Origin: Pseudobdellovibrionaceae bacterium
GTDB lineage: Bacteria; Bdellovibrionota; Bdellovibrionia; Bdellovibrionales; UBA1609
DNA: 64,000 bases
Assembly: GCA_023954155.1 (NCBI GenBank)
Contig: JAMLIO010000005.1
Span: 1-64,000 of the forward strand
Direction: 5' to 3'
Position numbers and translations under genes: made by a program. Numbering within the stretch: the stretch's first letter is position 1; the number at the start of each line of letters is the position of its first letter. Shown here one piece after another: positions 1-64,000 of the stretch. Below the pieces are notes generated by a model. The model made no database searches and was not told where the DNA came from. It saw only the letters and a program-made list of their open reading frames with translations.

Positions 1-159
1 TAACCTCAAGCCAAAGAGGAGTTGCGCCAGAGTGCGCTGTATTGCGTTATTTGTTTGGTCATGGATAGATGGAGACTCACAAATCAGCTAATTTACGCTC
101 TCTTCTTGACTTTAAGTGTAACAGACCAAAAAATTAAGGAGAGTGTGCAGGAGGGAGCC

Positions 160-663
160 TTGGATCAAAGCAATATTGATTGGATCAAAGATCTAGTTCG
201 TGGCGAACAGCAAATGGAAGAAGCGGGTGTGATTGATTTTTCACCTGCATTTGACCCTGCAAACATTCTGCTTAAAGGAACGGTTGAGTTCTTACAAAGC
301 CTAAAGGCCCAATTCATTCGCAATGCCACGATTTTTAATCAACTTAAGAACACCAATCTTGGACAAATCAAGATTTATGGAATTTCAAAAACTCACTCTG
401 ATTTCATGCTCTTTAGAAATGGATATAAACTTATTTTTTCTATGAGCGAGCCAGGTAAAATCGTCATTCAATTCCATCACCTTGCTACCCCTTTTATGGG
501 CGAACAGTCTAAAGAGGGCGGACCAATGACAGCTCACAGCGTGATCGAAGCCCAATGGGGAGCCTTCGGCGAATTGATCTGGACCAACAAATCCAAACCC
601 ATAAATTCTCAATACCTAGTGCGCTACTACCTAAAACACTTCGTCCACAACAGCACAAAGTAA
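160..663 (+). CDS. Hypothetical protein, 167 aa
   Basis: I do not recognise this family. The frame is open from a TTG at 22, but that codon sits only one base after its purine-rich stretch. A TTG at 160 has an AGGAGG (149-154) with five-base spacing, the same arrangement as feoA in this window, so I prefer it. The product is soluble-looking, with no signal peptide or membrane helix from this start, a mixed alpha/beta composition and a basic C-terminus. It stands alone, convergent with the L,D-transpeptidase-like gene across a long palindrome. ATG at 61 is an alternative start. Confidence 0.6.
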   Translation: MDQSNIDWIKDLVRGEQQMEEAGVIDFSPAFDPANILLKGTVEFLQSLKAQFIRNATIFNQLKNTNLGQIKIYGISKTHSDFMLFRNGYKLIFSMSEPGKIVIQFHHLATPFMGEQSKEGGPMTAHSVIEAQWGAFGELIWTNKSKPINSQYLVRYYLKHFVHNSTK

Positions 664-757
664 AGAATAACAGTCTCAAACAAGATTGAGCACTTCGCTC
701 ACTGAGCGCATTTCCTCATTGGGGTGGGATTGGGTTTTATATTTAGGTTTTTGGATA

Positions 758-841
758 TGTATGGTCGAAATGCGAGTTCGGCTTGGCATGATTTTGCGAA
801 TGCAAAATCATGCCAAACCGAACTCGCATTTCGACCATACA
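758..841. repeat. 84-bp near-perfect palindrome (repeat family copy 1)
   Basis: Bases 758-798 pair with 801-841 with a single C/A mismatch (782/817) and one G/T pair, giving a stem of about 40 bp with almost no loop. It lies between two convergent genes. The right half reappears at 29104-29156, so this is a dispersed repeat and not only a terminator. No T-run follows it on either strand. Confidence 0.85.
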
Positions 842-937
842 CAATGAAAAAATAAATTCCCAAACTAAATCTGTAAATTACGGACGAGCTTGGTGGACAT
901 CCTGAAGTCTTATGGGCTGTGTACCTATGAACCGAAC

Positions 938-1957
938 CTATGAACCAGTGTAGTTGTAGAGGCAGGAGCCTTTAATCTTGTCGCCCCAAGAACAAAATCT
1001 ATCTTGTGGAACACCTGTGCAGCCCCATGTGGAGGCACCCACTTGCGGCCAGGTGTGATACAGAATTTCTCTGGCGCGTGCGTTTGTATTTTGGCAGCTT
1101 TCTCCAGGCATTTTATATTTACAGCCCTGTCCTTCCATTATGAAGTAATTAAAGGAGTTGCCGTTAGTACATGTAGGCCAATTTTTTCTGGTATTGCGTC
1201 CTGACTCTGTCAGTTTAAAAAAACCAGGTGGAGTGGCGTGGCTTCCTGAGACGTTACCTATCCCGCCTGATCCTCCTCCAGTAGGGAACATGTCAGCAAC
1301 TTTGGCATCACCATTGGTTCCGCATGTTGAGATATCAATAATGGCAGTACGGATATTGGATGAGCCTCTTGAGGCATCGCTGACAATGGCATATTTATTG
1401 GGCCCACAACTTGGGTTTTTCTTTACGTAGTCACACATCTGTTTGATGGCCTTTTTCATGGCTTCATCTGGACTGAGATTGCTGTAGCTGGTGACTGAAC
1501 CTAAGGGAATTCCACCACTAAGTTGCCCGTTGCCGCCTCCAGAGCCTCCTAAGGTTCCGTTCATATTGATCGGTGGGATTTGCATTTGTGAAAGGGCACA
1601 GAATAAACAAAATTCAGCTTCAGTCGGATCTTTAGGAGCAGTTTCCATTTCAGGGGTAGGAGTTGTGGGCAGTGAGACATAGGGGCCAAGATACTGTTGA
1701 CGGTTAATGCGGTCCATTTCTAAGTTGGAGTAATCTTGAGTCGCAAAGCTTAGGGCGTCTTGGCTGCTTCCGTTACCTTTCACAGAGCCATAATCTGGAA
1801 TAGTTTCTTTTGCAGTTTCTGTAGAGTGTGAAACTTTAGGTTTATCCGCGACAGTTCCTGTTTTTGTGGGAACTGATTTTGAGTTTTGCGCATGCGCAGA
1901 TATTGCCAAAGCACTAGCAACATACGCACAAAAAATAAAGATTAAGGTATGTCTCAC
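938..1957 (-). CDS. Secreted L,D-transpeptidase-like protein (YkuD_2 type)
   Basis: This is probably a periplasmic enzyme that acts on peptidoglycan peptides. A GTG start at 1957 gives a signal peptide ending at Ala-His-Ala (about residue 23); the longer frame overlaps feoB and would place the signal peptide internally. After a low-complexity Ser/Gly region, the C-terminal half reads like the murein L,D-transpeptidase family: an IVSDASRGSSNIR segment, then an ARAREILYHTW segment and an STWGC segment, giving a plausible catalytic His (about 301) and Cys (about 313), and a closing LYNYTG. The gene starts two bases after the feoB stop, so it may be co-transcribed. No clear Shine-Dalgarno precedes the GTG. 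Family assignment is from memory of motifs; enzyme activity is inferred. Confidence 0.68.
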   Translation of the reverse strand: MRHTLIFIFCAYVASALAISAHAQNSKSVPTKTGTVADKPKVSHSTETAKETIPDYGSVKGNGSSQDALSFATQDYSNLEMDRINRQQYLGPYVSLPTTPTPEMETAPKDPTEAEFCLFCALSQMQIPPINMNGTLGGSGGGNGQLSGGIPLGSVTSYSNLSPDEAMKKAIKQMCDYVKKNPSCGPNKYAIVSDASRGSSNIRTAIIDISTCGTNGDAKVADMFPTGGGSGGIGNVSGSHATPPGFFKLTESGRNTRKNWPTCTNGNSFNYFIMEGQGCKYKMPGESCQNTNARAREILYHTWPQVGASTWGCTGVPQDRFCSWGDKIKGSCLYNYTGS

Positions 1958-1959
1958 AA

Positions 1960-3786
1960 TTAAACATATCGGCCAATAAAGCTGAGACCTTGATATGTGA
2001 CAAAGGCCAAAGCGTAGGCAAGTAACAAATACCCCACGAGCGCAGCATAAGCCCATGATTTCTTTGAGGTTTCCTTGTGCAACGTTCCCACTGTACTTGC
2101 GCATTGTAGGGCCACTGCAAAAAAGATCAAAAGCCCAAATCCTGCGGCAGGACTTAAGTCATTCAAAGTCAGTTGCTGAACCAGCTCGTCCACATCGTCA
2201 GATTGAAATCCGTAAAGTAAACCTAGGGTGCTGACAAAGACTTCGCGTGCAAGAAAAGACATCAAGATCGCCACCCCATGAATCCAATTTAAACCCAAAG
2301 GAGTAAACACAGGTTCAATGGCTTTCCCGATCTGCACCATATAAGACTCCGAAAATCCATTTTCACCTGCGGGGAAGTAACTTAAAAACCAAATCGCTAA
2401 ATTCACCATAAAGATAATAGGCCCTGCGTTTCGAATGAAAGACCATGTGGTTTGTAAGCCCTTTAAAATCACTTCTTTAACGCCTGGAAGTCTGTACGGG
2501 GGAAGCTCCATCACAAAAAAACGATTCATCTTTTCTTGAGCCCCAGTTTTAATGCGGGCAAAGGTATCAATCAAAGTGCTCACCAGTAGAGCCATAAAGA
2601 TTCCAAAGAAATACATGCAGAAAAAAGCCAAACCTTGTAATCCCATTAGCCCAAAAAAGATAGTGTGATCAGGGACAAGAACTTTGATAAGTAAAGCGTA
2701 CACAGGAATACGTGCAGAACAAGAAGTCAGTGGCACAGTCAAGATAGTGAGATTTCTAATCCATGGGCTTTCAATCGTGCGTGCAGCATAGATGGCAGGA
2801 ATGGCGCAAGCATGTCCTGTCATATAAGGAATAAAACTTTTGCCACTTAAACCAAAGAAACTAAAAAACTTGTGACAGATCACTGTGGCTCTGGCCATGT
2901 AACCGCTTTTTTCTAATAAACCAACTATGGTAGTAAGAATAAAAATTTGAGGAGTAAAAACCAAAAAGGCTCCAAATCCAGCAAAGATTGCGTTTTCAGT
3001 AAAGGACTTTAAAAAAGGGGATGTGATAGAGCCTGCCACCAGAGCACCCAAGCTGCTGATCACACCTTCTAGAATATCCATAATTGGCGTGGCCCAGGTA
3101 AAGATAGACTGAAAGATAATGAATGTTAAAAATAAAAAAAACACAGATCCCAGAAAAGGAGAAAGAAGAAAGCTGTCAGCTTTAATTTGTAAACCTAAAG
3201 TCTCTTCTGTTTTGCCTTTTAAAATTTGTCCTAAGATATTTTTTTGCAACTCAGAAACTGAGGTCGAAGGGGACCAAGTGGTTTGTGGCGTATTCCAAAC
3301 ACGGTCACTAAAATAAGTTTTGATTTCTGAGAGCCCTTGCCCTGTTCTTGCCGAGGTCAAAAACACAGGAACTCCTAGTAATTGACTTAACTTTTTCTCG
3401 TCAATAAGAATGTTATTTTTACTGGCCTCATCTGCCATGTTGATAGATAGAATTAAGGGTTTTAAATTTGTGCGGGCAAATTCAATTACGTTGAGGATAA
3501 AAGGGAATTGGCTTTGAAGTTTTAAAGATTCCACGACAAGACATATCAAATCATCAGGAGCACTTTGTTTAAGAGTTTCAATAGTCACTGTTTCATCTTC
3601 TGTATGAGCTTGAAGAGAATAAACTCCAGGTAAATCCACAATTTGAGTTTGTAAGTCTAACGAAGTGCTGGCCCGCTTTACAGTCGCACCAGAAAAGTTA
3701 GCCACCTTTTGGTTTTGACCCGTGATCTTATTAAATAAATAAGTTTTCCCCACATTAGGACGTCCAATCAAATAAATATGATTCAT
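1960..3786 (-). CDS. feoB: Ferrous iron transporter B
   Basis: Inner-membrane Fe(II) uptake protein with an N-terminal G domain. Visible motifs are G1 GRPNVGKT (residues 8-15), a DLPG switch (G3), NMAD (G4) and a TSART segment (G5). The membrane part keeps both gate regions, including GKSFIPYMTGHACAIPA with the conserved Cys, and LTSCSARIPVY. At 608 aa it is shorter than the roughly 750-770 aa of enterobacterial FeoB, with the G domain and linker region compact, but no motif is missing. The ATG is preceded by AGGGGC. It lies 72 bases downstream of feoA on the same strand; no feoC is visible. Confidence 0.95.
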   Translation of the reverse strand: MNHIYLIGRPNVGKTYLFNKITGQNQKVANFSGATVKRASTSLDLQTQIVDLPGVYSLQAHTEDETVTIETLKQSAPDDLICLVVESLKLQSQFPFILNVIEFARTNLKPLILSINMADEASKNNILIDEKKLSQLLGVPVFLTSARTGQGLSEIKTYFSDRVWNTPQTTWSPSTSVSELQKNILGQILKGKTEETLGLQIKADSFLLSPFLGSVFFLFLTFIIFQSIFTWATPIMDILEGVISSLGALVAGSITSPFLKSFTENAIFAGFGAFLVFTPQIFILTTIVGLLEKSGYMARATVICHKFFSFFGLSGKSFIPYMTGHACAIPAIYAARTIESPWIRNLTILTVPLTSCSARIPVYALLIKVLVPDHTIFFGLMGLQGLAFFCMYFFGIFMALLVSTLIDTFARIKTGAQEKMNRFFVMELPPYRLPGVKEVILKGLQTTWSFIRNAGPIIFMVNLAIWFLSYFPAGENGFSESYMVQIGKAIEPVFTPLGLNWIHGVAILMSFLAREVFVSTLGLLYGFQSDDVDELVQQLTLNDLSPAAGFGLLIFFAVALQCASTVGTLHKETSKKSWAYAALVGYLLLAYALAFVTYQGLSFIGRYV

Positions 3787-3858
3787 AGATTACGCCCCTT
3801 TTTGCAAAAAATAAGAAGATCTGCGGTCTGAGCGCAAATGTAACATAAGGTTTTAAGT

Positions 3859-4107
3859 TTAAGACTGTGGCCCATCTTCATCCTCTGTGGGTTCAATCAA
3901 AATCAGTTCTGCGATCTCTTGGCTAAGTGATAAGACTTGGTCTGACACTTGATACACTTTGGGGCCCTTAAAGGCTGTGTTTTGTAAACATGTGATCTGC
4001 GCTTGAGGCATCAGCCCTAGAGTGAAGAGCCGTTGCGTTTCTGCATGACTTTTCACTTCACGGATGTGAGCCGTGTGTAGGGGTTTAAGATCCCAGAGCG
4101 TGAGCAA
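3859..4107 (-). CDS. feoA: FeoA domain protein
   Basis: Small cytosolic SH3-like partner of FeoB, believed to be needed for ferrous iron uptake. The sequence has the usual features: an N-terminal LWDLKPLHTAHI strand, RLFTLGLMPQAQI, and a C-terminal LSLSQEIAELILIE. I place the start at TTG 4107 because a perfect AGGAGG (complement of 4113-4118) lies five bases upstream; the longer frame starts at TTG 4125 with no ribosome-binding site. This gives 82 aa, normal for FeoA. The gene is divergent from hslO, and a 17-bp palindrome lies just upstream (4135-4151). Confidence 0.9.
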   Translation of the reverse strand: MLTLWDLKPLHTAHIREVKSHAETQRLFTLGLMPQAQITCLQNTAFKGPKVYQVSDQVLSLSQEIAELILIEPTEDEDGPQS

Positions 4108-4134
4108 AATGACCTCCTGTGACAAAACCTATAT

Positions 4135-4151
4135 GTCTTAAATTTTAAGAC
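4135..4151. promoter_or_regulatory. Perfect 17-bp palindrome upstream of feoAB
   Basis: Two 8-base arms (4135-4142 and 4144-4151) flank a single T. It lies 28 bases before the feoA start, a good place for a metal-responsive repressor. It does not match the usual Fur core well, so the regulator is unknown. Operator function is inferred from position and symmetry only. Confidence 0.45.
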
Positions 4152-4252
4152 TAAATTCAATGATTTAAGTGTTTTTCAAACTTATTGAAAGTCACTTGAG
4201 AGTCAAAGTTATGATAGAGGTGCCGCCAACATAACGGTGCGTCATTGGCTGA

Positions 4253-4291
4253 GGTTTTTGCCCCAAAGGGTCGAAACTGGGGATAAAAACC
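4253..4291 (+). promoter_or_regulatory. Leader hairpin before hslO
   Basis: GGTTTTTG-CCCCA (4253-4265) pairs with TGGGGATAAAAACC (4278-4291), with one bulge and a 12-base loop, ending 17 bases before the hslO start. hslO has no clear Shine-Dalgarno site. No T-run follows, so it is not an obvious terminator. It may affect translation or be part of an operator. Confidence 0.4.
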
Positions 4292-4308
4292 ACTATAAGT
4301 AAAACCTT

Positions 4309-5163
4309 ATGGATATTCTTAAAAAATATATGAGTCATGACAATAGCGTGGTGTTCTCTTTTGTGGATGCCACAATGGCGGTGAATGAATCTTTAAAACG
4401 TGTGGGATGCTTGCCTCCTGCGGGTATTCATTTGGGGCAAGCTTTGCTCTCCTGTCTTTTGATGCAGTCAATTTATGGCGAGAAACAAAAGAACAAACTC
4501 AGCATGCAATGGTCTGTGGATGGTTCATTTGGGAATCTGTTTGTCGATATGAATGACAATGGGGGGATCAGAGGAACGATCACTCATCCGCAATTTTTTG
4601 GTGGTAAACTCAACGAATCTTTAGGTGAAGGAGTTTTACAAGTGATCCGTGAGGGTGCCAGTGTGAATCAAGCTCACAAACACACGGGAATTGTGGACTC
4701 AAGAGGGGATGTGGTTTCAGACACGTTAGGGTATTTACAACAATCAGAGCAACGACAATGCGCCATGAATGTCTGGATTCAGTTTGACACCGACAGTGAT
4801 GAGTTAAGACTTAAAGCTGCATGGGGATATCTGGTTGAGCTTCTGCCCATGGATGATGCCTTTAAGCGCGATATGATTGCTATGTTTTGGGAAGAGAAGT
4901 TTAAGGAGCTTGGAAATATGTCCAAGTGGAACATTGACTCGAATGACCCCACGACAAGTATGGCTCAGATCACTTTGGGAACTTTTGGTAAGGAAGTGTC
5001 TCAGAAAAAAGTATTTTTTGAATGCACGTGCAACGAAGAAAGAGCCCAGCGCGCTTTAGTTTTTGCCAACCAAAAAGATCAAGACCACCATCAGGATCAA
5101 GCGCAAGTGACTTGTGAGTACTGTGGGCAAGTTTATGATATCGAGTTAGACAAACAAGCATGA
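4309..5163 (+). CDS. hslO: Hsp33 redox-regulated holdase chaperone
   Basis: Cytosolic chaperone activated by oxidative unfolding of a C-terminal zinc centre. The four zinc cysteines are visible as CTC (239, 241) and CEYC (269, 272), spaced as in the family. The N-terminal core carries typical segments such as GNLFVDMNDNGGIRGTITHP. Length of 284 aa is normal. The stop overlaps the next start in ATGA, so hslO, tcdA and the TatD-family gene are probably translationally coupled. The ATG at 4309 lacks a good ribosome-binding site but gives the expected N-terminus; a hairpin lies in the leader. Confidence 0.93.
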   Translation: MDILKKYMSHDNSVVFSFVDATMAVNESLKRVGCLPPAGIHLGQALLSCLLMQSIYGEKQKNKLSMQWSVDGSFGNLFVDMNDNGGIRGTITHPQFFGGKLNESLGEGVLQVIREGASVNQAHKHTGIVDSRGDVVSDTLGYLQQSEQRQCAMNVWIQFDTDSDELRLKAAWGYLVELLPMDDAFKRDMIAMFWEEKFKELGNMSKWNIDSNDPTTSMAQITLGTFGKEVSQKKVFFECTCNEERAQRALVFANQKDQDHHQDQAQVTCEYCGQVYDIELDKQA

Positions 5164-5921
5164 GTGACGAGAATTTAGCATTTCAAGGTGTTGAAAAAGT
5201 TGTAGGTCAAAAGACCTATGACCGTATGACTTCTAAGATCCTCCTTGTTGTGGGCTTAGGGGGAGTAGGGTCATGGGCAGTGGAGTCTTTGGCTCGAAGT
5301 GGATTTCGCAAATTGGTTTTGATGGACTTAGATGACATCTGTGTGTCGAACACCAACAGACAGATTCACACTCTACAAAGCACCGTGGGTAAATCCAAAG
5401 TGGAAGTGCTTAAAGAAAGGGTGCTTGCTATTAACCCTGCCTGTGAAGTGGAAGCGGTGGCTGATTTTTTACAAAAAGACAATGTTAAAGAGTATTTGGA
5501 AAAGTATCGACCTGATATGATTCTAGATGCGATTGATAGCCTAGGCGTGAAGTGTGCTTTAGCGGCTACAGCCAGAGAGATGAAGATTCCTTTATTGGTT
5601 TCGGGATCAGCAGGAGGAAAACTTCTGGCTTCGGAATTAAAAGTCAGTGATTTGGCCACCACCTACGAAGACGATCTATTGCACCAAATGCGCAAACGAC
5701 TGCGACAAAAACATGGTTTCCCGCGTGGGAAACGCAAATTCAAGATCACCTGCGTGTTCTCTGCTGAATCCAAATCTGTGTGTGAAGTGCCTAAAGGGGA
5801 ATCCAGTGGACGCTTAGACTGTCAGACAGGATTGGGCAGTTTATGTCATGTGACTGCCAGTATGGGAATGCTTCTGACCCAGCAAGTGATCTTACATTTT
5901 ATGAAGGAGTTAGAGGAGTGA
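5160..5921 (+). CDS. tcdA: tRNA threonylcarbamoyladenosine dehydratase-like ThiF/E1 protein
   Basis: Member of the ThiF/MoeB/E1-like family. TcdA cyclises N6-threonylcarbamoyladenosine (t6A) at position 37 of tRNA using ATP. The nucleotide-binding loop GLGGVGSWAVESLARSG begins at residue 32. It is followed by the acidic DLDDI strand, the NTNRQIH motif and the VLKERVLAINP segment typical of TcdA/CsdL proteins. Length of 253 aa matches TcdA and not the longer MoeB or ThiF forms, and no thiocarboxylation genes are nearby. The start codon overlaps the hslO stop (ATGA) and its own stop overlaps the next start (GTGA). Confidence 0.88.
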   Translation: MSDENLAFQGVEKVVGQKTYDRMTSKILLVVGLGGVGSWAVESLARSGFRKLVLMDLDDICVSNTNRQIHTLQSTVGKSKVEVLKERVLAINPACEVEAVADFLQKDNVKEYLEKYRPDMILDAIDSLGVKCALAATAREMKIPLLVSGSAGGKLLASELKVSDLATTYEDDLLHQMRKRLRQKHGFPRGKRKFKITCVFSAESKSVCEVPKGESSGRLDCQTGLGSLCHVTASMGMLLTQQVILHFMKELEE

Positions 5922-6631
5922 TTCCTTATGTGGACTTTCACACTCATGATCTTTCCTGGGATGAGACGATCTTTCGATTAAATAGTTTAAGTTTAAATGA
6001 TTTTAAAAAAAACATTTCCGTTTCTCATTTGAAAAACATGTCTGATCTGAAAAATCCTTTTACGGTGGGTATACACCCTTGGGATGTTGATGTGGTGGAC
6101 CTTAACCATTGCGATGAATTGCTGTCAGAGATGTTAAATCATAAATTGTGTGTAGGTTTAGGTGAAATAGGTTTGGATAAAGCGCGTTCTCAAAACTATC
6201 AGCGACAACTTGATGTTTTTGTTGCTCAAGTTCGAAGAGCTAAAGACTTAGGTGTTTCGTGGTTAGTTCTGCATTGTGTGCGAACCCAGAATGACATTTT
6301 AAAAGTTCTTAAAGATGAGAACTTTAAAGGGCGGGCTATATTTCATGATTACAATGGCAGTGTTGAAGAAGGAAAACGTCTGTTAGACTTGGGGCATGTG
6401 GTCAGTTTGGGCTCTAAGATTTTAAACCCTAAGACCAAAGCTCATCAGTGGCTCCTGCACAGGCTTTTAAGTTCATCACAGATTCCATGGGGGCAGTTTT
6501 TTTTAGAAACAGATGACAGCTCTATTTCAATTGTGGACTTGTATGAGGGGCTATCCCAGTGGACGCAGCTTCCTATGGATGAACTTAAAACCCAGTTTTT
6601 TACACATTTGCCCACGGAATTTTGCAAGTGA
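5918..6631 (+). CDS. TatD-family metal-dependent hydrolase
   Basis: Amidohydrolase-fold protein of the TatD family, whose members act as metal-dependent DNases. From the GTG at 5918 the protein begins MIPYVDFHTH, placing the metal-binding HxH at residues 8-10. GIHPW, GLGEIGLD (metal Glu), LVLHCVR (metal His) and FLETDD (final Asp) follow in the family order. AAGGAG precedes the GTG, which overlaps the tcdA stop in GTGA; the longer frame from 5843 would overlap tcdA and add unrelated residues. At 237 aa it is slightly short for TatD. Exact substrate is unknown. Confidence 0.88.
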   Translation: MIPYVDFHTHDLSWDETIFRLNSLSLNDFKKNISVSHLKNMSDLKNPFTVGIHPWDVDVVDLNHCDELLSEMLNHKLCVGLGEIGLDKARSQNYQRQLDVFVAQVRRAKDLGVSWLVLHCVRTQNDILKVLKDENFKGRAIFHDYNGSVEEGKRLLDLGHVVSLGSKILNPKTKAHQWLLHRLLSSSQIPWGQFFLETDDSSISIVDLYEGLSQWTQLPMDELKTQFFTHLPTEFCK

Positions 6632-6699
6632 CAGCTTAGGCTTGTTTTTTGAGGTCAAACCGACTAAGTTTGAACCACTTAAATTATGGGAGAGTGTGT

Positions 6700-8142
6700 A
6701 TGAAAAAGACTTTTTTAGTAGCCATGTATTGTATTTCAAGCCTTCTATTTGGGGCAGGAGTAGCACAAGCGCAAACCTCAGTAGAACGTCTAGTGACTAT
6801 GGGTGGACTTTCTGAAGCCTTTTTAAATGCTCCACTTCCTAAGGTTTATAATGTAGGTGAGGCACATTGGAATTATGCGGGTGCGGTGGGCGCAGGAGAT
6901 GCGGCTTACGAAACTTTGCTTAATGAAGGTTTGGGTTTTTATCACGTGTTTCACTATATTGATGCGACGAGAGCCTTTTACCAAGCTATGCTTTTGCAAC
7001 CCAACGCCACTTTGCCAAGACTAGGTCTTGCTATCAGTGTTTTAAAACTTGCAGGCGACCAAAATGCAGCTTTGACGGCGTATAAAGAGTACCAAAATGC
7101 TCAACGTCTTATGCTTGCTAACGGTGGCACTGTGGAAGAAAAGTTTTGGGTGCAGTTTTTTGGTGTGTACCTAGAAAATTTATTGGGTGTGGACTTTTCG
7201 CTTCCTTCAAAAGAGCGCATTCAAGATATTTATGCGGGTTACACTTTAAAGAACACAGACGTTGAGTATCTCGTATTAGGTGCAAACATGCTGTCTGATC
7301 TTAATGTGATTTCATTAAATGATTTAAAAACAAACTACACGAAAGCAATTTCTCTAAATCCTAAACATGTGGGCGCTCTTCATTATATGACTCACGTTGC
7401 AGAGGCTTTAGACGAAAAGAAAGACGCTTTAGAGTATGGACGTCTAGCGGCTCTTTACTCTCCAGAGTCTTCTCATATTCAACACATGTATGGGCATAAC
7501 CTTCCTATTTTTGGAAATTGGTTAGAAGCTTCTGCGCAATTTGTAATTGCTGATGATCTTCACCAAACATGGGCTGCGGATAATAATGTGCCTTTGACTT
7601 ATGACTGGCACTACACTCACAACTTATTTTTGTGGGGTTATGCTCAGATTGGTGCAGGTCTTGATATGGATAAAGCCTTACAAACCTTAGTGATGTCTTG
7701 TCAGACTGAAGTTCATCATTGCATGACGACGTTCTATGCTGTGGTGGCCTACGGGGATGTGACTAAAGCTAAAGAGATGATCCAAGTTTTAAACAGCAAC
7801 AACCAAGTTGCTCAGGCCGACTTGTTCCAACAGACTTTATACTGGCTGGGTCTTGAAGCTGGAGACGCTTCTGGATTGCAAGCCACTTACTCTAGCCCTC
7901 GCGCTAACTTTATGTATATTGTGAACGAAATGCTTCAAGGTCGCGATATTCCTGACACTTTGGCCGTTCAGGTGCAAAATGCCTTGATGGCTCAATTGAC
8001 TCGTGCGGGGTTTGATTCTTGGTCACAGGTTCTTCCTATGGCCTTGCTGTTAAGAGGGACAGCACAAAAAGTAGGCAATGCTAAGGTGCTTAATGTTATA
8101 GATACTGTGTTCCAACAGATCAATTTTCGACCACAAAAATAA
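6700..8142 (+). CDS. Secreted tetratricopeptide-repeat protein
   Basis: Exported protein of 480 aa with a clear signal peptide from the ATG at 6700 (KKTFLVAMY start, cleavage near Ala-Gln-Ala). GGGAGAG lies five bases upstream; the longer frame from 6649 would put the signal peptide inside. The mature protein is mostly helical, with TPR-like units: FHVFHYIDATRAFYQAMLLQP, then YTKAISLNPKHVGALHYMTH, then GRLAALYSPESSHI. Conserved His residues recur in the helices, for example HMYGHNLP and DWHYTHNL. Function is not known; a periplasmic scaffold or binding role is only a guess. Confidence 0.75.
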   Translation: MKKTFLVAMYCISSLLFGAGVAQAQTSVERLVTMGGLSEAFLNAPLPKVYNVGEAHWNYAGAVGAGDAAYETLLNEGLGFYHVFHYIDATRAFYQAMLLQPNATLPRLGLAISVLKLAGDQNAALTAYKEYQNAQRLMLANGGTVEEKFWVQFFGVYLENLLGVDFSLPSKERIQDIYAGYTLKNTDVEYLVLGANMLSDLNVISLNDLKTNYTKAISLNPKHVGALHYMTHVAEALDEKKDALEYGRLAALYSPESSHIQHMYGHNLPIFGNWLEASAQFVIADDLHQTWAADNNVPLTYDWHYTHNLFLWGYAQIGAGLDMDKALQTLVMSCQTEVHHCMTTFYAVVAYGDVTKAKEMIQVLNSNNQVAQADLFQQTLYWLGLEAGDASGLQATYSSPRANFMYIVNEMLQGRDIPDTLAVQVQNALMAQLTRAGFDSWSQVLPMALLLRGTAQKVGNAKVLNVIDTVFQQINFRPQK

Positions 8143-8171
8143 CACAAAACTTGGGTTGATTTCAAAGACAG

Positions 8172-8204
8172 CTCCTTTACACTAAATAGGCATGTGTAAA
8201 GGAG
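8172..8204 (+). promoter_or_regulatory. Perfect hairpin that buries a ribosome-binding site
   Basis: Bases 8172-8182 and 8194-8204 are an exact 11-bp inverted repeat with an 11-base loop. The 3' arm contains the AAAGGAG (8198-8204) serving the ATG at 8213. If the mRNA starts upstream, the ribosome-binding site is paired and translation should be reduced until the stem opens. No T-run follows, so it is not a terminator. Confidence 0.65.
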
Positions 8205-8212
8205 TACCAACT

Positions 8213-8611
8213 ATGAAAAAAATGTTTTTTATCTGCTGTTTGTTGGCCATGCCATTTTCGGTTTGGGCCCAAGGCGATGCGGCGACCACTGAGGAAAGCG
8301 CGGCAACACACAATCATGAATCTGCTGCTCAGGCTGAAGAGCCTGTGACTGATGAAGCGGACCAAAAGCCCAACTTCCCTGATTTAGCAGGAACAGTAAG
8401 CAAAAAAGTGGTGTGCAAGCTGAACAATGATGAGCGTGAGATCTCTATCGTTCAAGACCCTGAAGGTCCATCTAGTGTCGTTTATAAGAAAAACGGCGAA
8501 GAGAAGACCATCGCTTATGCTAAAAATGATGGCAGTTATGTGGAAAGAGTGGCTGAAAAGATTCAGACTAACCTTGAAGCGGCAAGTTTCACTTGCGAAA
8601 CTGCAGAATAA
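8213..8611 (+). CDS. Small secreted hypothetical protein
   Basis: A 132-aa exported protein. From the ATG at 8213 it has a signal peptide ending at VWA, then a Glu/Ala/Thr-rich acidic segment (about residues 23-50), then a compact domain with two cysteines (about positions 64 and 129) that could form a disulphide. The start was chosen because AAAGGAG lies eight bases upstream; the longer frame begins at 8192 in the loop of the hairpin that pairs with this site. I recognise no family. It sits between the TPR protein and tRNA-Pro. Confidence 0.72.
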   Translation: MKKMFFICCLLAMPFSVWAQGDAATTEESAATHNHESAAQAEEPVTDEADQKPNFPDLAGTVSKKVVCKLNNDEREISIVQDPEGPSSVVYKKNGEEKTIAYAKNDGSYVERVAEKIQTNLEAASFTCETAE

Positions 8612-8660
8612 TACTTAATACTAAAACCACCTTAAGATGACGATCTGTTCTTCTTAGTGT

Positions 8661-8737
8661 CGGACTGTGGCGCAGCCTGGTAGCGCGCAACCTTGGGGTG
8701 GTTGAGGTCGCTGGTTCGAATCCAGTCAGTCCGACCA
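8661..8737 (+). tRNA. tRNA-Pro (GGG)
   Basis: A complete 77-nt cloverleaf: acceptor CGGACTG/CAGTCCG, D arm GCGC/GCGC, anticodon stem CAACC/GGTTG with loop TTGGGGT (anticodon GGG at 8694-8696), T arm GCTGG-TTCGAAT-CCAGT, and an encoded CCA at 8735-8737. A 153-bp inverted repeat begins five bases later and a terminator hairpin lies at 8934-8962, so the primary transcript may carry that large hairpin. Confidence 0.96.
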
Positions 8738-8741
8738 GTTT

Positions 8742-8894
8742 TACAAAGATTTTAAAATTCAGATGATGATCTCCATAGAAGTAGCCACGCCCCTCCTGGG
8801 CTCTGCCAGCATTTGCCCCTTTGGGGCAAAACACATCCGTTTGCTGGAGGACTACTTCTATGGAGATCATCATCTGAATTTTAAAATCTTTGTA
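8742..8894. repeat. Long inverted repeat, 43-bp perfect arms
   Basis: Bases 8742-8784 pair exactly with 8852-8894 (43 bp, no mismatch). The 67-base interior holds a further perfect hairpin, TTTGCCCC-TTT-GGGGCAAA, inside a CCAGCA...TGCTGG pair, so a branched cruciform is possible. It begins five bases after the tRNA-Pro CCA. No coding sequence is visible inside. Its arms differ from those at 758-841 and 29007-29220. Confidence 0.9.
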
Positions 8895-8933
8895 CAAATA
8901 ACGTCTTAAGGTGCTTGAGTTTTGGTTCATTAC

Positions 8934-8962
8934 AAAGGGTCAGGATATTCTTGGCCCTTTTT
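8934..8962 (+). terminator. Rho-independent terminator after tRNA-Pro
   Basis: AAAGGGTC (8934-8941) pairs with GGCCCTTT (8953-8960), with an 11-base loop and a T-run at 8958-8962. It is the first T-tailed hairpin downstream of the tRNA, leaving the long inverted repeat inside the transcript. Confidence 0.6.
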
Positions 8963-9062
8963 AGCCTTTAGATATTCCACAAAGACTTTCTAGTGTTAAC
9001 TCTTGTCTTTCGCTGTTAATTCATCTATGACGCTTACTAAATTAGAGAGAAAAGGAAAAGAT

Positions 9063-9458
9063 ATGAAATATATTTTAATAACAGTTGGATTATTATTATT
9101 TAGTTTTAGTGCAATGGCAGAAAATCGCACTTATGGTCAAGTTTGGTTAACGGGTCTGGCTCGTAATTCATGGCACTTGAACTCTCCAGGATTAGAGAAC
9201 GCCATGGTTTGTAATGTGAATGGGCCTGATGGGTTTTTAACAATCCGTGCTTGTGCTGATACCTCATGTGCTTCAAAGCGTAAGCTAGAGCGCTTAGCCA
9301 TTGTGGTTGTGGATACAAGTCAACGTTATGGTAGTTGGGTTCGCGTTGTAGATGCTTACAGATCTGTAGATAAATACGGTAGACCACTAAGTAAGGTTAA
9401 AAATCTTACCGTTCAGGGTTGGGCTCACGACGGTTACCTTTGCGATTTTATTTTTTAG
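9063..9458 (+). CDS. Secreted SH3-like domain protein
   Basis: Exported 131-aa protein. The ATG at 9063 follows AAGGAAAAGAT and opens a signal peptide ending at AMA; the longer frame from 9003 has no such site. The mature part resembles a bacterial SH3 domain: GFLTIRACADTSC, a strand ending near VVDT, then GSWVRVVDA and VQGWAHDGYLCDF. Four cysteines could form two disulphides. SH3b domains often bind cell-wall peptides; that role here is inferred. Confidence 0.72.
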   Translation: MKYILITVGLLLFSFSAMAENRTYGQVWLTGLARNSWHLNSPGLENAMVCNVNGPDGFLTIRACADTSCASKRKLERLAIVVVDTSQRYGSWVRVVDAYRSVDKYGRPLSKVKNLTVQGWAHDGYLCDFIF

Positions 9459-9543
9459 TTTTAAATTACTGTTTTTTATAGAAGGAATGCGGACCATTAT
9501 AGACCATCAACTTAGTGAATTTTTTAAATAATAGGACTATACT

Positions 9544-9945
9544 TTAGGATTCTCGAAATGGTTCTGCAACAATCTGAAACCTATCTTCGTATACAATATA
9601 GCCAGGTCTTTGGGTTTTGATGACTTCTACTTGATAGCCGTGTCGTTCAATGATGTCTTTGAGTTCATAGAGTCGTTTGACAATCTCATTTGCATCGGAC
9701 TTTATCCAACTAATACCTTGAGTATTTTTGTCGCCAATATTTTTCTTGCGACTAAATTTCTTTGCTGCTGGAAGATGTGTTTCTAACCAAAATAAGGATT
9801 TTTTAATTTCATTTAATTCATATTCAGGTGCTTGGTCTAAACGTAAAATATCATAGGCGATTGAAAAAATACCTTTCTCTCTGCCGCTTCTATGGTCAAT
9901 TTCACCTACGACAAATCTTAAGAACATATCATCCTTACTAGTCAT
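9544..9945 (-). CDS. Hypothetical cytoplasmic protein
   Basis: A 133-aa charged, soluble protein with no signal peptide. I do not recognise the family. The ATG at 9945 lies in the stop of the upstream GDSL gene (ATGACTAG), so translational coupling is likely; a TTG at 9966 in the same frame is a less likely start. A helical stretch in the middle (about residues 40-60) is followed by a basic KKFSRKKN patch and a C-terminal beta-rich GYIVYEDRFQI. It is the last gene of the minus-strand run that starts with the copper efflux genes. Confidence 0.65.
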   Translation of the reverse strand: MTSKDDMFLRFVVGEIDHRSGREKGIFSIAYDILRLDQAPEYELNEIKKSLFWLETHLPAAKKFSRKKNIGDKNTQGISWIKSDANEIVKRLYELKDIIERHGYQVEVIKTQRPGYIVYEDRFQIVAEPFRES

Positions 9946-10588
9946 AATGCGGTTCCAATAACCCAATCAGGCGGCTGCAGATGGTGCTGTAGCCGTTGTC
10001 GTTGGGGTGGATGTCATCAAACATGTATTCTGATTTTTTCCATAGGTCTTTAAAGGCGTCGTCGATAAAAAGCACGCCTTCCTCTTTGGCGATGTCTTTG
10101 ATCTGTCGGAATCTTTTAACATCTATAAATTTACCCATAAAAAAACTTTGTGGGGGATTGAGTCCTAGGTACAGAACAAGACTGCCTTCTTCAGTGAAGC
10201 TTTTAAAAATTTTGCGCATGTTGTTCAATGTGGTTTCAGAAGCATTACGACGTAAGATGTCGTTCCCACCTAAGCTGACAAAAACCATTGAGGGTTTAAG
10301 TTGTGTCACTTGATTTATGCGTCCTACAACATCTGAACTGGTGGCCCCATTTTGCCCCATATTGATCACTGTCTTTCCATATACATTGCGGAAGCAGCCT
10401 GTAAATGTTTTTTCTTCTGATGTGGCTCCATGTCCATAAGCCAAACTGTCACCAAAGACCACAATGGGACCTTCGTTGTAAGAGTGAGAGTTTTTAATTT
10501 TGGGAGTGGAGTTTTTAAACAAACCACATCCCGTGAGCGAAAGATATATCAGGGTCATAAAGAGCGCCTGTGTGAATCTAAGAGTCAT
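9938..10588 (-). CDS. SGNH/GDSL-family esterase lipoprotein
   Basis: Likely a membrane-anchored esterase or lysophospholipase-like enzyme of the TesA type. Catalytic blocks are visible in order: block I FGDSLAYGHG with the Ser at about 48, block II GQNGATS, block III SLGGND, and block V DDIHPND with the Asp/His pair. The signal peptide ends in a lipobox (LTGC, Cys21), so it should be lipid-anchored and periplasmic or outer-membrane facing. It lies 14 bases after the cupredoxin gene and overlaps the following hypothetical gene. Its substrate is unknown. Confidence 0.87.
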   Translation of the reverse strand: MTLRFTQALFMTLIYLSLTGCGLFKNSTPKIKNSHSYNEGPIVVFGDSLAYGHGATSEEKTFTGCFRNVYGKTVINMGQNGATSSDVVGRINQVTQLKPSMVFVSLGGNDILRRNASETTLNNMRKIFKSFTEEGSLVLYLGLNPPQSFFMGKFIDVKRFRQIKDIAKEEGVLFIDDAFKDLWKKSEYMFDDIHPNDNGYSTICSRLIGLLEPHYD

Positions 10589-10601
10589 GTTCTTTCTTTC
10601 A

Positions 10602-10922
10602 TCACTTCACAATAATAAGACCACCCAGCATCTGTTGCATAGCACAGCCAAAGATGACTTCCCCTTTTTGGGTAGGCTTAAGTGTGACAGTGACAGTTTC
10701 ATTTAAGGGCAGTGGCTTTTGAATATCCATAGAAGGAACCGTGATGTCTTTGGCGCAAGTGGCTTTGACCTTTCTGGTGATCTTTAGTGTCAGCTCTTCG
10801 CCTGCTTTGGTTTCAATTCGTGCAGGTTCAAATCCTTTTTTAGTGACTTTCACCTTCACGGTTTTCGCCCAAGCAGCAGGACCTAGGATCATAAGAATAA
10901 GAGCGAGTATGGCAGCTTTCAT
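10602..10922 (-). CDS. Cupredoxin-like periplasmic protein
   Basis: A 106-aa exported protein with a signal peptide ending AWA and a single cupredoxin-like beta domain. The pattern matches small cupredoxin-like domains: GFEPARIETKAGEELTLKITRK near the start and VIFGCAMQQMLGG near the end. Cys and Met residues in that last loop could bind copper, but a classic Cys-x(n)-His-x(n)-Met type-1 set is not complete. The start is ATG 10922, six bases after GAAGGAG; the longer frame uses the ribosome-binding site itself as codons. It lies 57 bases downstream of the CusA-like gene, which supports a role in copper handling. Confidence 0.83.
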   Translation of the reverse strand: MKAAILALILMILGPAAWAKTVKVKVTKKGFEPARIETKAGEELTLKITRKVKATCAKDITVPSMDIQKPLPLNETVTVTLKPTQKGEVIFGCAMQQMLGGLIIVK

Positions 10923-10978
10923 AATGTTCTCCTTCAATTTTATTAGTGTAGTTTATGATTTTATTTTTCTCAATCTAG

Positions 10979-13900
10979 TTAAAAATTTTCTTCTGCTGTG
11001 TGTTCTGAGTTTGCGTTTAACAGACTTCTTTCTTTCCAAAGGGCAAAAATAGCAGGGTAGACTAAAAGTTCGAGAAGAAAAGAGGTCAAGATTCCTCCCA
11101 CCATGGGGGCGGCCATTCTTTTCATCACATCAGCTCCACTACTGGCTGAGCTTGCAAACATAATGGGAAGCAGAGCTATAAATGTTGTGAGCACGGTCAT
11201 CATTTTAGGACGAATGCGTTTGACGGCTCCTTCGTGTATGGCTTCTTTTAAGTCGGCAAAAGAATTTAACATCCCCTCAGACTTTCGTTTTTCGTAGGAC
11301 AAATCCAGATACAGCAGCATATAGATTGCCGTTTCTGCGTCCACACCTAAGAGGGCAATCAGCCCCACCCACACGGCAATGCTCATGTTGTATCCCAAAA
11401 GATATAACAGCCACACAGCCCCTATGGCAGAAAAAGGAATGGCCAGTAAAACAATCGCTGTTTTGACTCCTGATCCTGTATTCATGTAGATCAATATTAA
11501 AATTAGCAACAGAGTGATGGGAAGCACCACTTTAAGTTTGTCCCTGACCCGTTCCATGTTTTGGTATTGTCCACTCCAACTGATGGAATGCCCCACGGGT
11601 AAATCTAAATGTTCATCTATAAATTTCTTGGCTTGCTGAACATAATCCCCAACGTTTGTGTCTTGGATGTCTACATACACATAACTTGTCAAAAGACCAT
11701 TATCATTTCGGATCATTCCTGGTCCGTTTAAGATTTCTATAGTGGCTACTTCAGACAAAGGAACCTGGTACCCTTTGGGGGAATCCAGAAGAATTCTCTT
11801 AATGTCTTCTTTGTCTTGTCTAAAAGCTCTGGCGTAACGAACATTGACAGAGTAGCGTTCTCGTCCGTGCAACGTGGTCGTGACGTTTTGTCCTCCAAGA
11901 GCTGTGGCCAGTGTGGACTGAGCTTGAGCCACGGAGATTCCATGTCTTGCTAAAGCTTCTCGATTAAAATTAAAATCAAAAAAGAATTCACCAGTCACGC
12001 GTTCAGCAAAAACACTTCGTGTGCCTTGAACCTGGGGAAGAAGTCTTTCGATTTCTAGACCTATGTGGTCGATCTGCTTTAGATCACCTCCTGAAATTTT
12101 AATTCCAATGGGAGTTCTGATGCCCGTGGTGAGCATATCCGTGCGCCCCTTAATGGGTGAAGTCCATGCGTTGGTGACTCCAGGGAAGTGCATCTTTTGA
12201 TTCATTTCTGAAATCAACTCTTCCCAACTCATATAACTGGGAGTGATCCACCTAAAAGGTACTTGTAAAACATGAGGCAAAAAAGAATACCAGCGATCTT
12301 GTGTGCGCCACTGTCTTTGGTCTTTAAGCACAATCACAGTTTCCATCATAGAAAGAGGAGCGGGATCAGTGGCGGTGCTGGCGCGTCCTGCTTTGCCGTG
12401 CACGCTTAAAACTTCAGGAAAGCTTTTTAAAATCTCGTCTTGCTTTTGTAGAAGTTTTTGCGCCTCAGTGACAGAGATTCCTGGCATTGTGGTAGGCATA
12501 TAAAGAATGGTGCCTTCGTTTAAGGGCGGCATAAACTCCGAACCCAATTTAAAATAAATAGGTAAAGTTGTTAAGATCATAAGAAGAGCCACGCTAACAA
12601 CTTTCTTTCGATGATCCACCATCATATCTACTAAGGGACCGTAGACTTTAAAAAGATAACGACTGATGGGATGCTCTTCTTCGCTTTTGACTTTGGGATT
12701 AAAAATAAAGTTAAGCGTTTGGGTCCACCATGTAGGACCTTTTTTAAACTCTCGGCTTTGAGATAAGATCATCAGCAATGCAGGCACCAGTGTGATAGAG
12801 AGTATAGCGGCAATCAGCATCGCAAGAGTTTTGGTGTAGGCCAGAGGTTTAAATAGCCGTCCTTCTTGATCTTCAAGAACAAAGATAGGTAAAAAGGACA
12901 CTGCAATCACTAACAGAGAGTAAAAACTTGCAGGTCCGACTTCTTTGATTGCCAAAAGAATCACGTGTTCCATGGAGGTTTGGGATTTTGAAGTGCGCCA
13001 CTCCTCTAATTTTTTATGACAGTTTTCCACGACCACAATGGCGGCATCCACCATGGCCCCGATGGCAATGGCAATTCCTCCCAGAGACATGATGTTGGCA
13101 GAAACTCCCATCAGGTACATCAGAATGAATGAGATCACCACAGCCGTAGGTAAACTGATGATGGGAATCAGAGCACTGGGGATATGAAGTAAAAAGATAA
13201 AAATGATAAGAGCCACAACCAGCATCTCAAGAATCAGTTCATGAGTCAGAGTTTGAATGGATCGTTCGATTAAATCTTTACGATTGTAGGTTTCTACAAT
13301 TTCCACCCCTTCTGGTAGCGAATTTTTAAGTTCTTTAAGTTTGGTTTCTATTCTTTGTATCACTTGACTGGCGTTTTCTCCAAAGCGCATGACCACAATG
13401 CCACCCACGGTGTCTCCCATACCGTCAAGATCACCCACTCCTCGGCGCATTTCAGGACCTTGCGAAACCCTAGCCACGTTTTTGACATAAATAGGCACTC
13501 CATTTTTATTGGCACCGATGACAATGTTTTCTAAGTCTTGTCTGGTTTTGGCGTAGCCTCTAAGGCGTACCATGTATTCAATGCCAGAAAATTCAAGAAC
13601 TCGGGCTCCTGCTTCGGAGTTTCCTTGTTGAATGGCCTCGCTGACTTTAGAAAGGGGAATGCCAAAAGCTCTGAGTGATTCGGGGTGAACGTCGACTTGA
13701 AACTGTTTTTGAAACCCTCCAAACGCTGCGACTTCAGACACACCAGGAAGGGCTTGCAGTTGGTAACGTAAAAACCAATCTTGGTAAGACCGAAGATCAG
13801 CTAAACTGTGTTTGCCAGAAGTGTCTTTAAGGGCATACTGATACACCCAACCTACACCTGTGGCGTCAGGACCAAGTTCTGTTTGTGAACCTTCAGGAAG

Positions 13901-14257
13901 TTGAGGTGTGAGAGTGGAAAGGTATTCTAGCACCCTTGAGCGTGCCCAATACATATCAGTCCCATCTTCAAAAATCACATAGACATAAGATGCACCAAAA
14001 GTAGAAAGCCCTCTGATGTCTTTCACCTTAGGAACTCCTAATAGACTAGTGACTATAGGATAAGTGATTTGATCTTCCACAATGTCGGGACTCACATCCC
14101 ATGTCGAGTACACGATCACTTGTGTGTCAGATAAATCTGGCAGGGCATCAATAGGAAGACGCTTCATGCTCATCCATCCCGCTATGGCTGCCAAGGTCAC
14201 AGCAAGCAGAGTGATCCATTTGTTTTTCACACAATATTCAATAGTTTTTAAAATCAT
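10979..14257 (-). CDS. cusA: CusA-type heavy-metal efflux RND transporter
   Basis: Inner-membrane proton-driven pump of the heavy-metal RND family, 1092 aa, the normal length. N-terminal helix WITLLAVTLAAIAGW, two large periplasmic loops and twelve predicted helices are visible. Signatures favour the Cu/Ag (Cus) group over Czc: MVDAAIVVVENCHKKLE in helix 4 and ATDPAPLSMMETVIVL in the porter domain, a methionine-bearing strand. It works with the CusB- and CusC-like proteins encoded immediately upstream on the same strand. Substrate is inferred from motifs and from the nearby copper-type proteins. The start ATG gives the family N-terminus. Confidence 0.93.
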   Translation of the reverse strand: MILKTIEYCVKNKWITLLAVTLAAIAGWMSMKRLPIDALPDLSDTQVIVYSTWDVSPDIVEDQITYPIVTSLLGVPKVKDIRGLSTFGASYVYVIFEDGTDMYWARSRVLEYLSTLTPQLPEGSQTELGPDATGVGWVYQYALKDTSGKHSLADLRSYQDWFLRYQLQALPGVSEVAAFGGFQKQFQVDVHPESLRAFGIPLSKVSEAIQQGNSEAGARVLEFSGIEYMVRLRGYAKTRQDLENIVIGANKNGVPIYVKNVARVSQGPEMRRGVGDLDGMGDTVGGIVVMRFGENASQVIQRIETKLKELKNSLPEGVEIVETYNRKDLIERSIQTLTHELILEMLVVALIIFIFLLHIPSALIPIISLPTAVVISFILMYLMGVSANIMSLGGIAIAIGAMVDAAIVVVENCHKKLEEWRTSKSQTSMEHVILLAIKEVGPASFYSLLVIAVSFLPIFVLEDQEGRLFKPLAYTKTLAMLIAAILSITLVPALLMILSQSREFKKGPTWWTQTLNFIFNPKVKSEEEHPISRYLFKVYGPLVDMMVDHRKKVVSVALLMILTTLPIYFKLGSEFMPPLNEGTILYMPTTMPGISVTEAQKLLQKQDEILKSFPEVLSVHGKAGRASTATDPAPLSMMETVIVLKDQRQWRTQDRWYSFLPHVLQVPFRWITPSYMSWEELISEMNQKMHFPGVTNAWTSPIKGRTDMLTTGIRTPIGIKISGGDLKQIDHIGLEIERLLPQVQGTRSVFAERVTGEFFFDFNFNREALARHGISVAQAQSTLATALGGQNVTTTLHGRERYSVNVRYARAFRQDKEDIKRILLDSPKGYQVPLSEVATIEILNGPGMIRNDNGLLTSYVYVDIQDTNVGDYVQQAKKFIDEHLDLPVGHSISWSGQYQNMERVRDKLKVVLPITLLLILILIYMNTGSGVKTAIVLLAIPFSAIGAVWLLYLLGYNMSIAVWVGLIALLGVDAETAIYMLLYLDLSYEKRKSEGMLNSFADLKEAIHEGAVKRIRPKMMTVLTTFIALLPIMFASSASSGADVMKRMAAPMVGGILTSFLLELLVYPAIFALWKERSLLNANSEHTAEENF

Positions 14258-14360
14258 AACTTTGTCCTTTGCAGTGTAACCTTGCCCTTAAGGTTTAAGG
14301 ATGAGCTGGCTAAGCGTTGTGGAATCATTTTGTAAATCATAAATTCATCCTAAGAAGTGG

Positions 14361-15482
14361 TCAGTGGTCGTGCTCTTGTGATGGACTTGATCCGTCTTGA
14401 ATCACTGACCTTAAACGCGATTCGGAGTCCATTAAAAATTGGGCGCCAACAACCACAAGGTCTCCTTCTTTAATGTCTCCCACTAAAGCGGCATCCGTGG
14501 AGGTCTCTAAGAGAACTTGAACTTTTTTAGGTTCAAATCGTCCTTCCCCTTTTTTAACAAAGACAAAGGCGTCCACTCCTGTATCAAGGATGGACTCAAG
14601 AGGCACAGAGAGATGTTCACCCAAAGGAGCCAGTATGGTGACGTTCACATAGGATTCAGGTCGAATAGCAGGATCACTTTTAAGCAATTCAATTCTGACT
14701 TTAGCTGTACGAGTTTCGGGATTGATCACTCGGTCTACAGAGGTGACCTTACCAGGCAGAAACTTTTCTTGTAAAAATCCAGCTGTAATCTGTGTGGCTT
14801 GTCCTACTTTTATATAAGGAAGATCAATTTCAAAAATGTCGGCATAGACAATATTGTCTTGTCCTCCGACCAGTAAACTTTCTGACTGTGAGCCTCTTCG
14901 AGTCAGTGCATTGATGTGCTCTTCAGAAAGTCCCAAGACCCTAAGCCTGATCTTTGAAGAGTTGATCATCTGTTGGGTGTTAGATTTCACCTCAGCTAGA
15001 GGAGAGTTTTGTACTCGCTTCCATTGTTTTAAGGCCTCTAGGTATTCGCTTTGTGCAGTGTAAAGTTCAGGGTCAAAAGCAATGCGCCCTGGAGCTTTAA
15101 TGGACTTAAAAAGATTTTTCTTTTGCGCCTTTTCAACCTTAACGCCAATCATCTGTTGTTTATCTAAAGAAAGCCTAACAGGAGCACGACCTTGCGGGGT
15201 GTGAGGTTTGACCTGAGTGTTCTGTTCGCCCTCACTCTCACCTTCGTAGTCTTCATCTTCATCCATTTCACTTGCTAAGACCAAATCCATGCCGCAGATA
15301 GGGCAAGTGCTCATGGTGTTTGAAGTGATGTGAGGGTGCATGGGACAAATGTATTTTTCATGTTCGGCAGAAGTGTGGTGGTGAGTATGATTGTGGGAGG
15401 AACGTTGTTTTTGTGTCCACCATAACCCAAGGCCAATCAGCAGGGCGAATATCACAGCAAATATTAAGATTTTATTTTTCAT
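14361..15482 (-). CDS. cusB: CusB-type periplasmic adaptor with heavy-metal-binding domain
   Basis: Membrane-fusion protein linking the RND pump to the outer-membrane channel. From the ATG at 15482 (AAGGGG seven bases upstream) there is an N-terminal helix (about 4-22), a His-rich stretch (30-41), and a heavy-metal-binding domain with CPMHP (Cys46) and CPICGMDL (Cys60, Cys63), a feature of CusB-like adaptors. Acidic linker, hairpin, lipoyl and beta-barrel domains follow (PEVRLSLD-like and VRIELLKSDPAIRPESYVNVT segments). The C-terminal tail is again His-rich (EHDH). It overlaps the upstream cusC-like gene by 11 bases (ATGAAAAATAA), so the two are coupled. Confidence 0.9.
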   Translation of the reverse strand: MKNKILIFAVIFALLIGLGLWWTQKQRSSHNHTHHHTSAEHEKYICPMHPHITSNTMSTCPICGMDLVLASEMDEDEDYEGESEGEQNTQVKPHTPQGRAPVRLSLDKQQMIGVKVEKAQKKNLFKSIKAPGRIAFDPELYTAQSEYLEALKQWKRVQNSPLAEVKSNTQQMINSSKIRLRVLGLSEEHINALTRRGSQSESLLVGGQDNIVYADIFEIDLPYIKVGQATQITAGFLQEKFLPGKVTSVDRVINPETRTAKVRIELLKSDPAIRPESYVNVTILAPLGEHLSVPLESILDTGVDAFVFVKKGEGRFEPKKVQVLLETSTDAALVGDIKEGDLVVVGAQFLMDSESRLRSVIQDGSSPSQEHDH

Positions 15483-16740
15483 AAGAGACCCCTTTGGTTG
15501 TGGCAAGGTTAGAAACTTCAAAGCCCATTAGACTTTCAAGCTGACTGAGAGCTGTGACGTACAGGCTTAAGGATTTATAGTATCCAGTTTGTACTCGATA
15601 CAAAGAGCGTTCACTGTCTAGCAAATCTAAAAAAGATGTTTTGTTGGCTTGGTAGGCTAGACGACTGGAGTTGTAAGTGCTTTGAGCTTGAGGAAGCAGA
15701 CTGGTTTGATAGACTTTCAAAGTCTTCAGTCCTGTTTTGACTTTTCCCAGTAAATCCAAAACTTCAGCAGAAAGTTTTAAATTTAAGTCTTTAAGTTTAT
15801 GCTCTTGTGCAAGCTTTTGGGATTTGGCGGCCTGGACATTAGAGTTCTGATTCCAAAACCAAAGTGGAATGCTGACCCCCACACCAAACATACTGCGATC
15901 CATGGCATTTCCCTTGATTCTGTGTTGATACTGGAGTTGAAAATCAGGCGCATACTCCCACTGTGCTAAGCGTGAACGAATTTGAGTTTCTTCAAGTTTA
16001 AAACTTGCAGCTTGTAATGTGGGGGAATGTGAAGTGAGAAGGTCTTCTAACTTTTCTTTTTCATTTTGCACTCTGTTTTCGTAAAACTCTGGAGGTGCTA
16101 ATTCTTTAGAGGCCAGTTGAAGAGGCGTCCATGCTGTATCGTTAATGGCGGCGTAAAGCTTAGCCTGAAGGGCCTCTTCTTCTTGTCTTAGGCGGATCAT
16201 CTCAAGTTCCAGTTGAGTCAACTCAAAGTGAGCCTTCATAGAATCTGATCGTGCCGTTTTTCCTGCTGCGTACTTTTTTTCTGCCACACGAGCGAACTCT
16301 CTGACGGATTCCATATTGGCTTTTGTGAGCAGAATTTCTTTTTGTGTGGAGTACAGCGAATAATATAAAACAGAAATTTGGCTGCGCACTCGCAAACGTG
16401 CTTCGGTTAAAAGTGCAGAAGCACTTTTGGACACTGCCTTTTGCGCCTTGGAGCTGAGAAAATATTTATTAGGAAATCGCACCTGTTGCGATACAGTCAG
16501 ATACTGTGACCAGCTTCCGTTTTGGTCATTCATGGATAGGCCCACCATGGGAGAGTCTAATCCCGAAGCGGCTGTGATGAAGGCCTCTTGAGCTTTGGCT
16601 TCAAATTCAAAACTTTTCACCTCAGGGCTTTTTTCATAAGCCATAAGAACCAAGTCATGTAGAGATTTGAATTCTCCACTGCGCGCTTGGGTGGCCATAG
16701 GCAAGAACACGATGAGAGTTGCGATCATAAGACATCGCAT
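15472..16740 (-). CDS. TolC-family outer-membrane efflux protein (CusC-like)
   Basis: Outer-membrane channel of the TolC superfamily, 422 aa, with a signal peptide ending at ATQA. Two internally repeated alpha-helical halves are visible, each with long Ala/Gln/Leu/Glu helices; QYQHRIKGNAMDRSMFGVGVSIPLWFWNQN is the conserved beta-strand turn region (quoted in part only as PLWFWNQN), and SRLAYQANKTSFLDLLDSER matches the family C-terminal helix. No lipobox, unlike E. coli CusC. Start ATG has GGAGAAAT just upstream. First structural gene of the efflux triad. Confidence 0.88.
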   Translation of the reverse strand: MRCLMIATLIVFLPMATQARSGEFKSLHDLVLMAYEKSPEVKSFEFEAKAQEAFITAASGLDSPMVGLSMNDQNGSWSQYLTVSQQVRFPNKYFLSSKAQKAVSKSASALLTEARLRVRSQISVLYYSLYSTQKEILLTKANMESVREFARVAEKKYAAGKTARSDSMKAHFELTQLELEMIRLRQEEEALQAKLYAAINDTAWTPLQLASKELAPPEFYENRVQNEKEKLEDLLTSHSPTLQAASFKLEETQIRSRLAQWEYAPDFQLQYQHRIKGNAMDRSMFGVGVSIPLWFWNQNSNVQAAKSQKLAQEHKLKDLNLKLSAEVLDLLGKVKTGLKTLKVYQTSLLPQAQSTYNSSRLAYQANKTSFLDLLDSERSLYRVQTGYYKSLSLYVTALSQLESLMGFEVSNLATTKGVSYEK

Positions 16741-16808
16741 AGTATTTCTCCTTAAGAAAGAGTGAAACTCTAAACTTCAGACATAAACCAATGATGTATG
16801 GAGAAATA

Positions 16809-17231
16809 TCAAGAAACGCGTAGGCGTTTTAGAACAATGTAAAGCCCCAGTTTGGAAGTGGGGAGAAGCCAAAAATCCAGATCGGAAGGATGAGGCTCTG
16901 TCAGATTCGAGGCAAGGCTCCAATTTAAATCTTGAGGAGCAAGTGCTCCTTGGAAGTCATCCTGAGATGAAGACGTAGACGAGAATGCCAAAGCTTTAGA
17001 TGTAAAAGTCAGCGCACTTAAACAATGAGTCTCATTGCAATGATGAGAGTTTTTTTGTTCTTCTTCATCGTGACTGGCCATACCCTCACAGCAAGAGTGG
17101 TCGGCTTCTTCATCCATCTGTGGGTGTTCGGCTTGGGTTGGTAGACAGTCCACAACGCACTGCCCAGCATTGACTTGAAAAGCCAGAAAAGAAAGCCCAA
17201 ACAGTATGGAAAAGAAAGTCTTCATTCTCAT
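16809..17231 (-). CDS. Small secreted Cys/His-rich protein, probable metal binder
   Basis: A 140-aa exported protein with a signal peptide ending near VNA-G (residue 22). The following 60 residues hold clustered potential metal ligands: QCVVDC, DHSCCEG, and HHCNETHC, with acidic residues between them. The C-terminal half is Ser-rich and then unremarkable. It sits 69 bases upstream of the CusC-like gene on the same strand, in the position where small metal-responsive or metallochaperone proteins are found in cus/czc operons. I do not recognise a named family, and metal binding is inferred. ATG with AGGA five bases upstream. Confidence 0.7.
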   Translation of the reverse strand: MRMKTFFSILFGLSFLAFQVNAGQCVVDCLPTQAEHPQMDEEADHSCCEGMASHDEEEQKNSHHCNETHCLSALTFTSKALAFSSTSSSQDDFQGALAPQDLNWSLASNLTEPHPSDLDFWLLPTSKLGLYIVLKRLRVS

Positions 17232-17252
17232 ATTATCCTACATTCTTTTCGG

Positions 17253-17828
17253 CTATTTCAAGGGATATCTTAAGATTCCTCGTGGTTCAGAGGCAAATTG
17301 CTCTATGAGTGCTAATCTTTGTTGTATCATTAAAGGATCAAGCCCTTGATCTACCATAGATTGTTCTGCGCGCAGAAGGTCAATGATCATAAAAGGGTTA
17401 TTGGGCGTGACCGTGTTGGTGACAAAATTTTCTGGAGTGGTGGAAGTCATAACAGAGGTGTTTTTAAATAAAAAAGCACAAGTAAATTCGGTTGTGATTT
17501 CGCAGTCGATGGTGTCAATAATGTCTGCGGATGTGGTCCATTGATTGTTGATCTTTTTGAGTGTGAACTCGTTAAAAACTCCTGTCATATCTTGAGGCAG
17601 TCTGACTTCGATCTCATCGGTTCTTAACAGATCTTTGCTGTATTTGATACGTGCGACAAACTGATTTACGGCTTGTAAAGCAGGGTCTTCAGAAGGAATT
17701 TCATAAACGCCTTCTCGGGTCTTTGCACAGGCAAAGGAGTTTAAAGACGATAACGTAAAAACTGTAAGAACGGCGGTAGATATGGCGGCAAACATCAGAG
17801 TGGGAAAAGGCTTTTGCTTTGTGTGCAT
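17253..17828 (-). CDS. Secreted hypothetical protein
   Basis: A 191-aa exported protein with an N-terminal hydrophobic segment (residues 11-34) ending at SFACA. A Cys pair (CEITTEFTC, about 114-122) could form a disulphide. No known domain is evident. AAGGGGTGTCCT precedes the ATG. It lies 21 bases upstream of the small Cys/His-rich gene and may head the copper efflux transcript, but nothing in its sequence shows a metal role. Confidence 0.65.
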   Translation of the reverse strand: MHTKQKPFPTLMFAAISTAVLTVFTLSSLNSFACAKTREGVYEIPSEDPALQAVNQFVARIKYSKDLLRTDEIEVRLPQDMTGVFNEFTLKKINNQWTTSADIIDTIDCEITTEFTCAFLFKNTSVMTSTTPENFVTNTVTPNNPFMIIDLLRAEQSMVDQGLDPLMIQQRLALIEQFASEPRGILRYPLK

Positions 17829-17929
17829 AGGACACCCCTTTTTCTCACTATATCAATATTTTAGGGGCAGATGTCAAAGCTCAAACTCGTAAAAATCAGC
17901 CAGTAAGGCTTAAATTGCAGATCGCGTTT

Positions 17930-19804
17930 CTATAGACGGTAGTATTCTGTGGCACGGCCTTTTCCTAGGCGCTTTAAATATCCTAGGTCGCATAGTTTCT
18001 TTAAGTCCCTTAAGGCCGTCATTTTGGTCACCTTCCAGTGTTTGGCGTAAGTTTCTACGTTCACCGTCGTAGAGTCCTTAAGATTTAAAAATTGAATTTG
18101 TCGCAGATTCAGGTCCATCTCTAAAAGCGGGAGTGTGGGGTCAGATGCTGAGGTGAGAGGTTGAAGTGATGGAGCCGAAGCCGCAGTACGAGTCGGTGCC
18201 AAAGAAGCCGACGAGTGAGACGATGTAGCGGCAGAAGAAGCAGCATGAGGCATCTTCAAAAAAGTAGAAGCGTGAGATTGGGCTAAGGTAGATAGAGTCT
18301 GAGGTGCGGCTTGGATAAACTGGATTTCTACATCAGATAAAAGTTGATAATTTGTGTCGTCGTTGATGATCCAGTGACTCATGGGTTCTAGTGCCACTCT
18401 CAGACGGGTGAGAGCAGTATAAACTAAAGAGTCGTGACGTAAAGGATCGTAATGGTAGCCCCAAACCTTTTCGATCAGATGCTGTTTGTCACAAGGTGAA
18501 GAGAGTTCATGAAGCATACGAATCAGAGTTTTTGAAAGTTTAGTCGTGCTGTGATAAATCTCATCTGAAGAGATGAGCAGAAGTTGTGTGTGATGAATGA
18601 GAATATAATTTTTTTGCTCTGAAAGTTTTAAAGCTTTAAAAAGCAAATGGTAAGCCTTAAGGTCTAAAATCTTATCCAGAGTTTGAGGGCCACAATGGAA
18701 TTGAATTTCGTCCAAAAGATCACCCATAGAGTCTTGTCCATGGATAAAAGTTCCTCTCTGTCCTAAATCCCTTAAGTGACTGCGGGTGTTTTGGTAAGAG
18801 TCAATATTTGTGCGTAAGGATGTGATCTGTTCTGATATGTGTTGGTAGGGCAATTCTAAAAGTTTTAGAATTTTAAATTCCAGTTGCAACAAAGACAGGA
18901 TCAGTTTTTTGTCCACAAAGGGATTAAGATTACTTCTAATGGTATTGATAAAGGCTAAGGCTTCGTGGGGCTGGCCTTTATGCAAGAGCAGTCGGGCTAA
19001 AAATAAATTAGACTCAGCAATCAGACGCAAATTCTGTGAGCTGTAAATAAAATGAAAGTTCTGCGTTAAATAGTTGTGCGCTTTTTTATACTGTCCCAGG
19101 AAAAAATATATTTTTGCCGTTGCAAGGCATAGCCCAATACGAGAAACGGCATCAATATGAGGTGAGTTTTGGGCGTTCAGCAGTACAGAGATATTTTTTA
19201 TAAAATCCACCGAGTGTTCGCATTGAAATTTTAAGAGTGCAAACTCGATGGGCTGACCAAAGGCTTTGAGATGTGGATGAACTTTTGAAACCTGTAAGGC
19301 CTTTTCTAAATGTTTGAAGCCTGCGTTGATTTCACCAAGATGGAACGCATTATAGCCTTGAATTTCTAAATTAAGAATTTCTAAAAATGCAGCCTCCCTG
19401 GGTTCTTTTAAAAGATAAAAGTAAGCCTTCTTGGCTAAGGCTTGGCTCTTTTTATGTTTGGAAAAGAAGTAGGCAAAAAAGCTCAGCCCTTGAAAGACAA
19501 AGTAGGTGTTAAAATTAGTCAGCTGGTGGGTTTTTGAAAGTATAAGGTTGCTTTTAAAAAACTTCTGACTGGCTTTATACTCTGACGTGGATGTGAAACT
19601 TAATCCCATGTGAAAATGGGCTAAGATCTTTTGCTCTAAATCCATTTCATGAACATGGGCCTTATATAAAGTGCGCAGTTTTTCGTGTTCTCCTAAAAAA
19701 AACAAAGCCCCCATTTTATACCCCACAATGCGTGAATCATTGGGAAGGGCCGAGAGCTCTTCAAATTGGGAGTTCAAATACAGTCTTTGGGCCTTCTTAA
19801 GCAT
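17930..19804 (-). CDS. TPR regulator with two winged-helix domains
   Basis: Large cytoplasmic protein (624 aa), probably a transcription regulator. Residues about 1-350 are tandem TPR-like helices (for example FQGLSFFAYFFSKHKKSQALA). A winged helix of OmpR_C type follows at about 400-490: LSKTLIRMLHELSSPCDKQ, then LIEKVWGYHYDPLRHDSLVYT and ALTRLRVALE, closing with a INDDTNYQLL wing. A Ser/Ala/Thr/Pro-rich linker (about 505-565) joins this to a second winged helix at the C-terminus with NVETYAKHWKVTKMTALRDL and a KRLGKGRATEYY wing. Two DNA-binding domains on one TPR protein is unusual. It lies upstream of the copper genes but is separated by 100 bases from the next gene. Its targets are unknown. 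Confidence 0.75.
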   Translation of the reverse strand: MLKKAQRLYLNSQFEELSALPNDSRIVGYKMGALFFLGEHEKLRTLYKAHVHEMDLEQKILAHFHMGLSFTSTSEYKASQKFFKSNLILSKTHQLTNFNTYFVFQGLSFFAYFFSKHKKSQALAKKAYFYLLKEPREAAFLEILNLEIQGYNAFHLGEINAGFKHLEKALQVSKVHPHLKAFGQPIEFALLKFQCEHSVDFIKNISVLLNAQNSPHIDAVSRIGLCLATAKIYFFLGQYKKAHNYLTQNFHFIYSSQNLRLIAESNLFLARLLLHKGQPHEALAFINTIRSNLNPFVDKKLILSLLQLEFKILKLLELPYQHISEQITSLRTNIDSYQNTRSHLRDLGQRGTFIHGQDSMGDLLDEIQFHCGPQTLDKILDLKAYHLLFKALKLSEQKNYILIHHTQLLLISSDEIYHSTTKLSKTLIRMLHELSSPCDKQHLIEKVWGYHYDPLRHDSLVYTALTRLRVALEPMSHWIINDDTNYQLLSDVEIQFIQAAPQTLSTLAQSHASTFLKMPHAASSAATSSHSSASLAPTRTAASAPSLQPLTSASDPTLPLLEMDLNLRQIQFLNLKDSTTVNVETYAKHWKVTKMTALRDLKKLCDLGYLKRLGKGRATEYYRL

Positions 19805-20032
19805 GACCTAAGGCTAACATGGAGCTTTAAAAATCACAACAAATCACCACATTTTTGCTTAAAGGTGTTTGTGGTCAAAGCAGCTAAAGAGAGGGACTCT
19901 AAGAATGTCAGGCAGATGTCGGCTTGGCACTACAATGCGGAGGGAGAAGGACACGTCCATTCCCGCATTTTATGGCCAGCTTTAACTTGTCGCTACGTAA
20001 GGTAAGGCGTTCTAAGTCAGGGGGACCTAAAG

Positions 20033-20839
20033 ATGAGAGTTAAGACAGTAAGGTTTTTAGTATTCAGTCTCATGCTGGTGGGACTTTGTGCCTGTGATTA
20101 TATGGAACTTCAAAACCCTCAAGGAGGACGTCCAGGTGGTGGTGGCAGACCTGATGATCTTAATGCTCAGTGTACACCCTCAGATGAAATGCCAAGTGGA
20201 AACGGAATTCCCGAAGACGCCATCACCTATGAGACGGTGAAGGCGCAAGTCTTTGATGCGCGTTGTGTGTCCTGTCACTCTTCGGGGCGTCCTTCTGGGG
20301 GAGTCAACCTCTCTACTTTTGCCACTGCCAAGGCTCGAGCGTCACAGATTCAGTTTGCCGTAGAGCGTGGGATCATGCCCCCAGGTTCAGCGACACTCAC
20401 AGCAGACGAAAAAAGTATGATCTCGGCATGGGTTGCTCAAGGAGCCCTAGAAGCCAGAGACCTTGCTGCTACTACCACATGTTCTCCTTCTGATAACACT
20501 GGGGGATCTGGAGGAGGAGGTACTGGTGGTGATGGCGGCGGAGGCGAAGTTCCTCCTGTTGTGGAGACCACCTTAACCCAAGTCCCACCAGATGCAGACA
20601 TCAATTACGCGCTGATCAGTCGTCGTATCTTACAACCCAACTGCGTGGGTTGCCATTCCGATGCGGGCAATAACCGTGGAGGTGTAAATTTAGAAACCTA
20701 CTTTAATGTCAGAGAAGAGATCGAGGATGGCCTTAAGGAGATCCAGCGTGGACGTATGCCTCCAAGGCCAAGACCAGCCCTTTCAGACGTGGAAGTGGAA
20801 ACCTTAAGACGATGGGTCAGACTAGGTAAGCCAAGATAG
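20033..20839 (+). CDS. Di-haem c-type cytochrome lipoprotein
   Basis: Lipoprotein of 268 aa with two c-type haem sites. The signal peptide ends in a lipobox at about Cys20 (GLCAC). The two haem-binding motifs CVSCH (about residues 80-84) and CVGCH (about 205-209) sit in two similar domains, each ending with a RMPP or IMPP methionine region that could supply the axial Met (RGIMPPGSATLTADEKSMISAWV and RGRMPPRPRPALSDVEVETLR; quoted in part). A Gly-rich linker (about 155-180) separates them. It is likely an outer-face electron carrier. AGGGGG precedes the ATG. It is followed by an A-rich leader and YceI. Confidence 0.85.
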   Translation: MRVKTVRFLVFSLMLVGLCACDYMELQNPQGGRPGGGGRPDDLNAQCTPSDEMPSGNGIPEDAITYETVKAQVFDARCVSCHSSGRPSGGVNLSTFATAKARASQIQFAVERGIMPPGSATLTADEKSMISAWVAQGALEARDLAATTTCSPSDNTGGSGGGGTGGDGGGGEVPPVVETTLTQVPPDADINYALISRRILQPNCVGCHSDAGNNRGGVNLETYFNVREEIEDGLKEIQRGRMPPRPRPALSDVEVETLRRWVRLGKPR

Positions 20840-21018
20840 GTGGAATGAAAAAAAGAAGATGCGCAGTAAAAAGGTAATTTTAAACTAAAGATAGTAAATT
20901 AAAAATATGGATACAGATACAAAAATCAAATAACAAACGAATTAAAAATATGAATATAAATGACAAAAAAAGATCAGATAAAAAAATGAACAAAAACATG
21001 AATAACAAAGGAGTGTTT

Positions 21019-21576
21019 ATGAGAGCGATATTATTTTTGATGTGTCTATGTGGGATCTTCACATGGGCTCAAGCTAGTGTAATGTCTTTTAACAAAAAAG
21101 AGGGCAAGACTCAGTTTTTGGCTACAGGTAATCCAGGATTTTTAAAGATCAATGGTAAAGGTGAAGGTCCAGAAGGTGAAGTGAAGGTTGAGGGTCATAA
21201 GCTTAATGGCGTACTAAAGGTGAAAGTGGATTCTTTGGTGACGGGTATTGCGCTAAGAGATAAGCATCTTAAAGAGACGTATCTTAAAGCGGCAGAGCAT
21301 CCTTACATTGAACTGCACTTAAAAGATGTCGCCTTACCAGAGGGTGCAGAGATCGGAGTGCAAGACATCAAAGCCCAAAAGGCACAGGCTCTTCTTACAC
21401 TTAACAATGTTACAAAACCTGTCGTTCTTGAATATTCTATTGATAAAAGTAAAAAGATCACAGCAAAATTTGATCTTAAAATTACCGATTTTAAAATTGA
21501 TCTTCCGACTTTCATGAAAGTGACAGTGGCAGACGAAGTTGTGGTCAACGTCGAGAGCAAAATTAAAACTTTATAG
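21019..21576 (+). CDS. YceI-family periplasmic lipid-binding protein
   Basis: Exported protein of 185 aa in the YceI family, a lipocalin-like beta-barrel that binds isoprenoid or other lipids. The ATG at 21019 has AAGGAG five bases upstream and opens a signal peptide ending AQA; the longer frame from 20950 runs through an A-rich leader. Family signs include the FLKINGKGEGPEGEVKV and TGIALRDKHLKETYLK segments (N-terminal barrel), the AEHPYIEL motif, and TKPVVLEYSIDKSKK. It lies three bases before the haem-porin-like gene, so the pair is probably one operon. Some YceI proteins act with cytochromes; that is context only. Confidence 0.9.
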   Translation: MRAILFLMCLCGIFTWAQASVMSFNKKEGKTQFLATGNPGFLKINGKGEGPEGEVKVEGHKLNGVLKVKVDSLVTGIALRDKHLKETYLKAAEHPYIELHLKDVALPEGAEIGVQDIKAQKAQALLTLNNVTKPVVLEYSIDKSKKITAKFDLKITDFKIDLPTFMKVTVADEVVVNVESKIKTL

Positions 21577-21579
21577 TGG

Positions 21580-22671
21580 ATGTTAAAAATTATGATGTGG
21601 AAACTTTTGATATTTACTTTTATATACGGCCCTTTTGCCCATGCTTTTCCAGATATGATTCGTCATGGTTATGCAAGATGCACCACTTGTCATGTGGCTC
21701 CCTCAGGGGGAGGGGCTTTAACTCCTTACGGACGTGCTTTAGCTAAAGAGTTGGTCAGCACTTGGGGGTATGAAGGTGAACAAGAGTGGCATTATGGAGC
21801 ATTATCCGAAGAAAAGACTCCCACATGGTTGCGTGTGGGAGGAGATTATCGTGCGCTACAGTCTCATTATAAAGATGAAATTATGGCTATGGGGCGCTTT
21901 ATTGAAATGCAACAGCAGGTGGAAATCGGCGCACAGACAGACAGATGGGCTTTAAGTGTGCAGGCAGGGGCTGACACTTTACAAGAAGGCTCTAGATGGT
22001 ATTTGCCTGGCTATTATTTGGCGGTGAATTTATGGGAAAAGCTCAATGTGCGTGTGGGTAAATTTATTCCTCGTTTTGGTTTAAGAATGCCCGATCATAT
22101 TTTGTCATCCAGAGCGGGGATAGGATTTGGTATACAGGCCGAACGTCATACAGCAGAAATGATCTATACTGAAGAAAAATTTGACGTGTCCTTGTCCGTC
22201 AGTCAAGGTGAACTTGAAAACGGCAATCCAGCCGATGCGGCATTTGGACAGTTTAATTATTTATTCACAGAGAAGTTACAGCTAGGAGTGTCTTTAGGAC
22301 GACACTTTAAAGCTCAAAACAACACCATGTTGGGTCTTTCAGCGATGGTAGGCTTATCAGAACACATGTATCTGTTGTCAGACAATGTGTTTCAGCGACG
22401 TGATGTTTTTGGTTCATCACAAAATGATTTTTATCATTTCCTTAAATTAGGTTACGAAATTGAAAAGGGTGTGCATGTCTTTATTTTGGAAGATTTAAGA
22501 AAACAAGATTTATCTGCTGATGCCACCACTCAAAACTTTTATGGCTTGGGTTTTACTTTCTTTCCCCGTCCTCATATAGAGATCCAAGGGGTTTGGGCAA
22601 AACAAAACGTTTTAAGCCGCAATGTTAAAAACGCCGACTACGCCTGGCTCTTGATGCATTATTACCTATAA
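21580..22671 (+). CDS. Outer-membrane beta-barrel with N-terminal c-type haem motif
   Basis: A 363-aa exported protein. After a signal peptide ending AHA-F, residues about 28-55 carry CTTCH, a c-type haem site, within an ARCTTCHVAPSGGGALTPYGR segment. The remaining 280 residues look like a transmembrane beta-barrel: alternating amphipathic strands, RVGKFIPRFGLRMPDH, and a final aromatic WLLMHYYL strand typical of outer-membrane insertion. It is unusual to see a haem peptide and a barrel in one chain; it may be an electron conduit. Starts at ATG 21580 directly after YceI; ATG 21592 is an alternative. Confidence 0.72.
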   Translation: MLKIMMWKLLIFTFIYGPFAHAFPDMIRHGYARCTTCHVAPSGGGALTPYGRALAKELVSTWGYEGEQEWHYGALSEEKTPTWLRVGGDYRALQSHYKDEIMAMGRFIEMQQQVEIGAQTDRWALSVQAGADTLQEGSRWYLPGYYLAVNLWEKLNVRVGKFIPRFGLRMPDHILSSRAGIGFGIQAERHTAEMIYTEEKFDVSLSVSQGELENGNPADAAFGQFNYLFTEKLQLGVSLGRHFKAQNNTMLGLSAMVGLSEHMYLLSDNVFQRRDVFGSSQNDFYHFLKLGYEIEKGVHVFILEDLRKQDLSADATTQNFYGLGFTFFPRPHIEIQGVWAKQNVLSRNVKNADYAWLLMHYYL

Positions 22672-22802
22672 TTACGGCATGTGGTGCATTTTGTTGCACC
22701 CGTAGCTTAGAAGTTTCTTAGTTTTTTTGCAATTAGGCCATTATTTGCTTTGGCCCTCTTCTATTTTGTGAATTTAAATTGCCTATCGCCTTTATGAGGA
22801 TT

Positions 22803-22825
22803 AAGTTAGATACCATATCTAACTT
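22803..22825. promoter_or_regulatory. 10-bp inverted repeat upstream of azurin
   Basis: AAGTTAGATA (22803-22812) pairs exactly with TATCTAACTT (22816-22825) across a CCA loop, 126 bases before the azurin start. It is followed by only four T's, so an operator is as likely as a terminator. No known regulator binding site is recognised. Confidence 0.4.
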
Positions 22826-22950
22826 TTGACTGTGGTCTTGGATTTGAAAGCTGAAATGTGATTTCGGGTCAAAGATGTGAGCAGACTCATCAGTAGACGT
22901 CGTCATAATATTTAAAGGTCGTTGTGATCATATTATAAGGAGTAAAGACT

Positions 22951-23385
22951 ATGAAAAATATTAAAAAGATTCAGACTTTGATTCTTTTAGGCGTATTCGC
23001 ATTCAGCAGTAGTGCATTAGCTGCTACGCTAAACATTTCAACAAAAGGTGAACAGCTCTTTTTTGATAAGGCTGAGTTGACAGTCAAAGCAGGTGAAAAG
23101 GTCACTTTAGTGTTCACCAATGCTTCTACTGGCATGCCTCACAACTGGGTTTTAGTAAAACCAGGCACACAAGATAAAGTCGCTAAAGACAGTCTTGCTG
23201 CTGGAGCTGGCAAAGGCTGGTTAGCCACAGGCCCTGATGTTTTAGCTCATACAAAAATGGTAGACGGTAAAAAAAGTGACACTATCACTTTCACAGCCCC
23301 AGCCGCACCAGGCAACTACCCTTACCTTTGCACCTTCCCAGGCCATGCCTCCATCATGAAGGGCATCTTAAAAGTCACAAAATAA
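22951..23385 (+). CDS. Azurin, type-1 copper electron carrier
   Basis: Periplasmic blue copper protein of 144 aa. The signal peptide ends near ALA-A (residue 24). The mature chain has the azurin-type ligand set: MPHNW with His, and PYLCTFPGHASIMKG with Cys, His and Met in the correct order and spacing. It may pass electrons to cytochrome oxidase, nitrite reductase or peroxidase. AAGGAG lies eight bases before the ATG. It lies between the haem proteins and the NO-related genes and is followed by a strong terminator. Confidence 0.93.
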   Translation: MKNIKKIQTLILLGVFAFSSSALAATLNISTKGEQLFFDKAELTVKAGEKVTLVFTNASTGMPHNWVLVKPGTQDKVAKDSLAAGAGKGWLATGPDVLAHTKMVDGKKSDTITFTAPAAPGNYPYLCTFPGHASIMKGILKVTK

Positions 23386-23422
23386 AATTCTAAGTTTGTC
23401 TCACAAATTAGTTTTTTTCATT

Positions 23423-23457
23423 AAAAAATCCTCACCTGAACACTGAGGATTTTTTTT
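23423..23457 (+). terminator. Rho-independent terminator after azurin
   Basis: AAAAAATCCTCA (23423-23434) pairs with TGAGGATTTTTT (23444-23455), nine-base loop, T-run to 23457, starting 38 bases after the azurin stop. Confidence 0.9.
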
Positions 23458-23548
23458 ATTTTTTTAAGTCTACTTAATGTTGTGAGCTTGGACCTAAAGT
23501 TTCCTACCTAGGGGGGGCTAGAACTTAGGGTGTCATTGGTAAAAATAA

Positions 23549-24220
23549 TTATTGAATGACGAAGTGACTTTCTAATTGGTTTTGAGAGATCATTCCTTTG
23601 CCTGTGTATGAAAGATAAATGTTTTGTGGGGCCTGTTTGTCAGGGGTGTTGATCAGCACCCAGCGACGAACACTCTGTCCAGGGGGTAGGACCAGTCGGT
23701 CTTCCAGTGGCCCACTTTTTAAAACACGTTTGACCTTTCTATGAGCATCATCTTCAGCAGAGTAAGCGGCGTCACTCATAATGTCAGAGGTCTCAAGGAA
23801 CGCATCTGATGCTCCCGTGTATCTATTAGATGCAACTTCAGCAAACAAGGCTCCCAGTCCAATAGCGGCAAAGGCTAGGCTTGCGGACTGATACCCTTTG
23901 GTTGAAGTGTTTATGATGGTGTTGGCTCTGAGTTCCACCCAGTTTTCGATATGTTCGGGTTTGGAAATAAGGACGCCGTTGAAATCTGGAGAGAGTTGCA
24001 CGGTGACATTTTCTAATTCCACCCACTCTTTGTTGTTATTAAAAAAATGGAGTTCAACCAGTTTGTGCAAGTCATTAGAAAAGTCTGAATTGATCTGTTT
24101 AGAGATAAAGATTTTCCCGTCAGGAAAGTAAGTGGTGGGGGAGGCTTGAGATGTTTGTGTGCTTTGACAGCCCCCAGTGATCAAAAGACATAGGCTTAAA
24201 TAAGTAAAAATACGCTTCAT
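23549..24220 (-). CDS. Hypothetical lipoprotein
   Basis: A 223-aa predicted lipoprotein: signal peptide with lipobox ITGGC (Cys18). A beta-rich domain follows, then a hydrophobic Ala/Gly helix (about 117-130, ASLAFAAIGLGALFAE), then a charged region and beta C-terminus. I do not recognise a family. It is alone on its strand between azurin and the truncated haemoglobin. Start ATG is preceded by GGAGGACC, an excellent ribosome-binding site. Confidence 0.7.
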   Translation of the reverse strand: MKRIFTYLSLCLLITGGCQSTQTSQASPTTYFPDGKIFISKQINSDFSNDLHKLVELHFFNNNKEWVELENVTVQLSPDFNGVLISKPEHIENWVELRANTIINTSTKGYQSASLAFAAIGLGALFAEVASNRYTGASDAFLETSDIMSDAAYSAEDDAHRKVKRVLKSGPLEDRLVLPPGQSVRRWVLINTPDKQAPQNIYLSYTGKGMISQNQLESHFVIQ

Positions 24221-24424
24221 AGGTCCTCCAAGGTATCAAAGCTGCAACCACAGATAAACGTAAAGGTTTCTAAACTTTAGATATTTTGTAAAAAAGTGAG
24301 GATTTTTTTTCTAGCACCGTTTTATCGCTTTTGAGGATAAAGACAGGTCAGTTTTTTTGAAAAGAGATCCGTCTGTTGGCCCCAGTGTAGTTTGGGGACC
24401 CAAGTGAGTCTCTTTCACAAAGTT

Positions 24425-24862
24425 TTATTCCTGCTCTTTTTTCTGGGCGTTGTGCTGCTGTTTGTACATCTCGTTTTTCATACTTAAAGCCTGTCCCATG
24501 CGTGAAGAGACGTTCTTCCAAAGTTCAGCCTGTTCGGGGTCTAAGTGCTCATCAATGGTGGCGTGGAATAGACCCAGCCATCTTTGCAAAAGCATGTCGT
24601 TAAAGCCTGCAAAAAAATGTTTGAGTACGGGATTGTAATCACTAAAAAGGTAGGGCTTTCCACCAAAACGAATCCACCAAAAATGTGTCAGACGTTCAAT
24701 ATGATGAGGCCAATCGTGCACAGATTGAAAGGGAACTGATAAAATAGGATCTTGTTGTATGCGGGTATAGAAATCGTCGATAACTTGAAAAATTTCAAGA
24801 TGGGTAAAAGCTACACCGTAGACAAGGATTGAGGTTTGCGGTTCTGGCTTTTGAGGGGGCAT
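24425..24862 (-). CDS. Group III truncated haemoglobin
   Basis: Single-domain 2/2-fold haemoglobin, 145 aa. The sequence follows the group III pattern: a FTHLEIFQVIDDFYTRI helix, then SVPF, HDWPHHIERLTHFWW in the E-helix region, and KHFFAGFNDMLLQRWLGLF around the F and G helices, where the His is the likely proximal ligand. Group III proteins are linked to NO and oxygen handling. It is divergent from the NsrR-like regulator, with a palindrome between them, so NO control is likely. GAGGA precedes the ATG. Confidence 0.9.
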   Translation of the reverse strand: MPPQKPEPQTSILVYGVAFTHLEIFQVIDDFYTRIQQDPILSVPFQSVHDWPHHIERLTHFWWIRFGGKPYLFSDYNPVLKHFFAGFNDMLLQRWLGLFHATIDEHLDPEQAELWKNVSSRMGQALSMKNEMYKQQHNAQKKEQE

Positions 24863-24920
24863 AAATCCTCGCTTTTAAGACCTTATTTGAAAGTCTATGG
24901 AATGATTGTAGAGTTTACCA

Positions 24921-24947
24921 TAATGTTGTCTTGCAAATACAACATTA
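24921..24947. promoter_or_regulatory. Probable NsrR/Rrf2 operator
   Basis: TAATGTTGT (24921-24929) and ACAACATTA (24939-24947) form an exact 9-bp inverted repeat with a nine-base spacer, in the gap between the divergent truncated haemoglobin and NsrR-like genes. Half-site size and spacing fit a dimeric repressor such as an Rrf2 protein. The identity of the binding protein is inferred from position. Confidence 0.6.
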
Positions 24948-25071
24948 AATTTAAGTCGTCAATCTTGGCACCAAAAGGTATGTTTTTTTTTGCCAGAATA
25001 GGGACGGGATCGTCTGGCAATTTACATTACGAGAGCGATCTGATAAAGCACACTCAGCTAAGGAGCAGTTA

Positions 25072-25470
25072 ATGCATTTAACAGATCATACGGATTACTC
25101 AATACGTGTTCTTATGTATCTGAACCAAAAAAAGACTTTGGTGACTTTGAATGAACTGGCAGAAAGTTTAAATATTTCTAAAAACAATCTGATTAAAGTT
25201 TCAAACCAGTTGGCTAAAGCCGATTTTATCACAACCGTAAAGGGCCGTTCTGGCGGTTTAATTTTAAATAAAAATATGGGCAAAAGAAATTTAAAAGACA
25301 TTATTGTAGAAACAGAAAAGCGATTTAATATTGCCGTCTGTTTTACTAAGGATACCAAGTGTGATTGTTCTTTTGTTAAGAACTGCAAACTGCAAAGAAC
25401 TTTAAACGAGGCTCTCAATTCTTTTCTGGATTCTTTAGCCAGCAAAACTCTCAATGATCTGACTTCGTAA
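25072..25470 (+). CDS. nsrR: Rrf2-family regulator, NsrR-like
   Basis: Transcription regulator of 132 aa with an Rrf2 winged helix: the recognition part LAESLNISKNNLIKVSNQL and a VKGRSGGLIL wing. It keeps four cysteines after the DNA-binding domain (90, 97, 99, 105) in a C-x6-C-x-C-x5-C pattern, compatible with an NO-sensing [Fe-S] cluster as in NsrR (three Cys in E. coli). It is divergent from truncated haemoglobin across a palindrome. Start ATG has AAGGAG six bases upstream. NO sensing is inferred from family and neighbours; IscR-like function is the alternative. Confidence 0.85.
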   Translation: MHLTDHTDYSIRVLMYLNQKKTLVTLNELAESLNISKNNLIKVSNQLAKADFITTVKGRSGGLILNKNMGKRNLKDIIVETEKRFNIAVCFTKDTKCDCSFVKNCKLQRTLNEALNSFLDSLASKTLNDLTS

Positions 25471-25476
25471 AGACAT

Positions 25477-26049
25477 TTAAAAAGAGCTATTTTTCCTCTT
25501 TGTAAAAACTATCTCTTCTTCTGTCGAAGGACGTTTTAACACTTCGTTGCGATGAGGGTAGCGTCCAAAACGATCAATGATTTTTTTATGAGCAATTTCA
25601 AAATCTAAAACATGTTGCAGACCGAGTTCTTGAAAAAGGATCATCGCTTGTGCGTGAATGACTTTAGATTCGCTGTGCATATAAGGCATAAGTAAAAACC
25701 ATTTTTCTTTTTGGCTCAATTGATCGGCAAGCCCTGTTTCTAAGGCCCTTTGTGTTAAGGCTAGAGCTAAACTGTCGTGCGCAAAGGACTCGGCTTGTCC
25801 ACGAAACAGGTTTCTTGAAAATTGATCCAAAACTAACACCTCAGCCAAAGCCCCCAGAGGATGAGAACGCCAGATTTCAAGTTCACAGTTTTTGGCCATA
25901 GTGTGTAAGCCTAAAAAACGATCTCGGATCTTTGCATCATAGTCGGGGTTTTTGGTAAACCAGTCTTGCTCAGTACTCTCTTCATACCAAAAGCGAATGA
26001 CATCTTTCCATGCTTGCGGAAGTGGAAAAGGCCCTTTGTAGTCTGACAT
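25477..26049 (-). CDS. DUF924 family protein
   Basis: A 190-aa soluble protein of the DUF924 family. Conserved segments are visible: VIRFWYEE, LGALAEVLVLDQFSRNLFRG, MPYMHSES and RFGRYPHRNEVLKRPSTEEE. The fold is TPR-like and function is unknown. It converges with the NsrR-like gene six bases away and uses an ATG preceded by AGGAGACA. No operon partner. Confidence 0.92.
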   Translation of the reverse strand: MSDYKGPFPLPQAWKDVIRFWYEESTEQDWFTKNPDYDAKIRDRFLGLHTMAKNCELEIWRSHPLGALAEVLVLDQFSRNLFRGQAESFAHDSLALALTQRALETGLADQLSQKEKWFLLMPYMHSESKVIHAQAMILFQELGLQHVLDFEIAHKKIIDRFGRYPHRNEVLKRPSTEEEIVFTKRKNSSF

Positions 26050-26153
26050 TGTGTCTCCTTGGTGAGTGGATTTACATCTAAAAACTTTTGGGGAGTTTTA
26101 AGCGTGAAAGCCCCTAGAATCTTTTGGTTTTAACAAATTATAATGAGTTTGCC

Positions 26154-26159
26154 TATAAT
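26154..26159 (+). promoter_or_regulatory. Possible -10 box for the nucleoside phosphorylase gene
   Basis: A perfect TATAAT at 26154-26159 lies 20 bases before the ATG at 26180. The matching -35 at about 26131-26136 (TAACAA) is weak. If used, the leader would be very short, and it argues against the upstream GTG at 26162. Confidence 0.4.
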
Positions 26160-26179
26160 CTGTGGCAGGATACGCCGTG

Positions 26180-26854
26180 ATGCAAGTTAGAACTTTGGTG
26201 TTATGCCCTCTTAAAGTTGAAATGAAGTTTCTTGTAGAAGCTCTCCAAGATGAGGTCGGCGTTTTTGTGCAAGAGGATCGAGGTCCACAGGGACAAAAGA
26301 TCTATCTGCTTCCAGAAAAGAATCTGGCCATTATGGTGGGGGGACATGGGAAAGTGAACTTTGCTTTGGCCTGCGCGCGAGCCTTACAGTTTTTTTCTGG
26401 AGTGAAACAACTTTGGTGTGTGGGCAGTGCGGGGGCTCTCAGTTCGAGTTTAAATGTGGGTGATGTCATCTTGGCGGAAAAGACCACAGAGCATGATTTT
26501 AAATCCAGCGCTTTGGACCATAAAAACCCAGAGTTTCAAGTCTCAGAGTCTCTTCTTATTGAACTGAAAAATAAAGCCCAAAATACAAAACAAATTAAAT
26601 TTGGCAGTATTGCTAGTGGCGATGAGGACATTGTAAGCGAAGAGCGAGCAAGGGAACTTTACGAACAGACAGGGGCCTTGGCTGTAGCCTGGGAAGGGGC
26701 GGGTGGAGCACGAGCCTGTCAGGGCCTAAGCGTAGACTTTGTGGAGCTTAGAGCCATCACAGACCTTGCCAATGCCCAAACGTTAAACGATTTTGCCATC
26801 CACCTTAAGCCTGCTATGAAAAATTTGGCCCAAGCTCTTTTAATCTTGATCTGA
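26180..26854 (+). CDS. Nucleoside phosphorylase-family protein (MTA/SAH nucleosidase-like)
   Basis: A 224-aa enzyme of the PNP/UDP phosphorylase superfamily. Motifs: LAIMVGGHGKVNFALACARAL, WCVGSAGALSS (phosphate or nucleoside loop), SGDEDIVSEERARELY, AVAWEGAGGARAC with the catalytic Glu, and FVELRAITDLAN with the catalytic Asp. It cleaves or phosphorolyses the glycosidic bond of a nucleoside such as 5'-methylthioadenosine, S-adenosylhomocysteine or futalosine; I cannot tell which. Start placed at ATG 26180, with AGGA nine bases upstream and a TATAAT close before; GTG 26177 or 26162 are alternatives. Confidence 0.85.
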   Translation: MQVRTLVLCPLKVEMKFLVEALQDEVGVFVQEDRGPQGQKIYLLPEKNLAIMVGGHGKVNFALACARALQFFSGVKQLWCVGSAGALSSSLNVGDVILAEKTTEHDFKSSALDHKNPEFQVSESLLIELKNKAQNTKQIKFGSIASGDEDIVSEERARELYEQTGALAVAWEGAGGARACQGLSVDFVELRAITDLANAQTLNDFAIHLKPAMKNLAQALLILI

Positions 26855-26915
26855 GCCAGTGTACTTCTGCCCTAAAAGCTGCTATAGGAGCCTATCTTAA
26901 GAGGGGAGATAGAAG

Positions 26916-29015
26916 ATGGGTAAGAATCTTAAACAGAACTTTGTTGTTGTCGTTGCAATCCTTTGGGGTTGTATTTTAGGAAGTACAACCAGTGCGTGGG
27001 CTGATGCGGCCCCAACCACATCACCTTTAACACTGACACGCGATATGCTGGTGTTAGAAGATGCAGCCACTTTGGATGCCTCTTGTGCTTTGTCACCTAG
27101 TGACCCTTTTGAGCGTCCTCACCGTATTTCTAAGGGGTCAAAAAAATATGGTAATGAGTGTGTGGATACAGACCGTTTTCGTTACTCTGAAATTTTAAAT
27201 CAAAACAAATCCGAGATCGTATTTTCTAACTATCGACATTTAGATGAGTACTGGACTGCGGCTTTGTCTTTAAACGCCGTGGTGGATCAAGTTTTTTTCC
27301 ATGTGGTGCGCTTTGAAGCGATTTCTGGAGTCATTGCTGCGCACACTCAATTAAGAATTAAATTTTCCAACCAAAGCCCATTGAAGCTGGTCTCTCAACT
27401 TGATCCACAAAAGACCACAGAGGTGTTTGATCTGGTGATCTCTTTTGAAGCGGGTCGTCCTGTGAATGTTCCTTATAACTTTGCTTTAGGGGCTGTGGAC
27501 AACTATGTGTCTATGGCTCGTATTTTATCAGGCCATCAAAGACTAGCAGAAAGCACAGAGAACACCACAGAACAGTACGAACTTGAAATCCCCCAAGAAG
27601 AAAAACTTCACATTGCTCTGCTTGGAATTGAAAAATCCTCTCGTGACGGGTTTTCACGTTTCTATAATACAGTCAGTGAGAACTGTACTACGGATGCCTT
27701 TGGAATTTTAGATGCACTAAGTTCTATGCAAGGCCGTGCAGAACCTTTTTTGACCGTTTTATCTAACGATCCTGTTGCGGGCCCCTCTATCCGTGCCCTA
27801 CAAGAAAGAAAGATTTTAAAGGCACGATTTGCAGATTTAGATGAAGAACTGATGAAAGGGATCAGTGGTTATAAGCCTGAAACCAGCATCAATTCTACAA
27901 GTTCTGGTTTTTTACCTTATGTTAAAGATCATCCTTATTCGCTTGTGATCTCTAGCCCTGAAGAACGACTTTTATCCGTAGAGCAGCTGCAAGCCGTACA
28001 AGAGATCAAAGCTTTGACCTATGAAGCGGTCCCTAGAGCTTTACACTTAGTGGGTTCATCTTTGATGTTAGCGCAAGGCGATTCCAGAGATTTTTTATTT
28101 ACATTCTTAAAAGAAGCCTCTTCATCTTTAGAAAAGCGCATTCAAAAGATCAATGGCAGTCTGCCTGAGCAAGCTGTAGAAGTGGTGGCCTACCTTGTGC
28201 CTTGGCAGGGTGGAGGACAAAAGGTCAACTTGAATACAGTGAGCAGCATGCAAGCCCGTTTACCTTTTGATTTTTATCAGATCAGTCATAAAGATATTGG
28301 ACTTGTGTCTGCGGGCATTGCGCGTGCCACTCAAACTCAAAGCATTCCTGAGTTTGGTCTTCAGGCTTACGCCATTGCTTTGCAGTTTTATCTTAAAAAA
28401 GATGCGTGGTCGGTCTCTATGCAGGTGTTAGGTGGATTGAATGAGAGAAATGAAACCTTAGCTGTGGCCAACCCTCAAGTGAACATCAGCAGTTTTATTA
28501 TTCCCGAAGCTCCACGTCGTTCCGAGCAGCCCGTAGTGCTTTTGAATGTGACTTTAACACCGCAAGATAAAAGTGTACCTCAGTTCAATATGGAGTTTGG
28601 ATCTTTTGGTGGGTTAAAAGCCAGAACGCAACCTAAAGCTTATGGGCAAATGTCCATTATGAATTCTGGATTTTGCGAGAGCCGTTTGGCTGTAACACCA
28701 AGACTAGAAGGGAAATTTGCAGGAGAAGCCACAGGCTATTCCGTTGTAGATTATATTTTTGAAGGCAAATTCGTATCCTTTAATATTTTTAAAGTGAACA
28801 TGGATTTAGAAACCCAACGAATCATCGACATGGACATCCGCTTTAACTTTTATATCTTGGGTCTTCCAATTTCTTGCTTATCCCAAGACAGCGTGAACGA
28901 CAGTTTCAAACAAAGTGCTAACGAACAGATCGAACAAATGGTCAAAAGCCTACAATCTTCCGATGCCACAAACCTTGTCACACCCATCGTTGATAAAGTG
29001 CTAAGCAACAACTAG
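26916..29015 (+). CDS. Large exported protein, possible Lnb/DUF4105-type N-terminal domain
   Basis: A 699-aa secreted protein with a signal peptide ending SAWA-D (about 30). Residues about 85-270 include RYSEILNQNKSEIVF, YWTAALSLNAVVDQVFFHVV and a FYNTVSENCTTDAFGILDAL segment whose Asn-Cys resembles the Lnb N-terminal (DUF4105) motif; this likeness is moderate. The rest is unique and beta-rich, with a C-terminal GQMSIMNSGFCESRLAV and a long LEGKFAGEATGY strand set. GGGGAGATAGAAG precedes the ATG. The gene ends inside the arm of a 56-bp inverted repeat. Confidence 0.65.
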   Translation: MGKNLKQNFVVVVAILWGCILGSTTSAWADAAPTTSPLTLTRDMLVLEDAATLDASCALSPSDPFERPHRISKGSKKYGNECVDTDRFRYSEILNQNKSEIVFSNYRHLDEYWTAALSLNAVVDQVFFHVVRFEAISGVIAAHTQLRIKFSNQSPLKLVSQLDPQKTTEVFDLVISFEAGRPVNVPYNFALGAVDNYVSMARILSGHQRLAESTENTTEQYELEIPQEEKLHIALLGIEKSSRDGFSRFYNTVSENCTTDAFGILDALSSMQGRAEPFLTVLSNDPVAGPSIRALQERKILKARFADLDEELMKGISGYKPETSINSTSSGFLPYVKDHPYSLVISSPEERLLSVEQLQAVQEIKALTYEAVPRALHLVGSSLMLAQGDSRDFLFTFLKEASSSLEKRIQKINGSLPEQAVEVVAYLVPWQGGGQKVNLNTVSSMQARLPFDFYQISHKDIGLVSAGIARATQTQSIPEFGLQAYAIALQFYLKKDAWSVSMQVLGGLNERNETLAVANPQVNISSFIIPEAPRRSEQPVVLLNVTLTPQDKSVPQFNMEFGSFGGLKARTQPKAYGQMSIMNSGFCESRLAVTPRLEGKFAGEATGYSVVDYIFEGKFVSFNIFKVNMDLETQRIIDMDIRFNFYILGLPISCLSQDSVNDSFKQSANEQIEQMVKSLQSSDATNLVTPIVDKVLSNN

Positions 29016-29220
29016 GCTCTGGATTCGGACTTAGATTTATAACTTAGAATTTCTGAGTCTTTATTATTATATATACTCAAAATGCTCAGACAGTGACGTT
29101 TGTCATGATTTTGCGTTCGCAAAATCACGCCAAGCCGAACTCGCATTTCGACCATATATAATAAAAAGACTCAGAAATTCTAAGTTATAAATCTAAGTCC
29201 GAATCCAGAGCCTAGTCGTT
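29007..29220. repeat. Long inverted repeat, 56-bp arms, spanning two stop codons
   Basis: Bases 29007-29062 pair with 29165-29220 with one mismatch (29010/29217). About eleven more pairs follow after a one-base slip. The arms hold the stop codon of the plus-strand gene (29013-29015) and of the minus-strand ThrE-type gene (29212-29214). The 102-base centre holds a second copy of the 84-bp palindrome family (29104-29156). Confidence 0.9.
29104..29156. repeat. Partial second copy of the palindromic repeat
   Basis: About 53 bases match the centre and right half of the repeat at 758-841 with roughly five differences, including the inner TGATTTTGCG...CGCAAAATCA hairpin. The left distal arm is missing and replaced by unrelated sequence. 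It lies inside the loop of the 29007-29220 inverted repeat. Confidence 0.8.
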
Positions 29221-30519
29221 GGGGATTTGGATATCGCCTGTGATCTTGCGGTAAATGCGGTAAGGAAAGCGGGCGGTGATTAGGCCGAACACGATTGAGG
29301 CTGTGATCAGGGAGATTTTTAAAATGGTGGTGTCGGTAGTCAGTGTATTGCGGCCGTGTTCGATGCCGATATCGCTGTAGTTGTAAAGTGAAGCAGACAA
29401 TACTCCAGGGACTAAAGAGATGATGCCTGGGACGGAGAAGACTTGGCTGGGAATTTTGAACATGCGGGCAAAGGTTAGACTGCTTAGGCCTACAATCAAT
29501 GAGCTTAAAAATGTGGGGAACACATAGTTTTGGTCTGTTCCTAATAAGTATACGGTGGCCCAGCCTAGAACGCCTGAAATCGAAGAAAAAATAATATATT
29601 TAGCAGGAGTCTGAAAGCGTATGGCAAAGGCGGTCACAATCGCAAAGGTGGCCACAAGGTTAATGCTAAAGCCTAAAGTGTGGGCTCCCGCAAATCTAAG
29701 ATTGAGCTGAGTTTCAGAGTAACCTAAGGTGTCCAAGGCATCTACGCCTAAGAACAGAGCCGTTCCAATGGCCAGAAGAACCAAAAGCCCTTGCGCCATT
29801 TTTACTGTTCCAGACACAAAGTTATGCTCGGCCAGTTCTGACACGGCGGTGGTGAGCATAAGTCCAGGCACCATGTTGATTAAAGGGCCAATAAACACGG
29901 ATTCGATAGGAATTTTGAAATTCACAGATAAAATGGCAGAGATCACAATACAAAACAAAGAGCCAAAAAACACAAAAAAGATACGCGTAAAGGACAGCAC
30001 GTTCATCATAGGTTGAATGAGCATGATTAAGATCAAGCTAAGGATTCCACTGCCAAAGGCTGCTAAGAAGTTAGAGAACTCTAAAATGCTCACTAAAAAC
30101 CCAATAGCAAAAGAACAGATGAGCACCAGAATGTTTGAGTACAGGGGAGCTAAGAACTCTGGGGTGCGGACCTTTTTGTGACCTTGTTTTAAAGTGATAT
30201 CTTTATTGATAAGTTGCTCAAAGAGGTGGTCAATTTTAAAGAGGGCGTTGAGGTCAATGTCAGACTCTTTGATGCGCCTGAGTGTGGTGGCAAAACGTTC
30301 TTTTTGGTCAAAAGCTGAGATGATAAGAGCGGAAGGGGTGGCAAAAACCTCGGCCTCGATATGATAGGCTTGCCCTAGGCGCCATATTTTTTCCTCTAGA
30401 CGGGTTGTAGGTCCGCCAACTTGCAAATAATAGGCTCCCAGCCTAAGTGAGCAGCGTTCAAAGTCGTTAAGCAGTTTGCGTTGTTGGCTAGAAATCTTTT
30501 TGTTGTCTTCAAGAGTCAT
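29212..30519 (-). CDS. Threonine/serine exporter, ThrE family
   Basis: Integral membrane exporter of 435 aa with both ThrE domains. The N-terminal domain (about 1-250, DUF1212) keeps GGPTTRLEEKIWRLG and EVFATPSALIIS; the C-terminal domain (about 270-430) has the second helix bundle ending PYRIYR. About ten hydrophobic helices are visible. It is predicted to export threonine or serine by proton exchange; substrate is by family only. The last codons and stop lie in the arm of the large inverted repeat shared with the convergent gene. Confidence 0.9.
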   Translation of the reverse strand: MTLEDNKKISSQQRKLLNDFERCSLRLGAYYLQVGGPTTRLEEKIWRLGQAYHIEAEVFATPSALIISAFDQKERFATTLRRIKESDIDLNALFKIDHLFEQLINKDITLKQGHKKVRTPEFLAPLYSNILVLICSFAIGFLVSILEFSNFLAAFGSGILSLILIMLIQPMMNVLSFTRIFFVFFGSLFCIVISAILSVNFKIPIESVFIGPLINMVPGLMLTTAVSELAEHNFVSGTVKMAQGLLVLLAIGTALFLGVDALDTLGYSETQLNLRFAGAHTLGFSINLVATFAIVTAFAIRFQTPAKYIIFSSISGVLGWATVYLLGTDQNYVFPTFLSSLIVGLSSLTFARMFKIPSQVFSVPGIISLVPGVLSASLYNYSDIGIEHGRNTLTTDTTILKISLITASIVFGLITARFPYRIYRKITGDIQIPND

Positions 30520-30675
30520 ACTCTAGTTATGGTTGGATTAGGAATGAAAGTAAAGTCTGGAAAACAAAATCAAACTGAATCAGAAAAAATCTTCACAGAT
30601 GCCGTTAATGAAAAATGAAATCTGACGATAAGGCCATTAAGAGCAACACTACTAAGATAATTTAAGGGACATATC

Positions 30676-30879
30676 ATGAGAGTATTAAAAGAAAGAGTGT
30701 CTCACGTTGAGGCACTCGCATTAAAGACCTACCTTGAAAGTCATGGCCTAACGGTTCAAATTGTGGGGACCCACAGCATCTACACCCAAATTCTAAACGA
30801 AGTCTTAGTGCTTGTGAACGAATCCGAATACGTCGAAGCCGAAAGTCTACTTGCCGAATTCACAGAGGCTTATCACTAG
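30676..30879 (+). CDS. DUF2007-like small protein
   Basis: A 67-aa soluble protein matching the DUF2007 (putative signal-transducing) pattern: VLKERVSHVEALALKTYLESHGL, then a beta strand, then a LVNESEYVEAESLLAEF helix. It has no signal peptide. Function unknown. The ATG follows AAGGGACATATC. A single-gene unit; the following secreted gene is separated by 120 bases. Confidence 0.83.
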   Translation: MRVLKERVSHVEALALKTYLESHGLTVQIVGTHSIYTQILNEVLVLVNESEYVEAESLLAEFTEAYH

Positions 30880-31000
30880 GTTCGTCTTATCCATAGTTGT
30901 TACCAAACTCACCTTTCATATTTTTATAGGCTGTCAAACGTCAGTGCGCATTAAGTTTTTTCTAGTTGAGATTTTAAGGCTCTTTTGCTTTTATCGCAGA

Positions 31001-31600
31001 ATGAAATCTTTATTTATAATCTTATTTATGAGTCCTATAGTTTTTGCTGCGACAGAAAACACCAAAAATAGCCTACCTGTAGTCTATGACGGGGGCATCA
31101 AACAGGGCCCAACTTGTGCGCCTAAAATGGCTCAGCGTTTTTCTACATCGGCAGAAGAATACAAAGGTATGGAGGTTCACCGTTTAGCGATGACTGATTT
31201 GGCCTTACCCAAGGACGACCAAGAGACTGTAGAGCTTGATTGCTACGGAGTTTTACTTGTGTCGGGTTCAACACACGAAAAGGCGGAGTTGCCTTTTACA
31301 ATGAAAACAGCAGATGGAGCTCTAGATCAAATTAAGTGTTTTGATGAAAAGCCCTTAAACAAAACGGTATCTCAAGTTCTTGGGAAATATAGAAGATCTT
31401 GTTTTTATGCTATGCCATTAAATATACTTACCGAAAAGAATATGCTTTTCGCAGATTGGTCTAGGAATAGAACCAACCAAATTATAGTTCACTACCCTTT
31501 GGAAGAACCCATATACAAATTTAATTGCAAACCTAAGCACAAACCTAAAGTGAGTGCTTTTAAAAAGATACTACAAAGAGAGTATTGCATCTCTATTTAA
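31001..31600 (+). CDS. Secreted hypothetical protein
   Basis: A 199-aa exported protein. The ATG at 31001 begins a signal peptide (KSLFIILFMSPIVFA); the longer frame starts 150 bases upstream and would overlap the DUF2007 gene. The mature part has six cysteines in a beta-rich chain, which could form disulphides (for example CAPKM, LDCYG, IKCFD, SCFYAM, FNCKPK and YCIS). I recognise no family. No good ribosome-binding site is visible, so the start is less certain. Confidence 0.6.
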   Translation: MKSLFIILFMSPIVFAATENTKNSLPVVYDGGIKQGPTCAPKMAQRFSTSAEEYKGMEVHRLAMTDLALPKDDQETVELDCYGVLLVSGSTHEKAELPFTMKTADGALDQIKCFDEKPLNKTVSQVLGKYRRSCFYAMPLNILTEKNMLFADWSRNRTNQIIVHYPLEEPIYKFNCKPKHKPKVSAFKKILQREYCISI

Positions 31601-31682
31601 TATCTATCATGATGTCTGGGTGATTTAGGATTTTGCTTCATGGGCTGTGCCTCGACAGAGTTTAGATTCAAAAAGGAATTTT

Positions 31683-32021
31683 ATGCCTCATATTATTATT
31701 GAACATTCAGACAACTTGGGCTCAGAGGATCAACTTAAAAACTTAGCTATGGATTTACATGCTACCATGGCCCAACAAGAAACCATAAAAATAGAGGCTT
31801 TAAAAACTCGAACCTGTGTCAGCCACAACGTCGTTCTTGGAACGGGCCAAAAGAACCAACTTTTGCATATTACATTTCTGCTGCTTGCGGGTCGATCCGA
31901 TGAGTTAAAGCAAACTTTTATTAAGGCTCTATCTGAAACCGCAAAACCTTACTATGACCCTTCGGTCTGTAGTTTTTCAGTTGAAGTTAAAGAACTAGAG
32001 ACCTACTACACCGAAAGATAA
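31683..32021 (+). CDS. 5-carboxymethyl-2-hydroxymuconate isomerase-like protein
   Basis: A 112-aa tautomerase-fold protein of the CHMI (HpaF) family. From the ATG at 31683 it begins MPHIIIEHSDNL, exposing the catalytic Pro after Met removal, and AAGGAATTTT precedes it; the longer frame would hide that Pro, so the internal start is chosen. Conserved RTCVSHNVVLGTG and HITFLLLAGRSDELK segments support the family. No other homoprotocatechuate pathway genes are nearby, so the real substrate is uncertain. Confidence 0.85.
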   Translation: MPHIIIEHSDNLGSEDQLKNLAMDLHATMAQQETIKIEALKTRTCVSHNVVLGTGQKNQLLHITFLLLAGRSDELKQTFIKALSETAKPYYDPSVCSFSVEVKELETYYTER

Positions 32022-32198
32022 TCAGGTGTATTTGTAATGACCTAAATTTGAGACATCTTCATAAGCAAAGCTTATAGCTTATCCTATGTAAAATTTATGA
32101 GCATATGCACATGAAATACAGGGGTTCTGAGGCTCAGATCGTATTAAAATGGTTTAAAAGTGACAATTATTGGCCTCATATTTGCCTATATATGAGGC

Positions 32199-33152
32199 AT
32201 GAGAAGGACTACAACTTATATTTTTCTATCTGTTTTATGTGGATCAAGTTATCAGTTTGCTGAAGCTGCGTCCTTATTTGAGCTACCTGGTTTAACTTTT
32301 CAATCTACTGAAGAGTCAAAACAAGAGTCTTGCGCCGAGAAAGCCACCATTCATCGCGGGCAACGTTTGTTTAGTCCCACAGTGTTTCACACACCAATTG
32401 TTAAACAAGGTGGAAGATGTCGTTTATTAGATGAAAATCGTAAAACCTTAGCCAAAGTTCCATGTGAATTTAAAAGACATTGTGACATGCAAGGTGTGTG
32501 TTTCCTTAAAAAGGGACAAAAACTTGTAGGCTATAACTTTATTAAGAAAAAAAGAGGGGTAGAGGTGTATGCCGAAGTGGACTCTAGTCGCTGTCCTTAT
32601 GGATATGGCGTGTGGAGCAAAGAGCATAACCGTTCTGTATGTATGGATCCTTACCGTTCTGTTGCAGCAGACAACCATTATCACAAAACAGGTACGGTAC
32701 TTTATTTCCCAGCATTGAAAGGTCTAAAACTTCCTGACAACAGTGTGCACGATGGTTATATGGTCGTGCGCTCTACAGGGGGAGCGATTAAAGGTCGTGA
32801 TCGTTTTGATTTTTATACAGGACTTTGCGCTGATCCTGAGGTGAAAAGCATGTTATGCAAAAGCCATTCTTTCACCCAAGACTTAGTCAAAAGAGGCTTT
32901 GGCCAGATTGCAAAACTTAAGAAGAACAAAGGTTGTTTTTACAATTATTATAAAGTGCCTGAATCCTTAAAAAATGTGGTGCTTGCAAAAAGGAATTATC
33001 CTGATTTGCCACAATTAGATGTGCTGATGGCACATTCTAAAATGCAAAATCTTATTGGTGCACAAGATAGACCAGTAAGAGCTCAATCTGTTTTATTGAA
33101 TGCTCAAAATCCAGAATCTACTTTTTTTCCAATGGAGATGAGCAGCAACTAA
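32199..33152 (+). CDS. Secreted 3D-domain protein
   Basis: Exported 317-aa protein with a signal peptide ending AEA-A. The middle (about 165-210) matches the 3D (Asp-Asp-Asp) domain of MltA-like and cell-wall enzymes: GTVLYFPALKGLKLPDNS, then HDGYMVVRSTGGAIKGRDRFDFYTG with the GGAIKG and D-x-F signs. Eight or more cysteines lie around it (for example CRLLDENRKTLAKVPCEFKRHC), so a secreted disulphide-rich enzyme is plausible. Peptidoglycan activity is inferred. It is followed by a lipoprotein gene 38 bases later. Confidence 0.72.
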   Translation: MRRTTTYIFLSVLCGSSYQFAEAASLFELPGLTFQSTEESKQESCAEKATIHRGQRLFSPTVFHTPIVKQGGRCRLLDENRKTLAKVPCEFKRHCDMQGVCFLKKGQKLVGYNFIKKKRGVEVYAEVDSSRCPYGYGVWSKEHNRSVCMDPYRSVAADNHYHKTGTVLYFPALKGLKLPDNSVHDGYMVVRSTGGAIKGRDRFDFYTGLCADPEVKSMLCKSHSFTQDLVKRGFGQIAKLKKNKGCFYNYYKVPESLKNVVLAKRNYPDLPQLDVLMAHSKMQNLIGAQDRPVRAQSVLLNAQNPESTFFPMEMSSN

Positions 33153-33190
33153 AAAATAAAGAAACATATTTCATTAACTAGGGGGTAAAA

Positions 33191-33937
33191 ATGAAATGGG
33201 TTAAAATTCTACTAATCAGCAGTTTAGCTGTATTACAATTCTCAGCATGTAGCTTAGACAGCAACGACGAAGGCATGAGTGTCTCTCGTATGAAAGACGG
33301 TAATCGTGGTTTACCTGTACCTGCAGGAGATATTCCTAATCTTGATGTGCAGAATCTTCAAGCCACAGATTGGGGACGTATTCACTCTAATGAGCTTCCA
33401 GAGGCATTTAGACAGAAGTTAATGTTGATGATGCAAACAACACCTGGTGTAACTCCATTGCTAGGGAACGTAAGCCCAGCGGTGACATCTCCAGATGGAA
33501 CTGGTGTTGCGTTTAAAGGACGCTTGCATTCAGCAGATAATCTAAGCTTATCCTCTGGTGCTAATGCTTACTTTGAATCTTTAAAAACCAAGCCTAATAA
33601 AATACAGCTGTATATTGGGATTTTTGATAGTTATGTAGGACAGTGGAGCAACGGGACTGTTATTGAGCCTTATTCATTTTATTTTGGTGCTTTAAACTCA
33701 GGTTATAATGGTAACATCGCATTTGAGTATCAGATCGAAACTGGACAGGCTTCCTACCAGCTTTATTTAATAGATCAATATGGTGCCATCGCTTTTTCTG
33801 GAACGCTTGTATCTGGGGCACCTATGTACACAGAAGGTGTTGTTTTTTATCAATCTAAATTACAGGGAAGTACAGCAACTTGGACTCAAATTGGTAACTT
33901 TAAAATTGGAGCTTGCAACTTATTTAAGTGTTCTTAA
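33191..33937 (+). CDS. Hypothetical lipoprotein
   Basis: A 248-aa predicted lipoprotein with lipobox FSAC (Cys20). After an acidic linker it looks beta-rich, with repeated Tyr/Gly-containing strands (for example PYSFYFGALNSGYNGNIAFEYQIETG, quoted to 20 as PYSFYFGALNSGYNGNIAFE). The end KIGACNLFKCS holds a Cys pair. No family is recognised. AGGGGGTAAAA precedes the ATG. Its stop lies in the first of three consecutive hairpins. Confidence 0.7.
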   Translation: MKWVKILLISSLAVLQFSACSLDSNDEGMSVSRMKDGNRGLPVPAGDIPNLDVQNLQATDWGRIHSNELPEAFRQKLMLMMQTTPGVTPLLGNVSPAVTSPDGTGVAFKGRLHSADNLSLSSGANAYFESLKTKPNKIQLYIGIFDSYVGQWSNGTVIEPYSFYFGALNSGYNGNIAFEYQIETGQASYQLYLIDQYGAIAFSGTLVSGAPMYTEGVVFYQSKLQGSTATWTQIGNFKIGACNLFKCS

Positions 33938-34100
33938 GACGGTGCTTATGGGACAAGCATTAAGAACGGCGAAATAAGACGCAAAAGATTTACGCAATGA
34001 CTCATTTACCTTGGATTGGGGGCTTATAAATACCCCCCAGGTCATAAGCTCCCAATCTAACTTTATACTTCCGCCTCCAAAGACTTGTTTTTTGGAGGCG
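33930..34100 (+). other. Run of three intergenic hairpins
   Basis: Three stem-loops occur in 171 bases: 33930-33967 (GTTCTTAA/TTAAGAAC plus TGCTT/AAGCA), 34014-34057 (14-bp arms with one mismatch), and 34072-34100 (exact 10-bp arms CGCCTCCAAA/TTTGGAGGCG). None has a T-run. The last stem's 3' arm holds the GGAGG nearest the next gene (ATG 34112). Confidence 0.7.
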
Positions 34101-34111
34101 TTCTTGTTCAA

Positions 34112-35221
34112 ATGGAGGGCGTGAAAGCGCCCAATTTTAATTTTGATATTCTAGGTTCTGTTTTAGGAGAGTCCACCTCCCTAGATTTACCGCAATTGCA
34201 AATCCAAGATCGAGATCAGGCCGCTTTATTTATCCGCACTTATGGTTATGAGATCACTCGCAAACAAGATGAAGAAAAGCTCTGGCGGTACTTTGCTGAA
34301 GCCATTGAGTTTTTAGAAAGCGACATTCTACACGAAGGCGAAAATATCCCCGATAGCCTAAAGACCCGCGAGGAGCTAGAGGACATCACAAAACTTTTGG
34401 TGATCGCCAGCGTGAAACAAACTGGGGACTCTGAAGTCCAAACCCTAGAGAGCTTAAGTCCTCAACGCTGGGCCTGTGCTATCCTCAGAGTGATGCATGT
34501 TCTGGTTCACCTTGATAACGATCTCTTTACTTCTTTTACTGACGACATCAAATATCAGATTTTAAAACCCATTCAGGACCATATCTACCACGTCGAGCAA
34601 AAGACCTTTTTAGGAAAAGACGACGAGGCCATTGAGCTTGTGGCGTATTCTGAAAAACCGTTTAAACACACTAGCTCTGCGGCCATTAAGATTCTGACAC
34701 GCAAAAACACCTTGGCGATGACTCTCTTAGATCGTGTGGGCATGCGCTTTGTGACTAAAAACGTGGTCGATATCTTTCGTGTCATTCAATATCTGGTGGA
34801 CAAACATCTGATCAGCTATCCTCACGTGATCTCGTCTCAATCTAAAAATACCATCTGTTCAGCAAAGACTTTCACAGAAGTGATGGAAAAGCATGTGAGT
34901 AAAGAGGGTGTTTTTGATGCTGAGGCTATTGAAGCGATGCTGCAAGAAGAGATGCTGAGTCTAAATCTGCAAGTCGACCCCGAGAAGAACCCTTATAGTA
35001 GTTCCGAATTTAAATTTTTAAAATTTATCAATCGACAGTTTTTAAGAATCAATATCGGGGAAGGCAAAAGCCCTTTGACGTTCTTCTTTCCTTTTGAAGT
35101 GCAAATTTTAGATCAAAACACTTTTGATCAGAATGAGGGTGGGCAAGCGGCTCATAAAGATTATAAGCAACGTCAAAAAGAATCGGCTCGAAGACGAATT
35201 TTTGGACTGCTTCATGTGTAA
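34112..35221 (+). CDS. Divergent RelA/SpoT-like nucleotidyltransferase-fold protein
   Basis: A 369-aa soluble protein of a family I believe to be restricted to delta-type bacteria (TIGR04552-like, from memory). Parts of the (p)ppGpp synthetase pattern are visible: SSAAIKILTRK before D207-x-x-G-x-R212 (DRVGMRFV), a NPYSSSEFKF segment in the place of the GYxSxH motif, F-E-V-Q-I (328-332) and G-x-A-A-H-x-x-Y-K (344-352). The synthetase's usual Arg after E-V-Q-I and the GYxSLH His are changed. So the fold is likely RelA/SpoT-like but activity may differ or be lost. No HD hydrolase domain is visible. ATG 34112 is chosen; the GGAGG lies 13 bases upstream in a hairpin. Confidence 0.68.
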   Translation: MEGVKAPNFNFDILGSVLGESTSLDLPQLQIQDRDQAALFIRTYGYEITRKQDEEKLWRYFAEAIEFLESDILHEGENIPDSLKTREELEDITKLLVIASVKQTGDSEVQTLESLSPQRWACAILRVMHVLVHLDNDLFTSFTDDIKYQILKPIQDHIYHVEQKTFLGKDDEAIELVAYSEKPFKHTSSAAIKILTRKNTLAMTLLDRVGMRFVTKNVVDIFRVIQYLVDKHLISYPHVISSQSKNTICSAKTFTEVMEKHVSKEGVFDAEAIEAMLQEEMLSLNLQVDPEKNPYSSSEFKFLKFINRQFLRINIGEGKSPLTFFFPFEVQILDQNTFDQNEGGQAAHKDYKQRQKESARRRIFGLLHV

Positions 35222-35244
35222 CAAGACGGCAAGGATTTAGTTTT

Positions 35245-35988
35245 ATGAAATATCTTTTATTTCCTTTTCGATGTCTTCAAAGTGTCATTGCCATCTTTGT
35301 GATTGCGGGTGTGGCCTTAGTCTGTATGATTCCTTTTTTTATTTTTGCTAAATGTTCTAAACAAGGAATGTTTGCCATTCAAAAATTGTGGTCATGGGCT
35401 TTTGTGACGGTGTGTGGGGGGCGTTTGACTGTGACAGGTCAAGAGAACATCCCCTCAACGGGTGCGGTGTACCTCTTTAATCATTCGAGTTTTTTAGATA
35501 TTCCTGTTCTAGTTTTGGGAACAAATAAGTTTGTAAACTATGTGGCTAAAAAAGAATTGGGCATGATTCCTGTGGTGGGCTGGTGCATTCGCGCAGCAGG
35601 TACCTTGATGATGCCCCGAAAGAACTTTGAGGCGTCTATTGCACTGTATGAAAAGGCCAAGGCGCGACTAGCAGCGGGGGAACAGTTTATGGTCGCCCCC
35701 GAAGGCACGCGCAATCGTCAGCGAGAGGGCATGGGACCTTTTAAGTCGGGTCCTTTTTATTTTGCCATGTCTTGTCAGGCCGATCTTGTCCCTGTGATCT
35801 TGTGGGGGACTCAAGACCTGTGGCCTCCTGAAGACCTAGTGCCCAACCTTCGGAAAATGACAGGTCGCATACATATGCACATCTGCCCTAAAATGAGCAC
35901 TCAAGATTGGACGGATGAGAATCGTAAAGCCAAAATGGAAGAACTTCGTAGGTATTTTGAAGAGCAGCTTAAAAATCCACCCCACTAG
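35245..35988 (+). CDS. plsC: 1-acyl-sn-glycerol-3-phosphate acyltransferase
   Basis: Inner-membrane acyltransferase that makes phosphatidic acid from lysophosphatidic acid. The HX4D active site is visible as NHSSFLD (about residue 80), and the EGTR motif as APEGTRNR (about 153). The N-terminal hydrophobic segment (about 9-35) anchors it. Length 247 aa is normal. It begins 23 bases after the RelA/SpoT-like gene and is followed by fatty-acid CoA genes. Acyl or glycerol specificity cannot be read from sequence. Confidence 0.9.
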   Translation: MKYLLFPFRCLQSVIAIFVIAGVALVCMIPFFIFAKCSKQGMFAIQKLWSWAFVTVCGGRLTVTGQENIPSTGAVYLFNHSSFLDIPVLVLGTNKFVNYVAKKELGMIPVVGWCIRAAGTLMMPRKNFEASIALYEKAKARLAAGEQFMVAPEGTRNRQREGMGPFKSGPFYFAMSCQADLVPVILWGTQDLWPPEDLVPNLRKMTGRIHMHICPKMSTQDWTDENRKAKMEELRRYFEEQLKNPPH

Positions 35989-36068
35989 TCTGGTTCTCTG
36001 CCCTAGAATCTGTTACTTTGTATTCGCAAAAACTACATAGAATGGAACTCAAAAATAAGGGGAAAGAT

Positions 36069-36926
36069 ATGTCTTTTAAAACCGTAGGTGTTGTGGGTGC
36101 AGGACAAATGGGCAATGGAATTGCGCAAGTGGTGGCCGCAAAAAATATAAATGTAGTCATGTTAGATGTGTCAAAAGAGTCTTTAGATCGTGGGATGAAG
36201 ACCATTGCGGGCAGTTGTGATCGTCTGATCAAAAAAGAAAAAATGACTGAGGCCCAAAAAGCAGAGTTGCTGGCAAAGATCACCCCGACCACAGAAATGA
36301 AGGATCTTAAAAACTGCGACCTAGTGATCGAAGCTGCCACCGAAAATTTAGATTTGAAATTAAAAATTTTTAAACAACTTGATGAAGCTGTAAAACCAGA
36401 AGCTCTTTTATGTTCTAACACTTCGTCGATTTCTATTACAAAAATTGCGGGTGCAACAAGTAGGCCTTCACAAGTGGTGGGAATGCACTTTATGAATCCC
36501 GTTCCGTTAATGGCTTTAGTCGAAGGCATTCGCGGTCTTCAAACTTCTGACAGCACTTTTGCTACCGTGAAAGAATTTGCAGGATTTTTAGATAAGGTTT
36601 TTATCGAAGGCCGAGATATGCCAGGATTTATTGTAAATAGAATTCTTATGCCTATGATCAACGAGGCCTGTTACGCCCTATACGAAAACATTGCTGACGT
36701 GGAAGGGATTGATCAAGCCATGAAGCTGGGAACCAACCAGCCGATGGGTCCTCTCACCTTAGCAGACTTTATCGGACTTGATACATGTCTAGCCATTATG
36801 GAAGTTTTGCACCAAGGTCTTGGGGATACCAAGTATCGTCCTTGCCCACTGCTTGTGAAGTATGTCGAAGCAGGTTGGTTAGGTCGTAAAACAGGACGTG
36901 GCTTTTACTCTTACAACAATCAATAA
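36069..36926 (+). CDS. 3-hydroxybutyryl-CoA dehydrogenase
   Basis: NAD(P)-dependent enzyme of 285 aa reducing or oxidising 3-hydroxyacyl-CoA. The Rossmann motif VGVVGAGQMGNGIAQ is near the start, the IEAATENLDLK and CSNTSSISI segments follow, and VVGMHFMNPVPLM carries the catalytic His. NRILMPMINEA and GPLTLADFIGLD complete the C-terminal domain. The start is ATG 36069, with AAGGGGAAAGAT upstream; the longer frame from 36018 adds unrelated residues. It is 14 bases from an enoyl-CoA hydratase gene, so short-chain acyl-CoA metabolism is likely. Confidence 0.93.
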   Translation: MSFKTVGVVGAGQMGNGIAQVVAAKNINVVMLDVSKESLDRGMKTIAGSCDRLIKKEKMTEAQKAELLAKITPTTEMKDLKNCDLVIEAATENLDLKLKIFKQLDEAVKPEALLCSNTSSISITKIAGATSRPSQVVGMHFMNPVPLMALVEGIRGLQTSDSTFATVKEFAGFLDKVFIEGRDMPGFIVNRILMPMINEACYALYENIADVEGIDQAMKLGTNQPMGPLTLADFIGLDTCLAIMEVLHQGLGDTKYRPCPLLVKYVEAGWLGRKTGRGFYSYNNQ

Positions 36927-36940
36927 CAGGAAGGTAGATC

Positions 36941-37708
36941 ATGATTTTGCTCGAATCCAAAGAAAATGGAATATATGTATTAACAATTGATCGTCCTAAA
37001 GTGCTTAATGCTTTAAATGCCGAAGTGCTAGAAGCCTTAGAGTCAAAACTTGAAGATTTAAAATCTAAGTCAGACCTTCGAGTTCTTATACTTACAGGTT
37101 CAGGGGATAAGGCGTTTGTGGCAGGTGCTGATATTGCTGCTATGAAAGATTTAAGTTCTGAAAATGCCCAATCCTTTGCAAGACAAGGTCAAAGTGTGTT
37201 TTCTAAATTAGAAAAACTAAGTGTCCCTGTGATTGCGGCCGTGAATGGGTTTGCCTTAGGCGGCGGATTTGAATTGGCGCTTGCGTGTGATTATATTTTT
37301 GCCTCTGACAATGCTAAGTTTGGTTTGCCTGAAGTGACATTGGGTTTAATTCCTGGATTTGGTGGCACACAAAGGCTCTCTAGAAACTTAGGAATCAGTT
37401 ATGCCACTTACTTAACTACAACAGGCAGTATGGTCAGTGCTGAAGAGCTAAAATCTAGAGGCCTTGTGATTGATGTGTGTCCCCAAGCAGAACTGATGGA
37501 TAAAGTTTTAAGTGTAGCTAAAGTCATTGCATCAAAGACAGGTCCACAAGCGGTATCCGCATGTAAGCGTGCCATTCAAATGGGCTTTGATGAAAGTCTG
37601 GAGCAAGGTTTAATCTTAGAGGCCCAAGTGTTCTCGGGTTTATTTGCGGGACCTGAAGCTAAAGAAGGGATGACGGCTTTTATTGAGAAACGTCCTGCTA
37701 AATTTTAA
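36941..37708 (+). CDS. Enoyl-CoA hydratase (crotonase family)
   Basis: A 255-aa crotonase-fold enzyme that hydrates trans-2-enoyl-CoA. Oxyanion-hole motifs are present: AFVAGADIAAM and GFALGGGFELALACD, and the two catalytic Glu are in the expected places (LGGGFELALACDY region and GLPEVTLGLIPGFGGTQR). AGGAAGGTAGATC precedes the ATG. It sits between 3-hydroxybutyryl-CoA dehydrogenase and IcmF. Confidence 0.93.
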   Translation: MILLESKENGIYVLTIDRPKVLNALNAEVLEALESKLEDLKSKSDLRVLILTGSGDKAFVAGADIAAMKDLSSENAQSFARQGQSVFSKLEKLSVPVIAAVNGFALGGGFELALACDYIFASDNAKFGLPEVTLGLIPGFGGTQRLSRNLGISYATYLTTTGSMVSAEELKSRGLVIDVCPQAELMDKVLSVAKVIASKTGPQAVSACKRAIQMGFDESLEQGLILEAQVFSGLFAGPEAKEGMTAFIEKRPAKF

Positions 37709-37740
37709 TTATTGATGAGTCTATTTTTAACGAGGATCAA

Positions 37741-40700
37741 ATGAGTCAATCTTATAAACCTAAAAACGCTATTCGAATTGTCACGGCTGCGTCTCTGTTT
37801 GATGGTCATGATGCTTCGATCAATATCATGCGAAGAATTTTACAAGACCTTGGAGCCGAGGTGATTCACTTAGGCCACAACAGGTCTGTGCGTGATGTGG
37901 TGACAGCCGCTTTACAAGAAGGAGCGCAAGGCATTGCCGTGAGTTCCTATCAAGGTGGGCACATGGAGTACTTCAAGTACATGAAGGATTTACTGGACGC
38001 ACATGGTGCGCCTTATGTGAAGATCTTTGGTGGTGGCGGTGGAGTGATCATCCACGAGGAGAAGACCGAGTTAGAAGCTTACGGGATTGCCAGAGTTTAT
38101 CATCCTGATGATGGACGCAAGTTAGGTCTTGAGGGAATGATTGCGGACATTGTTCAAACCTGCGACTTTTCACTACTAGAGGCCGCAAAAGGAATCAAAT
38201 GGACGCGTCCTGAAGGAATTTATGATTTAGGACCTATTTCTTTTCGAGATATTGGTTTAGGGATCACCGCCGTAGAGCAAGAAGCTTCAGATGCTGTGAT
38301 GAAAACTTTGACCTTGCCCCAAGGTACGACTTCGCCTCTTGTGATTGGAGTGACAGGAACAGGGGGGGCGGGAAAATCCAGTTTGATTGATGAACTGGTG
38401 CAGAGGTTTCGTAATATGTACCCCGCAGTCAATGTAGGTGTGGTGTGTGTGGACCCTTCTAAGAAAAAAACAGGGGGGGCTTTACTTGGGGATCGTATTC
38501 GTATGAACTCCTTAAGTCGTGAAAATACATTTATGAGGTCTTTGGCCTCAAGAGGTTCAGGTAATGAGATTTCTGGTTCTTTACCTCAAGTTTTGAACTT
38601 TTTAAAAACTTTAAATTTTGATGTTTTGATCGCTGAAAGTTCGGGAATTGGTCAAGCCAATGTGGCCATCACAGAAGTGTGTGATTTAAGTTTATATGTG
38701 ATGACTTCAGAGTTTGGAGCGCAAAGCCAGTTAGAAAAAATTGATATGATTGACTATGCCGACTTTGTGGCGATCAACAAGGCGGACCGTCGTGGTTCTG
38801 AAGATGCTCTGAGAGACGTGAGCAAACAGTATAAACGTTCTCGTAAACTTTTTGATCAGAACGTGAAAGTCCCTGTGCACATGACCCAGGCTTCTAATTT
38901 TAATGATCAAGGCGTGAATGCTTTATTTTTAAATATCACGGACGTGCTTAAGGATAAAACTGAGGAATCCAAGTGGCAGATTCAAGACGAGCAAAAACAA
39001 ATGCTTTTAGATGCACAAAAACAAGTGATTGTGCCAGCAGACCGACAACATTATCTTTCAGAAGTTACAACTACGGTCAGACGCTATAAAAAAGATGTAG
39101 AAAAGCAAGCTCAGAAATTTGAACAGTTAGGGGCTTTGGAACTTGTTTCTAAAACCCTATCATCCAACGCTGAGATTGCGTCCCAAATTCAAAGCTTAGA
39201 AAAAGAGTTAGACCCTCAAGACTTAAAGGCTGTTAGGACATGGGATGAACTGGTGCAACAGTACAGTGGCGATGAACTTGTGTATGAAGTTCGCAATAAA
39301 CCAGTGAAACAAAATCTGCGTGCCCCTTCTTTGGCGGGCACGTTGATTCCTAGAGTGGTGGTGCCAAGGCTTGGTTCTTTTGGCGATCGCTATCGTTTTT
39401 TAAAATTAGAAAATCGTCCTGGAGAATTCCCTTACACCGCTGGGGTGTTTCCTCTTAAACGCCAAGGTGAAGATCCCACTCGTCAGTTTGCAGGTGAAGG
39501 CCCACCAGAACGCACCAACAAGCGGTTTCATTATTTAAGTAAGGGTGAGCAAGCCAAGCGTTTGTCCACGGCTTTTGACAGTGTGACTTTGTATGGTCAA
39601 GACCCTGATCTTCGTCCAGATATTTTTGGTAAAGTTGGCGAAAGTGGAGTAAGCATTGCCACCCTTGAGGACATGAAGCGACTCTATGATGGCTTTGATC
39701 TTTGTGATCCTATGACCAGTGTGAGTATGACCATCAATGGCCCCGCACCCATGATTCTTGCTTTTTTTATGAACACAGCCATAGATCAACGAAAAGAAAA
39801 GATGGCCCAAGAGGTAGGTCGCGCCCTTACTTTAGAAGAAGAAAAGCAGGCTGAAGAGTATGCTCTACAAAATGTCAGAGGGACTGTGCAAGCCGACATT
39901 TTAAAAGAAGACCAAGGGCAGAACACCTGTATCTTTTCTATTGATTTTGCTTTGAAGATGATGGGCGATATACAAAAGTATTTTATTGATCAAAAGGTCA
40001 GAAATTTTTATTCCGTAAGTATTTCTGGTTATCATATCGCTGAAGCAGGTGCAAACCCCATCACTCAACTAGCACTGACGCTGAGTAATGCTTTTACCTA
40101 TGTTGAATACTATAAGTCGCGTGGGATGAGTGTGGATGAGTTTGCTCCTAACTTTTCGTTCTTCTTTAGTAATGGTATGGACCCTGAGTATTCCGTATTA
40201 GGTCGTGTGGCGCGAAGAATTTGGGCCATTGCCATGAAAGACATGTATGGGGCTAATGATCGTTCGCAAAAACTTAAATATCACATTCAGACCAGTGGAC
40301 GTTCTTTGCATGCCCAAGAGATTCAGTTCAATGACATCAGAACTACACTGCAAGCTCTTTTAGCTATCGTGGACCATTGCAACTCTTTACACACTAATGC
40401 CTATGATGAAGCGATCACCACCCCGACTGAAGAGTCCGTGCGCAGGGCTAAAGCCATCCAGCTCATCATCAATAAAGAACTTGGTACAGCTAAAAATGAA
40501 AACTCAATGCAAGGAAGTTACTTCTATGAGTGGCTCACCGATGCAGTAGAAGAAGCCGTACTCGAAGAGTTCCAAAAGATCAGTGACCGTGGTGGGGTGT
40601 TAGGGGCTATGGAGACCCAATACCAAAGAGGAAAGATTCAAGAAGAGTCTTTGTATTATGAGACATTAAAACATGACGGCACTTATCCTTTGGTGGGTGT

Positions 40701-40986
40701 AAACACCTTTATTGATCCCAAAACTTTAGAAGAAGGATTTAAACCTCCTAAGATCGAACTTGCTCGTGCCTCTTTAGATGAAAAAAATCTACAACTTAAT
40801 CGCACCAATGAGTACAAGAAGACTCATGCTGTGGAAGCTGAGAAGGCTTTAGCGCACCTTAAAAAAACAGCGCTTGAACATGGCAATGTGTTTGAAGCTT
40901 TGATGAGAGCGGCAAGATGTTGCACTTTGTATCAGATGACAGAAGCCTTATATGAAGTGGGCGGTCAGTACCGTCGTAATCTTTAA
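37741..40986 (+). CDS. icmF: Fused isobutyryl-CoA mutase with G-protein chaperone (IcmF)
   Basis: Adenosylcobalamin enzyme of 1081 aa that interconverts isobutyryl-CoA and butyryl-CoA. Domain order is the IcmF one: a B12-binding domain with FDGHDASINIM (His23), a MeaB-like GTPase with GVTGTGGAGKSSLID (about 205-219) and NKADR, and the acyl-CoA mutase barrel (about 560-1081) with NGPAPMILAFFMNTA and GAQSQLEK-like features. The fusion of G-protein and mutase distinguishes it from methylmalonyl-CoA mutase. It needs B12; no B12 riboswitch is visible. Neighbours suggest a branched-chain or butyryl-CoA route. Confidence 0.93.
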   Translation: MSQSYKPKNAIRIVTAASLFDGHDASINIMRRILQDLGAEVIHLGHNRSVRDVVTAALQEGAQGIAVSSYQGGHMEYFKYMKDLLDAHGAPYVKIFGGGGGVIIHEEKTELEAYGIARVYHPDDGRKLGLEGMIADIVQTCDFSLLEAAKGIKWTRPEGIYDLGPISFRDIGLGITAVEQEASDAVMKTLTLPQGTTSPLVIGVTGTGGAGKSSLIDELVQRFRNMYPAVNVGVVCVDPSKKKTGGALLGDRIRMNSLSRENTFMRSLASRGSGNEISGSLPQVLNFLKTLNFDVLIAESSGIGQANVAITEVCDLSLYVMTSEFGAQSQLEKIDMIDYADFVAINKADRRGSEDALRDVSKQYKRSRKLFDQNVKVPVHMTQASNFNDQGVNALFLNITDVLKDKTEESKWQIQDEQKQMLLDAQKQVIVPADRQHYLSEVTTTVRRYKKDVEKQAQKFEQLGALELVSKTLSSNAEIASQIQSLEKELDPQDLKAVRTWDELVQQYSGDELVYEVRNKPVKQNLRAPSLAGTLIPRVVVPRLGSFGDRYRFLKLENRPGEFPYTAGVFPLKRQGEDPTRQFAGEGPPERTNKRFHYLSKGEQAKRLSTAFDSVTLYGQDPDLRPDIFGKVGESGVSIATLEDMKRLYDGFDLCDPMTSVSMTINGPAPMILAFFMNTAIDQRKEKMAQEVGRALTLEEEKQAEEYALQNVRGTVQADILKEDQGQNTCIFSIDFALKMMGDIQKYFIDQKVRNFYSVSISGYHIAEAGANPITQLALTLSNAFTYVEYYKSRGMSVDEFAPNFSFFFSNGMDPEYSVLGRVARRIWAIAMKDMYGANDRSQKLKYHIQTSGRSLHAQEIQFNDIRTTLQALLAIVDHCNSLHTNAYDEAITTPTEESVRRAKAIQLIINKELGTAKNENSMQGSYFYEWLTDAVEEAVLEEFQKISDRGGVLGAMETQYQRGKIQEESLYYETLKHDGTYPLVGVNTFIDPKTLEEGFKPPKIELARASLDEKNLQLNRTNEYKKTHAVEAEKALAHLKKTALEHGNVFEALMRAARCCTLYQMTEALYEVGGQYRRNL

Positions 40987-40989
40987 GCC

Positions 40990-42618
40990 ATGAGTGAGCT
41001 AAAACATATTCTATGGGCCTGCTGTCTTGTGGGCCTAGTTTTAGGGTGTACACGTTCAAATTCAGAAGACACAGTTGTTAAAACCACCTCTGTAAAAACA
41101 TGGTCTATTTACGGTGAAATTCCTCACATGAATCCCTTTTATGCTACAGACGTAAAAGTCTGGGGGCTGCAATCTTTGGTTTGGGACCCTTTTATCGTCT
41201 TAAACAAAGAAGGACAGTGGGAAAAAAACATTGTGCAGAGTTGGGAGTTCTCGTCTGATTTTAGAGTGGGGACGTTTAAAGTGGTTCCAGACCTGGTGTG
41301 GAGTGATGGAACTAAGGTGACAGCCCAAGATTTTATTTTTAGTCTTAGTTTTTACCAATATAAAGAACTTAAAGCTGTTCATTGGCAAGGGGTGTTTGAT
41401 CCTATCAAAGAAGTGGAGTTTGAAAACAACACCTTAACCCTCTCTTTACATCGCGCACAGGGTTTTGAGGTGTGGAATCAGATTTTGAGCATGGCCCGTC
41501 TTTTACCCGCGTCAGTATTGGAAGAGGTTTTAGTTTTGGATTCTGATAGCTCCTCAGGTTCTACGGTGAATGTGGAAACTTTAAAAAATACGGGACCTTA
41601 TAAAGTTCAAAATTTTTCGTCCACAAAATCTTGGAGACTAGGTAAGAATTCTAAGTCTTGGTGGTACACCTCCAAGTGGTCTCCTAAAGACCAAGTGTTT
41701 GGTGGTAAAGATCTGCCTATGGATATTGTCATGCAAAAGGCTTTATCTAAAAGTGTCATTCAAAGAGGTTTAGAAAAAGAGCGTTTTGATGCTTTTGTGG
41801 ATTATGGACAGCTAGAACTTGCGCCTCAAAATTATAAGCCCCTCTATCAACAAAAGATGGCTAAAAATTTAGTGTTTAATTTTTTAGATTCACGCCTAAA
41901 AAATTATGATTTTCGCAAATGCCTTTTAGCCACTTTGCCTACACCAGAGCAGTTAAAAAAACTGGATTATAAAGGAATAGAGTTTGAGTGGAGCGAAAGA
42001 CAAAGAAAATTGTTCACTGCCCCACAGGAAGTGCTAAAGACCCAAAGTCAGCGCATCAAGTCTCAGCAAGATCAATTATCCGCGGGGATTTTGCAAGATG
42101 TGGCCACCTTCTGTTTAAAATCAAATGGATCTGCGGGGGCGCAAAGTGCGTTGAATGTGCACTATGTCTTAGATCAGGATCGAAAATGGTTAGAGGTTTG
42201 GCAGGAGAAGGCGCAAAAATGGGGTGTGATTTTAAATCTTATTTCTGTGGGCGAGTCCAAAATGGCCAAGCTTTTACAAGAAAAAAAGTATCAAATTCTG
42301 ATTTCAGAAAGTCTTTTGGATCATACAGATCAGTGGCCCTATGAGGTGTTCTTTTCCAAAGGTTTATATAACAGTCAAAGTTGGAATGACAAAAAATTAG
42401 ATGCACTTCTTAAAACTAAATCGACTGTAATAGATTTCCAAAAAAAACAAGAGCTTAACGCTCAGATTTCCACCCATATTTTAGACTCTTTAGGGATCAT
42501 TTATGTGTATGAGTGGGTCCGGCCTTTAGCGTGGGTGAAATCCCATTGCCCAGACAGTTCTCATTTTTTATGGTGGAACCTCCTCAATTGCATGGGTGAA
42601 AACACAAAGACGCCGTAG
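40990..42618 (+). CDS. Peptide/solute-binding lipoprotein (SBP_bac_5-like)
   Basis: A 542-aa periplasmic binding protein of the extracellular solute-binding protein family 5. The signal peptide ends in lipobox VLGC (Cys20). Family signs: WDPFIVLNKEGQWEKNIVQSWEFSSD, VVPDLVWSDGTKVTAQDFIFSL and YNSQSWNDKKLDALL. Length is close to the usual 530. No permease or ATPase genes are adjacent, so the ABC partners are elsewhere or this is an orphan. It starts three bases after IcmF. Confidence 0.83.
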   Translation: MSELKHILWACCLVGLVLGCTRSNSEDTVVKTTSVKTWSIYGEIPHMNPFYATDVKVWGLQSLVWDPFIVLNKEGQWEKNIVQSWEFSSDFRVGTFKVVPDLVWSDGTKVTAQDFIFSLSFYQYKELKAVHWQGVFDPIKEVEFENNTLTLSLHRAQGFEVWNQILSMARLLPASVLEEVLVLDSDSSSGSTVNVETLKNTGPYKVQNFSSTKSWRLGKNSKSWWYTSKWSPKDQVFGGKDLPMDIVMQKALSKSVIQRGLEKERFDAFVDYGQLELAPQNYKPLYQQKMAKNLVFNFLDSRLKNYDFRKCLLATLPTPEQLKKLDYKGIEFEWSERQRKLFTAPQEVLKTQSQRIKSQQDQLSAGILQDVATFCLKSNGSAGAQSALNVHYVLDQDRKWLEVWQEKAQKWGVILNLISVGESKMAKLLQEKKYQILISESLLDHTDQWPYEVFFSKGLYNSQSWNDKKLDALLKTKSTVIDFQKKQELNAQISTHILDSLGIIYVYEWVRPLAWVKSHCPDSSHFLWWNLLNCMGENTKTP

Positions 42619-42721
42619 CCTTTGGTGCTTATCTGGACGTCTAGATTATTTCACAAACACTGCACACAATTTGTATTATTGATGCGTCATTTATAAAATA
42701 GACTGAAATCATGGAGGAAAT

Positions 42722-43372
42722 ATGTCGGATAAGATTCAATTGAATTTGCAACCCAGAGAACCAGGAAAAAGAGCTGTAAAAAAAGTAAGAGCCCAAGGGC
42801 TGATTCCTGTGGTGATCTATGGAAATAATAAAGAAAACCAATATGCCTGTGTTGAGGATTTAAACTTCAGAAAAGCGGTGTTTCCAAACGTGAATGCTCT
42901 ATTTGAGCTTAAAACTCCTAAAGGAGTGGTCTCGGCTTTGGCCAGAAACATTGATATGGACACTTTAAATAATAAAGTCATCCATGCTGACTTTTATGCC
43001 GTGGACGCGAATACAGAAATCGCAGTGTTTGTATCTCTACACTTTGAAGGTGAACCTGTGGGGTTAAAACATGGTGGAGCTGTGAATAAAGTTCTAGAAG
43101 AGATTGAAGTGGAGTGTTTACCTTCAGATATTCCTGAGTCTATTCACGTAGATATCTCGCACCTAGATATTGATGATCGTATTTTGGTGAGCGATCTGGT
43201 GCTGCCACCTAAAGTCAGTCTACTTACAGACGCCGAAGAGACCGTTTTGATTGTTAGTGAGCACGTAGAACAAGCTGATGCTGAACCTGCTCCAGCTGCA
43301 GAAGGCACTGAAGCTGCCGCCGTTACACCAGCAGCCACTGAAACTCCAGCCGCAGACGGGGATAAATCCTAA
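42722..43372 (+). CDS. rplY: 50S ribosomal protein L25 (Ctc type)
   Basis: 5S rRNA-binding ribosomal protein, 216 aa, of the longer Ctc type. The N-terminal L25 domain has QPREPGKRAVKKVRAQGLIPVVIYG and VIHADFYAVD; the C-terminal beta domain has LHFEGEPVGLKHGGAVNKVLEEIEVECLP. The last 40 residues are an Ala/Pro/Glu tail, common in this type. GGAGGAAAT precedes the ATG. A strong terminator follows at 43476-43516. The pth gene often found next to it is absent here. Confidence 0.95.
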   Translation: MSDKIQLNLQPREPGKRAVKKVRAQGLIPVVIYGNNKENQYACVEDLNFRKAVFPNVNALFELKTPKGVVSALARNIDMDTLNNKVIHADFYAVDANTEIAVFVSLHFEGEPVGLKHGGAVNKVLEEIEVECLPSDIPESIHVDISHLDIDDRILVSDLVLPPKVSLLTDAEETVLIVSEHVEQADAEPAPAAEGTEAAAVTPAATETPAADGDKS

Positions 43373-43475
43373 CTGAGCAGACCAAAGAGTTCGGGTTTTA
43401 GGTTTTTTTAAGCCCTAAGAGTAAAAAAATCTAAGACCTGGGTCGGGTTTTTTGCGGTCCATTGCAACAACTTTC

Positions 43476-43516
43476 AAAGATTTGTGTTTAGAGAATAAAC
43501 ACAAATCTTTTTTTTT
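43476..43516 (+). terminator. Rho-independent terminator after rplY
   Basis: AAAGATTTGTGTTTA (43476-43490) pairs exactly with TAAACACAAATCTTT (43496-43510), five-base loop, then a T-run to 43516. It is the strongest terminator in the window. Confidence 0.95.
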
Positions 43517-43852
43517 ATGAAACAAAAAACATTGTTAAAAAAAAATTTTTGAAAAAACACAGCCTGATAAAAATTTACAAAAATGACCAAGTTATTTGCA
43601 GGACCAAAGTTTTGGTTTCTAAATGCTTGGAATTTCTTCTGAAAAAACAATGTTTAAAATCATGAGGAAGTTTTTTACAAAGGCAGTTTTTGTAAAAGAG
43701 CTTGGCATTAAAAAATTATTTTTAAAAAAATGCGTTTCATTTCAAATCATTTATTAAAGCTTGCTAAAAAGTTGGACATCTTCTGGCACAATAACAGGTC
43801 TATGGTCTAGTGGCGATAACTTTCATGTATGAACGTTACAGGAGGTTCAAAA
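43517..43852. other. AT-rich leader before the 43853 lipoprotein
   Basis: 336 bases without a gene. It is A/T-rich and holds small inverted repeats: TTTTACAAA/TTTGTAAAA (43673-43681/43689-43697) and TAAC-t-TTCAT/ATGAA-c-GTTA (43817-43838), the latter just before the AGGAGG at 43840-43845. A distant 10-bp pair (about 43523 and 43645) could also form. No ORF, tRNA or known RNA is seen. Confidence 0.4.
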
Positions 43853-44632
43853 ATGAAAGCTTTATTAACAACAATCGCAGCAGCAGCATGTTTAATGCTA
43901 ACAGCATGTGGAGACTTTAATACTATCGAAAAATCATCAAGTGAGGTTCTAGGTACATTACAACCTTACTTATCTGAAGAGGATCAAGCTACTCTAGATC
44001 AACTAGCAGAAAACTTTGATGCGCCTATTACTATCCGTGAAAATATATTAAATGGAAGTTCTGTTGAAATTGAAATTTTAGGTAATGTAGCTCAGCTTGA
44101 AATTATCAACGATGGTCAAATCGCATTTAGAATTAACGGTCGTGATGTGACTTTTGAAGACTTAGGAAGTAGCGACATCTTAGAAGAGATCATTTTAAAT
44201 AGCTTGATGCACCTTACAGGTAGCTCAAATACAGCCAGTGCCTTATTGCCTGCGCAAAGAGCAGAAGCCTTTTTTGGCGGCCCTGTTTTATCTACTGTAT
44301 TTCGTTTAGTGATCTCTGGTATCTATAACTATGCTATGAGCCAAATCGATCCTGGTTTAGGTCAAGTCCTTGAGCCGATCGTGACTCCTATCGTAGACAA
44401 TATCACTGGTGGAACTACAAACAATGGTGGCAACCAAAACCAAGACAGTGGAAACTGGTTAGGAAACATCCTTGGTACAGTGATTGGTGCGATCACAGGT
44501 AATCTTGGTAACAACAGCAACACGGGTGGCAACACATCTACTCCTAGCCAACCTCAACAGCCTACTCAACCCGCTTGTAACACTTTATTCTGTGGGTTAC
44601 TAAACTTATTTACCGCAGTTGTGCTGAACTAA
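43853..44632 (+). CDS. Hypothetical lipoprotein with low-complexity C-terminus
   Basis: Lipoprotein of 259 aa, signal lipobox MLTAC (Cys about 19). The start ATG 43853 has AGGAGG seven bases upstream; the longer frame begins eight codons earlier. Early residues are an acidic helix-rich part (QPYLSEEDQATLDQLAENFD). The C-terminal third is Asn/Gln/Gly/Thr-rich (about residues 187-240), ending in CNTLFCGLLNLF. No family is recognised. The long AT-rich leader and the good ribosome-binding site suggest a well-expressed envelope protein. Confidence 0.72.
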   Translation: MKALLTTIAAAACLMLTACGDFNTIEKSSSEVLGTLQPYLSEEDQATLDQLAENFDAPITIRENILNGSSVEIEILGNVAQLEIINDGQIAFRINGRDVTFEDLGSSDILEEIILNSLMHLTGSSNTASALLPAQRAEAFFGGPVLSTVFRLVISGIYNYAMSQIDPGLGQVLEPIVTPIVDNITGGTTNNGGNQNQDSGNWLGNILGTVIGAITGNLGNNSNTGGNTSTPSQPQQPTQPACNTLFCGLLNLFTAVVLN

Positions 44633-44667
44633 AATATTATCAACTCTGAAGAACCTATGTAACCTAC

Positions 44668-44696
44668 GCCCTTAAACACTTGTTTAGGGGCTTTTT
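44668..44696 (+). terminator. Rho-independent terminator after the 43853 lipoprotein
   Basis: GCCCTTAAACA (44668-44678) pairs with TGTTTAGGGGC (44681-44691), one G-T pair, two-base loop, then TTTTT (44692-44696). Confidence 0.85.
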
Positions 44697-44735
44697 CTTT
44701 TTGTTTTTTGTTAAGATTCGGGGAATAATATAGAT

Positions 44736-46197
44736 ATGAGCAGCAAAATGATCTTTGACAACATCCATGGCAATATTCAACTCAGCTCCCTTGAGTCTAA
44801 AATCATTCAAAGTCCTTATTACCAAAGACTCAGGTGGATCAAACAACTAGGCTTGGCTTTTTATGTTTTCCCTGGAGCGACTCACACTCGTCACGCTCAC
44901 ACTCTTGGGGTTTTGCATGTGATGGGCCGAGCTCTTAAGAGGCTTAGGAGTAGCTGTTACAGCGAAGATGATTTTTTTGCTGTGGGACCTGTCAGTCATT
45001 CTGAAAAAAAGACAATTTCATCAGACTATGCGGTTAGCGGCTCTTCTGCATGATATAGGAACCTTTCCTTTATCTCACACCACAGAGCTTGCGTACATTC
45101 GTCATTGGAAAAAGCGCAAACAGAATGGGTATAAGGGGATAGACCATAATCATGAAACTTTAGGAAGCCATGTTTTATGTCAAACAGATTTTGATGGGGG
45201 ACTTACTCGAATTTTAAAAGAAGGGGGAGTCGATCCTGTAGAACTTTCCAATATCATCAAAGGTACATCTAAAAACACTTTGGCCAATCAGTTGGTGCAT
45301 TCAGATATTGATGCCGATCGTATGGATTACTTGTTACGGGATGCTTACCACACAGGTGTACGACTTGGTATTTACGACATAGATTTTCTGATTCGCAATA
45401 TGGTGCTGGTCAACCATGGTGGACATACGGTCCTTGCTTTTAAAGAAGAGGCCATGCACGTTGTGGAAAGTTTTTTGGTCAACAGATACTTTTGGTACTC
45501 ACAAATTATCAGTGATGGGACGAACTATAAGTTTGATCTAGTGGCCGCTAAAATTTACGAATACTTTTTAGAAAACGGCTTAGCTCACTCCTTTGAAGAT
45601 CTTATCAATGAAGTTTCACAAAAGCCTATGGAGTATTTCACTTTTAATGACTCCTATTTTATGGCTAAGATCAACGAGTATCTGGCAGGAAGAATCAAAC
45701 ATCCTATGATCAGTGAACTCAGTGTGATGCTCACACAAAGAGTACCGCCCGCGCAGATCAGAATTGCCCCAGTGGTGCCCACACTTGTCAGAGGTAAGGA
45801 AGAGCGTGATAAACTTTTAGAAAACGTCAATAAAGCCTTTCAGTGGCTAGAAGAAATTATGGCCGATGAATTTCCAGAAGACTGGGTGATCACAGACTTA
45901 CCCAACAGAGATGTTTCATTTACTCAATCCAAAAAAGAACTGATCCAAAAATATAAAGATCCATTGTATGGCAGTGAAGGAGTAAAAATCCTAACCCGTT
46001 CTGGCGACCTAGAATTATTAGTAGATCGCGACAGTGCACTGACCTCTTTCCTTGCTGAAGTAAAAAACTTTATCCCAAGAATTTATGTCAGTCCCACGAC
46101 TTACGACAAACTAGAAAAAAAGGGAATCCTAGACAAATTCAAAGAACGCCTTAAAAGCGAACTCAAGTCTCCAACACCCATAAAAGCAGGCCGCTAA
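44736..46197 (+). pseudogene. HD-domain phosphohydrolase (YwfO/dGTPase-like), frameshifted
   Basis: Two frames together encode one HD-domain protein of about 485 aa. The first frame (44736-45053) ends with the family start: IIQSPYYQRLRWIKQLGLAFYVFPGATHTRHAHTLGV. The second (44968-46197) resumes with AALLHDIGTFPLSHTTE and continues to the end (HSDIDADRMDYLLRD). The frames differ by +1, and joining needs one base removed between about 44970 and 45012; runs of seven T (44972-44978) and seven A (45004-45010) lie there. Taking one A out gives an unbroken protein. It may be a pseudogene, a sequencing error or a phase-variable gene. Confidence 0.75.
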
Positions 46198-46217
46198 TCA
46201 CGCGACCCGTCTTTACG

Positions 46218-47108
46218 TTAGAAATATACGTTGGGGTAGTCGTTAGAGATGTGTTTTTTTAGTTCTTCGATGAAGATGCGTACGTTTATGTTTTTTGTAT
46301 TTCTTGTTGGGGTAACAATCCAGATGTCTTTTTTATCCTCGCTGTAACTTTCTAAAACAGGAATCAATTTTCCTTTCTTGATTTCTTCAAAAGTATAAGA
46401 ACCTGGCAGGCGTGCTACGCCTAAGCCCGCTAATGCGGCCTTTTGGATGACTCTAGGGTTATTGCTTTTGAAGTTTCCTTTTACTGGTGTGTGAATGCTT
46501 TTGCCTCGCTTTTTGAAAGTCCAAGCTGTGCGTTCGCCGAGACAGTTGTGATAAATTAAATCTTTGGGTTCATTCAGTGGTGGGGCTGTTTGTAGATAGT
46601 TTTTGGAACACACGACATACTCTACGCGAGAGGCGATTTTTTGTGCGAACAAGGTAGAGTTTTGTAAATGACCAATGCGAATGGCGATATCAAACTTTTC
46701 AGCAATCAAATCTATGACTTGTGAACTAAAATTTAATTCGACTTTGAGTTTGGGGTATTTTTTTGCCATTTCAATGAGAACAGGTGCAATATACTCTTCA
46801 CCAAAAATTCCGGCCAAAGTGACGCGTAGATTACCTTGTGGTGTTTGAGCAATATCTAAAATGTCTTTTTGCGCATCTTCTAAGTGAGCCAGTGCAAGTT
46901 TGCAGCTTTCTAAGTAACGATGTCCTAAGTTTGTAAGGCTTACTTTGCGTGTCGAACGGACAAAAAGATTCAGTCCCAATTCGTATTCAAGCTGAACGAT
47001 CTGTTTGCTGATATAAGATTTTGAAACTTCAAGCTCTTTTGCTGCACGCGAGAAACTTCCTGTCTCTGCGACTTTTACGAACACCATCACACCTTTAAAA
47101 GACTTCAT
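46218..47108 (-). CDS. LysR-family transcription regulator
   Basis: A 296-aa regulator with an N-terminal winged helix (FKGVMVFVKVAETGSFSRAAK, ELEVSKSYISKQI) and a C-terminal substrate-binding domain (ending LIPVLESYSEDKKDIWIV). It is divergent from adhC, so it probably controls the adhC-fghA formaldehyde operon; such regulator-adhC-fghA order is common. The start is ATG 47108, with GGAAACA before it; ATG 47117, three codons upstream, has no ribosome-binding site. Effector and exact target are unknown. Confidence 0.85.
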   Translation of the reverse strand: MKSFKGVMVFVKVAETGSFSRAAKELEVSKSYISKQIVQLEYELGLNLFVRSTRKVSLTNLGHRYLESCKLALAHLEDAQKDILDIAQTPQGNLRVTLAGIFGEEYIAPVLIEMAKKYPKLKVELNFSSQVIDLIAEKFDIAIRIGHLQNSTLFAQKIASRVEYVVCSKNYLQTAPPLNEPKDLIYHNCLGERTAWTFKKRGKSIHTPVKGNFKSNNPRVIQKAALAGLGVARLPGSYTFEEIKKGKLIPVLESYSEDKKDIWIVTPTRNTKNINVRIFIEELKKHISNDYPNVYF

Positions 47109-47183
47109 TGTTTCCATAGAGAAACACTATTATTCCCCGCAAGGCTCTAGTCAAGACTCAGAGGGCTCGATATAATCTGCTAA

Positions 47184-48344
<1,161 letters not shown>

Positions 48345-48359
48345 AGAAGAGGTAAAAGT

Positions 48360-49205
48360 ATGAATCTTACACCTATAAAAACCCATAAGACTTGCGCAGG
48401 ACTGACTCAGTTTTGGGAGCATGAGTCTGTGTCTACCGCGACAAAAATGAAGTTCTCCACTTTTATTCCCAGCGGAGCCGTGAAGGGGTGTGTGATCTGG
48501 TTATCTGGACTGACCTGCACAGAAGAGAACTTCATCACTAAAGCAGGAGCACAAAAGTACCTAGAAGAGCAGGAACTTATGGTGATTTGTCCAGACACCT
48601 CGCCTCGTGGTCTGGATTTACCGCAAGAGCATGAGTCTTATGATTTTGGCTCAGGTGCTGGATTTTATATAGATGCGACTACGATAGGATATAAAGATCA
48701 CTATAAGATGTTTACGTATATAAGTGAGGAACTCCATTCTTTAATCCAAAAGCAGTTTGGTATTGCAGAAAATAAGATTTCGATTATGGGACACTCAATG
48801 GGTGGTCATGGTGCATTAGTGATAGGTCTTAGATACCCTGATAAGTTCCAGTCTATTTCTGCATTTGCTCCGATTGCTAACCCCATTTTTTGTCCATGGG
48901 GACAAAAGGCTTTTTTGGGTTATTTAGGTAACACGGAATCTTTGTGGACAACTTATGATGCCACAGCTTTAGTGCAATCAGGCAAGCGACACCCACAATT
49001 GATTTTGATTGATCAAGGCACCCAAGATGAGTTTTATAAATCTGGACAGTTATTGCCAGAGCATTTTCAAGTGGCCTGCCAAGACCATGATCAACCTGTG
49101 CAACTGCATTTACAAGAGGGATACGATCATAGTTATTATTTTATTTCAACTTTTATAGAATCTCATATTAAGCATCACGCTCAATTTATTAAAAGGTCAA
49201 TTTAG
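48360..49205 (+). CDS. fghA: S-formylglutathione hydrolase
   Basis: Serine hydrolase of 281 aa that releases formate and glutathione from S-formylglutathione. Catalytic Ser in GHSMGGHGAL (about residue 147), Asp in LIDQGTQDEF and His in GYDHSYYF form the triad. The N-terminal CVIWLSGLTCTEENF segment and the MVICPDTSPRGLDLP segment are characteristic. It is the second gene of the adhC operon. Its 3' end overlaps by 17 bases with the convergent gene. Confidence 0.95.
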   Translation: MNLTPIKTHKTCAGLTQFWEHESVSTATKMKFSTFIPSGAVKGCVIWLSGLTCTEENFITKAGAQKYLEEQELMVICPDTSPRGLDLPQEHESYDFGSGAGFYIDATTIGYKDHYKMFTYISEELHSLIQKQFGIAENKISIMGHSMGGHGALVIGLRYPDKFQSISAFAPIANPIFCPWGQKAFLGYLGNTESLWTTYDATALVQSGKRHPQLILIDQGTQDEFYKSGQLLPEHFQVACQDHDQPVQLHLQEGYDHSYYFISTFIESHIKHHAQFIKRSI

Positions 49206-50109
49206 AGATATCCACTAAGGCTTCAGAGGTAAGTTGACCCGCAAATAACTTATAGGCGCTTGACAAAGCTTCGTGTAAAAGTGGGGTCTTTTTGACGTAG
49301 CCTTCAAGGTCAGTGATATTTTTAATTTTAGAAATTTCGGGCTCAAGGCGGATCAGTCGGTCAATAAGAACCTGATGTTCTGCGGGAAGAGGCAGTCCCA
49401 CTTCTTGTTTATAAACCTTGGTGAAGTTAATAATGGTGAGCATGTTGTTGACCAGAGATTCAACGATTGAGTCTTTGGTGCTGGGGCCTAAAGAACGTCC
49501 CATGTGAATCATCTCGACAAACATCATCACATTAAACTGATTGCCCATCTCATGGCGAAAGTCTTTGGCAGACACATAATCTAAAATATGCTGCGAACGA
49601 TTGGGGTCAAAGACTTCTATTTTGGTTGCAGTTGTGATCTCAAAAATTGGATTTTGATTTAAAATTTCGACAGCATTTCTTACGCTCGATGAGTTGATCA
49701 GATGCGGGAAATAGTTGTTTTGCAGATTGGCGTTCATGCCTGCAACTTCGTTCATCTCTAAGACTCTTACTTTTTGAGGAGTCAGTTGTAGATGAAGCTC
49801 TCCAGCCCATAACACTTCACGGACTTCAGCGTTTTGCTGAGACACCTTATTTTCAATTTGCTCCAAAAGGACTCGATGTCCTGAGGCGATGATGGGACCG
49901 AGAAGGGTGTGGGTAAGACCATGAGAGTCTTTTACTGCTAAACCAATAAATTTAGACGTAGCTTTGCCTGTAAAATAACTATTAAAGGATTCATTGTTGG
50001 ATCTAAAAAGTAGAGTTTGTGGCGTAGAGGATAGAAATTGGACGCACTGCTTAGCGTGTATTGAAACAGAAATCTGACAAATAAGAAAGAAGAGTATAAG
50101 CAATTTCAA
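49189..50109 (-). CDS. Secreted hypothetical protein
   Basis: A 306-aa exported protein with a signal peptide ending IHA-K. The chain is mixed alpha/beta with a long helical C-terminal half (about 200-300). I do not recognise a family. It converges with fghA and overlaps its 3' end by 17 bases, so the C-terminus of both genes shares DNA. GGGAAATCAC precedes the ATG. Confidence 0.65.
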   Translation of the reverse strand: MKLLILFFLICQISVSIHAKQCVQFLSSTPQTLLFRSNNESFNSYFTGKATSKFIGLAVKDSHGLTHTLLGPIIASGHRVLLEQIENKVSQQNAEVREVLWAGELHLQLTPQKVRVLEMNEVAGMNANLQNNYFPHLINSSSVRNAVEILNQNPIFEITTATKIEVFDPNRSQHILDYVSAKDFRHEMGNQFNVMMFVEMIHMGRSLGPSTKDSIVESLVNNMLTIINFTKVYKQEVGLPLPAEHQVLIDRLIRLEPEISKIKNITDLEGYVKKTPLLHEALSSAYKLFAGQLTSEALVDISKLTF

Positions 50110-50568
50110 TGTGATTTCCCTTTTTTATTTTGTATAAAAAAAACCTTTTTTAACAAAAATGAGCCCCGTTACACCTTAACACAATCTTAAAACTAAGATT
50201 CAAACTGAATTTAAATCGTTTTAAGCTAAAGTAAGTGTCAAAAAAATTGACACCCACCAAAGTATAAAAAAGAAATGCAACGACTGTGCCTTATTTGGTG
50301 ATTTTATATTATAGACGGTTTGCTGGAATATATTTATGCGCAGTCAGATAATAATATAAAAATATTTATATTTGTATTTATACATATAACAAATATAGTT
50401 TGTTCATATTTTGTTAGGTTTGTTCCCTGACAATTTTCTAACTTTACTTATAGCTTTTTACTGCAATTATAGGGCTGTACTTGAGCCGTACTTTGATCCT
50501 GAATCATGACAAGAAATTGTTAGGAAATAGAAAAAACGAAGCTCAGTAAAAATAAAGGGAGAGAATAT
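50110..50568. other. AT-rich intergenic region before the TonB locus
   Basis: 459 bases without a gene. It is very A/T-rich (50290-50420 especially) and holds a 7-bp inverted repeat, GTGTCAA/TTGACAC, at 50235-50253 with a run of A between. It should contain the promoter of the nine-gene TonB locus. A GGGAGAG at about 50559-50565 is the ribosome-binding site for the gene at 50569. No RNA gene or ORF is seen. Confidence 0.5.
50235..50253. promoter_or_regulatory. 7-bp inverted repeat in the TonB locus leader
   Basis: GTGTCAA (50235-50241) pairs with TTGACAC (50247-50253). It is compatible with an operator. No T-run follows. Function is inferred only. Confidence 0.35.
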
Positions 50569-51954
50569 ATGAGAAAGTATTTTTTTAGTGTACTATTGTT
50601 TGCGTTATCTGCAGTCCAAGCCTATGCTGCTTGCCCATCAGGAACAACTATCGGTAGTGGTAAAATTGATAGAAAAGAGATCTGTGTCATCGAAGGCAAT
50701 TATGCCAATCATAATCTAGTACTTACGCCAGATTATGCGTGGGTATTAAAAGGTGATGTAAGATTTGGTACGGGTGCGGTTAGACAAAATAATACGGATA
50801 AGGTTGCGGCTACCTTAACACTTGAAGCGGGTACGGTGGTTTATGGAAGCCCGCAGTCTTTTATTACAATCACCCGTGATGCACAAATTTTTGTTAAAGG
50901 TACCGCTGCTCAACCAGTAGTATTTACTGCCTTAGATCAAGTTAATCCTACACCAGGTTACTGGGGTGGTGTGGTTATCACTGGAAACGCTCGTATTAAC
51001 AATTGCAAGACGACTAGTACTCTAGGTTTTTGTGAAGGATTTATTGAGGGTGTGGCTTCTGAAATTGCGCCAAGGTATGGTGGTCCAAATGATCAAGATA
51101 GTTCGGGTTCAATTGAGTATTTAAGGGTAGAATATGCGGGATATACTTTTGGAACTGATAGCGAACTTAATGCTATTACATTTTACGCAGTAGGTAACCA
51201 AACTAAAGTTGAATATATTCAAGCTTATAAAGGTGCGGATGACGGTGTTGAGTTATTTGGTGGAACTGTAAATCTTAGATATGTTGTTTCTACTGATAAT
51301 GATGACGATGGTTTTGATTGGGATCAAGGCTGGAGTGGTGCTGCGCAATTTATTTATATTACTTTAGAGAATGCTAGTGAAAAAGATCCAAATGGAATAG
51401 AAGCAGACAATTTTAAAGATAATCATTCTGTAACGCCAAGATCAAACCCCACTTTGAGTAACATTACTATTATTGGAAAAGGGAAAAATCCTAAGCTTTT
51501 TAATGGGATCATGCTTAGACATGGTACTGGTGGTAGAATTTATAATACACTTGTCGCTGGTAACTTCCAAAATTGCTTAAACATTGATAGCGATGAGACA
51601 TTCAGAAACGGCGGAGAAATTGTAAACGGACAAGTTCAGCAAACTGGCCTTGTTATGGAAAATATAATTTTACAGTGCAATCAAAATCAAATCGCTCAAG
51701 ACTCTAAAGACCTTTGGTCTGTTGAAGAGTGGTTTTATGCATCTGTTGAGCAAAATAACTACGTTAAGTCTCCTACAGAAAATTTGCTTGATGCGGATGG
51801 TGTAACGCCTTTAGCGCAAGGTCCAGCTCTTAAAACAGGATATTTACCTCCAGAAGATATATTCCCAGGTGGATTCGAGTTTATTCCTGTAGATTACGTA
51901 GGAGCGTTTGGAAGCAGTTTACAAAAATGGACTGATGGTTGGACATTAGAATAA
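50569..51954 (+). CDS. Secreted beta-helix-like cell-surface protein
   Basis: Exported 461-aa protein with signal peptide ending AYA-A. It matches a widespread family of surface or periplasmic proteins rich in repeated beta turns, with YWGGVVITGNARIN, then YGGPNDQDSSGSIEYLRVEYAG, DDGVELFGGTVNLRYVVS and DDDGFDWDQGWSGAAQFI. The acidic loops (DDDGFDWD) could bind calcium. In other bacteria this family often neighbours TonB-dependent receptors, and here it lies ten bases before one. So it is probably a substrate-capture or partner protein. No lipobox. Confidence 0.78.
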   Translation: MRKYFFSVLLFALSAVQAYAACPSGTTIGSGKIDRKEICVIEGNYANHNLVLTPDYAWVLKGDVRFGTGAVRQNNTDKVAATLTLEAGTVVYGSPQSFITITRDAQIFVKGTAAQPVVFTALDQVNPTPGYWGGVVITGNARINNCKTTSTLGFCEGFIEGVASEIAPRYGGPNDQDSSGSIEYLRVEYAGYTFGTDSELNAITFYAVGNQTKVEYIQAYKGADDGVELFGGTVNLRYVVSTDNDDDGFDWDQGWSGAAQFIYITLENASEKDPNGIEADNFKDNHSVTPRSNPTLSNITIIGKGKNPKLFNGIMLRHGTGGRIYNTLVAGNFQNCLNIDSDETFRNGGEIVNGQVQQTGLVMENIILQCNQNQIAQDSKDLWSVEEWFYASVEQNNYVKSPTENLLDADGVTPLAQGPALKTGYLPPEDIFPGGFEFIPVDYVGAFGSSLQKWTDGWTLE

Positions 51955-51964
51955 ATCATAGAAT

Positions 51965-54900
51965 ATGAAAGTTTACACAAAACTAATTATTAAATTAGCT
52001 GTATGGGTAGGTCTTGTGGCCTACTCATACATTTGTTTTGCCAATGTCCAGACTGAATTGAAAGGACAAGTACTGATTTTTGTTTTCAGAGACGGAATGC
52101 CTGCTTCGGACGTTAAGGTTCAAACACCAATAGGATTGGTTAAAACAACGTCGGAAGGATTCATTTCAGTTGCCCTATCTGCACAAAAAAACCAAAAATT
52201 TACTATTTTGGAAAATAAACAAAAATTTAATGTTAATGTCCTAAACAATAAAGAGACACAGGTCGTTGTTCATTTGGGTAATAATTTTAGTGTTGAAATA
52301 AAAGAACCTCACGTGTTTGTAAAAAAAAGGTATGCAGACAAAAGCCTTAACACACAGATTTTGAGATTAAAGATCCAATCGACAACGGGACAGCCAATTG
52401 CAAAAGCAAAAGTATTGTTAAGTGAAAAGGAGGAGATGCTTCAAACTGATCAAAAAGGTCAGTTAGAGATCGTACTTTCTGAAGGTTTCTATAATGTGAG
52501 CATTTTTCATGATGATTATCAGGCTTTAAATCTTTATGATGTTGAGTTAGCAAACCACACTAAGTCATTAAACCTCGAATTAAAATCAACTAAAAATCTT
52601 CTTGAAGATATGATCGTGTTAGCTCCTAAAATGAAAGAGAATTTTTCTTCTTTGGTAGAGGTTCGAAAAAAAAGCTCTGCAGTAACAGATGTTTTGGGTG
52701 CGGAACAGATGCGTAGAGCTGGAGATAGTGACGCAGCATCCTCATTAAGACGTGTGACAGGGCTTACATTAGTTGGAGGTAAGTACGTATATGTTAGGGG
52801 GCTGGGTGAGCGCTATTCTGGTGTACAAATGAATGCTTTTTCACTGCCAAGTCCAGAGCCATCTCGTAGAGTAGTTCCCTTAGATCTGTTTCCAACCGCT
52901 ATTATGGAAAGTATTATAGTTCAAAAAAGTTATACTCCAGATCTTCCAGCAGAATTTGGTGGTGGCATCATTCAGCTACAAACAAAAAGTACACCAGAAA
53001 AATTTTACTTTAGGGCCTCGGTATCGGCTGCCAATGAAAATCTTGGAGTGGGTCCAAGTTATCAAGGGGGGAGTTTAGACTGGTTGGGGATGGATGATGG
53101 AACTAGAAAGATGCCCTCGATTCTGCAAAACGCTGTAAACCAAGGACGGGCACTGGAGATCAATACAGTTGGCTTTGATGGTGGAGTGAGTGAAGAAGAA
53201 CTTGTGCAGATGAGCCAAAGCATGTCAAATAACTATGAGTTAAAGCAACAACAAGCTCAGTCGCTGCCTGGGATCTCGATATCTACTGGAAATGGTTGGA
53301 GAGTTGAGAGTGAAAGTTTTGGTAAACTAAAGTTAGGTACTTCTCTGAGTGCTTTGTACGGTCAATCTACTGATCAAGTGGAAAGAACATCAAAGTCCTT
53401 GGTAGTAGGACAAGGAAATCATTTAGTTGAAGATCATCGTAAGATTTCTGATTATACGGAAATTGAAACACGACTAGCTGGTAGTTTAGGATTACATGCT
53501 GAAACTAAAAATCATAAATTCGAGATTAGTTCGTTTATGTTAAGAAATACGACTCATCTGGCTCAGGATAGTCGTACAGATTTTGTAAGCGGAAATCCTA
53601 CAGATTCAATCGTAATGGATTTTGTTGAAAGAGAACTTTGGACAAGACATCTAAAAGGGGAACATCACATTGCCAATGTCTGGAATGAGTCATTGACATT
53701 AGATTGGCGTTGGGGATTTGCGGATGCTACAAGAGACAGTAAAGATCGCAGAGAAGTTGCTTACGATGTTTCAGGTGTTGATAGAATCTTATTGAATGAT
53801 TCTGCTAGAAGGTCTTTTGCCACGCTACTTGATAGAAGCGAAGAAAGAGCTATTAATTTTACACTACCGATAAACTTTTCTAATAAAAAAGACTTTGCCA
53901 AGATTAAATTTGGGGCACTTTCTTTAGATCGAAGAAGAGACTCTGATATGAACAGATTTATGTTCATCAATAAAGGTTCAGTGACAGGGTATAATTCAGC
54001 CGAGCTTGCTTATAGTCCTGAAAATATGGGAACAAATGGTTTTTTGTTGAATAATATTTCTGCAAACTCGACTCAGGCAGATAACTATTTGGGTGAGCAG
54101 ACCATAAATGCTCAATACGCCATGATTGATCTGTCACCTTTTGATAAGTGGTCATTCCAATTGGGCATGAGACATGAAGTGTCCAAACAGAAGGTACGCA
54201 CATTTAATTATACAAATCCAAAAGTGGACTCTTCAAATTCGATCATTACTATGAGAGATTTTTTGCCTGCTTATGGAGTAGTGTGGAAACCTACTGAAAA
54301 AATTAGAACCAGATTAACATATAGTGAAACTTTGGCTCGACCAGATTTTCGTGAAATGTCTCCAGTGGGTTTTACTGATGATGAAACTGGATACATAGTT
54401 TCTGGAAATCCAAACTTAAAAGGTACAGTCATTAAAAATGTGGACCATAGATGGGAGTATTACTTTACGGCAGATGAATACGCATCAGTGGGTGTCTTTT
54501 ATAAGCATTTTGAAAACCCTATTGAAGCGGTTTTTTTATCTGGGCCTAATCGAATACAAAGTTTTCAAAACGCATTAGCAGCAAATAACTATGGTATTGA
54601 ATTTGAAGGACGTATAGGTGGTAGACATCTTTTAAGATCACTCAGACGACTAACTTTACTGACAAATGTGAGTTTTATTGAATCAGAAATTGAAATGAGT
54701 CAGGGAAATATAAGTACACAAAGCAGTGATTCCAGGCCTTTGCAGGGACAATCTCCATTTGTGTTCAACATGCAACTGCAATACGATCGTCCTCTCTGGG
54801 GATTTTCTGCAACTCTTTTATATAATATTATTGGTAAAAGAATAACTGAAGTCGGTGTTAATGGAATTCCTGATACCTATGAACAGTCAGCAGGACAGCT

Positions 54901-55060
54901 TGATTTTGTAGCCTCCAAAAAAATTCTTGATAATTGGACATTAAGTATTAGAGCGCGAAATCTTTTAGATCCTAATGTGGTTGCAACTCAAAATGATGAA
55001 ATAGTGCGTTCTTTAAAACGAGGAAGAGATTTTGCACTTACAGTTGGAGGTGTATTTTGA
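51965..55060 (+). CDS. TonB-dependent receptor with N-terminal carboxypeptidase-regulatory-like domains
   Basis: Outer-membrane receptor of 1031 aa. After the signal peptide there are two small beta domains: about 32-105, and about 128-205, the latter with IAKAKVLLSEKEEMLQTDQ and GFYNVSIFHDDYQALNL, typical of CarboxypepD_reg-like domains. The plug (about 235-350) has VLGAEQMRRAGDSDAASSL, then YVRGLGERYSGVQMN, and SYTPDLPAEFGGGIIQL. The barrel runs to the C-terminal RDFALTVGGVF with a final Phe. Substrate is unknown. It is the central gene of the locus. Start is ATG 51965 with only a weak ribosome-binding site. Confidence 0.92.
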   Translation: MKVYTKLIIKLAVWVGLVAYSYICFANVQTELKGQVLIFVFRDGMPASDVKVQTPIGLVKTTSEGFISVALSAQKNQKFTILENKQKFNVNVLNNKETQVVVHLGNNFSVEIKEPHVFVKKRYADKSLNTQILRLKIQSTTGQPIAKAKVLLSEKEEMLQTDQKGQLEIVLSEGFYNVSIFHDDYQALNLYDVELANHTKSLNLELKSTKNLLEDMIVLAPKMKENFSSLVEVRKKSSAVTDVLGAEQMRRAGDSDAASSLRRVTGLTLVGGKYVYVRGLGERYSGVQMNAFSLPSPEPSRRVVPLDLFPTAIMESIIVQKSYTPDLPAEFGGGIIQLQTKSTPEKFYFRASVSAANENLGVGPSYQGGSLDWLGMDDGTRKMPSILQNAVNQGRALEINTVGFDGGVSEEELVQMSQSMSNNYELKQQQAQSLPGISISTGNGWRVESESFGKLKLGTSLSALYGQSTDQVERTSKSLVVGQGNHLVEDHRKISDYTEIETRLAGSLGLHAETKNHKFEISSFMLRNTTHLAQDSRTDFVSGNPTDSIVMDFVERELWTRHLKGEHHIANVWNESLTLDWRWGFADATRDSKDRREVAYDVSGVDRILLNDSARRSFATLLDRSEERAINFTLPINFSNKKDFAKIKFGALSLDRRRDSDMNRFMFINKGSVTGYNSAELAYSPENMGTNGFLLNNISANSTQADNYLGEQTINAQYAMIDLSPFDKWSFQLGMRHEVSKQKVRTFNYTNPKVDSSNSIITMRDFLPAYGVVWKPTEKIRTRLTYSETLARPDFREMSPVGFTDDETGYIVSGNPNLKGTVIKNVDHRWEYYFTADEYASVGVFYKHFENPIEAVFLSGPNRIQSFQNALAANNYGIEFEGRIGGRHLLRSLRRLTLLTNVSFIESEIEMSQGNISTQSSDSRPLQGQSPFVFNMQLQYDRPLWGFSATLLYNIIGKRITEVGVNGIPDTYEQSAGQLDFVASKKILDNWTLSIRARNLLDPNVVATQNDEIVRSLKRGRDFALTVGGVF

Positions 55061-55779
55061 TCTTTTATAGATTCAGTATTTTACTTGTTGCTGTTTCTTG
55101 TATTCATTGTGGCAAGCATGACATTGAGAACTTTGGTTATGTTAGACAGGTCAATGCTGCGGGCGGTGAGGCAGCAGTGAACTGGCCAGATCGCTTTGAA
55201 GAAGCTGTCAATCAAAACAAAGATGATGAGTTTAAAAATCTTTTGGAAGAAGATGAAGCGCAGTTTAATGTACTTTTAAAAAATGGAAGAACCCCCTTAA
55301 TCCATTCTGTAATTTCTGGAAGTAATTATTTTATTTACTTATTATTGCAAAAGGACGTTGATATAGATCAAACAGATACTCAAGGGAAGACAGCTTTAGA
55401 TTATGCAGTAGAAATGCAAAAAGACAGGGCCCAGTTAATGCTTAATCCTGATTTGCAAATACAGTTTCAAAGCGTACTGTTTTTGAAAATCATTGAAGAT
55501 AGTGATGATGTGGCTAGTGAAGTTAAGAGACTTTTAGAGTCTGGGACTGATCCAAATTATATGGACACTGACATGGGTGAAACGCCACTTACTATGGCTA
55601 TTAAAAAGAAATCTCTGGCTGTGACAACTTTAATAAGATGGACTGATCCTGAGTTAGGATTAACGCCTGTGGATATAAATTTGCCAAATATGGAAGATAA
55701 AAAACCATTAACAATTGCATTAGAAACAAACTTTAGACGTGCCATTTTGGCATTACAAGCTTTATCAGCTGAGGAATAG
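55057..55779 (+). CDS. Ankyrin-repeat lipoprotein
   Basis: A 240-aa exported protein with a Cys-containing signal (VSCIHCG), probably a lipoprotein. Ankyrin-type repeats follow: GRTPLIHSVISGSNYFIYLLL, then GKTALDYAVEM, then GETPLTMAIKKKSLAVTTLI and KPLTIALETNFRRAILAL. It starts with TTG inside the receptor stop (TTGA), so it is coupled to the TonB-dependent receptor. Its role in uptake is not known; it may bind a partner in the periplasm. Confidence 0.8.
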   Translation: MIFYRFSILLVAVSCIHCGKHDIENFGYVRQVNAAGGEAAVNWPDRFEEAVNQNKDDEFKNLLEEDEAQFNVLLKNGRTPLIHSVISGSNYFIYLLLQKDVDIDQTDTQGKTALDYAVEMQKDRAQLMLNPDLQIQFQSVLFLKIIEDSDDVASEVKRLLESGTDPNYMDTDMGETPLTMAIKKKSLAVTTLIRWTDPELGLTPVDINLPNMEDKKPLTIALETNFRRAILALQALSAEE

Positions 55780-55791
55780 AGGGGGGGAAAC

Positions 55792-56418
55792 ATGAAAGAT
55801 AGAATTTTTGCAGTAGCACATTATGCAGACGCGGCAGTGCTATACCTGCTAGTCACTTTAACAATATTAAGTCTTTTTATTATTGTGGAAAGGTTTATCA
55901 AGTTGTCCAAAATATCAAGGCAAAGTCTTGAACAAAGGCGGAAGCTTGAAGAATCAATGACGTCAGTAAAAATAGGTAACTTAGAGGAGTTGGACCTAGA
56001 TTCTCAGTCTTTAGAAGGGAAAGTCTTAAACTATGCTTTTGAACATATCGAACAAAATGGCTTAAAAGGATTAAATGAAACATTTGATAGTTTTTTGAAA
56101 TTTCAAAAACCAAAGCTTGAACGTTCCTTAGCTTTTTTAGCTACAGTAGGTTCAAATGCTCCATATATAGGACTTTTTGGTACGGTTCTTGGAATTATGA
56201 AGTCATTTTATGATATGTCACACGCTACCAATGCAGGTCAACAAACGGTTATGGCAGGGATATCTGCGGCCTTAATTGCCACTGCTGCTGGACTGATGGT
56301 GGCGATCCCTAATGTGGTTGCGTATAATTACTTTCAAAAACAGGTGGCTGGTATTATTGGAAGTGTTGAAGGGGCTAAAGATATGATTGTGGCTTATGCC
56401 AAAATGAAGGGGCATTAG
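55792..56418 (+). CDS. exbB: ExbB/MotA/TolQ-type proton channel protein
   Basis: Inner-membrane proton channel of 208 aa. Three helices are visible: about 15-37 (TLTILSLFIIVERFI), about 115-140 and about 155-185. The conserved NAPYIGLFGTVLGIMKSF and GISAALIATAAGLMVAIP segments identify the family. It should use proton motive force to drive TonB. It is a normal-size ExbB, placed apart from the TtpC-like gene. AGGGGGGGAAAC precedes the ATG. Confidence 0.93.
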   Translation: MKDRIFAVAHYADAAVLYLLVTLTILSLFIIVERFIKLSKISRQSLEQRRKLEESMTSVKIGNLEELDLDSQSLEGKVLNYAFEHIEQNGLKGLNETFDSFLKFQKPKLERSLAFLATVGSNAPYIGLFGTVLGIMKSFYDMSHATNAGQQTVMAGISAALIATAAGLMVAIPNVVAYNYFQKQVAGIIGSVEGAKDMIVAYAKMKGH

Positions 56419-56419
56419 T

Positions 56420-56833
56420 ATGGCAGCAAAAGCAGGTGGAAGTTCTGAGACGATTTCTGACATCAATATGGTACCACTTATTGATATTATCTTAGTGGTG
56501 CTTATTATTTTCATGGTGACAGCCCCCGCTCTGATTAAACCTAGCATAGAAGTGGATTTACCCGAAGCGGCCTCTGGAGACGAAACCACACCAAGTCTTT
56601 TAAATGTGGCGATCACTGCTGAGGGTATGGTGCTGTTGAATAACGAAGAGGTAGATGAAGACGAGGCGAAGTTACTAGCAAAAGAGGAATTTGAAAGGAA
56701 CCCAGAGGTGCAAGCCATTGTCGTTGCCGATCAGAATTTACCTTATTGGCAAGTAATAAAGGTACTAGATTGGATCAAGTCGTCTGGTGTTAAAAATTTT
56801 GCGGTGACCACAGATAAACCAGTAACACATTGA
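56420..56833 (+). CDS. exbD: ExbD/TolR-type protein
   Basis: Inner-membrane partner of ExbB, 137 aa. The N-terminal helix has INMVPLIDIILVVLIIFMVT with the essential Asp, and the periplasmic domain has VVADQNLPYWQVIKVLDWIKSSG. It is one base after ExbB and probably forms the ExbB-ExbD-TonB motor. Length is normal. Confidence 0.95.
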   Translation: MAAKAGGSSETISDINMVPLIDIILVVLIIFMVTAPALIKPSIEVDLPEAASGDETTPSLLNVAITAEGMVLLNNEEVDEDEAKLLAKEEFERNPEVQAIVVADQNLPYWQVIKVLDWIKSSGVKNFAVTTDKPVTH

Positions 56834-56843
56834 GGTAGTAGGT

Positions 56844-57581
56844 ATGAAGAATATTTTTATAATATGGATGTATTTGTTTGGGTGTAGTGTATATGCTGAA
56901 ACATCGTGGGAAAAGTTAACTCAAGATTTAACAAAACAGAGATCAGAGGTAGAGGTTTTAAGTCAGGATATTGATAGTATTCAGAGTCTTAAACAGTCAG
57001 AGCTTAATCAACTCATAATGCAAAAAAATGAACTTGAAGCTCAAATTGAGAAAGAAAATCTTCGTCAAATTCAATTTGATGAGAAGCTTAAAAGATTGGA
57101 ATTAAAAGTTAAACAGTCAGAAAAGACAAATCCCAATGCCTATGAAAAAGTTGTTAAATGGGTGACAGGCTTTCAGTCTGTTGTGCAAGCGTCAGTGCCT
57201 TTTGAACATCAGTCCAGAATAGCAACTTTGACTGATATTCTGGGTAGATTAGATAAAAAACGTGAGCCTCTGGAGTTAGTATTGTCTGACTTTTGGGTAT
57301 TTGTGGAAAGTGAAATCAAATTGGCACATACCAATGAATATAAGATTGTGAATGTCACAATCAAAGATACAGATGAACAAGTTGAAGTTGCTAGGTTGGG
57401 ATTGGCTCAGTTGTATGCCGTTACAACTGAGGGGAAGGCTTATAAAGCTATACCAGTTGGTGATAAATGGTCGTGGACACTTATTGAAGACGCAAAAACA
57501 AGGTCATCAGTTTTGCACTTGGTAAAAAACTTAAAAAATAAAGTAGATACAGGAATATATACGCTTCCTGTTTCAATTTGA
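56844..57581 (+). CDS. DUF3450-family periplasmic coiled-coil protein
   Basis: Exported 245-aa protein. The signal peptide ends VYA-E; residues about 22-100 form a coiled coil. The C-terminal half has SVPFEHQSRIATLTDILGRLDKKREPLELVLSDFWVFVE and the EVARLGLAQLYAVTTEGKAY segment, the DUF3450 pattern. DUF3450 genes typically accompany TtpC-type ExbB, ExbD and TonB2, which fits this locus. It is probably a periplasmic accessory of the energising complex. Confidence 0.85.
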   Translation: MKNIFIIWMYLFGCSVYAETSWEKLTQDLTKQRSEVEVLSQDIDSIQSLKQSELNQLIMQKNELEAQIEKENLRQIQFDEKLKRLELKVKQSEKTNPNAYEKVVKWVTGFQSVVQASVPFEHQSRIATLTDILGRLDKKREPLELVLSDFWVFVESEIKLAHTNEYKIVNVTIKDTDEQVEVARLGLAQLYAVTTEGKAYKAIPVGDKWSWTLIEDAKTRSSVLHLVKNLKNKVDTGIYTLPVSI

Positions 57582-57591
57582 GGTTTGTAAT

Positions 57592-58413
57592 ATGAAAACT
57601 ATAATGATTTCTATGCTATTTCTATTGCCACTAGCTTTACATGCAAAAAATACGGACGAAAATATTAAGAGTTTAAAAGACGCATTTCAAAATGAGTATG
57701 TGTATTTAACCTCTCAAAAAGCGGTTTTGTTAAAACAAAAAGAGCAATTAAATAAAAAACTAAATTTAGATATTTCTTCTATAAAAAGTGAAATCATAAA
57801 AATGCAAAAAAACTTAGTATGGTTAAGTGCTGAAAATGATGAGAAACAAGAGTATTTATCGAATTTAGAAAGTAAGAAAAGAAATTTGCAAAAAAGATAT
57901 TCGTCACTAGAGAACTTATATAAAAAATCTAATAAAACATTAAAAGAATTGAGTGCAAGATTAAATTTTAGAAGTTTGGATATGCAAACGGAAATTATTG
58001 TACCTAATGATGTCAGCATTGACGATTTTGCAGATATTATCACTCAGGCACAAAGCTTATTGCGATCCTCGTTTCAAGCGCAAACATTTGCGGCAGCTTT
58101 TTTTAATGATGATCAGCTTGTAAATGGTACCATTACTAGAGTGGGACTGTCAGTCGCCATAGGCGAAGTGGATGGTGAGCATTATGCTTTAGGACCAGAT
58201 GGTTTTGGAATGTTAAAAACTTTAGAATTAACAGATGATATGGCGACTAAGTCTGGTATGAATCTGTTTGTATTTGAGGGCCTAAATAAAGTGGCCAAGG
58301 TCAAAAAAAATGCTGGTGTACTAGAATTCATAGCTGACTTAAGCCCTATTCTTTTTTTGGGTATGTTACTACTGATGGTTTTAGGACTGTTTATGGCAAT
58401 GATGAGGATTTGA
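57592..58413 (+). CDS. TtpC-like periplasmic protein lacking the ExbB channel domain
   Basis: A 273-aa exported protein: signal peptide (about 1-19), a long coiled coil (about 25-135), a beta domain with LVNGTITRVGLSVAIGEVDGEHYALGPDGFGML (quoted to 20 as LVNGTITRVGLSVAIGEVDG), and one C-terminal helix (about 250-271). This matches the N-terminal periplasmic half of TtpC (the ExbB-like energiser of TonB2 systems), but the three-helix channel domain after it is missing. The separate ExbB at 55792 may supply it. No internal stop or frameshift is visible that would explain the shortening. Family likeness is from memory. Confidence 0.68.
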   Translation: MKTIMISMLFLLPLALHAKNTDENIKSLKDAFQNEYVYLTSQKAVLLKQKEQLNKKLNLDISSIKSEIIKMQKNLVWLSAENDEKQEYLSNLESKKRNLQKRYSSLENLYKKSNKTLKELSARLNFRSLDMQTEIIVPNDVSIDDFADIITQAQSLLRSSFQAQTFAAAFFNDDQLVNGTITRVGLSVAIGEVDGEHYALGPDGFGMLKTLELTDDMATKSGMNLFVFEGLNKVAKVKKNAGVLEFIADLSPILFLGMLLLMVLGLFMAMMRI

Positions 58414-59048
58414 TGTTGTTAAGGTTAAAAACAATAATTGCGAAATGTGTTTTTATTACGTTTACGACAGGTACACTTGTAGTAATTTTGGCTACATTAT
58501 TGGCGTTAAACCCGTCAGAGATTTTTAAAGAAGAGACAAAAGACATCAGACCTCCAGTCATTCAGGTGAATGTGCCACCCACTCCTGTTGAACAGGTTGC
58601 TAAAGAACAAAACATTGAGATGAATAATGCGCTACTTGCCAGTTTGGCTCCTGATTCTTTTGCGCCACAAGATTATGGTGCGGGCGTATCTTTTTCTGGT
58701 GCAGGAGGACCTGGTGTAGGTGGAAGTGGTGGTTTTGGAACCGACATGTCTCAGCTTGTACAGGAAAGAGCTGAAATGAATAGACCCCCAGGAGTGATGT
58801 TAAAAGGACAGTTAGAGTATCCGCTTGAAGCTCGACAGAAAAATATTTCTGGTTATGTGATATTAAAAATATTGATTTCAGAAAACGGTGTTGTGCAAAA
58901 CGTAGAGGTTGAAGAAAGTCAGCCTCGAGGGATATTTGATCGTGCGGCAATACAGTCGGTAAAAAGTTGGAGATTTGAACCAGCAATGATTAAAGGAAAA
59001 TTTGCTGCGGCATGGACGTCGCAAAAAATTAGATTTGAGTTGAATTAA
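58413..59048 (+). CDS. tonB: Energy transducer TonB
   Basis: A 211-aa inner-membrane protein that transmits ExbB/ExbD energy to the receptor. One N-terminal helix (about 12-34), a Pro-rich periplasmic stretch (PPVIQVNVPPTPVEQV), a Gly-rich linker, and the C-terminal TonB domain: YPLEARQKNISGYVILKI, ISENGVVQNVEVEESQP, FDRAAIQSVKSWRFEPA. The start is ATG 58413, overlapping the previous stop in TGATG; a TTG one codon earlier is less likely. Short, TonB2-like. Confidence 0.92.
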   Translation: MLLRLKTIIAKCVFITFTTGTLVVILATLLALNPSEIFKEETKDIRPPVIQVNVPPTPVEQVAKEQNIEMNNALLASLAPDSFAPQDYGAGVSFSGAGGPGVGGSGGFGTDMSQLVQERAEMNRPPGVMLKGQLEYPLEARQKNISGYVILKILISENGVVQNVEVEESQPRGIFDRAAIQSVKSWRFEPAMIKGKFAAAWTSQKIRFELN

Positions 59049-59062
59049 GGAAACGTAACTGT

Positions 59063-60265
59063 ATGTACCATTTTTTAAAGTTAATCATCGGGGTTTTATT
59101 TTTACATGTCAGTGCCTACGGCTTTGTGAAAGATCCAGCCTATGATGAGTATGAGGGCTATGAACTGGTAGATATGCTCATAGAGGATAAAAGGCACGAC
59201 TTGGCTCTGCTGGAGCTGCAAAAATCCACAATACAAGCTCAAAATCCTCAGCGGTATTTATTGTTACAAGGAAAATGGTATTTTTCTCAAAATCAATGGG
59301 AGAGTGCTATTGGGTACTTCAAACAATTGTCCTCGCAAGCGAGCCTTAAGTATTTGGGGAGGTCCTATTTTCAGATGAAGAATTACTCTCTATGTTTAGA
59401 CGCCTACAATAAAGCTTCACACAACGCTATCTCGGGGCTTAACTCATCTAGGGCGGATTTGATTCAAGATGACGGGACACAACATGTTTGGATATCTTCA
59501 TGGGCTTATGAAGATGTTTTGATGTATTCAGAATGTGCATATCAAGTCCAGAATTATGAAAAAAGCTTTGCAATGTTAAACTTAGCAATTGAGGCGACCC
59601 CAGTATTTGAACTGGCAAAGGCAAGGGTGGAGTTATTATTAAAACTCGGCCTATATCGACAAGCTTTGGGCGCCTCACAAAAGTGGTTGGAAGAGAATCT
59701 TTCTACAGTGACAGAGTGTCTAAGCTTAATAGAACAATTTTATAAAAAGAGTCTAATGGATGAAACCCTGATGTTATTGGAGATGAGCCGAGTTCGTTTC
59801 CCGCAGGATTTAGATATCAATTTGACATTTTCGCAGATTTTATTTCAAAAACGCCTGTTGCTTTCAGCTGAAGAAGGGTTTGCTCGCGCGGCCTTAACGG
59901 ATCGGCAGTACTTTTACCATGCAGCTGAGATCAATCGGCAAATTAAAAAATATCAACGTGCCCAATTTCTAAATAGTTTTATCGGTGAAGAAACAGAGAG
60001 GTTAAAGCAGAGGGTGGCCACTTATGTAGACATGAATAAGTATTCGTTACTAGCCTCGTTAGAGCCCACAATATCACGTTCCGATTTGATTAAAGATGAT
60101 GAGGTTAAATATGCCTTGGCCTATTCATTGATCAGCGTGGGGCAAGTGGAAGAACCTCTGGGATACCTTGTCGCCATTGAAAAACCAGAGCTTTTGGAAA
60201 AGTCGATCCTGCTGAGAAAGACCTTGTCTGAAAGTCATAGTAAAGAGCAGAAGTCGAGTTTTTGA
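59063..60265 (+). CDS. Secreted TPR protein of the TonB locus
   Basis: A 400-aa protein with a signal peptide ending SAYG and tandem TPR-like helices through about residue 390. It has several repeats, including RYLLLQGKWYFSQNQWESAI and KYLGRSYFQMKNYSLCLDAY, and FARAALTDRQYFYHAAEI. TPR proteins often follow TonB2/TtpC genes. It probably scaffolds the complex in the periplasm. It is the last gene of the run, 14 bases after tonB. AAGGAAACGTAACTGT precedes the ATG. Confidence 0.8.
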   Translation: MYHFLKLIIGVLFLHVSAYGFVKDPAYDEYEGYELVDMLIEDKRHDLALLELQKSTIQAQNPQRYLLLQGKWYFSQNQWESAIGYFKQLSSQASLKYLGRSYFQMKNYSLCLDAYNKASHNAISGLNSSRADLIQDDGTQHVWISSWAYEDVLMYSECAYQVQNYEKSFAMLNLAIEATPVFELAKARVELLLKLGLYRQALGASQKWLEENLSTVTECLSLIEQFYKKSLMDETLMLLEMSRVRFPQDLDINLTFSQILFQKRLLLSAEEGFARAALTDRQYFYHAAEINRQIKKYQRAQFLNSFIGEETERLKQRVATYVDMNKYSLLASLEPTISRSDLIKDDEVKYALAYSLISVGQVEEPLGYLVAIEKPELLEKSILLRKTLSESHSKEQKSSF

Positions 60266-60377
60266 TTTTGCTGCTTATGGTTATGGCTCTAAAGTAAATT
60301 GTTCTGCAATAAAGCTTTTCAAGGCTTTGGTTTTTAGGGTAGATTAGCCTCGTCAACTTAACTGTTATGGGGGAATT

Positions 60378-61523
60378 ATGAGTCAGCCTTTAAGCCTGTT
60401 TTCTGAAGATGAAGTGGCCTTCCGTGAAGCCATTGCCGATTTTGCACAAAATGAAATCAAACCCATTGTAAACAGAATGGATCATGAGGCCAAAATGGAC
60501 CCTGATCTGGTAAAAAAATGCTTTGAGATGGGCCTTATGGGAATTGAATCTCCTGAAAATTACGGGGGCTTAGGTTCAAGCTTTACCGCCGCCTGTATTG
60601 CCGTCGAAGAGTTAGGTAAAGTGGACGGCTCGGTGAGTGTTCTGGTGGACGTGCAAAACACTTTAGTGACCAATGCGCTGTTAAAATGGGGAAGTGACTC
60701 GATTAAAGAAAAGTATTTGCCCAAAATGGCGACAGAGTGGGTGGGGTCTTATGCTCTGAGTGAAAGCTCCTCAGGTTCTGATGCCTTTGCTTTAAAGTTA
60801 AGAGCGGAAGACAAGGGTGATAAGTATATCCTTAATGGCAATAAACTCTGGATCACCAGTGCTAATGAGGCCAAGGTGTTTATCGTTTTTGCTAACGTGG
60901 ACCCTAGCCAAGGTTATAAAGGGATCACCGCTTTTGTGGTGGAGCGTGACTTTCCTGGATTTAGCGTAGGTAAAAAAGAAGAGAAGTTGGGCATTCGTGC
61001 TAGCTCTACTTGCGAGTTGCTTTTTGAAAATTGTGAAGTGCCTAAAGCCAATATCCTAGGTGAAGTGGGTAAGGGTTATAAAGTGGCCATTGAAACTTTA
61101 AACGAGGGTCGTATTGGTATTGGTGCTCAGATGATTGGGATTGCTCAAGGGGCTTACGAGGCAGCAAAATCTTATGTGCAGACTCGTGAGCAGTTTGGAA
61201 AGTCCATCTCTAGTTTTCAAGGGGTACAGTTTCAATTAGCAGAAATGCGCACACAGATCGAGGCGGCTAAACTTTTAGTTTACAATGCAGCTCGCTTAAA
61301 AGATGCAGGTCAGCCTTTTGTTAAAGAAGCTGCCATTGCTAAGCTTTTCTCGTCTCGTGCGGCTGAAAAAGTGGCATCTATGGCAGTTGATCTTTTTGGT
61401 GGGAATGGTTTTACTTCTGAGTATCCCGCTGAAAAGTTTTATCGCGACGCTAAAATTGGGCAAATTTATGAGGGGACGTCTAATATGCAATTGCAAACCA
61501 TTGCAAAGTTAGAACTTTCATAA
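60378..61523 (+). CDS. Acyl-CoA dehydrogenase
   Basis: FAD enzyme of 381 aa that introduces a double bond in acyl-CoA. Signatures are YALSESSSGSDAFALK, ITSANEAKVFIVFANV, REQFGKSISSFQGVQFQLAEM and KIGQIYEGTSNMQ with the catalytic Glu. This most resembles short-chain (butyryl-CoA) or branched-chain acyl-CoA dehydrogenases, in line with the earlier 3-hydroxybutyryl-CoA, crotonase and IcmF genes. GGGGGAATT precedes the ATG. Substrate length is inferred. Confidence 0.93.
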   Translation: MSQPLSLFSEDEVAFREAIADFAQNEIKPIVNRMDHEAKMDPDLVKKCFEMGLMGIESPENYGGLGSSFTAACIAVEELGKVDGSVSVLVDVQNTLVTNALLKWGSDSIKEKYLPKMATEWVGSYALSESSSGSDAFALKLRAEDKGDKYILNGNKLWITSANEAKVFIVFANVDPSQGYKGITAFVVERDFPGFSVGKKEEKLGIRASSTCELLFENCEVPKANILGEVGKGYKVAIETLNEGRIGIGAQMIGIAQGAYEAAKSYVQTREQFGKSISSFQGVQFQLAEMRTQIEAAKLLVYNAARLKDAGQPFVKEAAIAKLFSSRAAEKVASMAVDLFGGNGFTSEYPAEKFYRDAKIGQIYEGTSNMQLQTIAKLELS

Positions 61524-61533
61524 GTGAAGTGTC

Positions 61534-62217
61534 ATGGATTTAGTTGAAGTTGGTTCTAAGATCAGTTTATTTTTCATCCCATTCTTGTTTGCAATCTGTT
61601 TTCATGAATGGGCCCATGCTTTGGTGGCTCGCCTTAAGGGGGACCCTACGGCTGAAATGATGGGGAGACTGACCCTCAATCCACTTCCCCATATTGATCC
61701 TTTGGGTACGGTGGTGTTTCCGATGTTAGCCATTTTGTCAGGTGGATTTTTCTTTTTTGGTTGGGCCAAGCCTGTGCCTGTCAGCGTGAGGAACTTAAAA
61801 CAGCCCTCTAAAGACATGTTTTGGATTGCCATTGCGGGGCCTTTGTCTAATCTGTTTTTAGCTGTGGTTGCAGCTTTTCTTTTAGGGGCTAATGCGCGGT
61901 TTAACCCCTTTCCTGATTATGCGGACGCCATCATGAAGATTCTGCAATTTTTTATCATCATAAATCTGTCTTTGATGGTCTTTAATTTTATCCCCATTCA
62001 TCCTTTGGATGGAGGTAAAATTTTGGCGCGATTTTTACCCTCATCAGCTAATGAATGGTTGGAAAATAATAGCTCCACTTTGGGTGTAGCCCTTTTAGCT
62101 TTAATTATTTTGGATGGCCTAACGGGTCGCGGGTCTACTCTTATTGGGGCTCCCGTGCGATTTTTATATGAAAATTTGGTGGGTGCGGTCGGTTACTTTT
62201 TTACCTTTGTCATTTAG
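61534..62217 (+). CDS. Site-2 (M50) metalloprotease
   Basis: Membrane-embedded zinc protease of 227 aa. The zinc-binding HEWAH (residues 24-28) lies in the first hydrophobic segment and the second metal motif NFIPIHPLDGGKIL follows near residue 160. Four to six helices are visible. It has no PDZ domain, so it belongs to the short YwhC-like M50 group (FtsH-independent). It may cleave a membrane regulator, but no target is apparent. It is ten bases after the acyl-CoA dehydrogenase gene. Confidence 0.88.
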   Translation: MDLVEVGSKISLFFIPFLFAICFHEWAHALVARLKGDPTAEMMGRLTLNPLPHIDPLGTVVFPMLAILSGGFFFFGWAKPVPVSVRNLKQPSKDMFWIAIAGPLSNLFLAVVAAFLLGANARFNPFPDYADAIMKILQFFIIINLSLMVFNFIPIHPLDGGKILARFLPSSANEWLENNSSTLGVALLALIILDGLTGRGSTLIGAPVRFLYENLVGAVGYFFTFVI

Positions 62218-62335
62218 GTCCGATTGCATAATTGTTCGGCGCGTTAGTGGGCTGAAAAAACTACCTTTTTTAATCTTGATCTTTGATCTTTGCCGAGGTC
62301 CTTGGTTCAATAATCACTGTAGAGAGGTGGAGTGA

Positions 62336-63520
62336 GTGGCAGCAGGTGTAACAGTACATCTTCATCATTTTGAGGGTCCTTTAGGTCTTCTTTTGTATTT
62401 GATTCGCAAAGAAGAGATGGACATCATGAACATCAATATTGGTCAAATCACAGACCAGTATCTGACCTATATTCGCAACATGGGCAGTTTGGATTTAGAA
62501 AACGCGGGCGAGTTTGTGGCAATGGCCGCGACTCTGATTCATATCAAGTCTAAAATGCTTTTGCCTCACTATTCTGAAGACGAAGACGAACCCGCAGAAG
62601 ACCCGCGTAAAGAACTCGTACAAAAACTCTTGGACTATCAAATTTATAAAGAGGCCTCTCAAGATCTTTATGGTCGCCCTCTCTTAGGACGTGATGTGTG
62701 GATCAAAGGGGCTAAAGAGCCTTTGCCAGAAGCTCCCGATGATTTGATTGAAGTGGATGAAAACCCTCTTTTTTCCATGATTCTAAGTTATAGAAAAGTC
62801 GTCAAACGAGTGAAGAAGGCGGTCCATCGTGTGGCGGGTCGTATGCAGTCGGTGGCTTCACGAATCTTAGAGATCAAAGAGTATCTAAAGCCAGGAAGTT
62901 GGATGAGCTTTTTTGAATTGATGGACGTCACACGCCAAGAGTTGCAAGCACAAAAAGAACGTCGGGCTCAAGCCGAAAAAAATGGCGAAACATTGGCAGA
63001 AGAGTACGAGTATATTGCTGATGGCCCAGAGAAGACCAAACTTTTAATCACATTCTTGTCTTTGCTAGAATTAGGAAAGATTGGTTTTGTGAGACTTTTT
63101 CAGTCTGAAACCTATGGCGACATCCATGTCGAGACTTTACAGTCCGTAGAAAAAGATGTGATTTCACAAGTGGAAGAGTACGAAGTTTTAGACACAGAAG
63201 ACAGTGCCAATCAGCTTTTTGCGAAGAGCATGGCCGAAGAGCAAGTGGATATGAATTTTGAAGAGCCCACTGCGGACCTTTTGCAAGAGACTTCAGAAGC
63301 CTCCCTGCAAGGGGCACTGGACTTAGATGATCTTAATGACTCTTCTAAAGAGTTTAACGATTTCGATTCAGATACAGAAGACCTCTCTGAACAGAGCGAG
63401 CGCAGTGAACTGGCATTTGAGGCCGACAAGAATGCGGCGCTTGAAGAAGGATTCATTGAAGAAGCCGCTACAGACGAAGAGATCGAGGATGAAGAACGTA
63501 AATTAGGTTTAGAGATTTAA
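62336..63520 (+). CDS. scpA: Segregation and condensation protein A
   Basis: Kleisin subunit of the SMC-ScpAB chromosome condensin, 394 aa. The N-terminal domain has VHLHHFEGPLGLLLYLIRKEEMDIMNINIG and YLTYIRNM, and the C-terminal winged helix has LLITFLSLLELGKIGFVRLFQSE. A long acidic tail (about 300-394, Glu/Asp/Ser-rich) is beyond the usual ScpA length of about 250-270. It begins at GTG with AGAGAGGTGG just upstream. The next gene looks like scpB. Confidence 0.9.
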   Translation: MAAGVTVHLHHFEGPLGLLLYLIRKEEMDIMNINIGQITDQYLTYIRNMGSLDLENAGEFVAMAATLIHIKSKMLLPHYSEDEDEPAEDPRKELVQKLLDYQIYKEASQDLYGRPLLGRDVWIKGAKEPLPEAPDDLIEVDENPLFSMILSYRKVVKRVKKAVHRVAGRMQSVASRILEIKEYLKPGSWMSFFELMDVTRQELQAQKERRAQAEKNGETLAEEYEYIADGPEKTKLLITFLSLLELGKIGFVRLFQSETYGDIHVETLQSVEKDVISQVEEYEVLDTEDSANQLFAKSMAEEQVDMNFEEPTADLLQETSEASLQGALDLDDLNDSSKEFNDFDSDTEDLSEQSERSELAFEADKNAALEEGFIEEAATDEEIEDEERKLGLEI

Positions 63521-63565
63521 TCAGAGCGTGAGTGATAAAGACAAAATCGCACAGGGAAAGAAAGC

Positions 63566-64000
63566 ATGAGTAAAAAGAACAAAAAGGCTAAAAATAAAAA
63601 AACTCAGAACAAAGAGATCAATGCCGTTCAGGGCGAATCTTCTGCTCTTGATTTTGAGGGCGTGGAGTTCAGTGTAGAAGCTGGGGACCCACTTTTAGCT
63701 CTCTCTGATGGGACGGCCGATACAGAGAAAAAAGCAAACCTGTGGGATGCTGCTGAGGATATTGATGACAATAATATCTCTGAAGAGGCGGCCAATGCAG
63801 AAGCTAAAGCACAGACTGCAGACGACGTAAATCTAGAAATGGAGTTAGGAGCTCAGGACGAGTTTGAACTGGAAACGGCTTTTGAGGAACAAGAAGAAGT
63901 TTCAGATGAAGACAGCATGGCGGTTTTAGCAGAAGAAGAAAACGAAGATGAGCCTGTGGCTGAAGTGAATGAAAATGGGGAAGTTTTAGAGCTTGTACAG
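63566..64000 (+). CDS. Start of a gene running off the window, probable ScpB with an acidic extension
   Basis: An open frame from ATG 63566 runs to the end of the window (145 codons, no stop). The first ten codons are Lys-rich (MSKKNKKAKNKKTQ) and the rest strongly acidic, with many Glu and Asp residues, so this is a long N-terminal extension. The ScpB domain is not in view; its identity comes only from lying 45 bases after scpA. AGGGAAAGAAAGC precedes the ATG. Confidence 0.5.
   Translation, partial: MSKKNKKAKNKKTQNKEINAVQGESSALDFEGVEFSVEAGDPLLALSDGTADTEKKANLWDAAEDIDDNNISEEAANAEAKAQTADDVNLEMELGAQDEFELETAFEEQEEVSDEDSMAVLAEEENEDEPVAEVNENGEVLELVQ

Follow-up and report, generated by a model that had tools for sequence, protein, structure and literature searches.

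The stretch of DNA analysed here, 64,000 nt long and hereafter called the window, contains two convergent genes, one for an exported protein and one for a ThrE-type exporter, whose stop codons sit in opposite arms of a long inverted repeat (Table 1). Aligned without gaps, the arms (29006-29062 and 29165-29221) are 57 nt long, are separated by a spacer of 102 nt and differ at a single position (CAACaACTAG versus CAACgACTAG); when one 1-nt gap is allowed they reach the central core, with 67 of the 69 alignment columns identical. The inverted repeat with one mismatch reported in a preliminary description of this DNA is thus real. Its statement that the arms take in the last codons and stops of both genes also held: these occupy the outermost 10 nt of each arm, the first 10 nt of the left arm (CAACAACTAG) being the final codons, stop included, of the Lnb_N-domain gene, and the last 10 nt of the right arm encoding those of the ThrE-type gene. 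The very long self-paired hairpin that had been proposed was borne out by folding prediction, which gave −126 kcal/mol for RNA of the plus strand and −139.5 kcal/mol for that of the minus strand (z = −19 and −22, respectively, against 200 shuffles). Only four inverted repeats scoring at least 15 were found in the window, this hairpin being the strongest, and none was found in three shuffled windows. The window's only Rfam match at the gathering threshold was a tRNA; matches at a relaxed threshold resembled generic long hairpins.

Table 1. Positions of the genes and repeat features of the window
Feature	Position	Strand	Details
Family A relic	756..841	.	Near-perfect palindrome, 40-bp arms, 4-nt loop; near contig end
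Family B hairpin adjoining a tRNA gene	8742..8894	+	43-bp perfect unique arms at 8742-8784 and 8852-8894; core B at 8785-8851
Gene for 699-aa exported protein	26916..29015	+	Lnb_N periplasmic domain (PF13387)
Left arm of hairpin	29006..29074	+	69 nt, first 57 nt ungapped; repeat search, arm alignment
Family A core	29075..29153	-	79 nt, conserved structured centre; model R1
Inner hairpin of core	29100..29133	.	Imperfect, with G-U pairs; differs between genomes
Right arm of hairpin	29154..29221	-	68 nt; matches the left arm in inverted form except for one mismatch and a 1-nt gap
Gene for ThrE-type threonine/serine exporter	29212..30519	-	PF06738 and PF12821

The centre of the hairpin, already suspected to be a palindrome from a repeat family, belongs to a dispersed family here called A. 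A DNA search of the genome (2.44 Mb in 15 contigs) returned ∼40 copies of the central ∼100 bp, with the arms left unmatched, and a covariance model (R1; two-sided changes at 20 of 40 core pairs) matched 39 loci, including that of the window (29065-29163, minus strand, 106 bits). A plain DNA search of relatives gave no match, and the covariance model was needed; with it, the core was found in 17 of the 47 genomes of the same family and in 30 of the 141 genomes of the order, the latter including members of four further families. One of the carriers is a MAG labelled 'Bdellovibrionaceae' at NCBI (JAHBUU010000097), in which one family A core (L054/L263) is interrupted by another palindromic sequence, and another (G042) is a single contig of 2.7 Mb. 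The hits inspected have in common motifs of the type GAGTTCGG ... CGCATGTCTGAGC around the inner hairpin (in the genome of the window, AAACGTCACTGTCTGAGC); the sequence of the inner hairpin is particular to each genome and the stems are locus-specific, while the internal-loop motifs of the core are conserved across genera. No match to the core was obtained among phage or plasmid records or in a pattern scan of IMG/VR, and a pattern match in Actinomycetota was set aside as a probable chance match, with neither core nor arms around it. According to the preliminary description, finding the same genes without the repeat in relatives would reveal an insertion. The repeat was found in relatives as described above, but the two window genes were together in none of the genomes searched, their homologues occurring in a few genera too distant for the junction to be aligned. 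No empty site was seen either, in a set in which the genus is represented by one genome and intergenic regions from other genera could not be aligned.

The layout seen in the window recurs at almost every family A copy, a fact that lay beyond the view of the preliminary description: when copies were laid out with their flanks, nearly all were framed by a long inverted repeat of their own, of differing sequence. Within the genome, the mean identity of the family A cores was 0.905, and that of the arms at 21-40 nt from the core was at chance (0.33 versus 0.32 and 0.26 versus 0.26). In eight pairs of copies with cores only 0-1 edits apart, the arms were 0.74-0.81 identical next to the core, 0.41-0.45 identical at 8-20 nt (expected, 0.37) and 0.34-0.45 identical at 21-40 nt (expected, 0.28). 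Since nearly identical cores carry arms that are near chance, the arms must have been acquired copy by copy, the stem not being inherited along with the core. In the carrier genome G029 the arms retain a partial consensus between copies, as they also do in G060; in G029, however, arm similarity does not fall with core distance, which speaks against simple inheritance. The length of the arms clusters by genome (∼40 bp in the genome of the window, ∼32 in G029, ∼27 in G013 and ∼29 in G028), a pattern that plain replication slippage does not predict and that is suggestive of a step in which length is measured.

Three loci have, in one of their arms, a coding end that homology shows to be native. 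At a family B locus (L115; this second family is described below) the 82-bp left arm holds the native end of an OppC/DppC gene (...GDGLRDAFDPKMKK-stop), with which PDB 8z21 and 8z1v align as far as residues 291-293 of 294; an exact inverted copy of this arm forms the other one. At a further family A locus (L027) an arm holds the native end of CutA, to which PDB 3gsd aligns up to residue 101 of 103. In the window, homology to proteins of G033 (ending in LLSNN) and G019 marks the terminal LSNN of the Lnb_N protein, encoded in the left arm, as native. The other arm is therefore the inverted copy at these three loci, two of family A (the window and L027) and one of family B (L115), on which the naming of native arms rests. 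Judged from its sequence, the right arm of the window hairpin is a mirror copy of the end of the Lnb_N gene, and it is from this copy that the ThrE-type gene takes its final codons and stop. The conserved ThrE-type domains (ThrE_2 included) end at residue 416 of 435 and only the last codons lie within the right arm, so a replaced tail would be tolerable. Among the three origins offered by the preliminary description, a duplicated gene end is accordingly the best supported; the other two, a bidirectional terminator and an insertion at a CTAG palindrome, fared less well, as set out below.

An alternative is that the hairpin is a functional RNA, such as a bidirectional terminator or 3′-end protector, in which pairing is kept by compensatory mutation and the core serves as a binding site for a protein or for RNA polymerase. 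This would fit the covariation of the core pairs, the conservation of the internal-loop motifs across genera and the extreme stability of the predicted fold, as well as the gene contexts in the genome of the window, where, going by simple ORF calls rather than curated genes, 12 of 32 family A copies lie between convergent genes and 14 between tandem ones, that is, mostly at gene 3′ ends (3 are divergent, 1 lies inside an ORF and 2 could not be resolved). The pairing of the arms nevertheless points elsewhere. Over the first 30 arm pairs of the G029 copies, 795 of 810 pairs were Watson-Crick, 3 were G-T and 12 were mismatches, even though the copies differ from one another by 20-50%; arm pairing is thus more perfect than is usual for selected RNA stems. 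Selection for pairing leaves G-U intermediates, of which the arms have almost none while the inner stems of the cores contain 4-10% G-T, and gradual compensation could not write the inverted coding end of OppC or CutA into the other arm. Further, a terminator scan of the region between 24 and 34 kb found five sites (8.8 were expected) and none at the hairpin, although it counts only loops of 3-8 nt and is therefore weak for a hairpin of this kind, and in G029 7 of the 23 resolved sites lie between divergent genes. These divergent sites led us to reject a strict 3′-end or terminator role as a general one, and a bidirectional terminator is not supported as what the element primarily is; a functional RNA as a whole appears unlikely. 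The preference for 3′ ends in the genome of the window may instead reflect tolerance, hairpins being least harmful there, and the element may influence transcript ends locally. Copying of the flank into a second arm remains the reading that we prefer.

Hairpins with shared tips and site-specific stems number about 76 in the genome and fall into three families, A, B and C. Core B, apparently distinct from A, has 13 copies, with arms of about 43-95 bp that are unique to each copy; the one in the window directly follows a tRNA gene (8661-8734). At another copy (L124, contig C9:56559) a G/C-rich run interrupts the right arm, splitting an outer stem of 47 bp, perfect in other respects, from the inner one. 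Core C has ∼24 copies, of which 12 matched over the full length and about 12 others carry both end motifs; 10 of the 11 copies laid out with their flanks have arms of 49-82 bp. About half of the core C copies (L271-L290) have a different and longer inner hairpin of their own. The three cores show a loose resemblance near the 3′ side (ACGCAT/ACGCGT), for which no homology is claimed. In 126 kb of loci from this genome, all 47 inverted repeats scoring at least 20 carry core A (degenerate in one case), B or C; this sample was drawn around cores, so that core-less repeats may exist elsewhere, but the unselected window agrees with it, containing no core-less long inverted repeat beyond a single one of 15 bp. 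Within the DNA examined, long arms depend on a core.

This dependence bears on a second alternative, in which the core was inserted into long palindromes that already existed, either old terminators or a CTAG-centred palindrome with overlapping stops. The two sides of the window element, when joined without it, do give a near-palindrome with overlapping stops (CAACaACTAGTcGTTG), and at three loci (L013, L016 and L018) outer paired segments are split from the inner arm by unpaired islands. Long palindromes would then be expected to occur without a core, which is at odds with the 47 of 47 and with the lone 15-bp exception in the window; an 82-bp perfect palindrome that includes the C-terminus of OppC is, moreover, implausible as an old terminator. 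As to the insertion at a CTAG palindrome suggested in the preliminary description, insertion as such is supported for the core, which is a dispersed repeat; a CTAG palindrome may have been the target in the window but is not general, CTAG being absent from most arm ends. We regard insertion into existing palindromes as improbable. The narrower idea that the outer arms are always old terminator stems was dropped, separate outer segments being present in only those three copies. The data agree better with stems that were written after, or together with, the arrival of the core.

The elements were also compared with known mobile repeats. An ordinary MITE, that is, a non-autonomous transposon whose arms are the terminal inverted repeats used by a transposase, would likewise be short, dispersed and intergenic, with long inverted arms and a core homogeneous within the genome, and both MITEs and enterobacterial repeats of the RU/ERIC type are non-coding and palindromic and have no gene of their own (PMC10969869, PMC2229807). 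In MITEs, however, the terminal repeats are conserved between copies, whereas here the conservation is inside out: the centre is kept from copy to copy, and each copy has its own version of the arms, the part on which a transposase would act, arm identity in this genome being at or near chance beyond ∼7-20 nt. Inspection of arm ends and flanks revealed no recurrent target duplication, the window copy alone having CTAG at either side. An origin as an ordinary MITE is thus about as improbable as insertion into old palindromes. REP/REPIN sequences, which are mobilised with RAYT (Y1) proteins (PMC3116915), are similarly dispersed hairpins near gene ends and homogeneous within a genome; the present elements differ in that no match to the Y1/RAYT domain (PF01797) was found in the genome of the window or in six other carriers (G013, G028, G060, G061, G066 and G001), and this absence excludes a Y1/RAYT transposase as a general mobiliser. 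The genome does have one retron-like reverse transcriptase (RT) locus (C2:213961; L243, 1020-2307), in which an ORF with an HTH precedes a 324-aa RVT_1 protein. Family A copies are located within a few kb of it (C2:211739, 221640 and 224292). No RT was found in the carriers G060, G066 and G017, several of which are incomplete MAGs; with this single RT missing from some carriers, an RT is not established as the mobiliser. The repetitive hairpin-forming elements described from sponge mitochondria are likewise dispersed and invade intergenic DNA (PMC2800124).

Several contig ends of the assembly carry family A (C2:1, C7:6, C10:1, C13:92 and C9:229), as would be expected if short-read assemblers had mirrored the sequence at hairpins, a concern raised at the outset. 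The same architecture is nonetheless present in tens of independent assemblies, in four other families of the order and in the single contig of G042; unlike the result of mirroring, the two arms of a hairpin show single mismatches and indels between them, and they end sharply inside contigs. An assembly artefact is thus very improbable.

Three sets of observations carry traces of the copying that we propose. A family A copy has been reduced to the near-perfect half-core palindrome listed in Table 1, while a sister locus with an almost identical flank (L010, contig C6) retains the asymmetric core; a palindrome of this kind would be left behind if synthesis reversed at the inner hairpin, although this one lies close to a contig end. 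(The near-identical flank itself, at 561-857 in the window and in L010, is duplicated at two sites of the genome.) In G029, three copies (L127, L139 and L145) have a core inverted relative to flanks that are conserved or shared with other copies, which suggests inversion between the arms; spacers are known to be inverted when template switching occurs between arms (PMC8604942). Finally, orthologous elements in G066 and G028, and in G013 and G066, occupy the same place in the same orientation and yet have different self-complementary arms, which indicates that arms are in some cases altered at their site, once the element has inserted. Template switching is known both to create and to maintain perfect hairpins (PMC8794818), and in the mitochondria of Nematomorpha it has been invoked for the concerted evolution of arms that span coding DNA (PMC6649704).

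Taken together, the window feature is a copy of a hairpin core that is dispersed, and probably mobile, among Bdellovibrionales-type bacteria, and its stem was probably written by snap-back or template-switch copying of the flank. Only the tip, a structured core of ∼80 nt with some 7 bp of stem next to it, is common to the copies, and the long stem would be local. At or soon after placement of the core, the strand carrying it would fold back, and DNA synthesis would copy the flank in inverted form, converting flank X into X-core-X′. In the window, X would begin inside the last codons of the Lnb_N gene and X′ would carry the inverted codons and stop, where the ThrE-type gene would now end. Later template switching between the arms could keep them matched, and could flip the core. 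From these patterns we infer that the chemistry is snap-back synthesis, that it is coupled to insertion and that the core is mobile; gene conversion among cores could, for its part, make the cores look younger than the arms. More tentatively, and with a lower probability than the copying itself, the elements might represent a new class of mobile element in which folded cores insert in a self-primed manner, the core hairpin priming the copying of the flank and the stem being an inverted target duplication; cores A, B and C would then be families of one system, served by a polymerase or reverse transcriptase.

Hairpins attributed to template switching (PMC8794818, PMC8604942, PMC7202029) likewise have perfect stems formed or mended by single copying events, homogenised arms and inverted spacers, and one arm copied from native DNA in the other is what was found here at the C-termini of OppC, CutA and the Lnb_N protein. 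Those hairpins, however, arise as sporadic mutations, for the most part where a short inverted repeat is already present, whereas the long stems described here are confined to three dispersed cores of conserved sequence and include copied ends of genes. The coding palindromes of Nematomorpha mitochondria are similar in that long perfect inverted repeats extend over coding sequence, with concerted arms and template switching proposed; they differ in their mitochondrial setting, and a conserved dispersed core is not mentioned in the available text of that report (PMC6649704). Our literature search found no published description of core-capped elements with locus-specific stems of this kind. On the best reading, the element is neither a classical terminator nor a MITE nor a REP, and resembles a dispersed palindromic repeat with stems that behave like template-switch products.

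In bacteria, inverted repeats that are both long and perfect tend to be unstable. Despite this, about 76 are maintained in the present genome, all with one of the three cores at the tip. Were the stems copies of the flanks, they would provide a natural and repeated record of template switching, with a core that can be tested as the trigger, and they would reveal a route by which the 3′ end and stop codon of a gene may be rewritten as the mirror image of its neighbour's. Stems that are site-specific and yet perfect, with no G-U intermediates, would also make a case against reading every covarying stem as a selected RNA structure.
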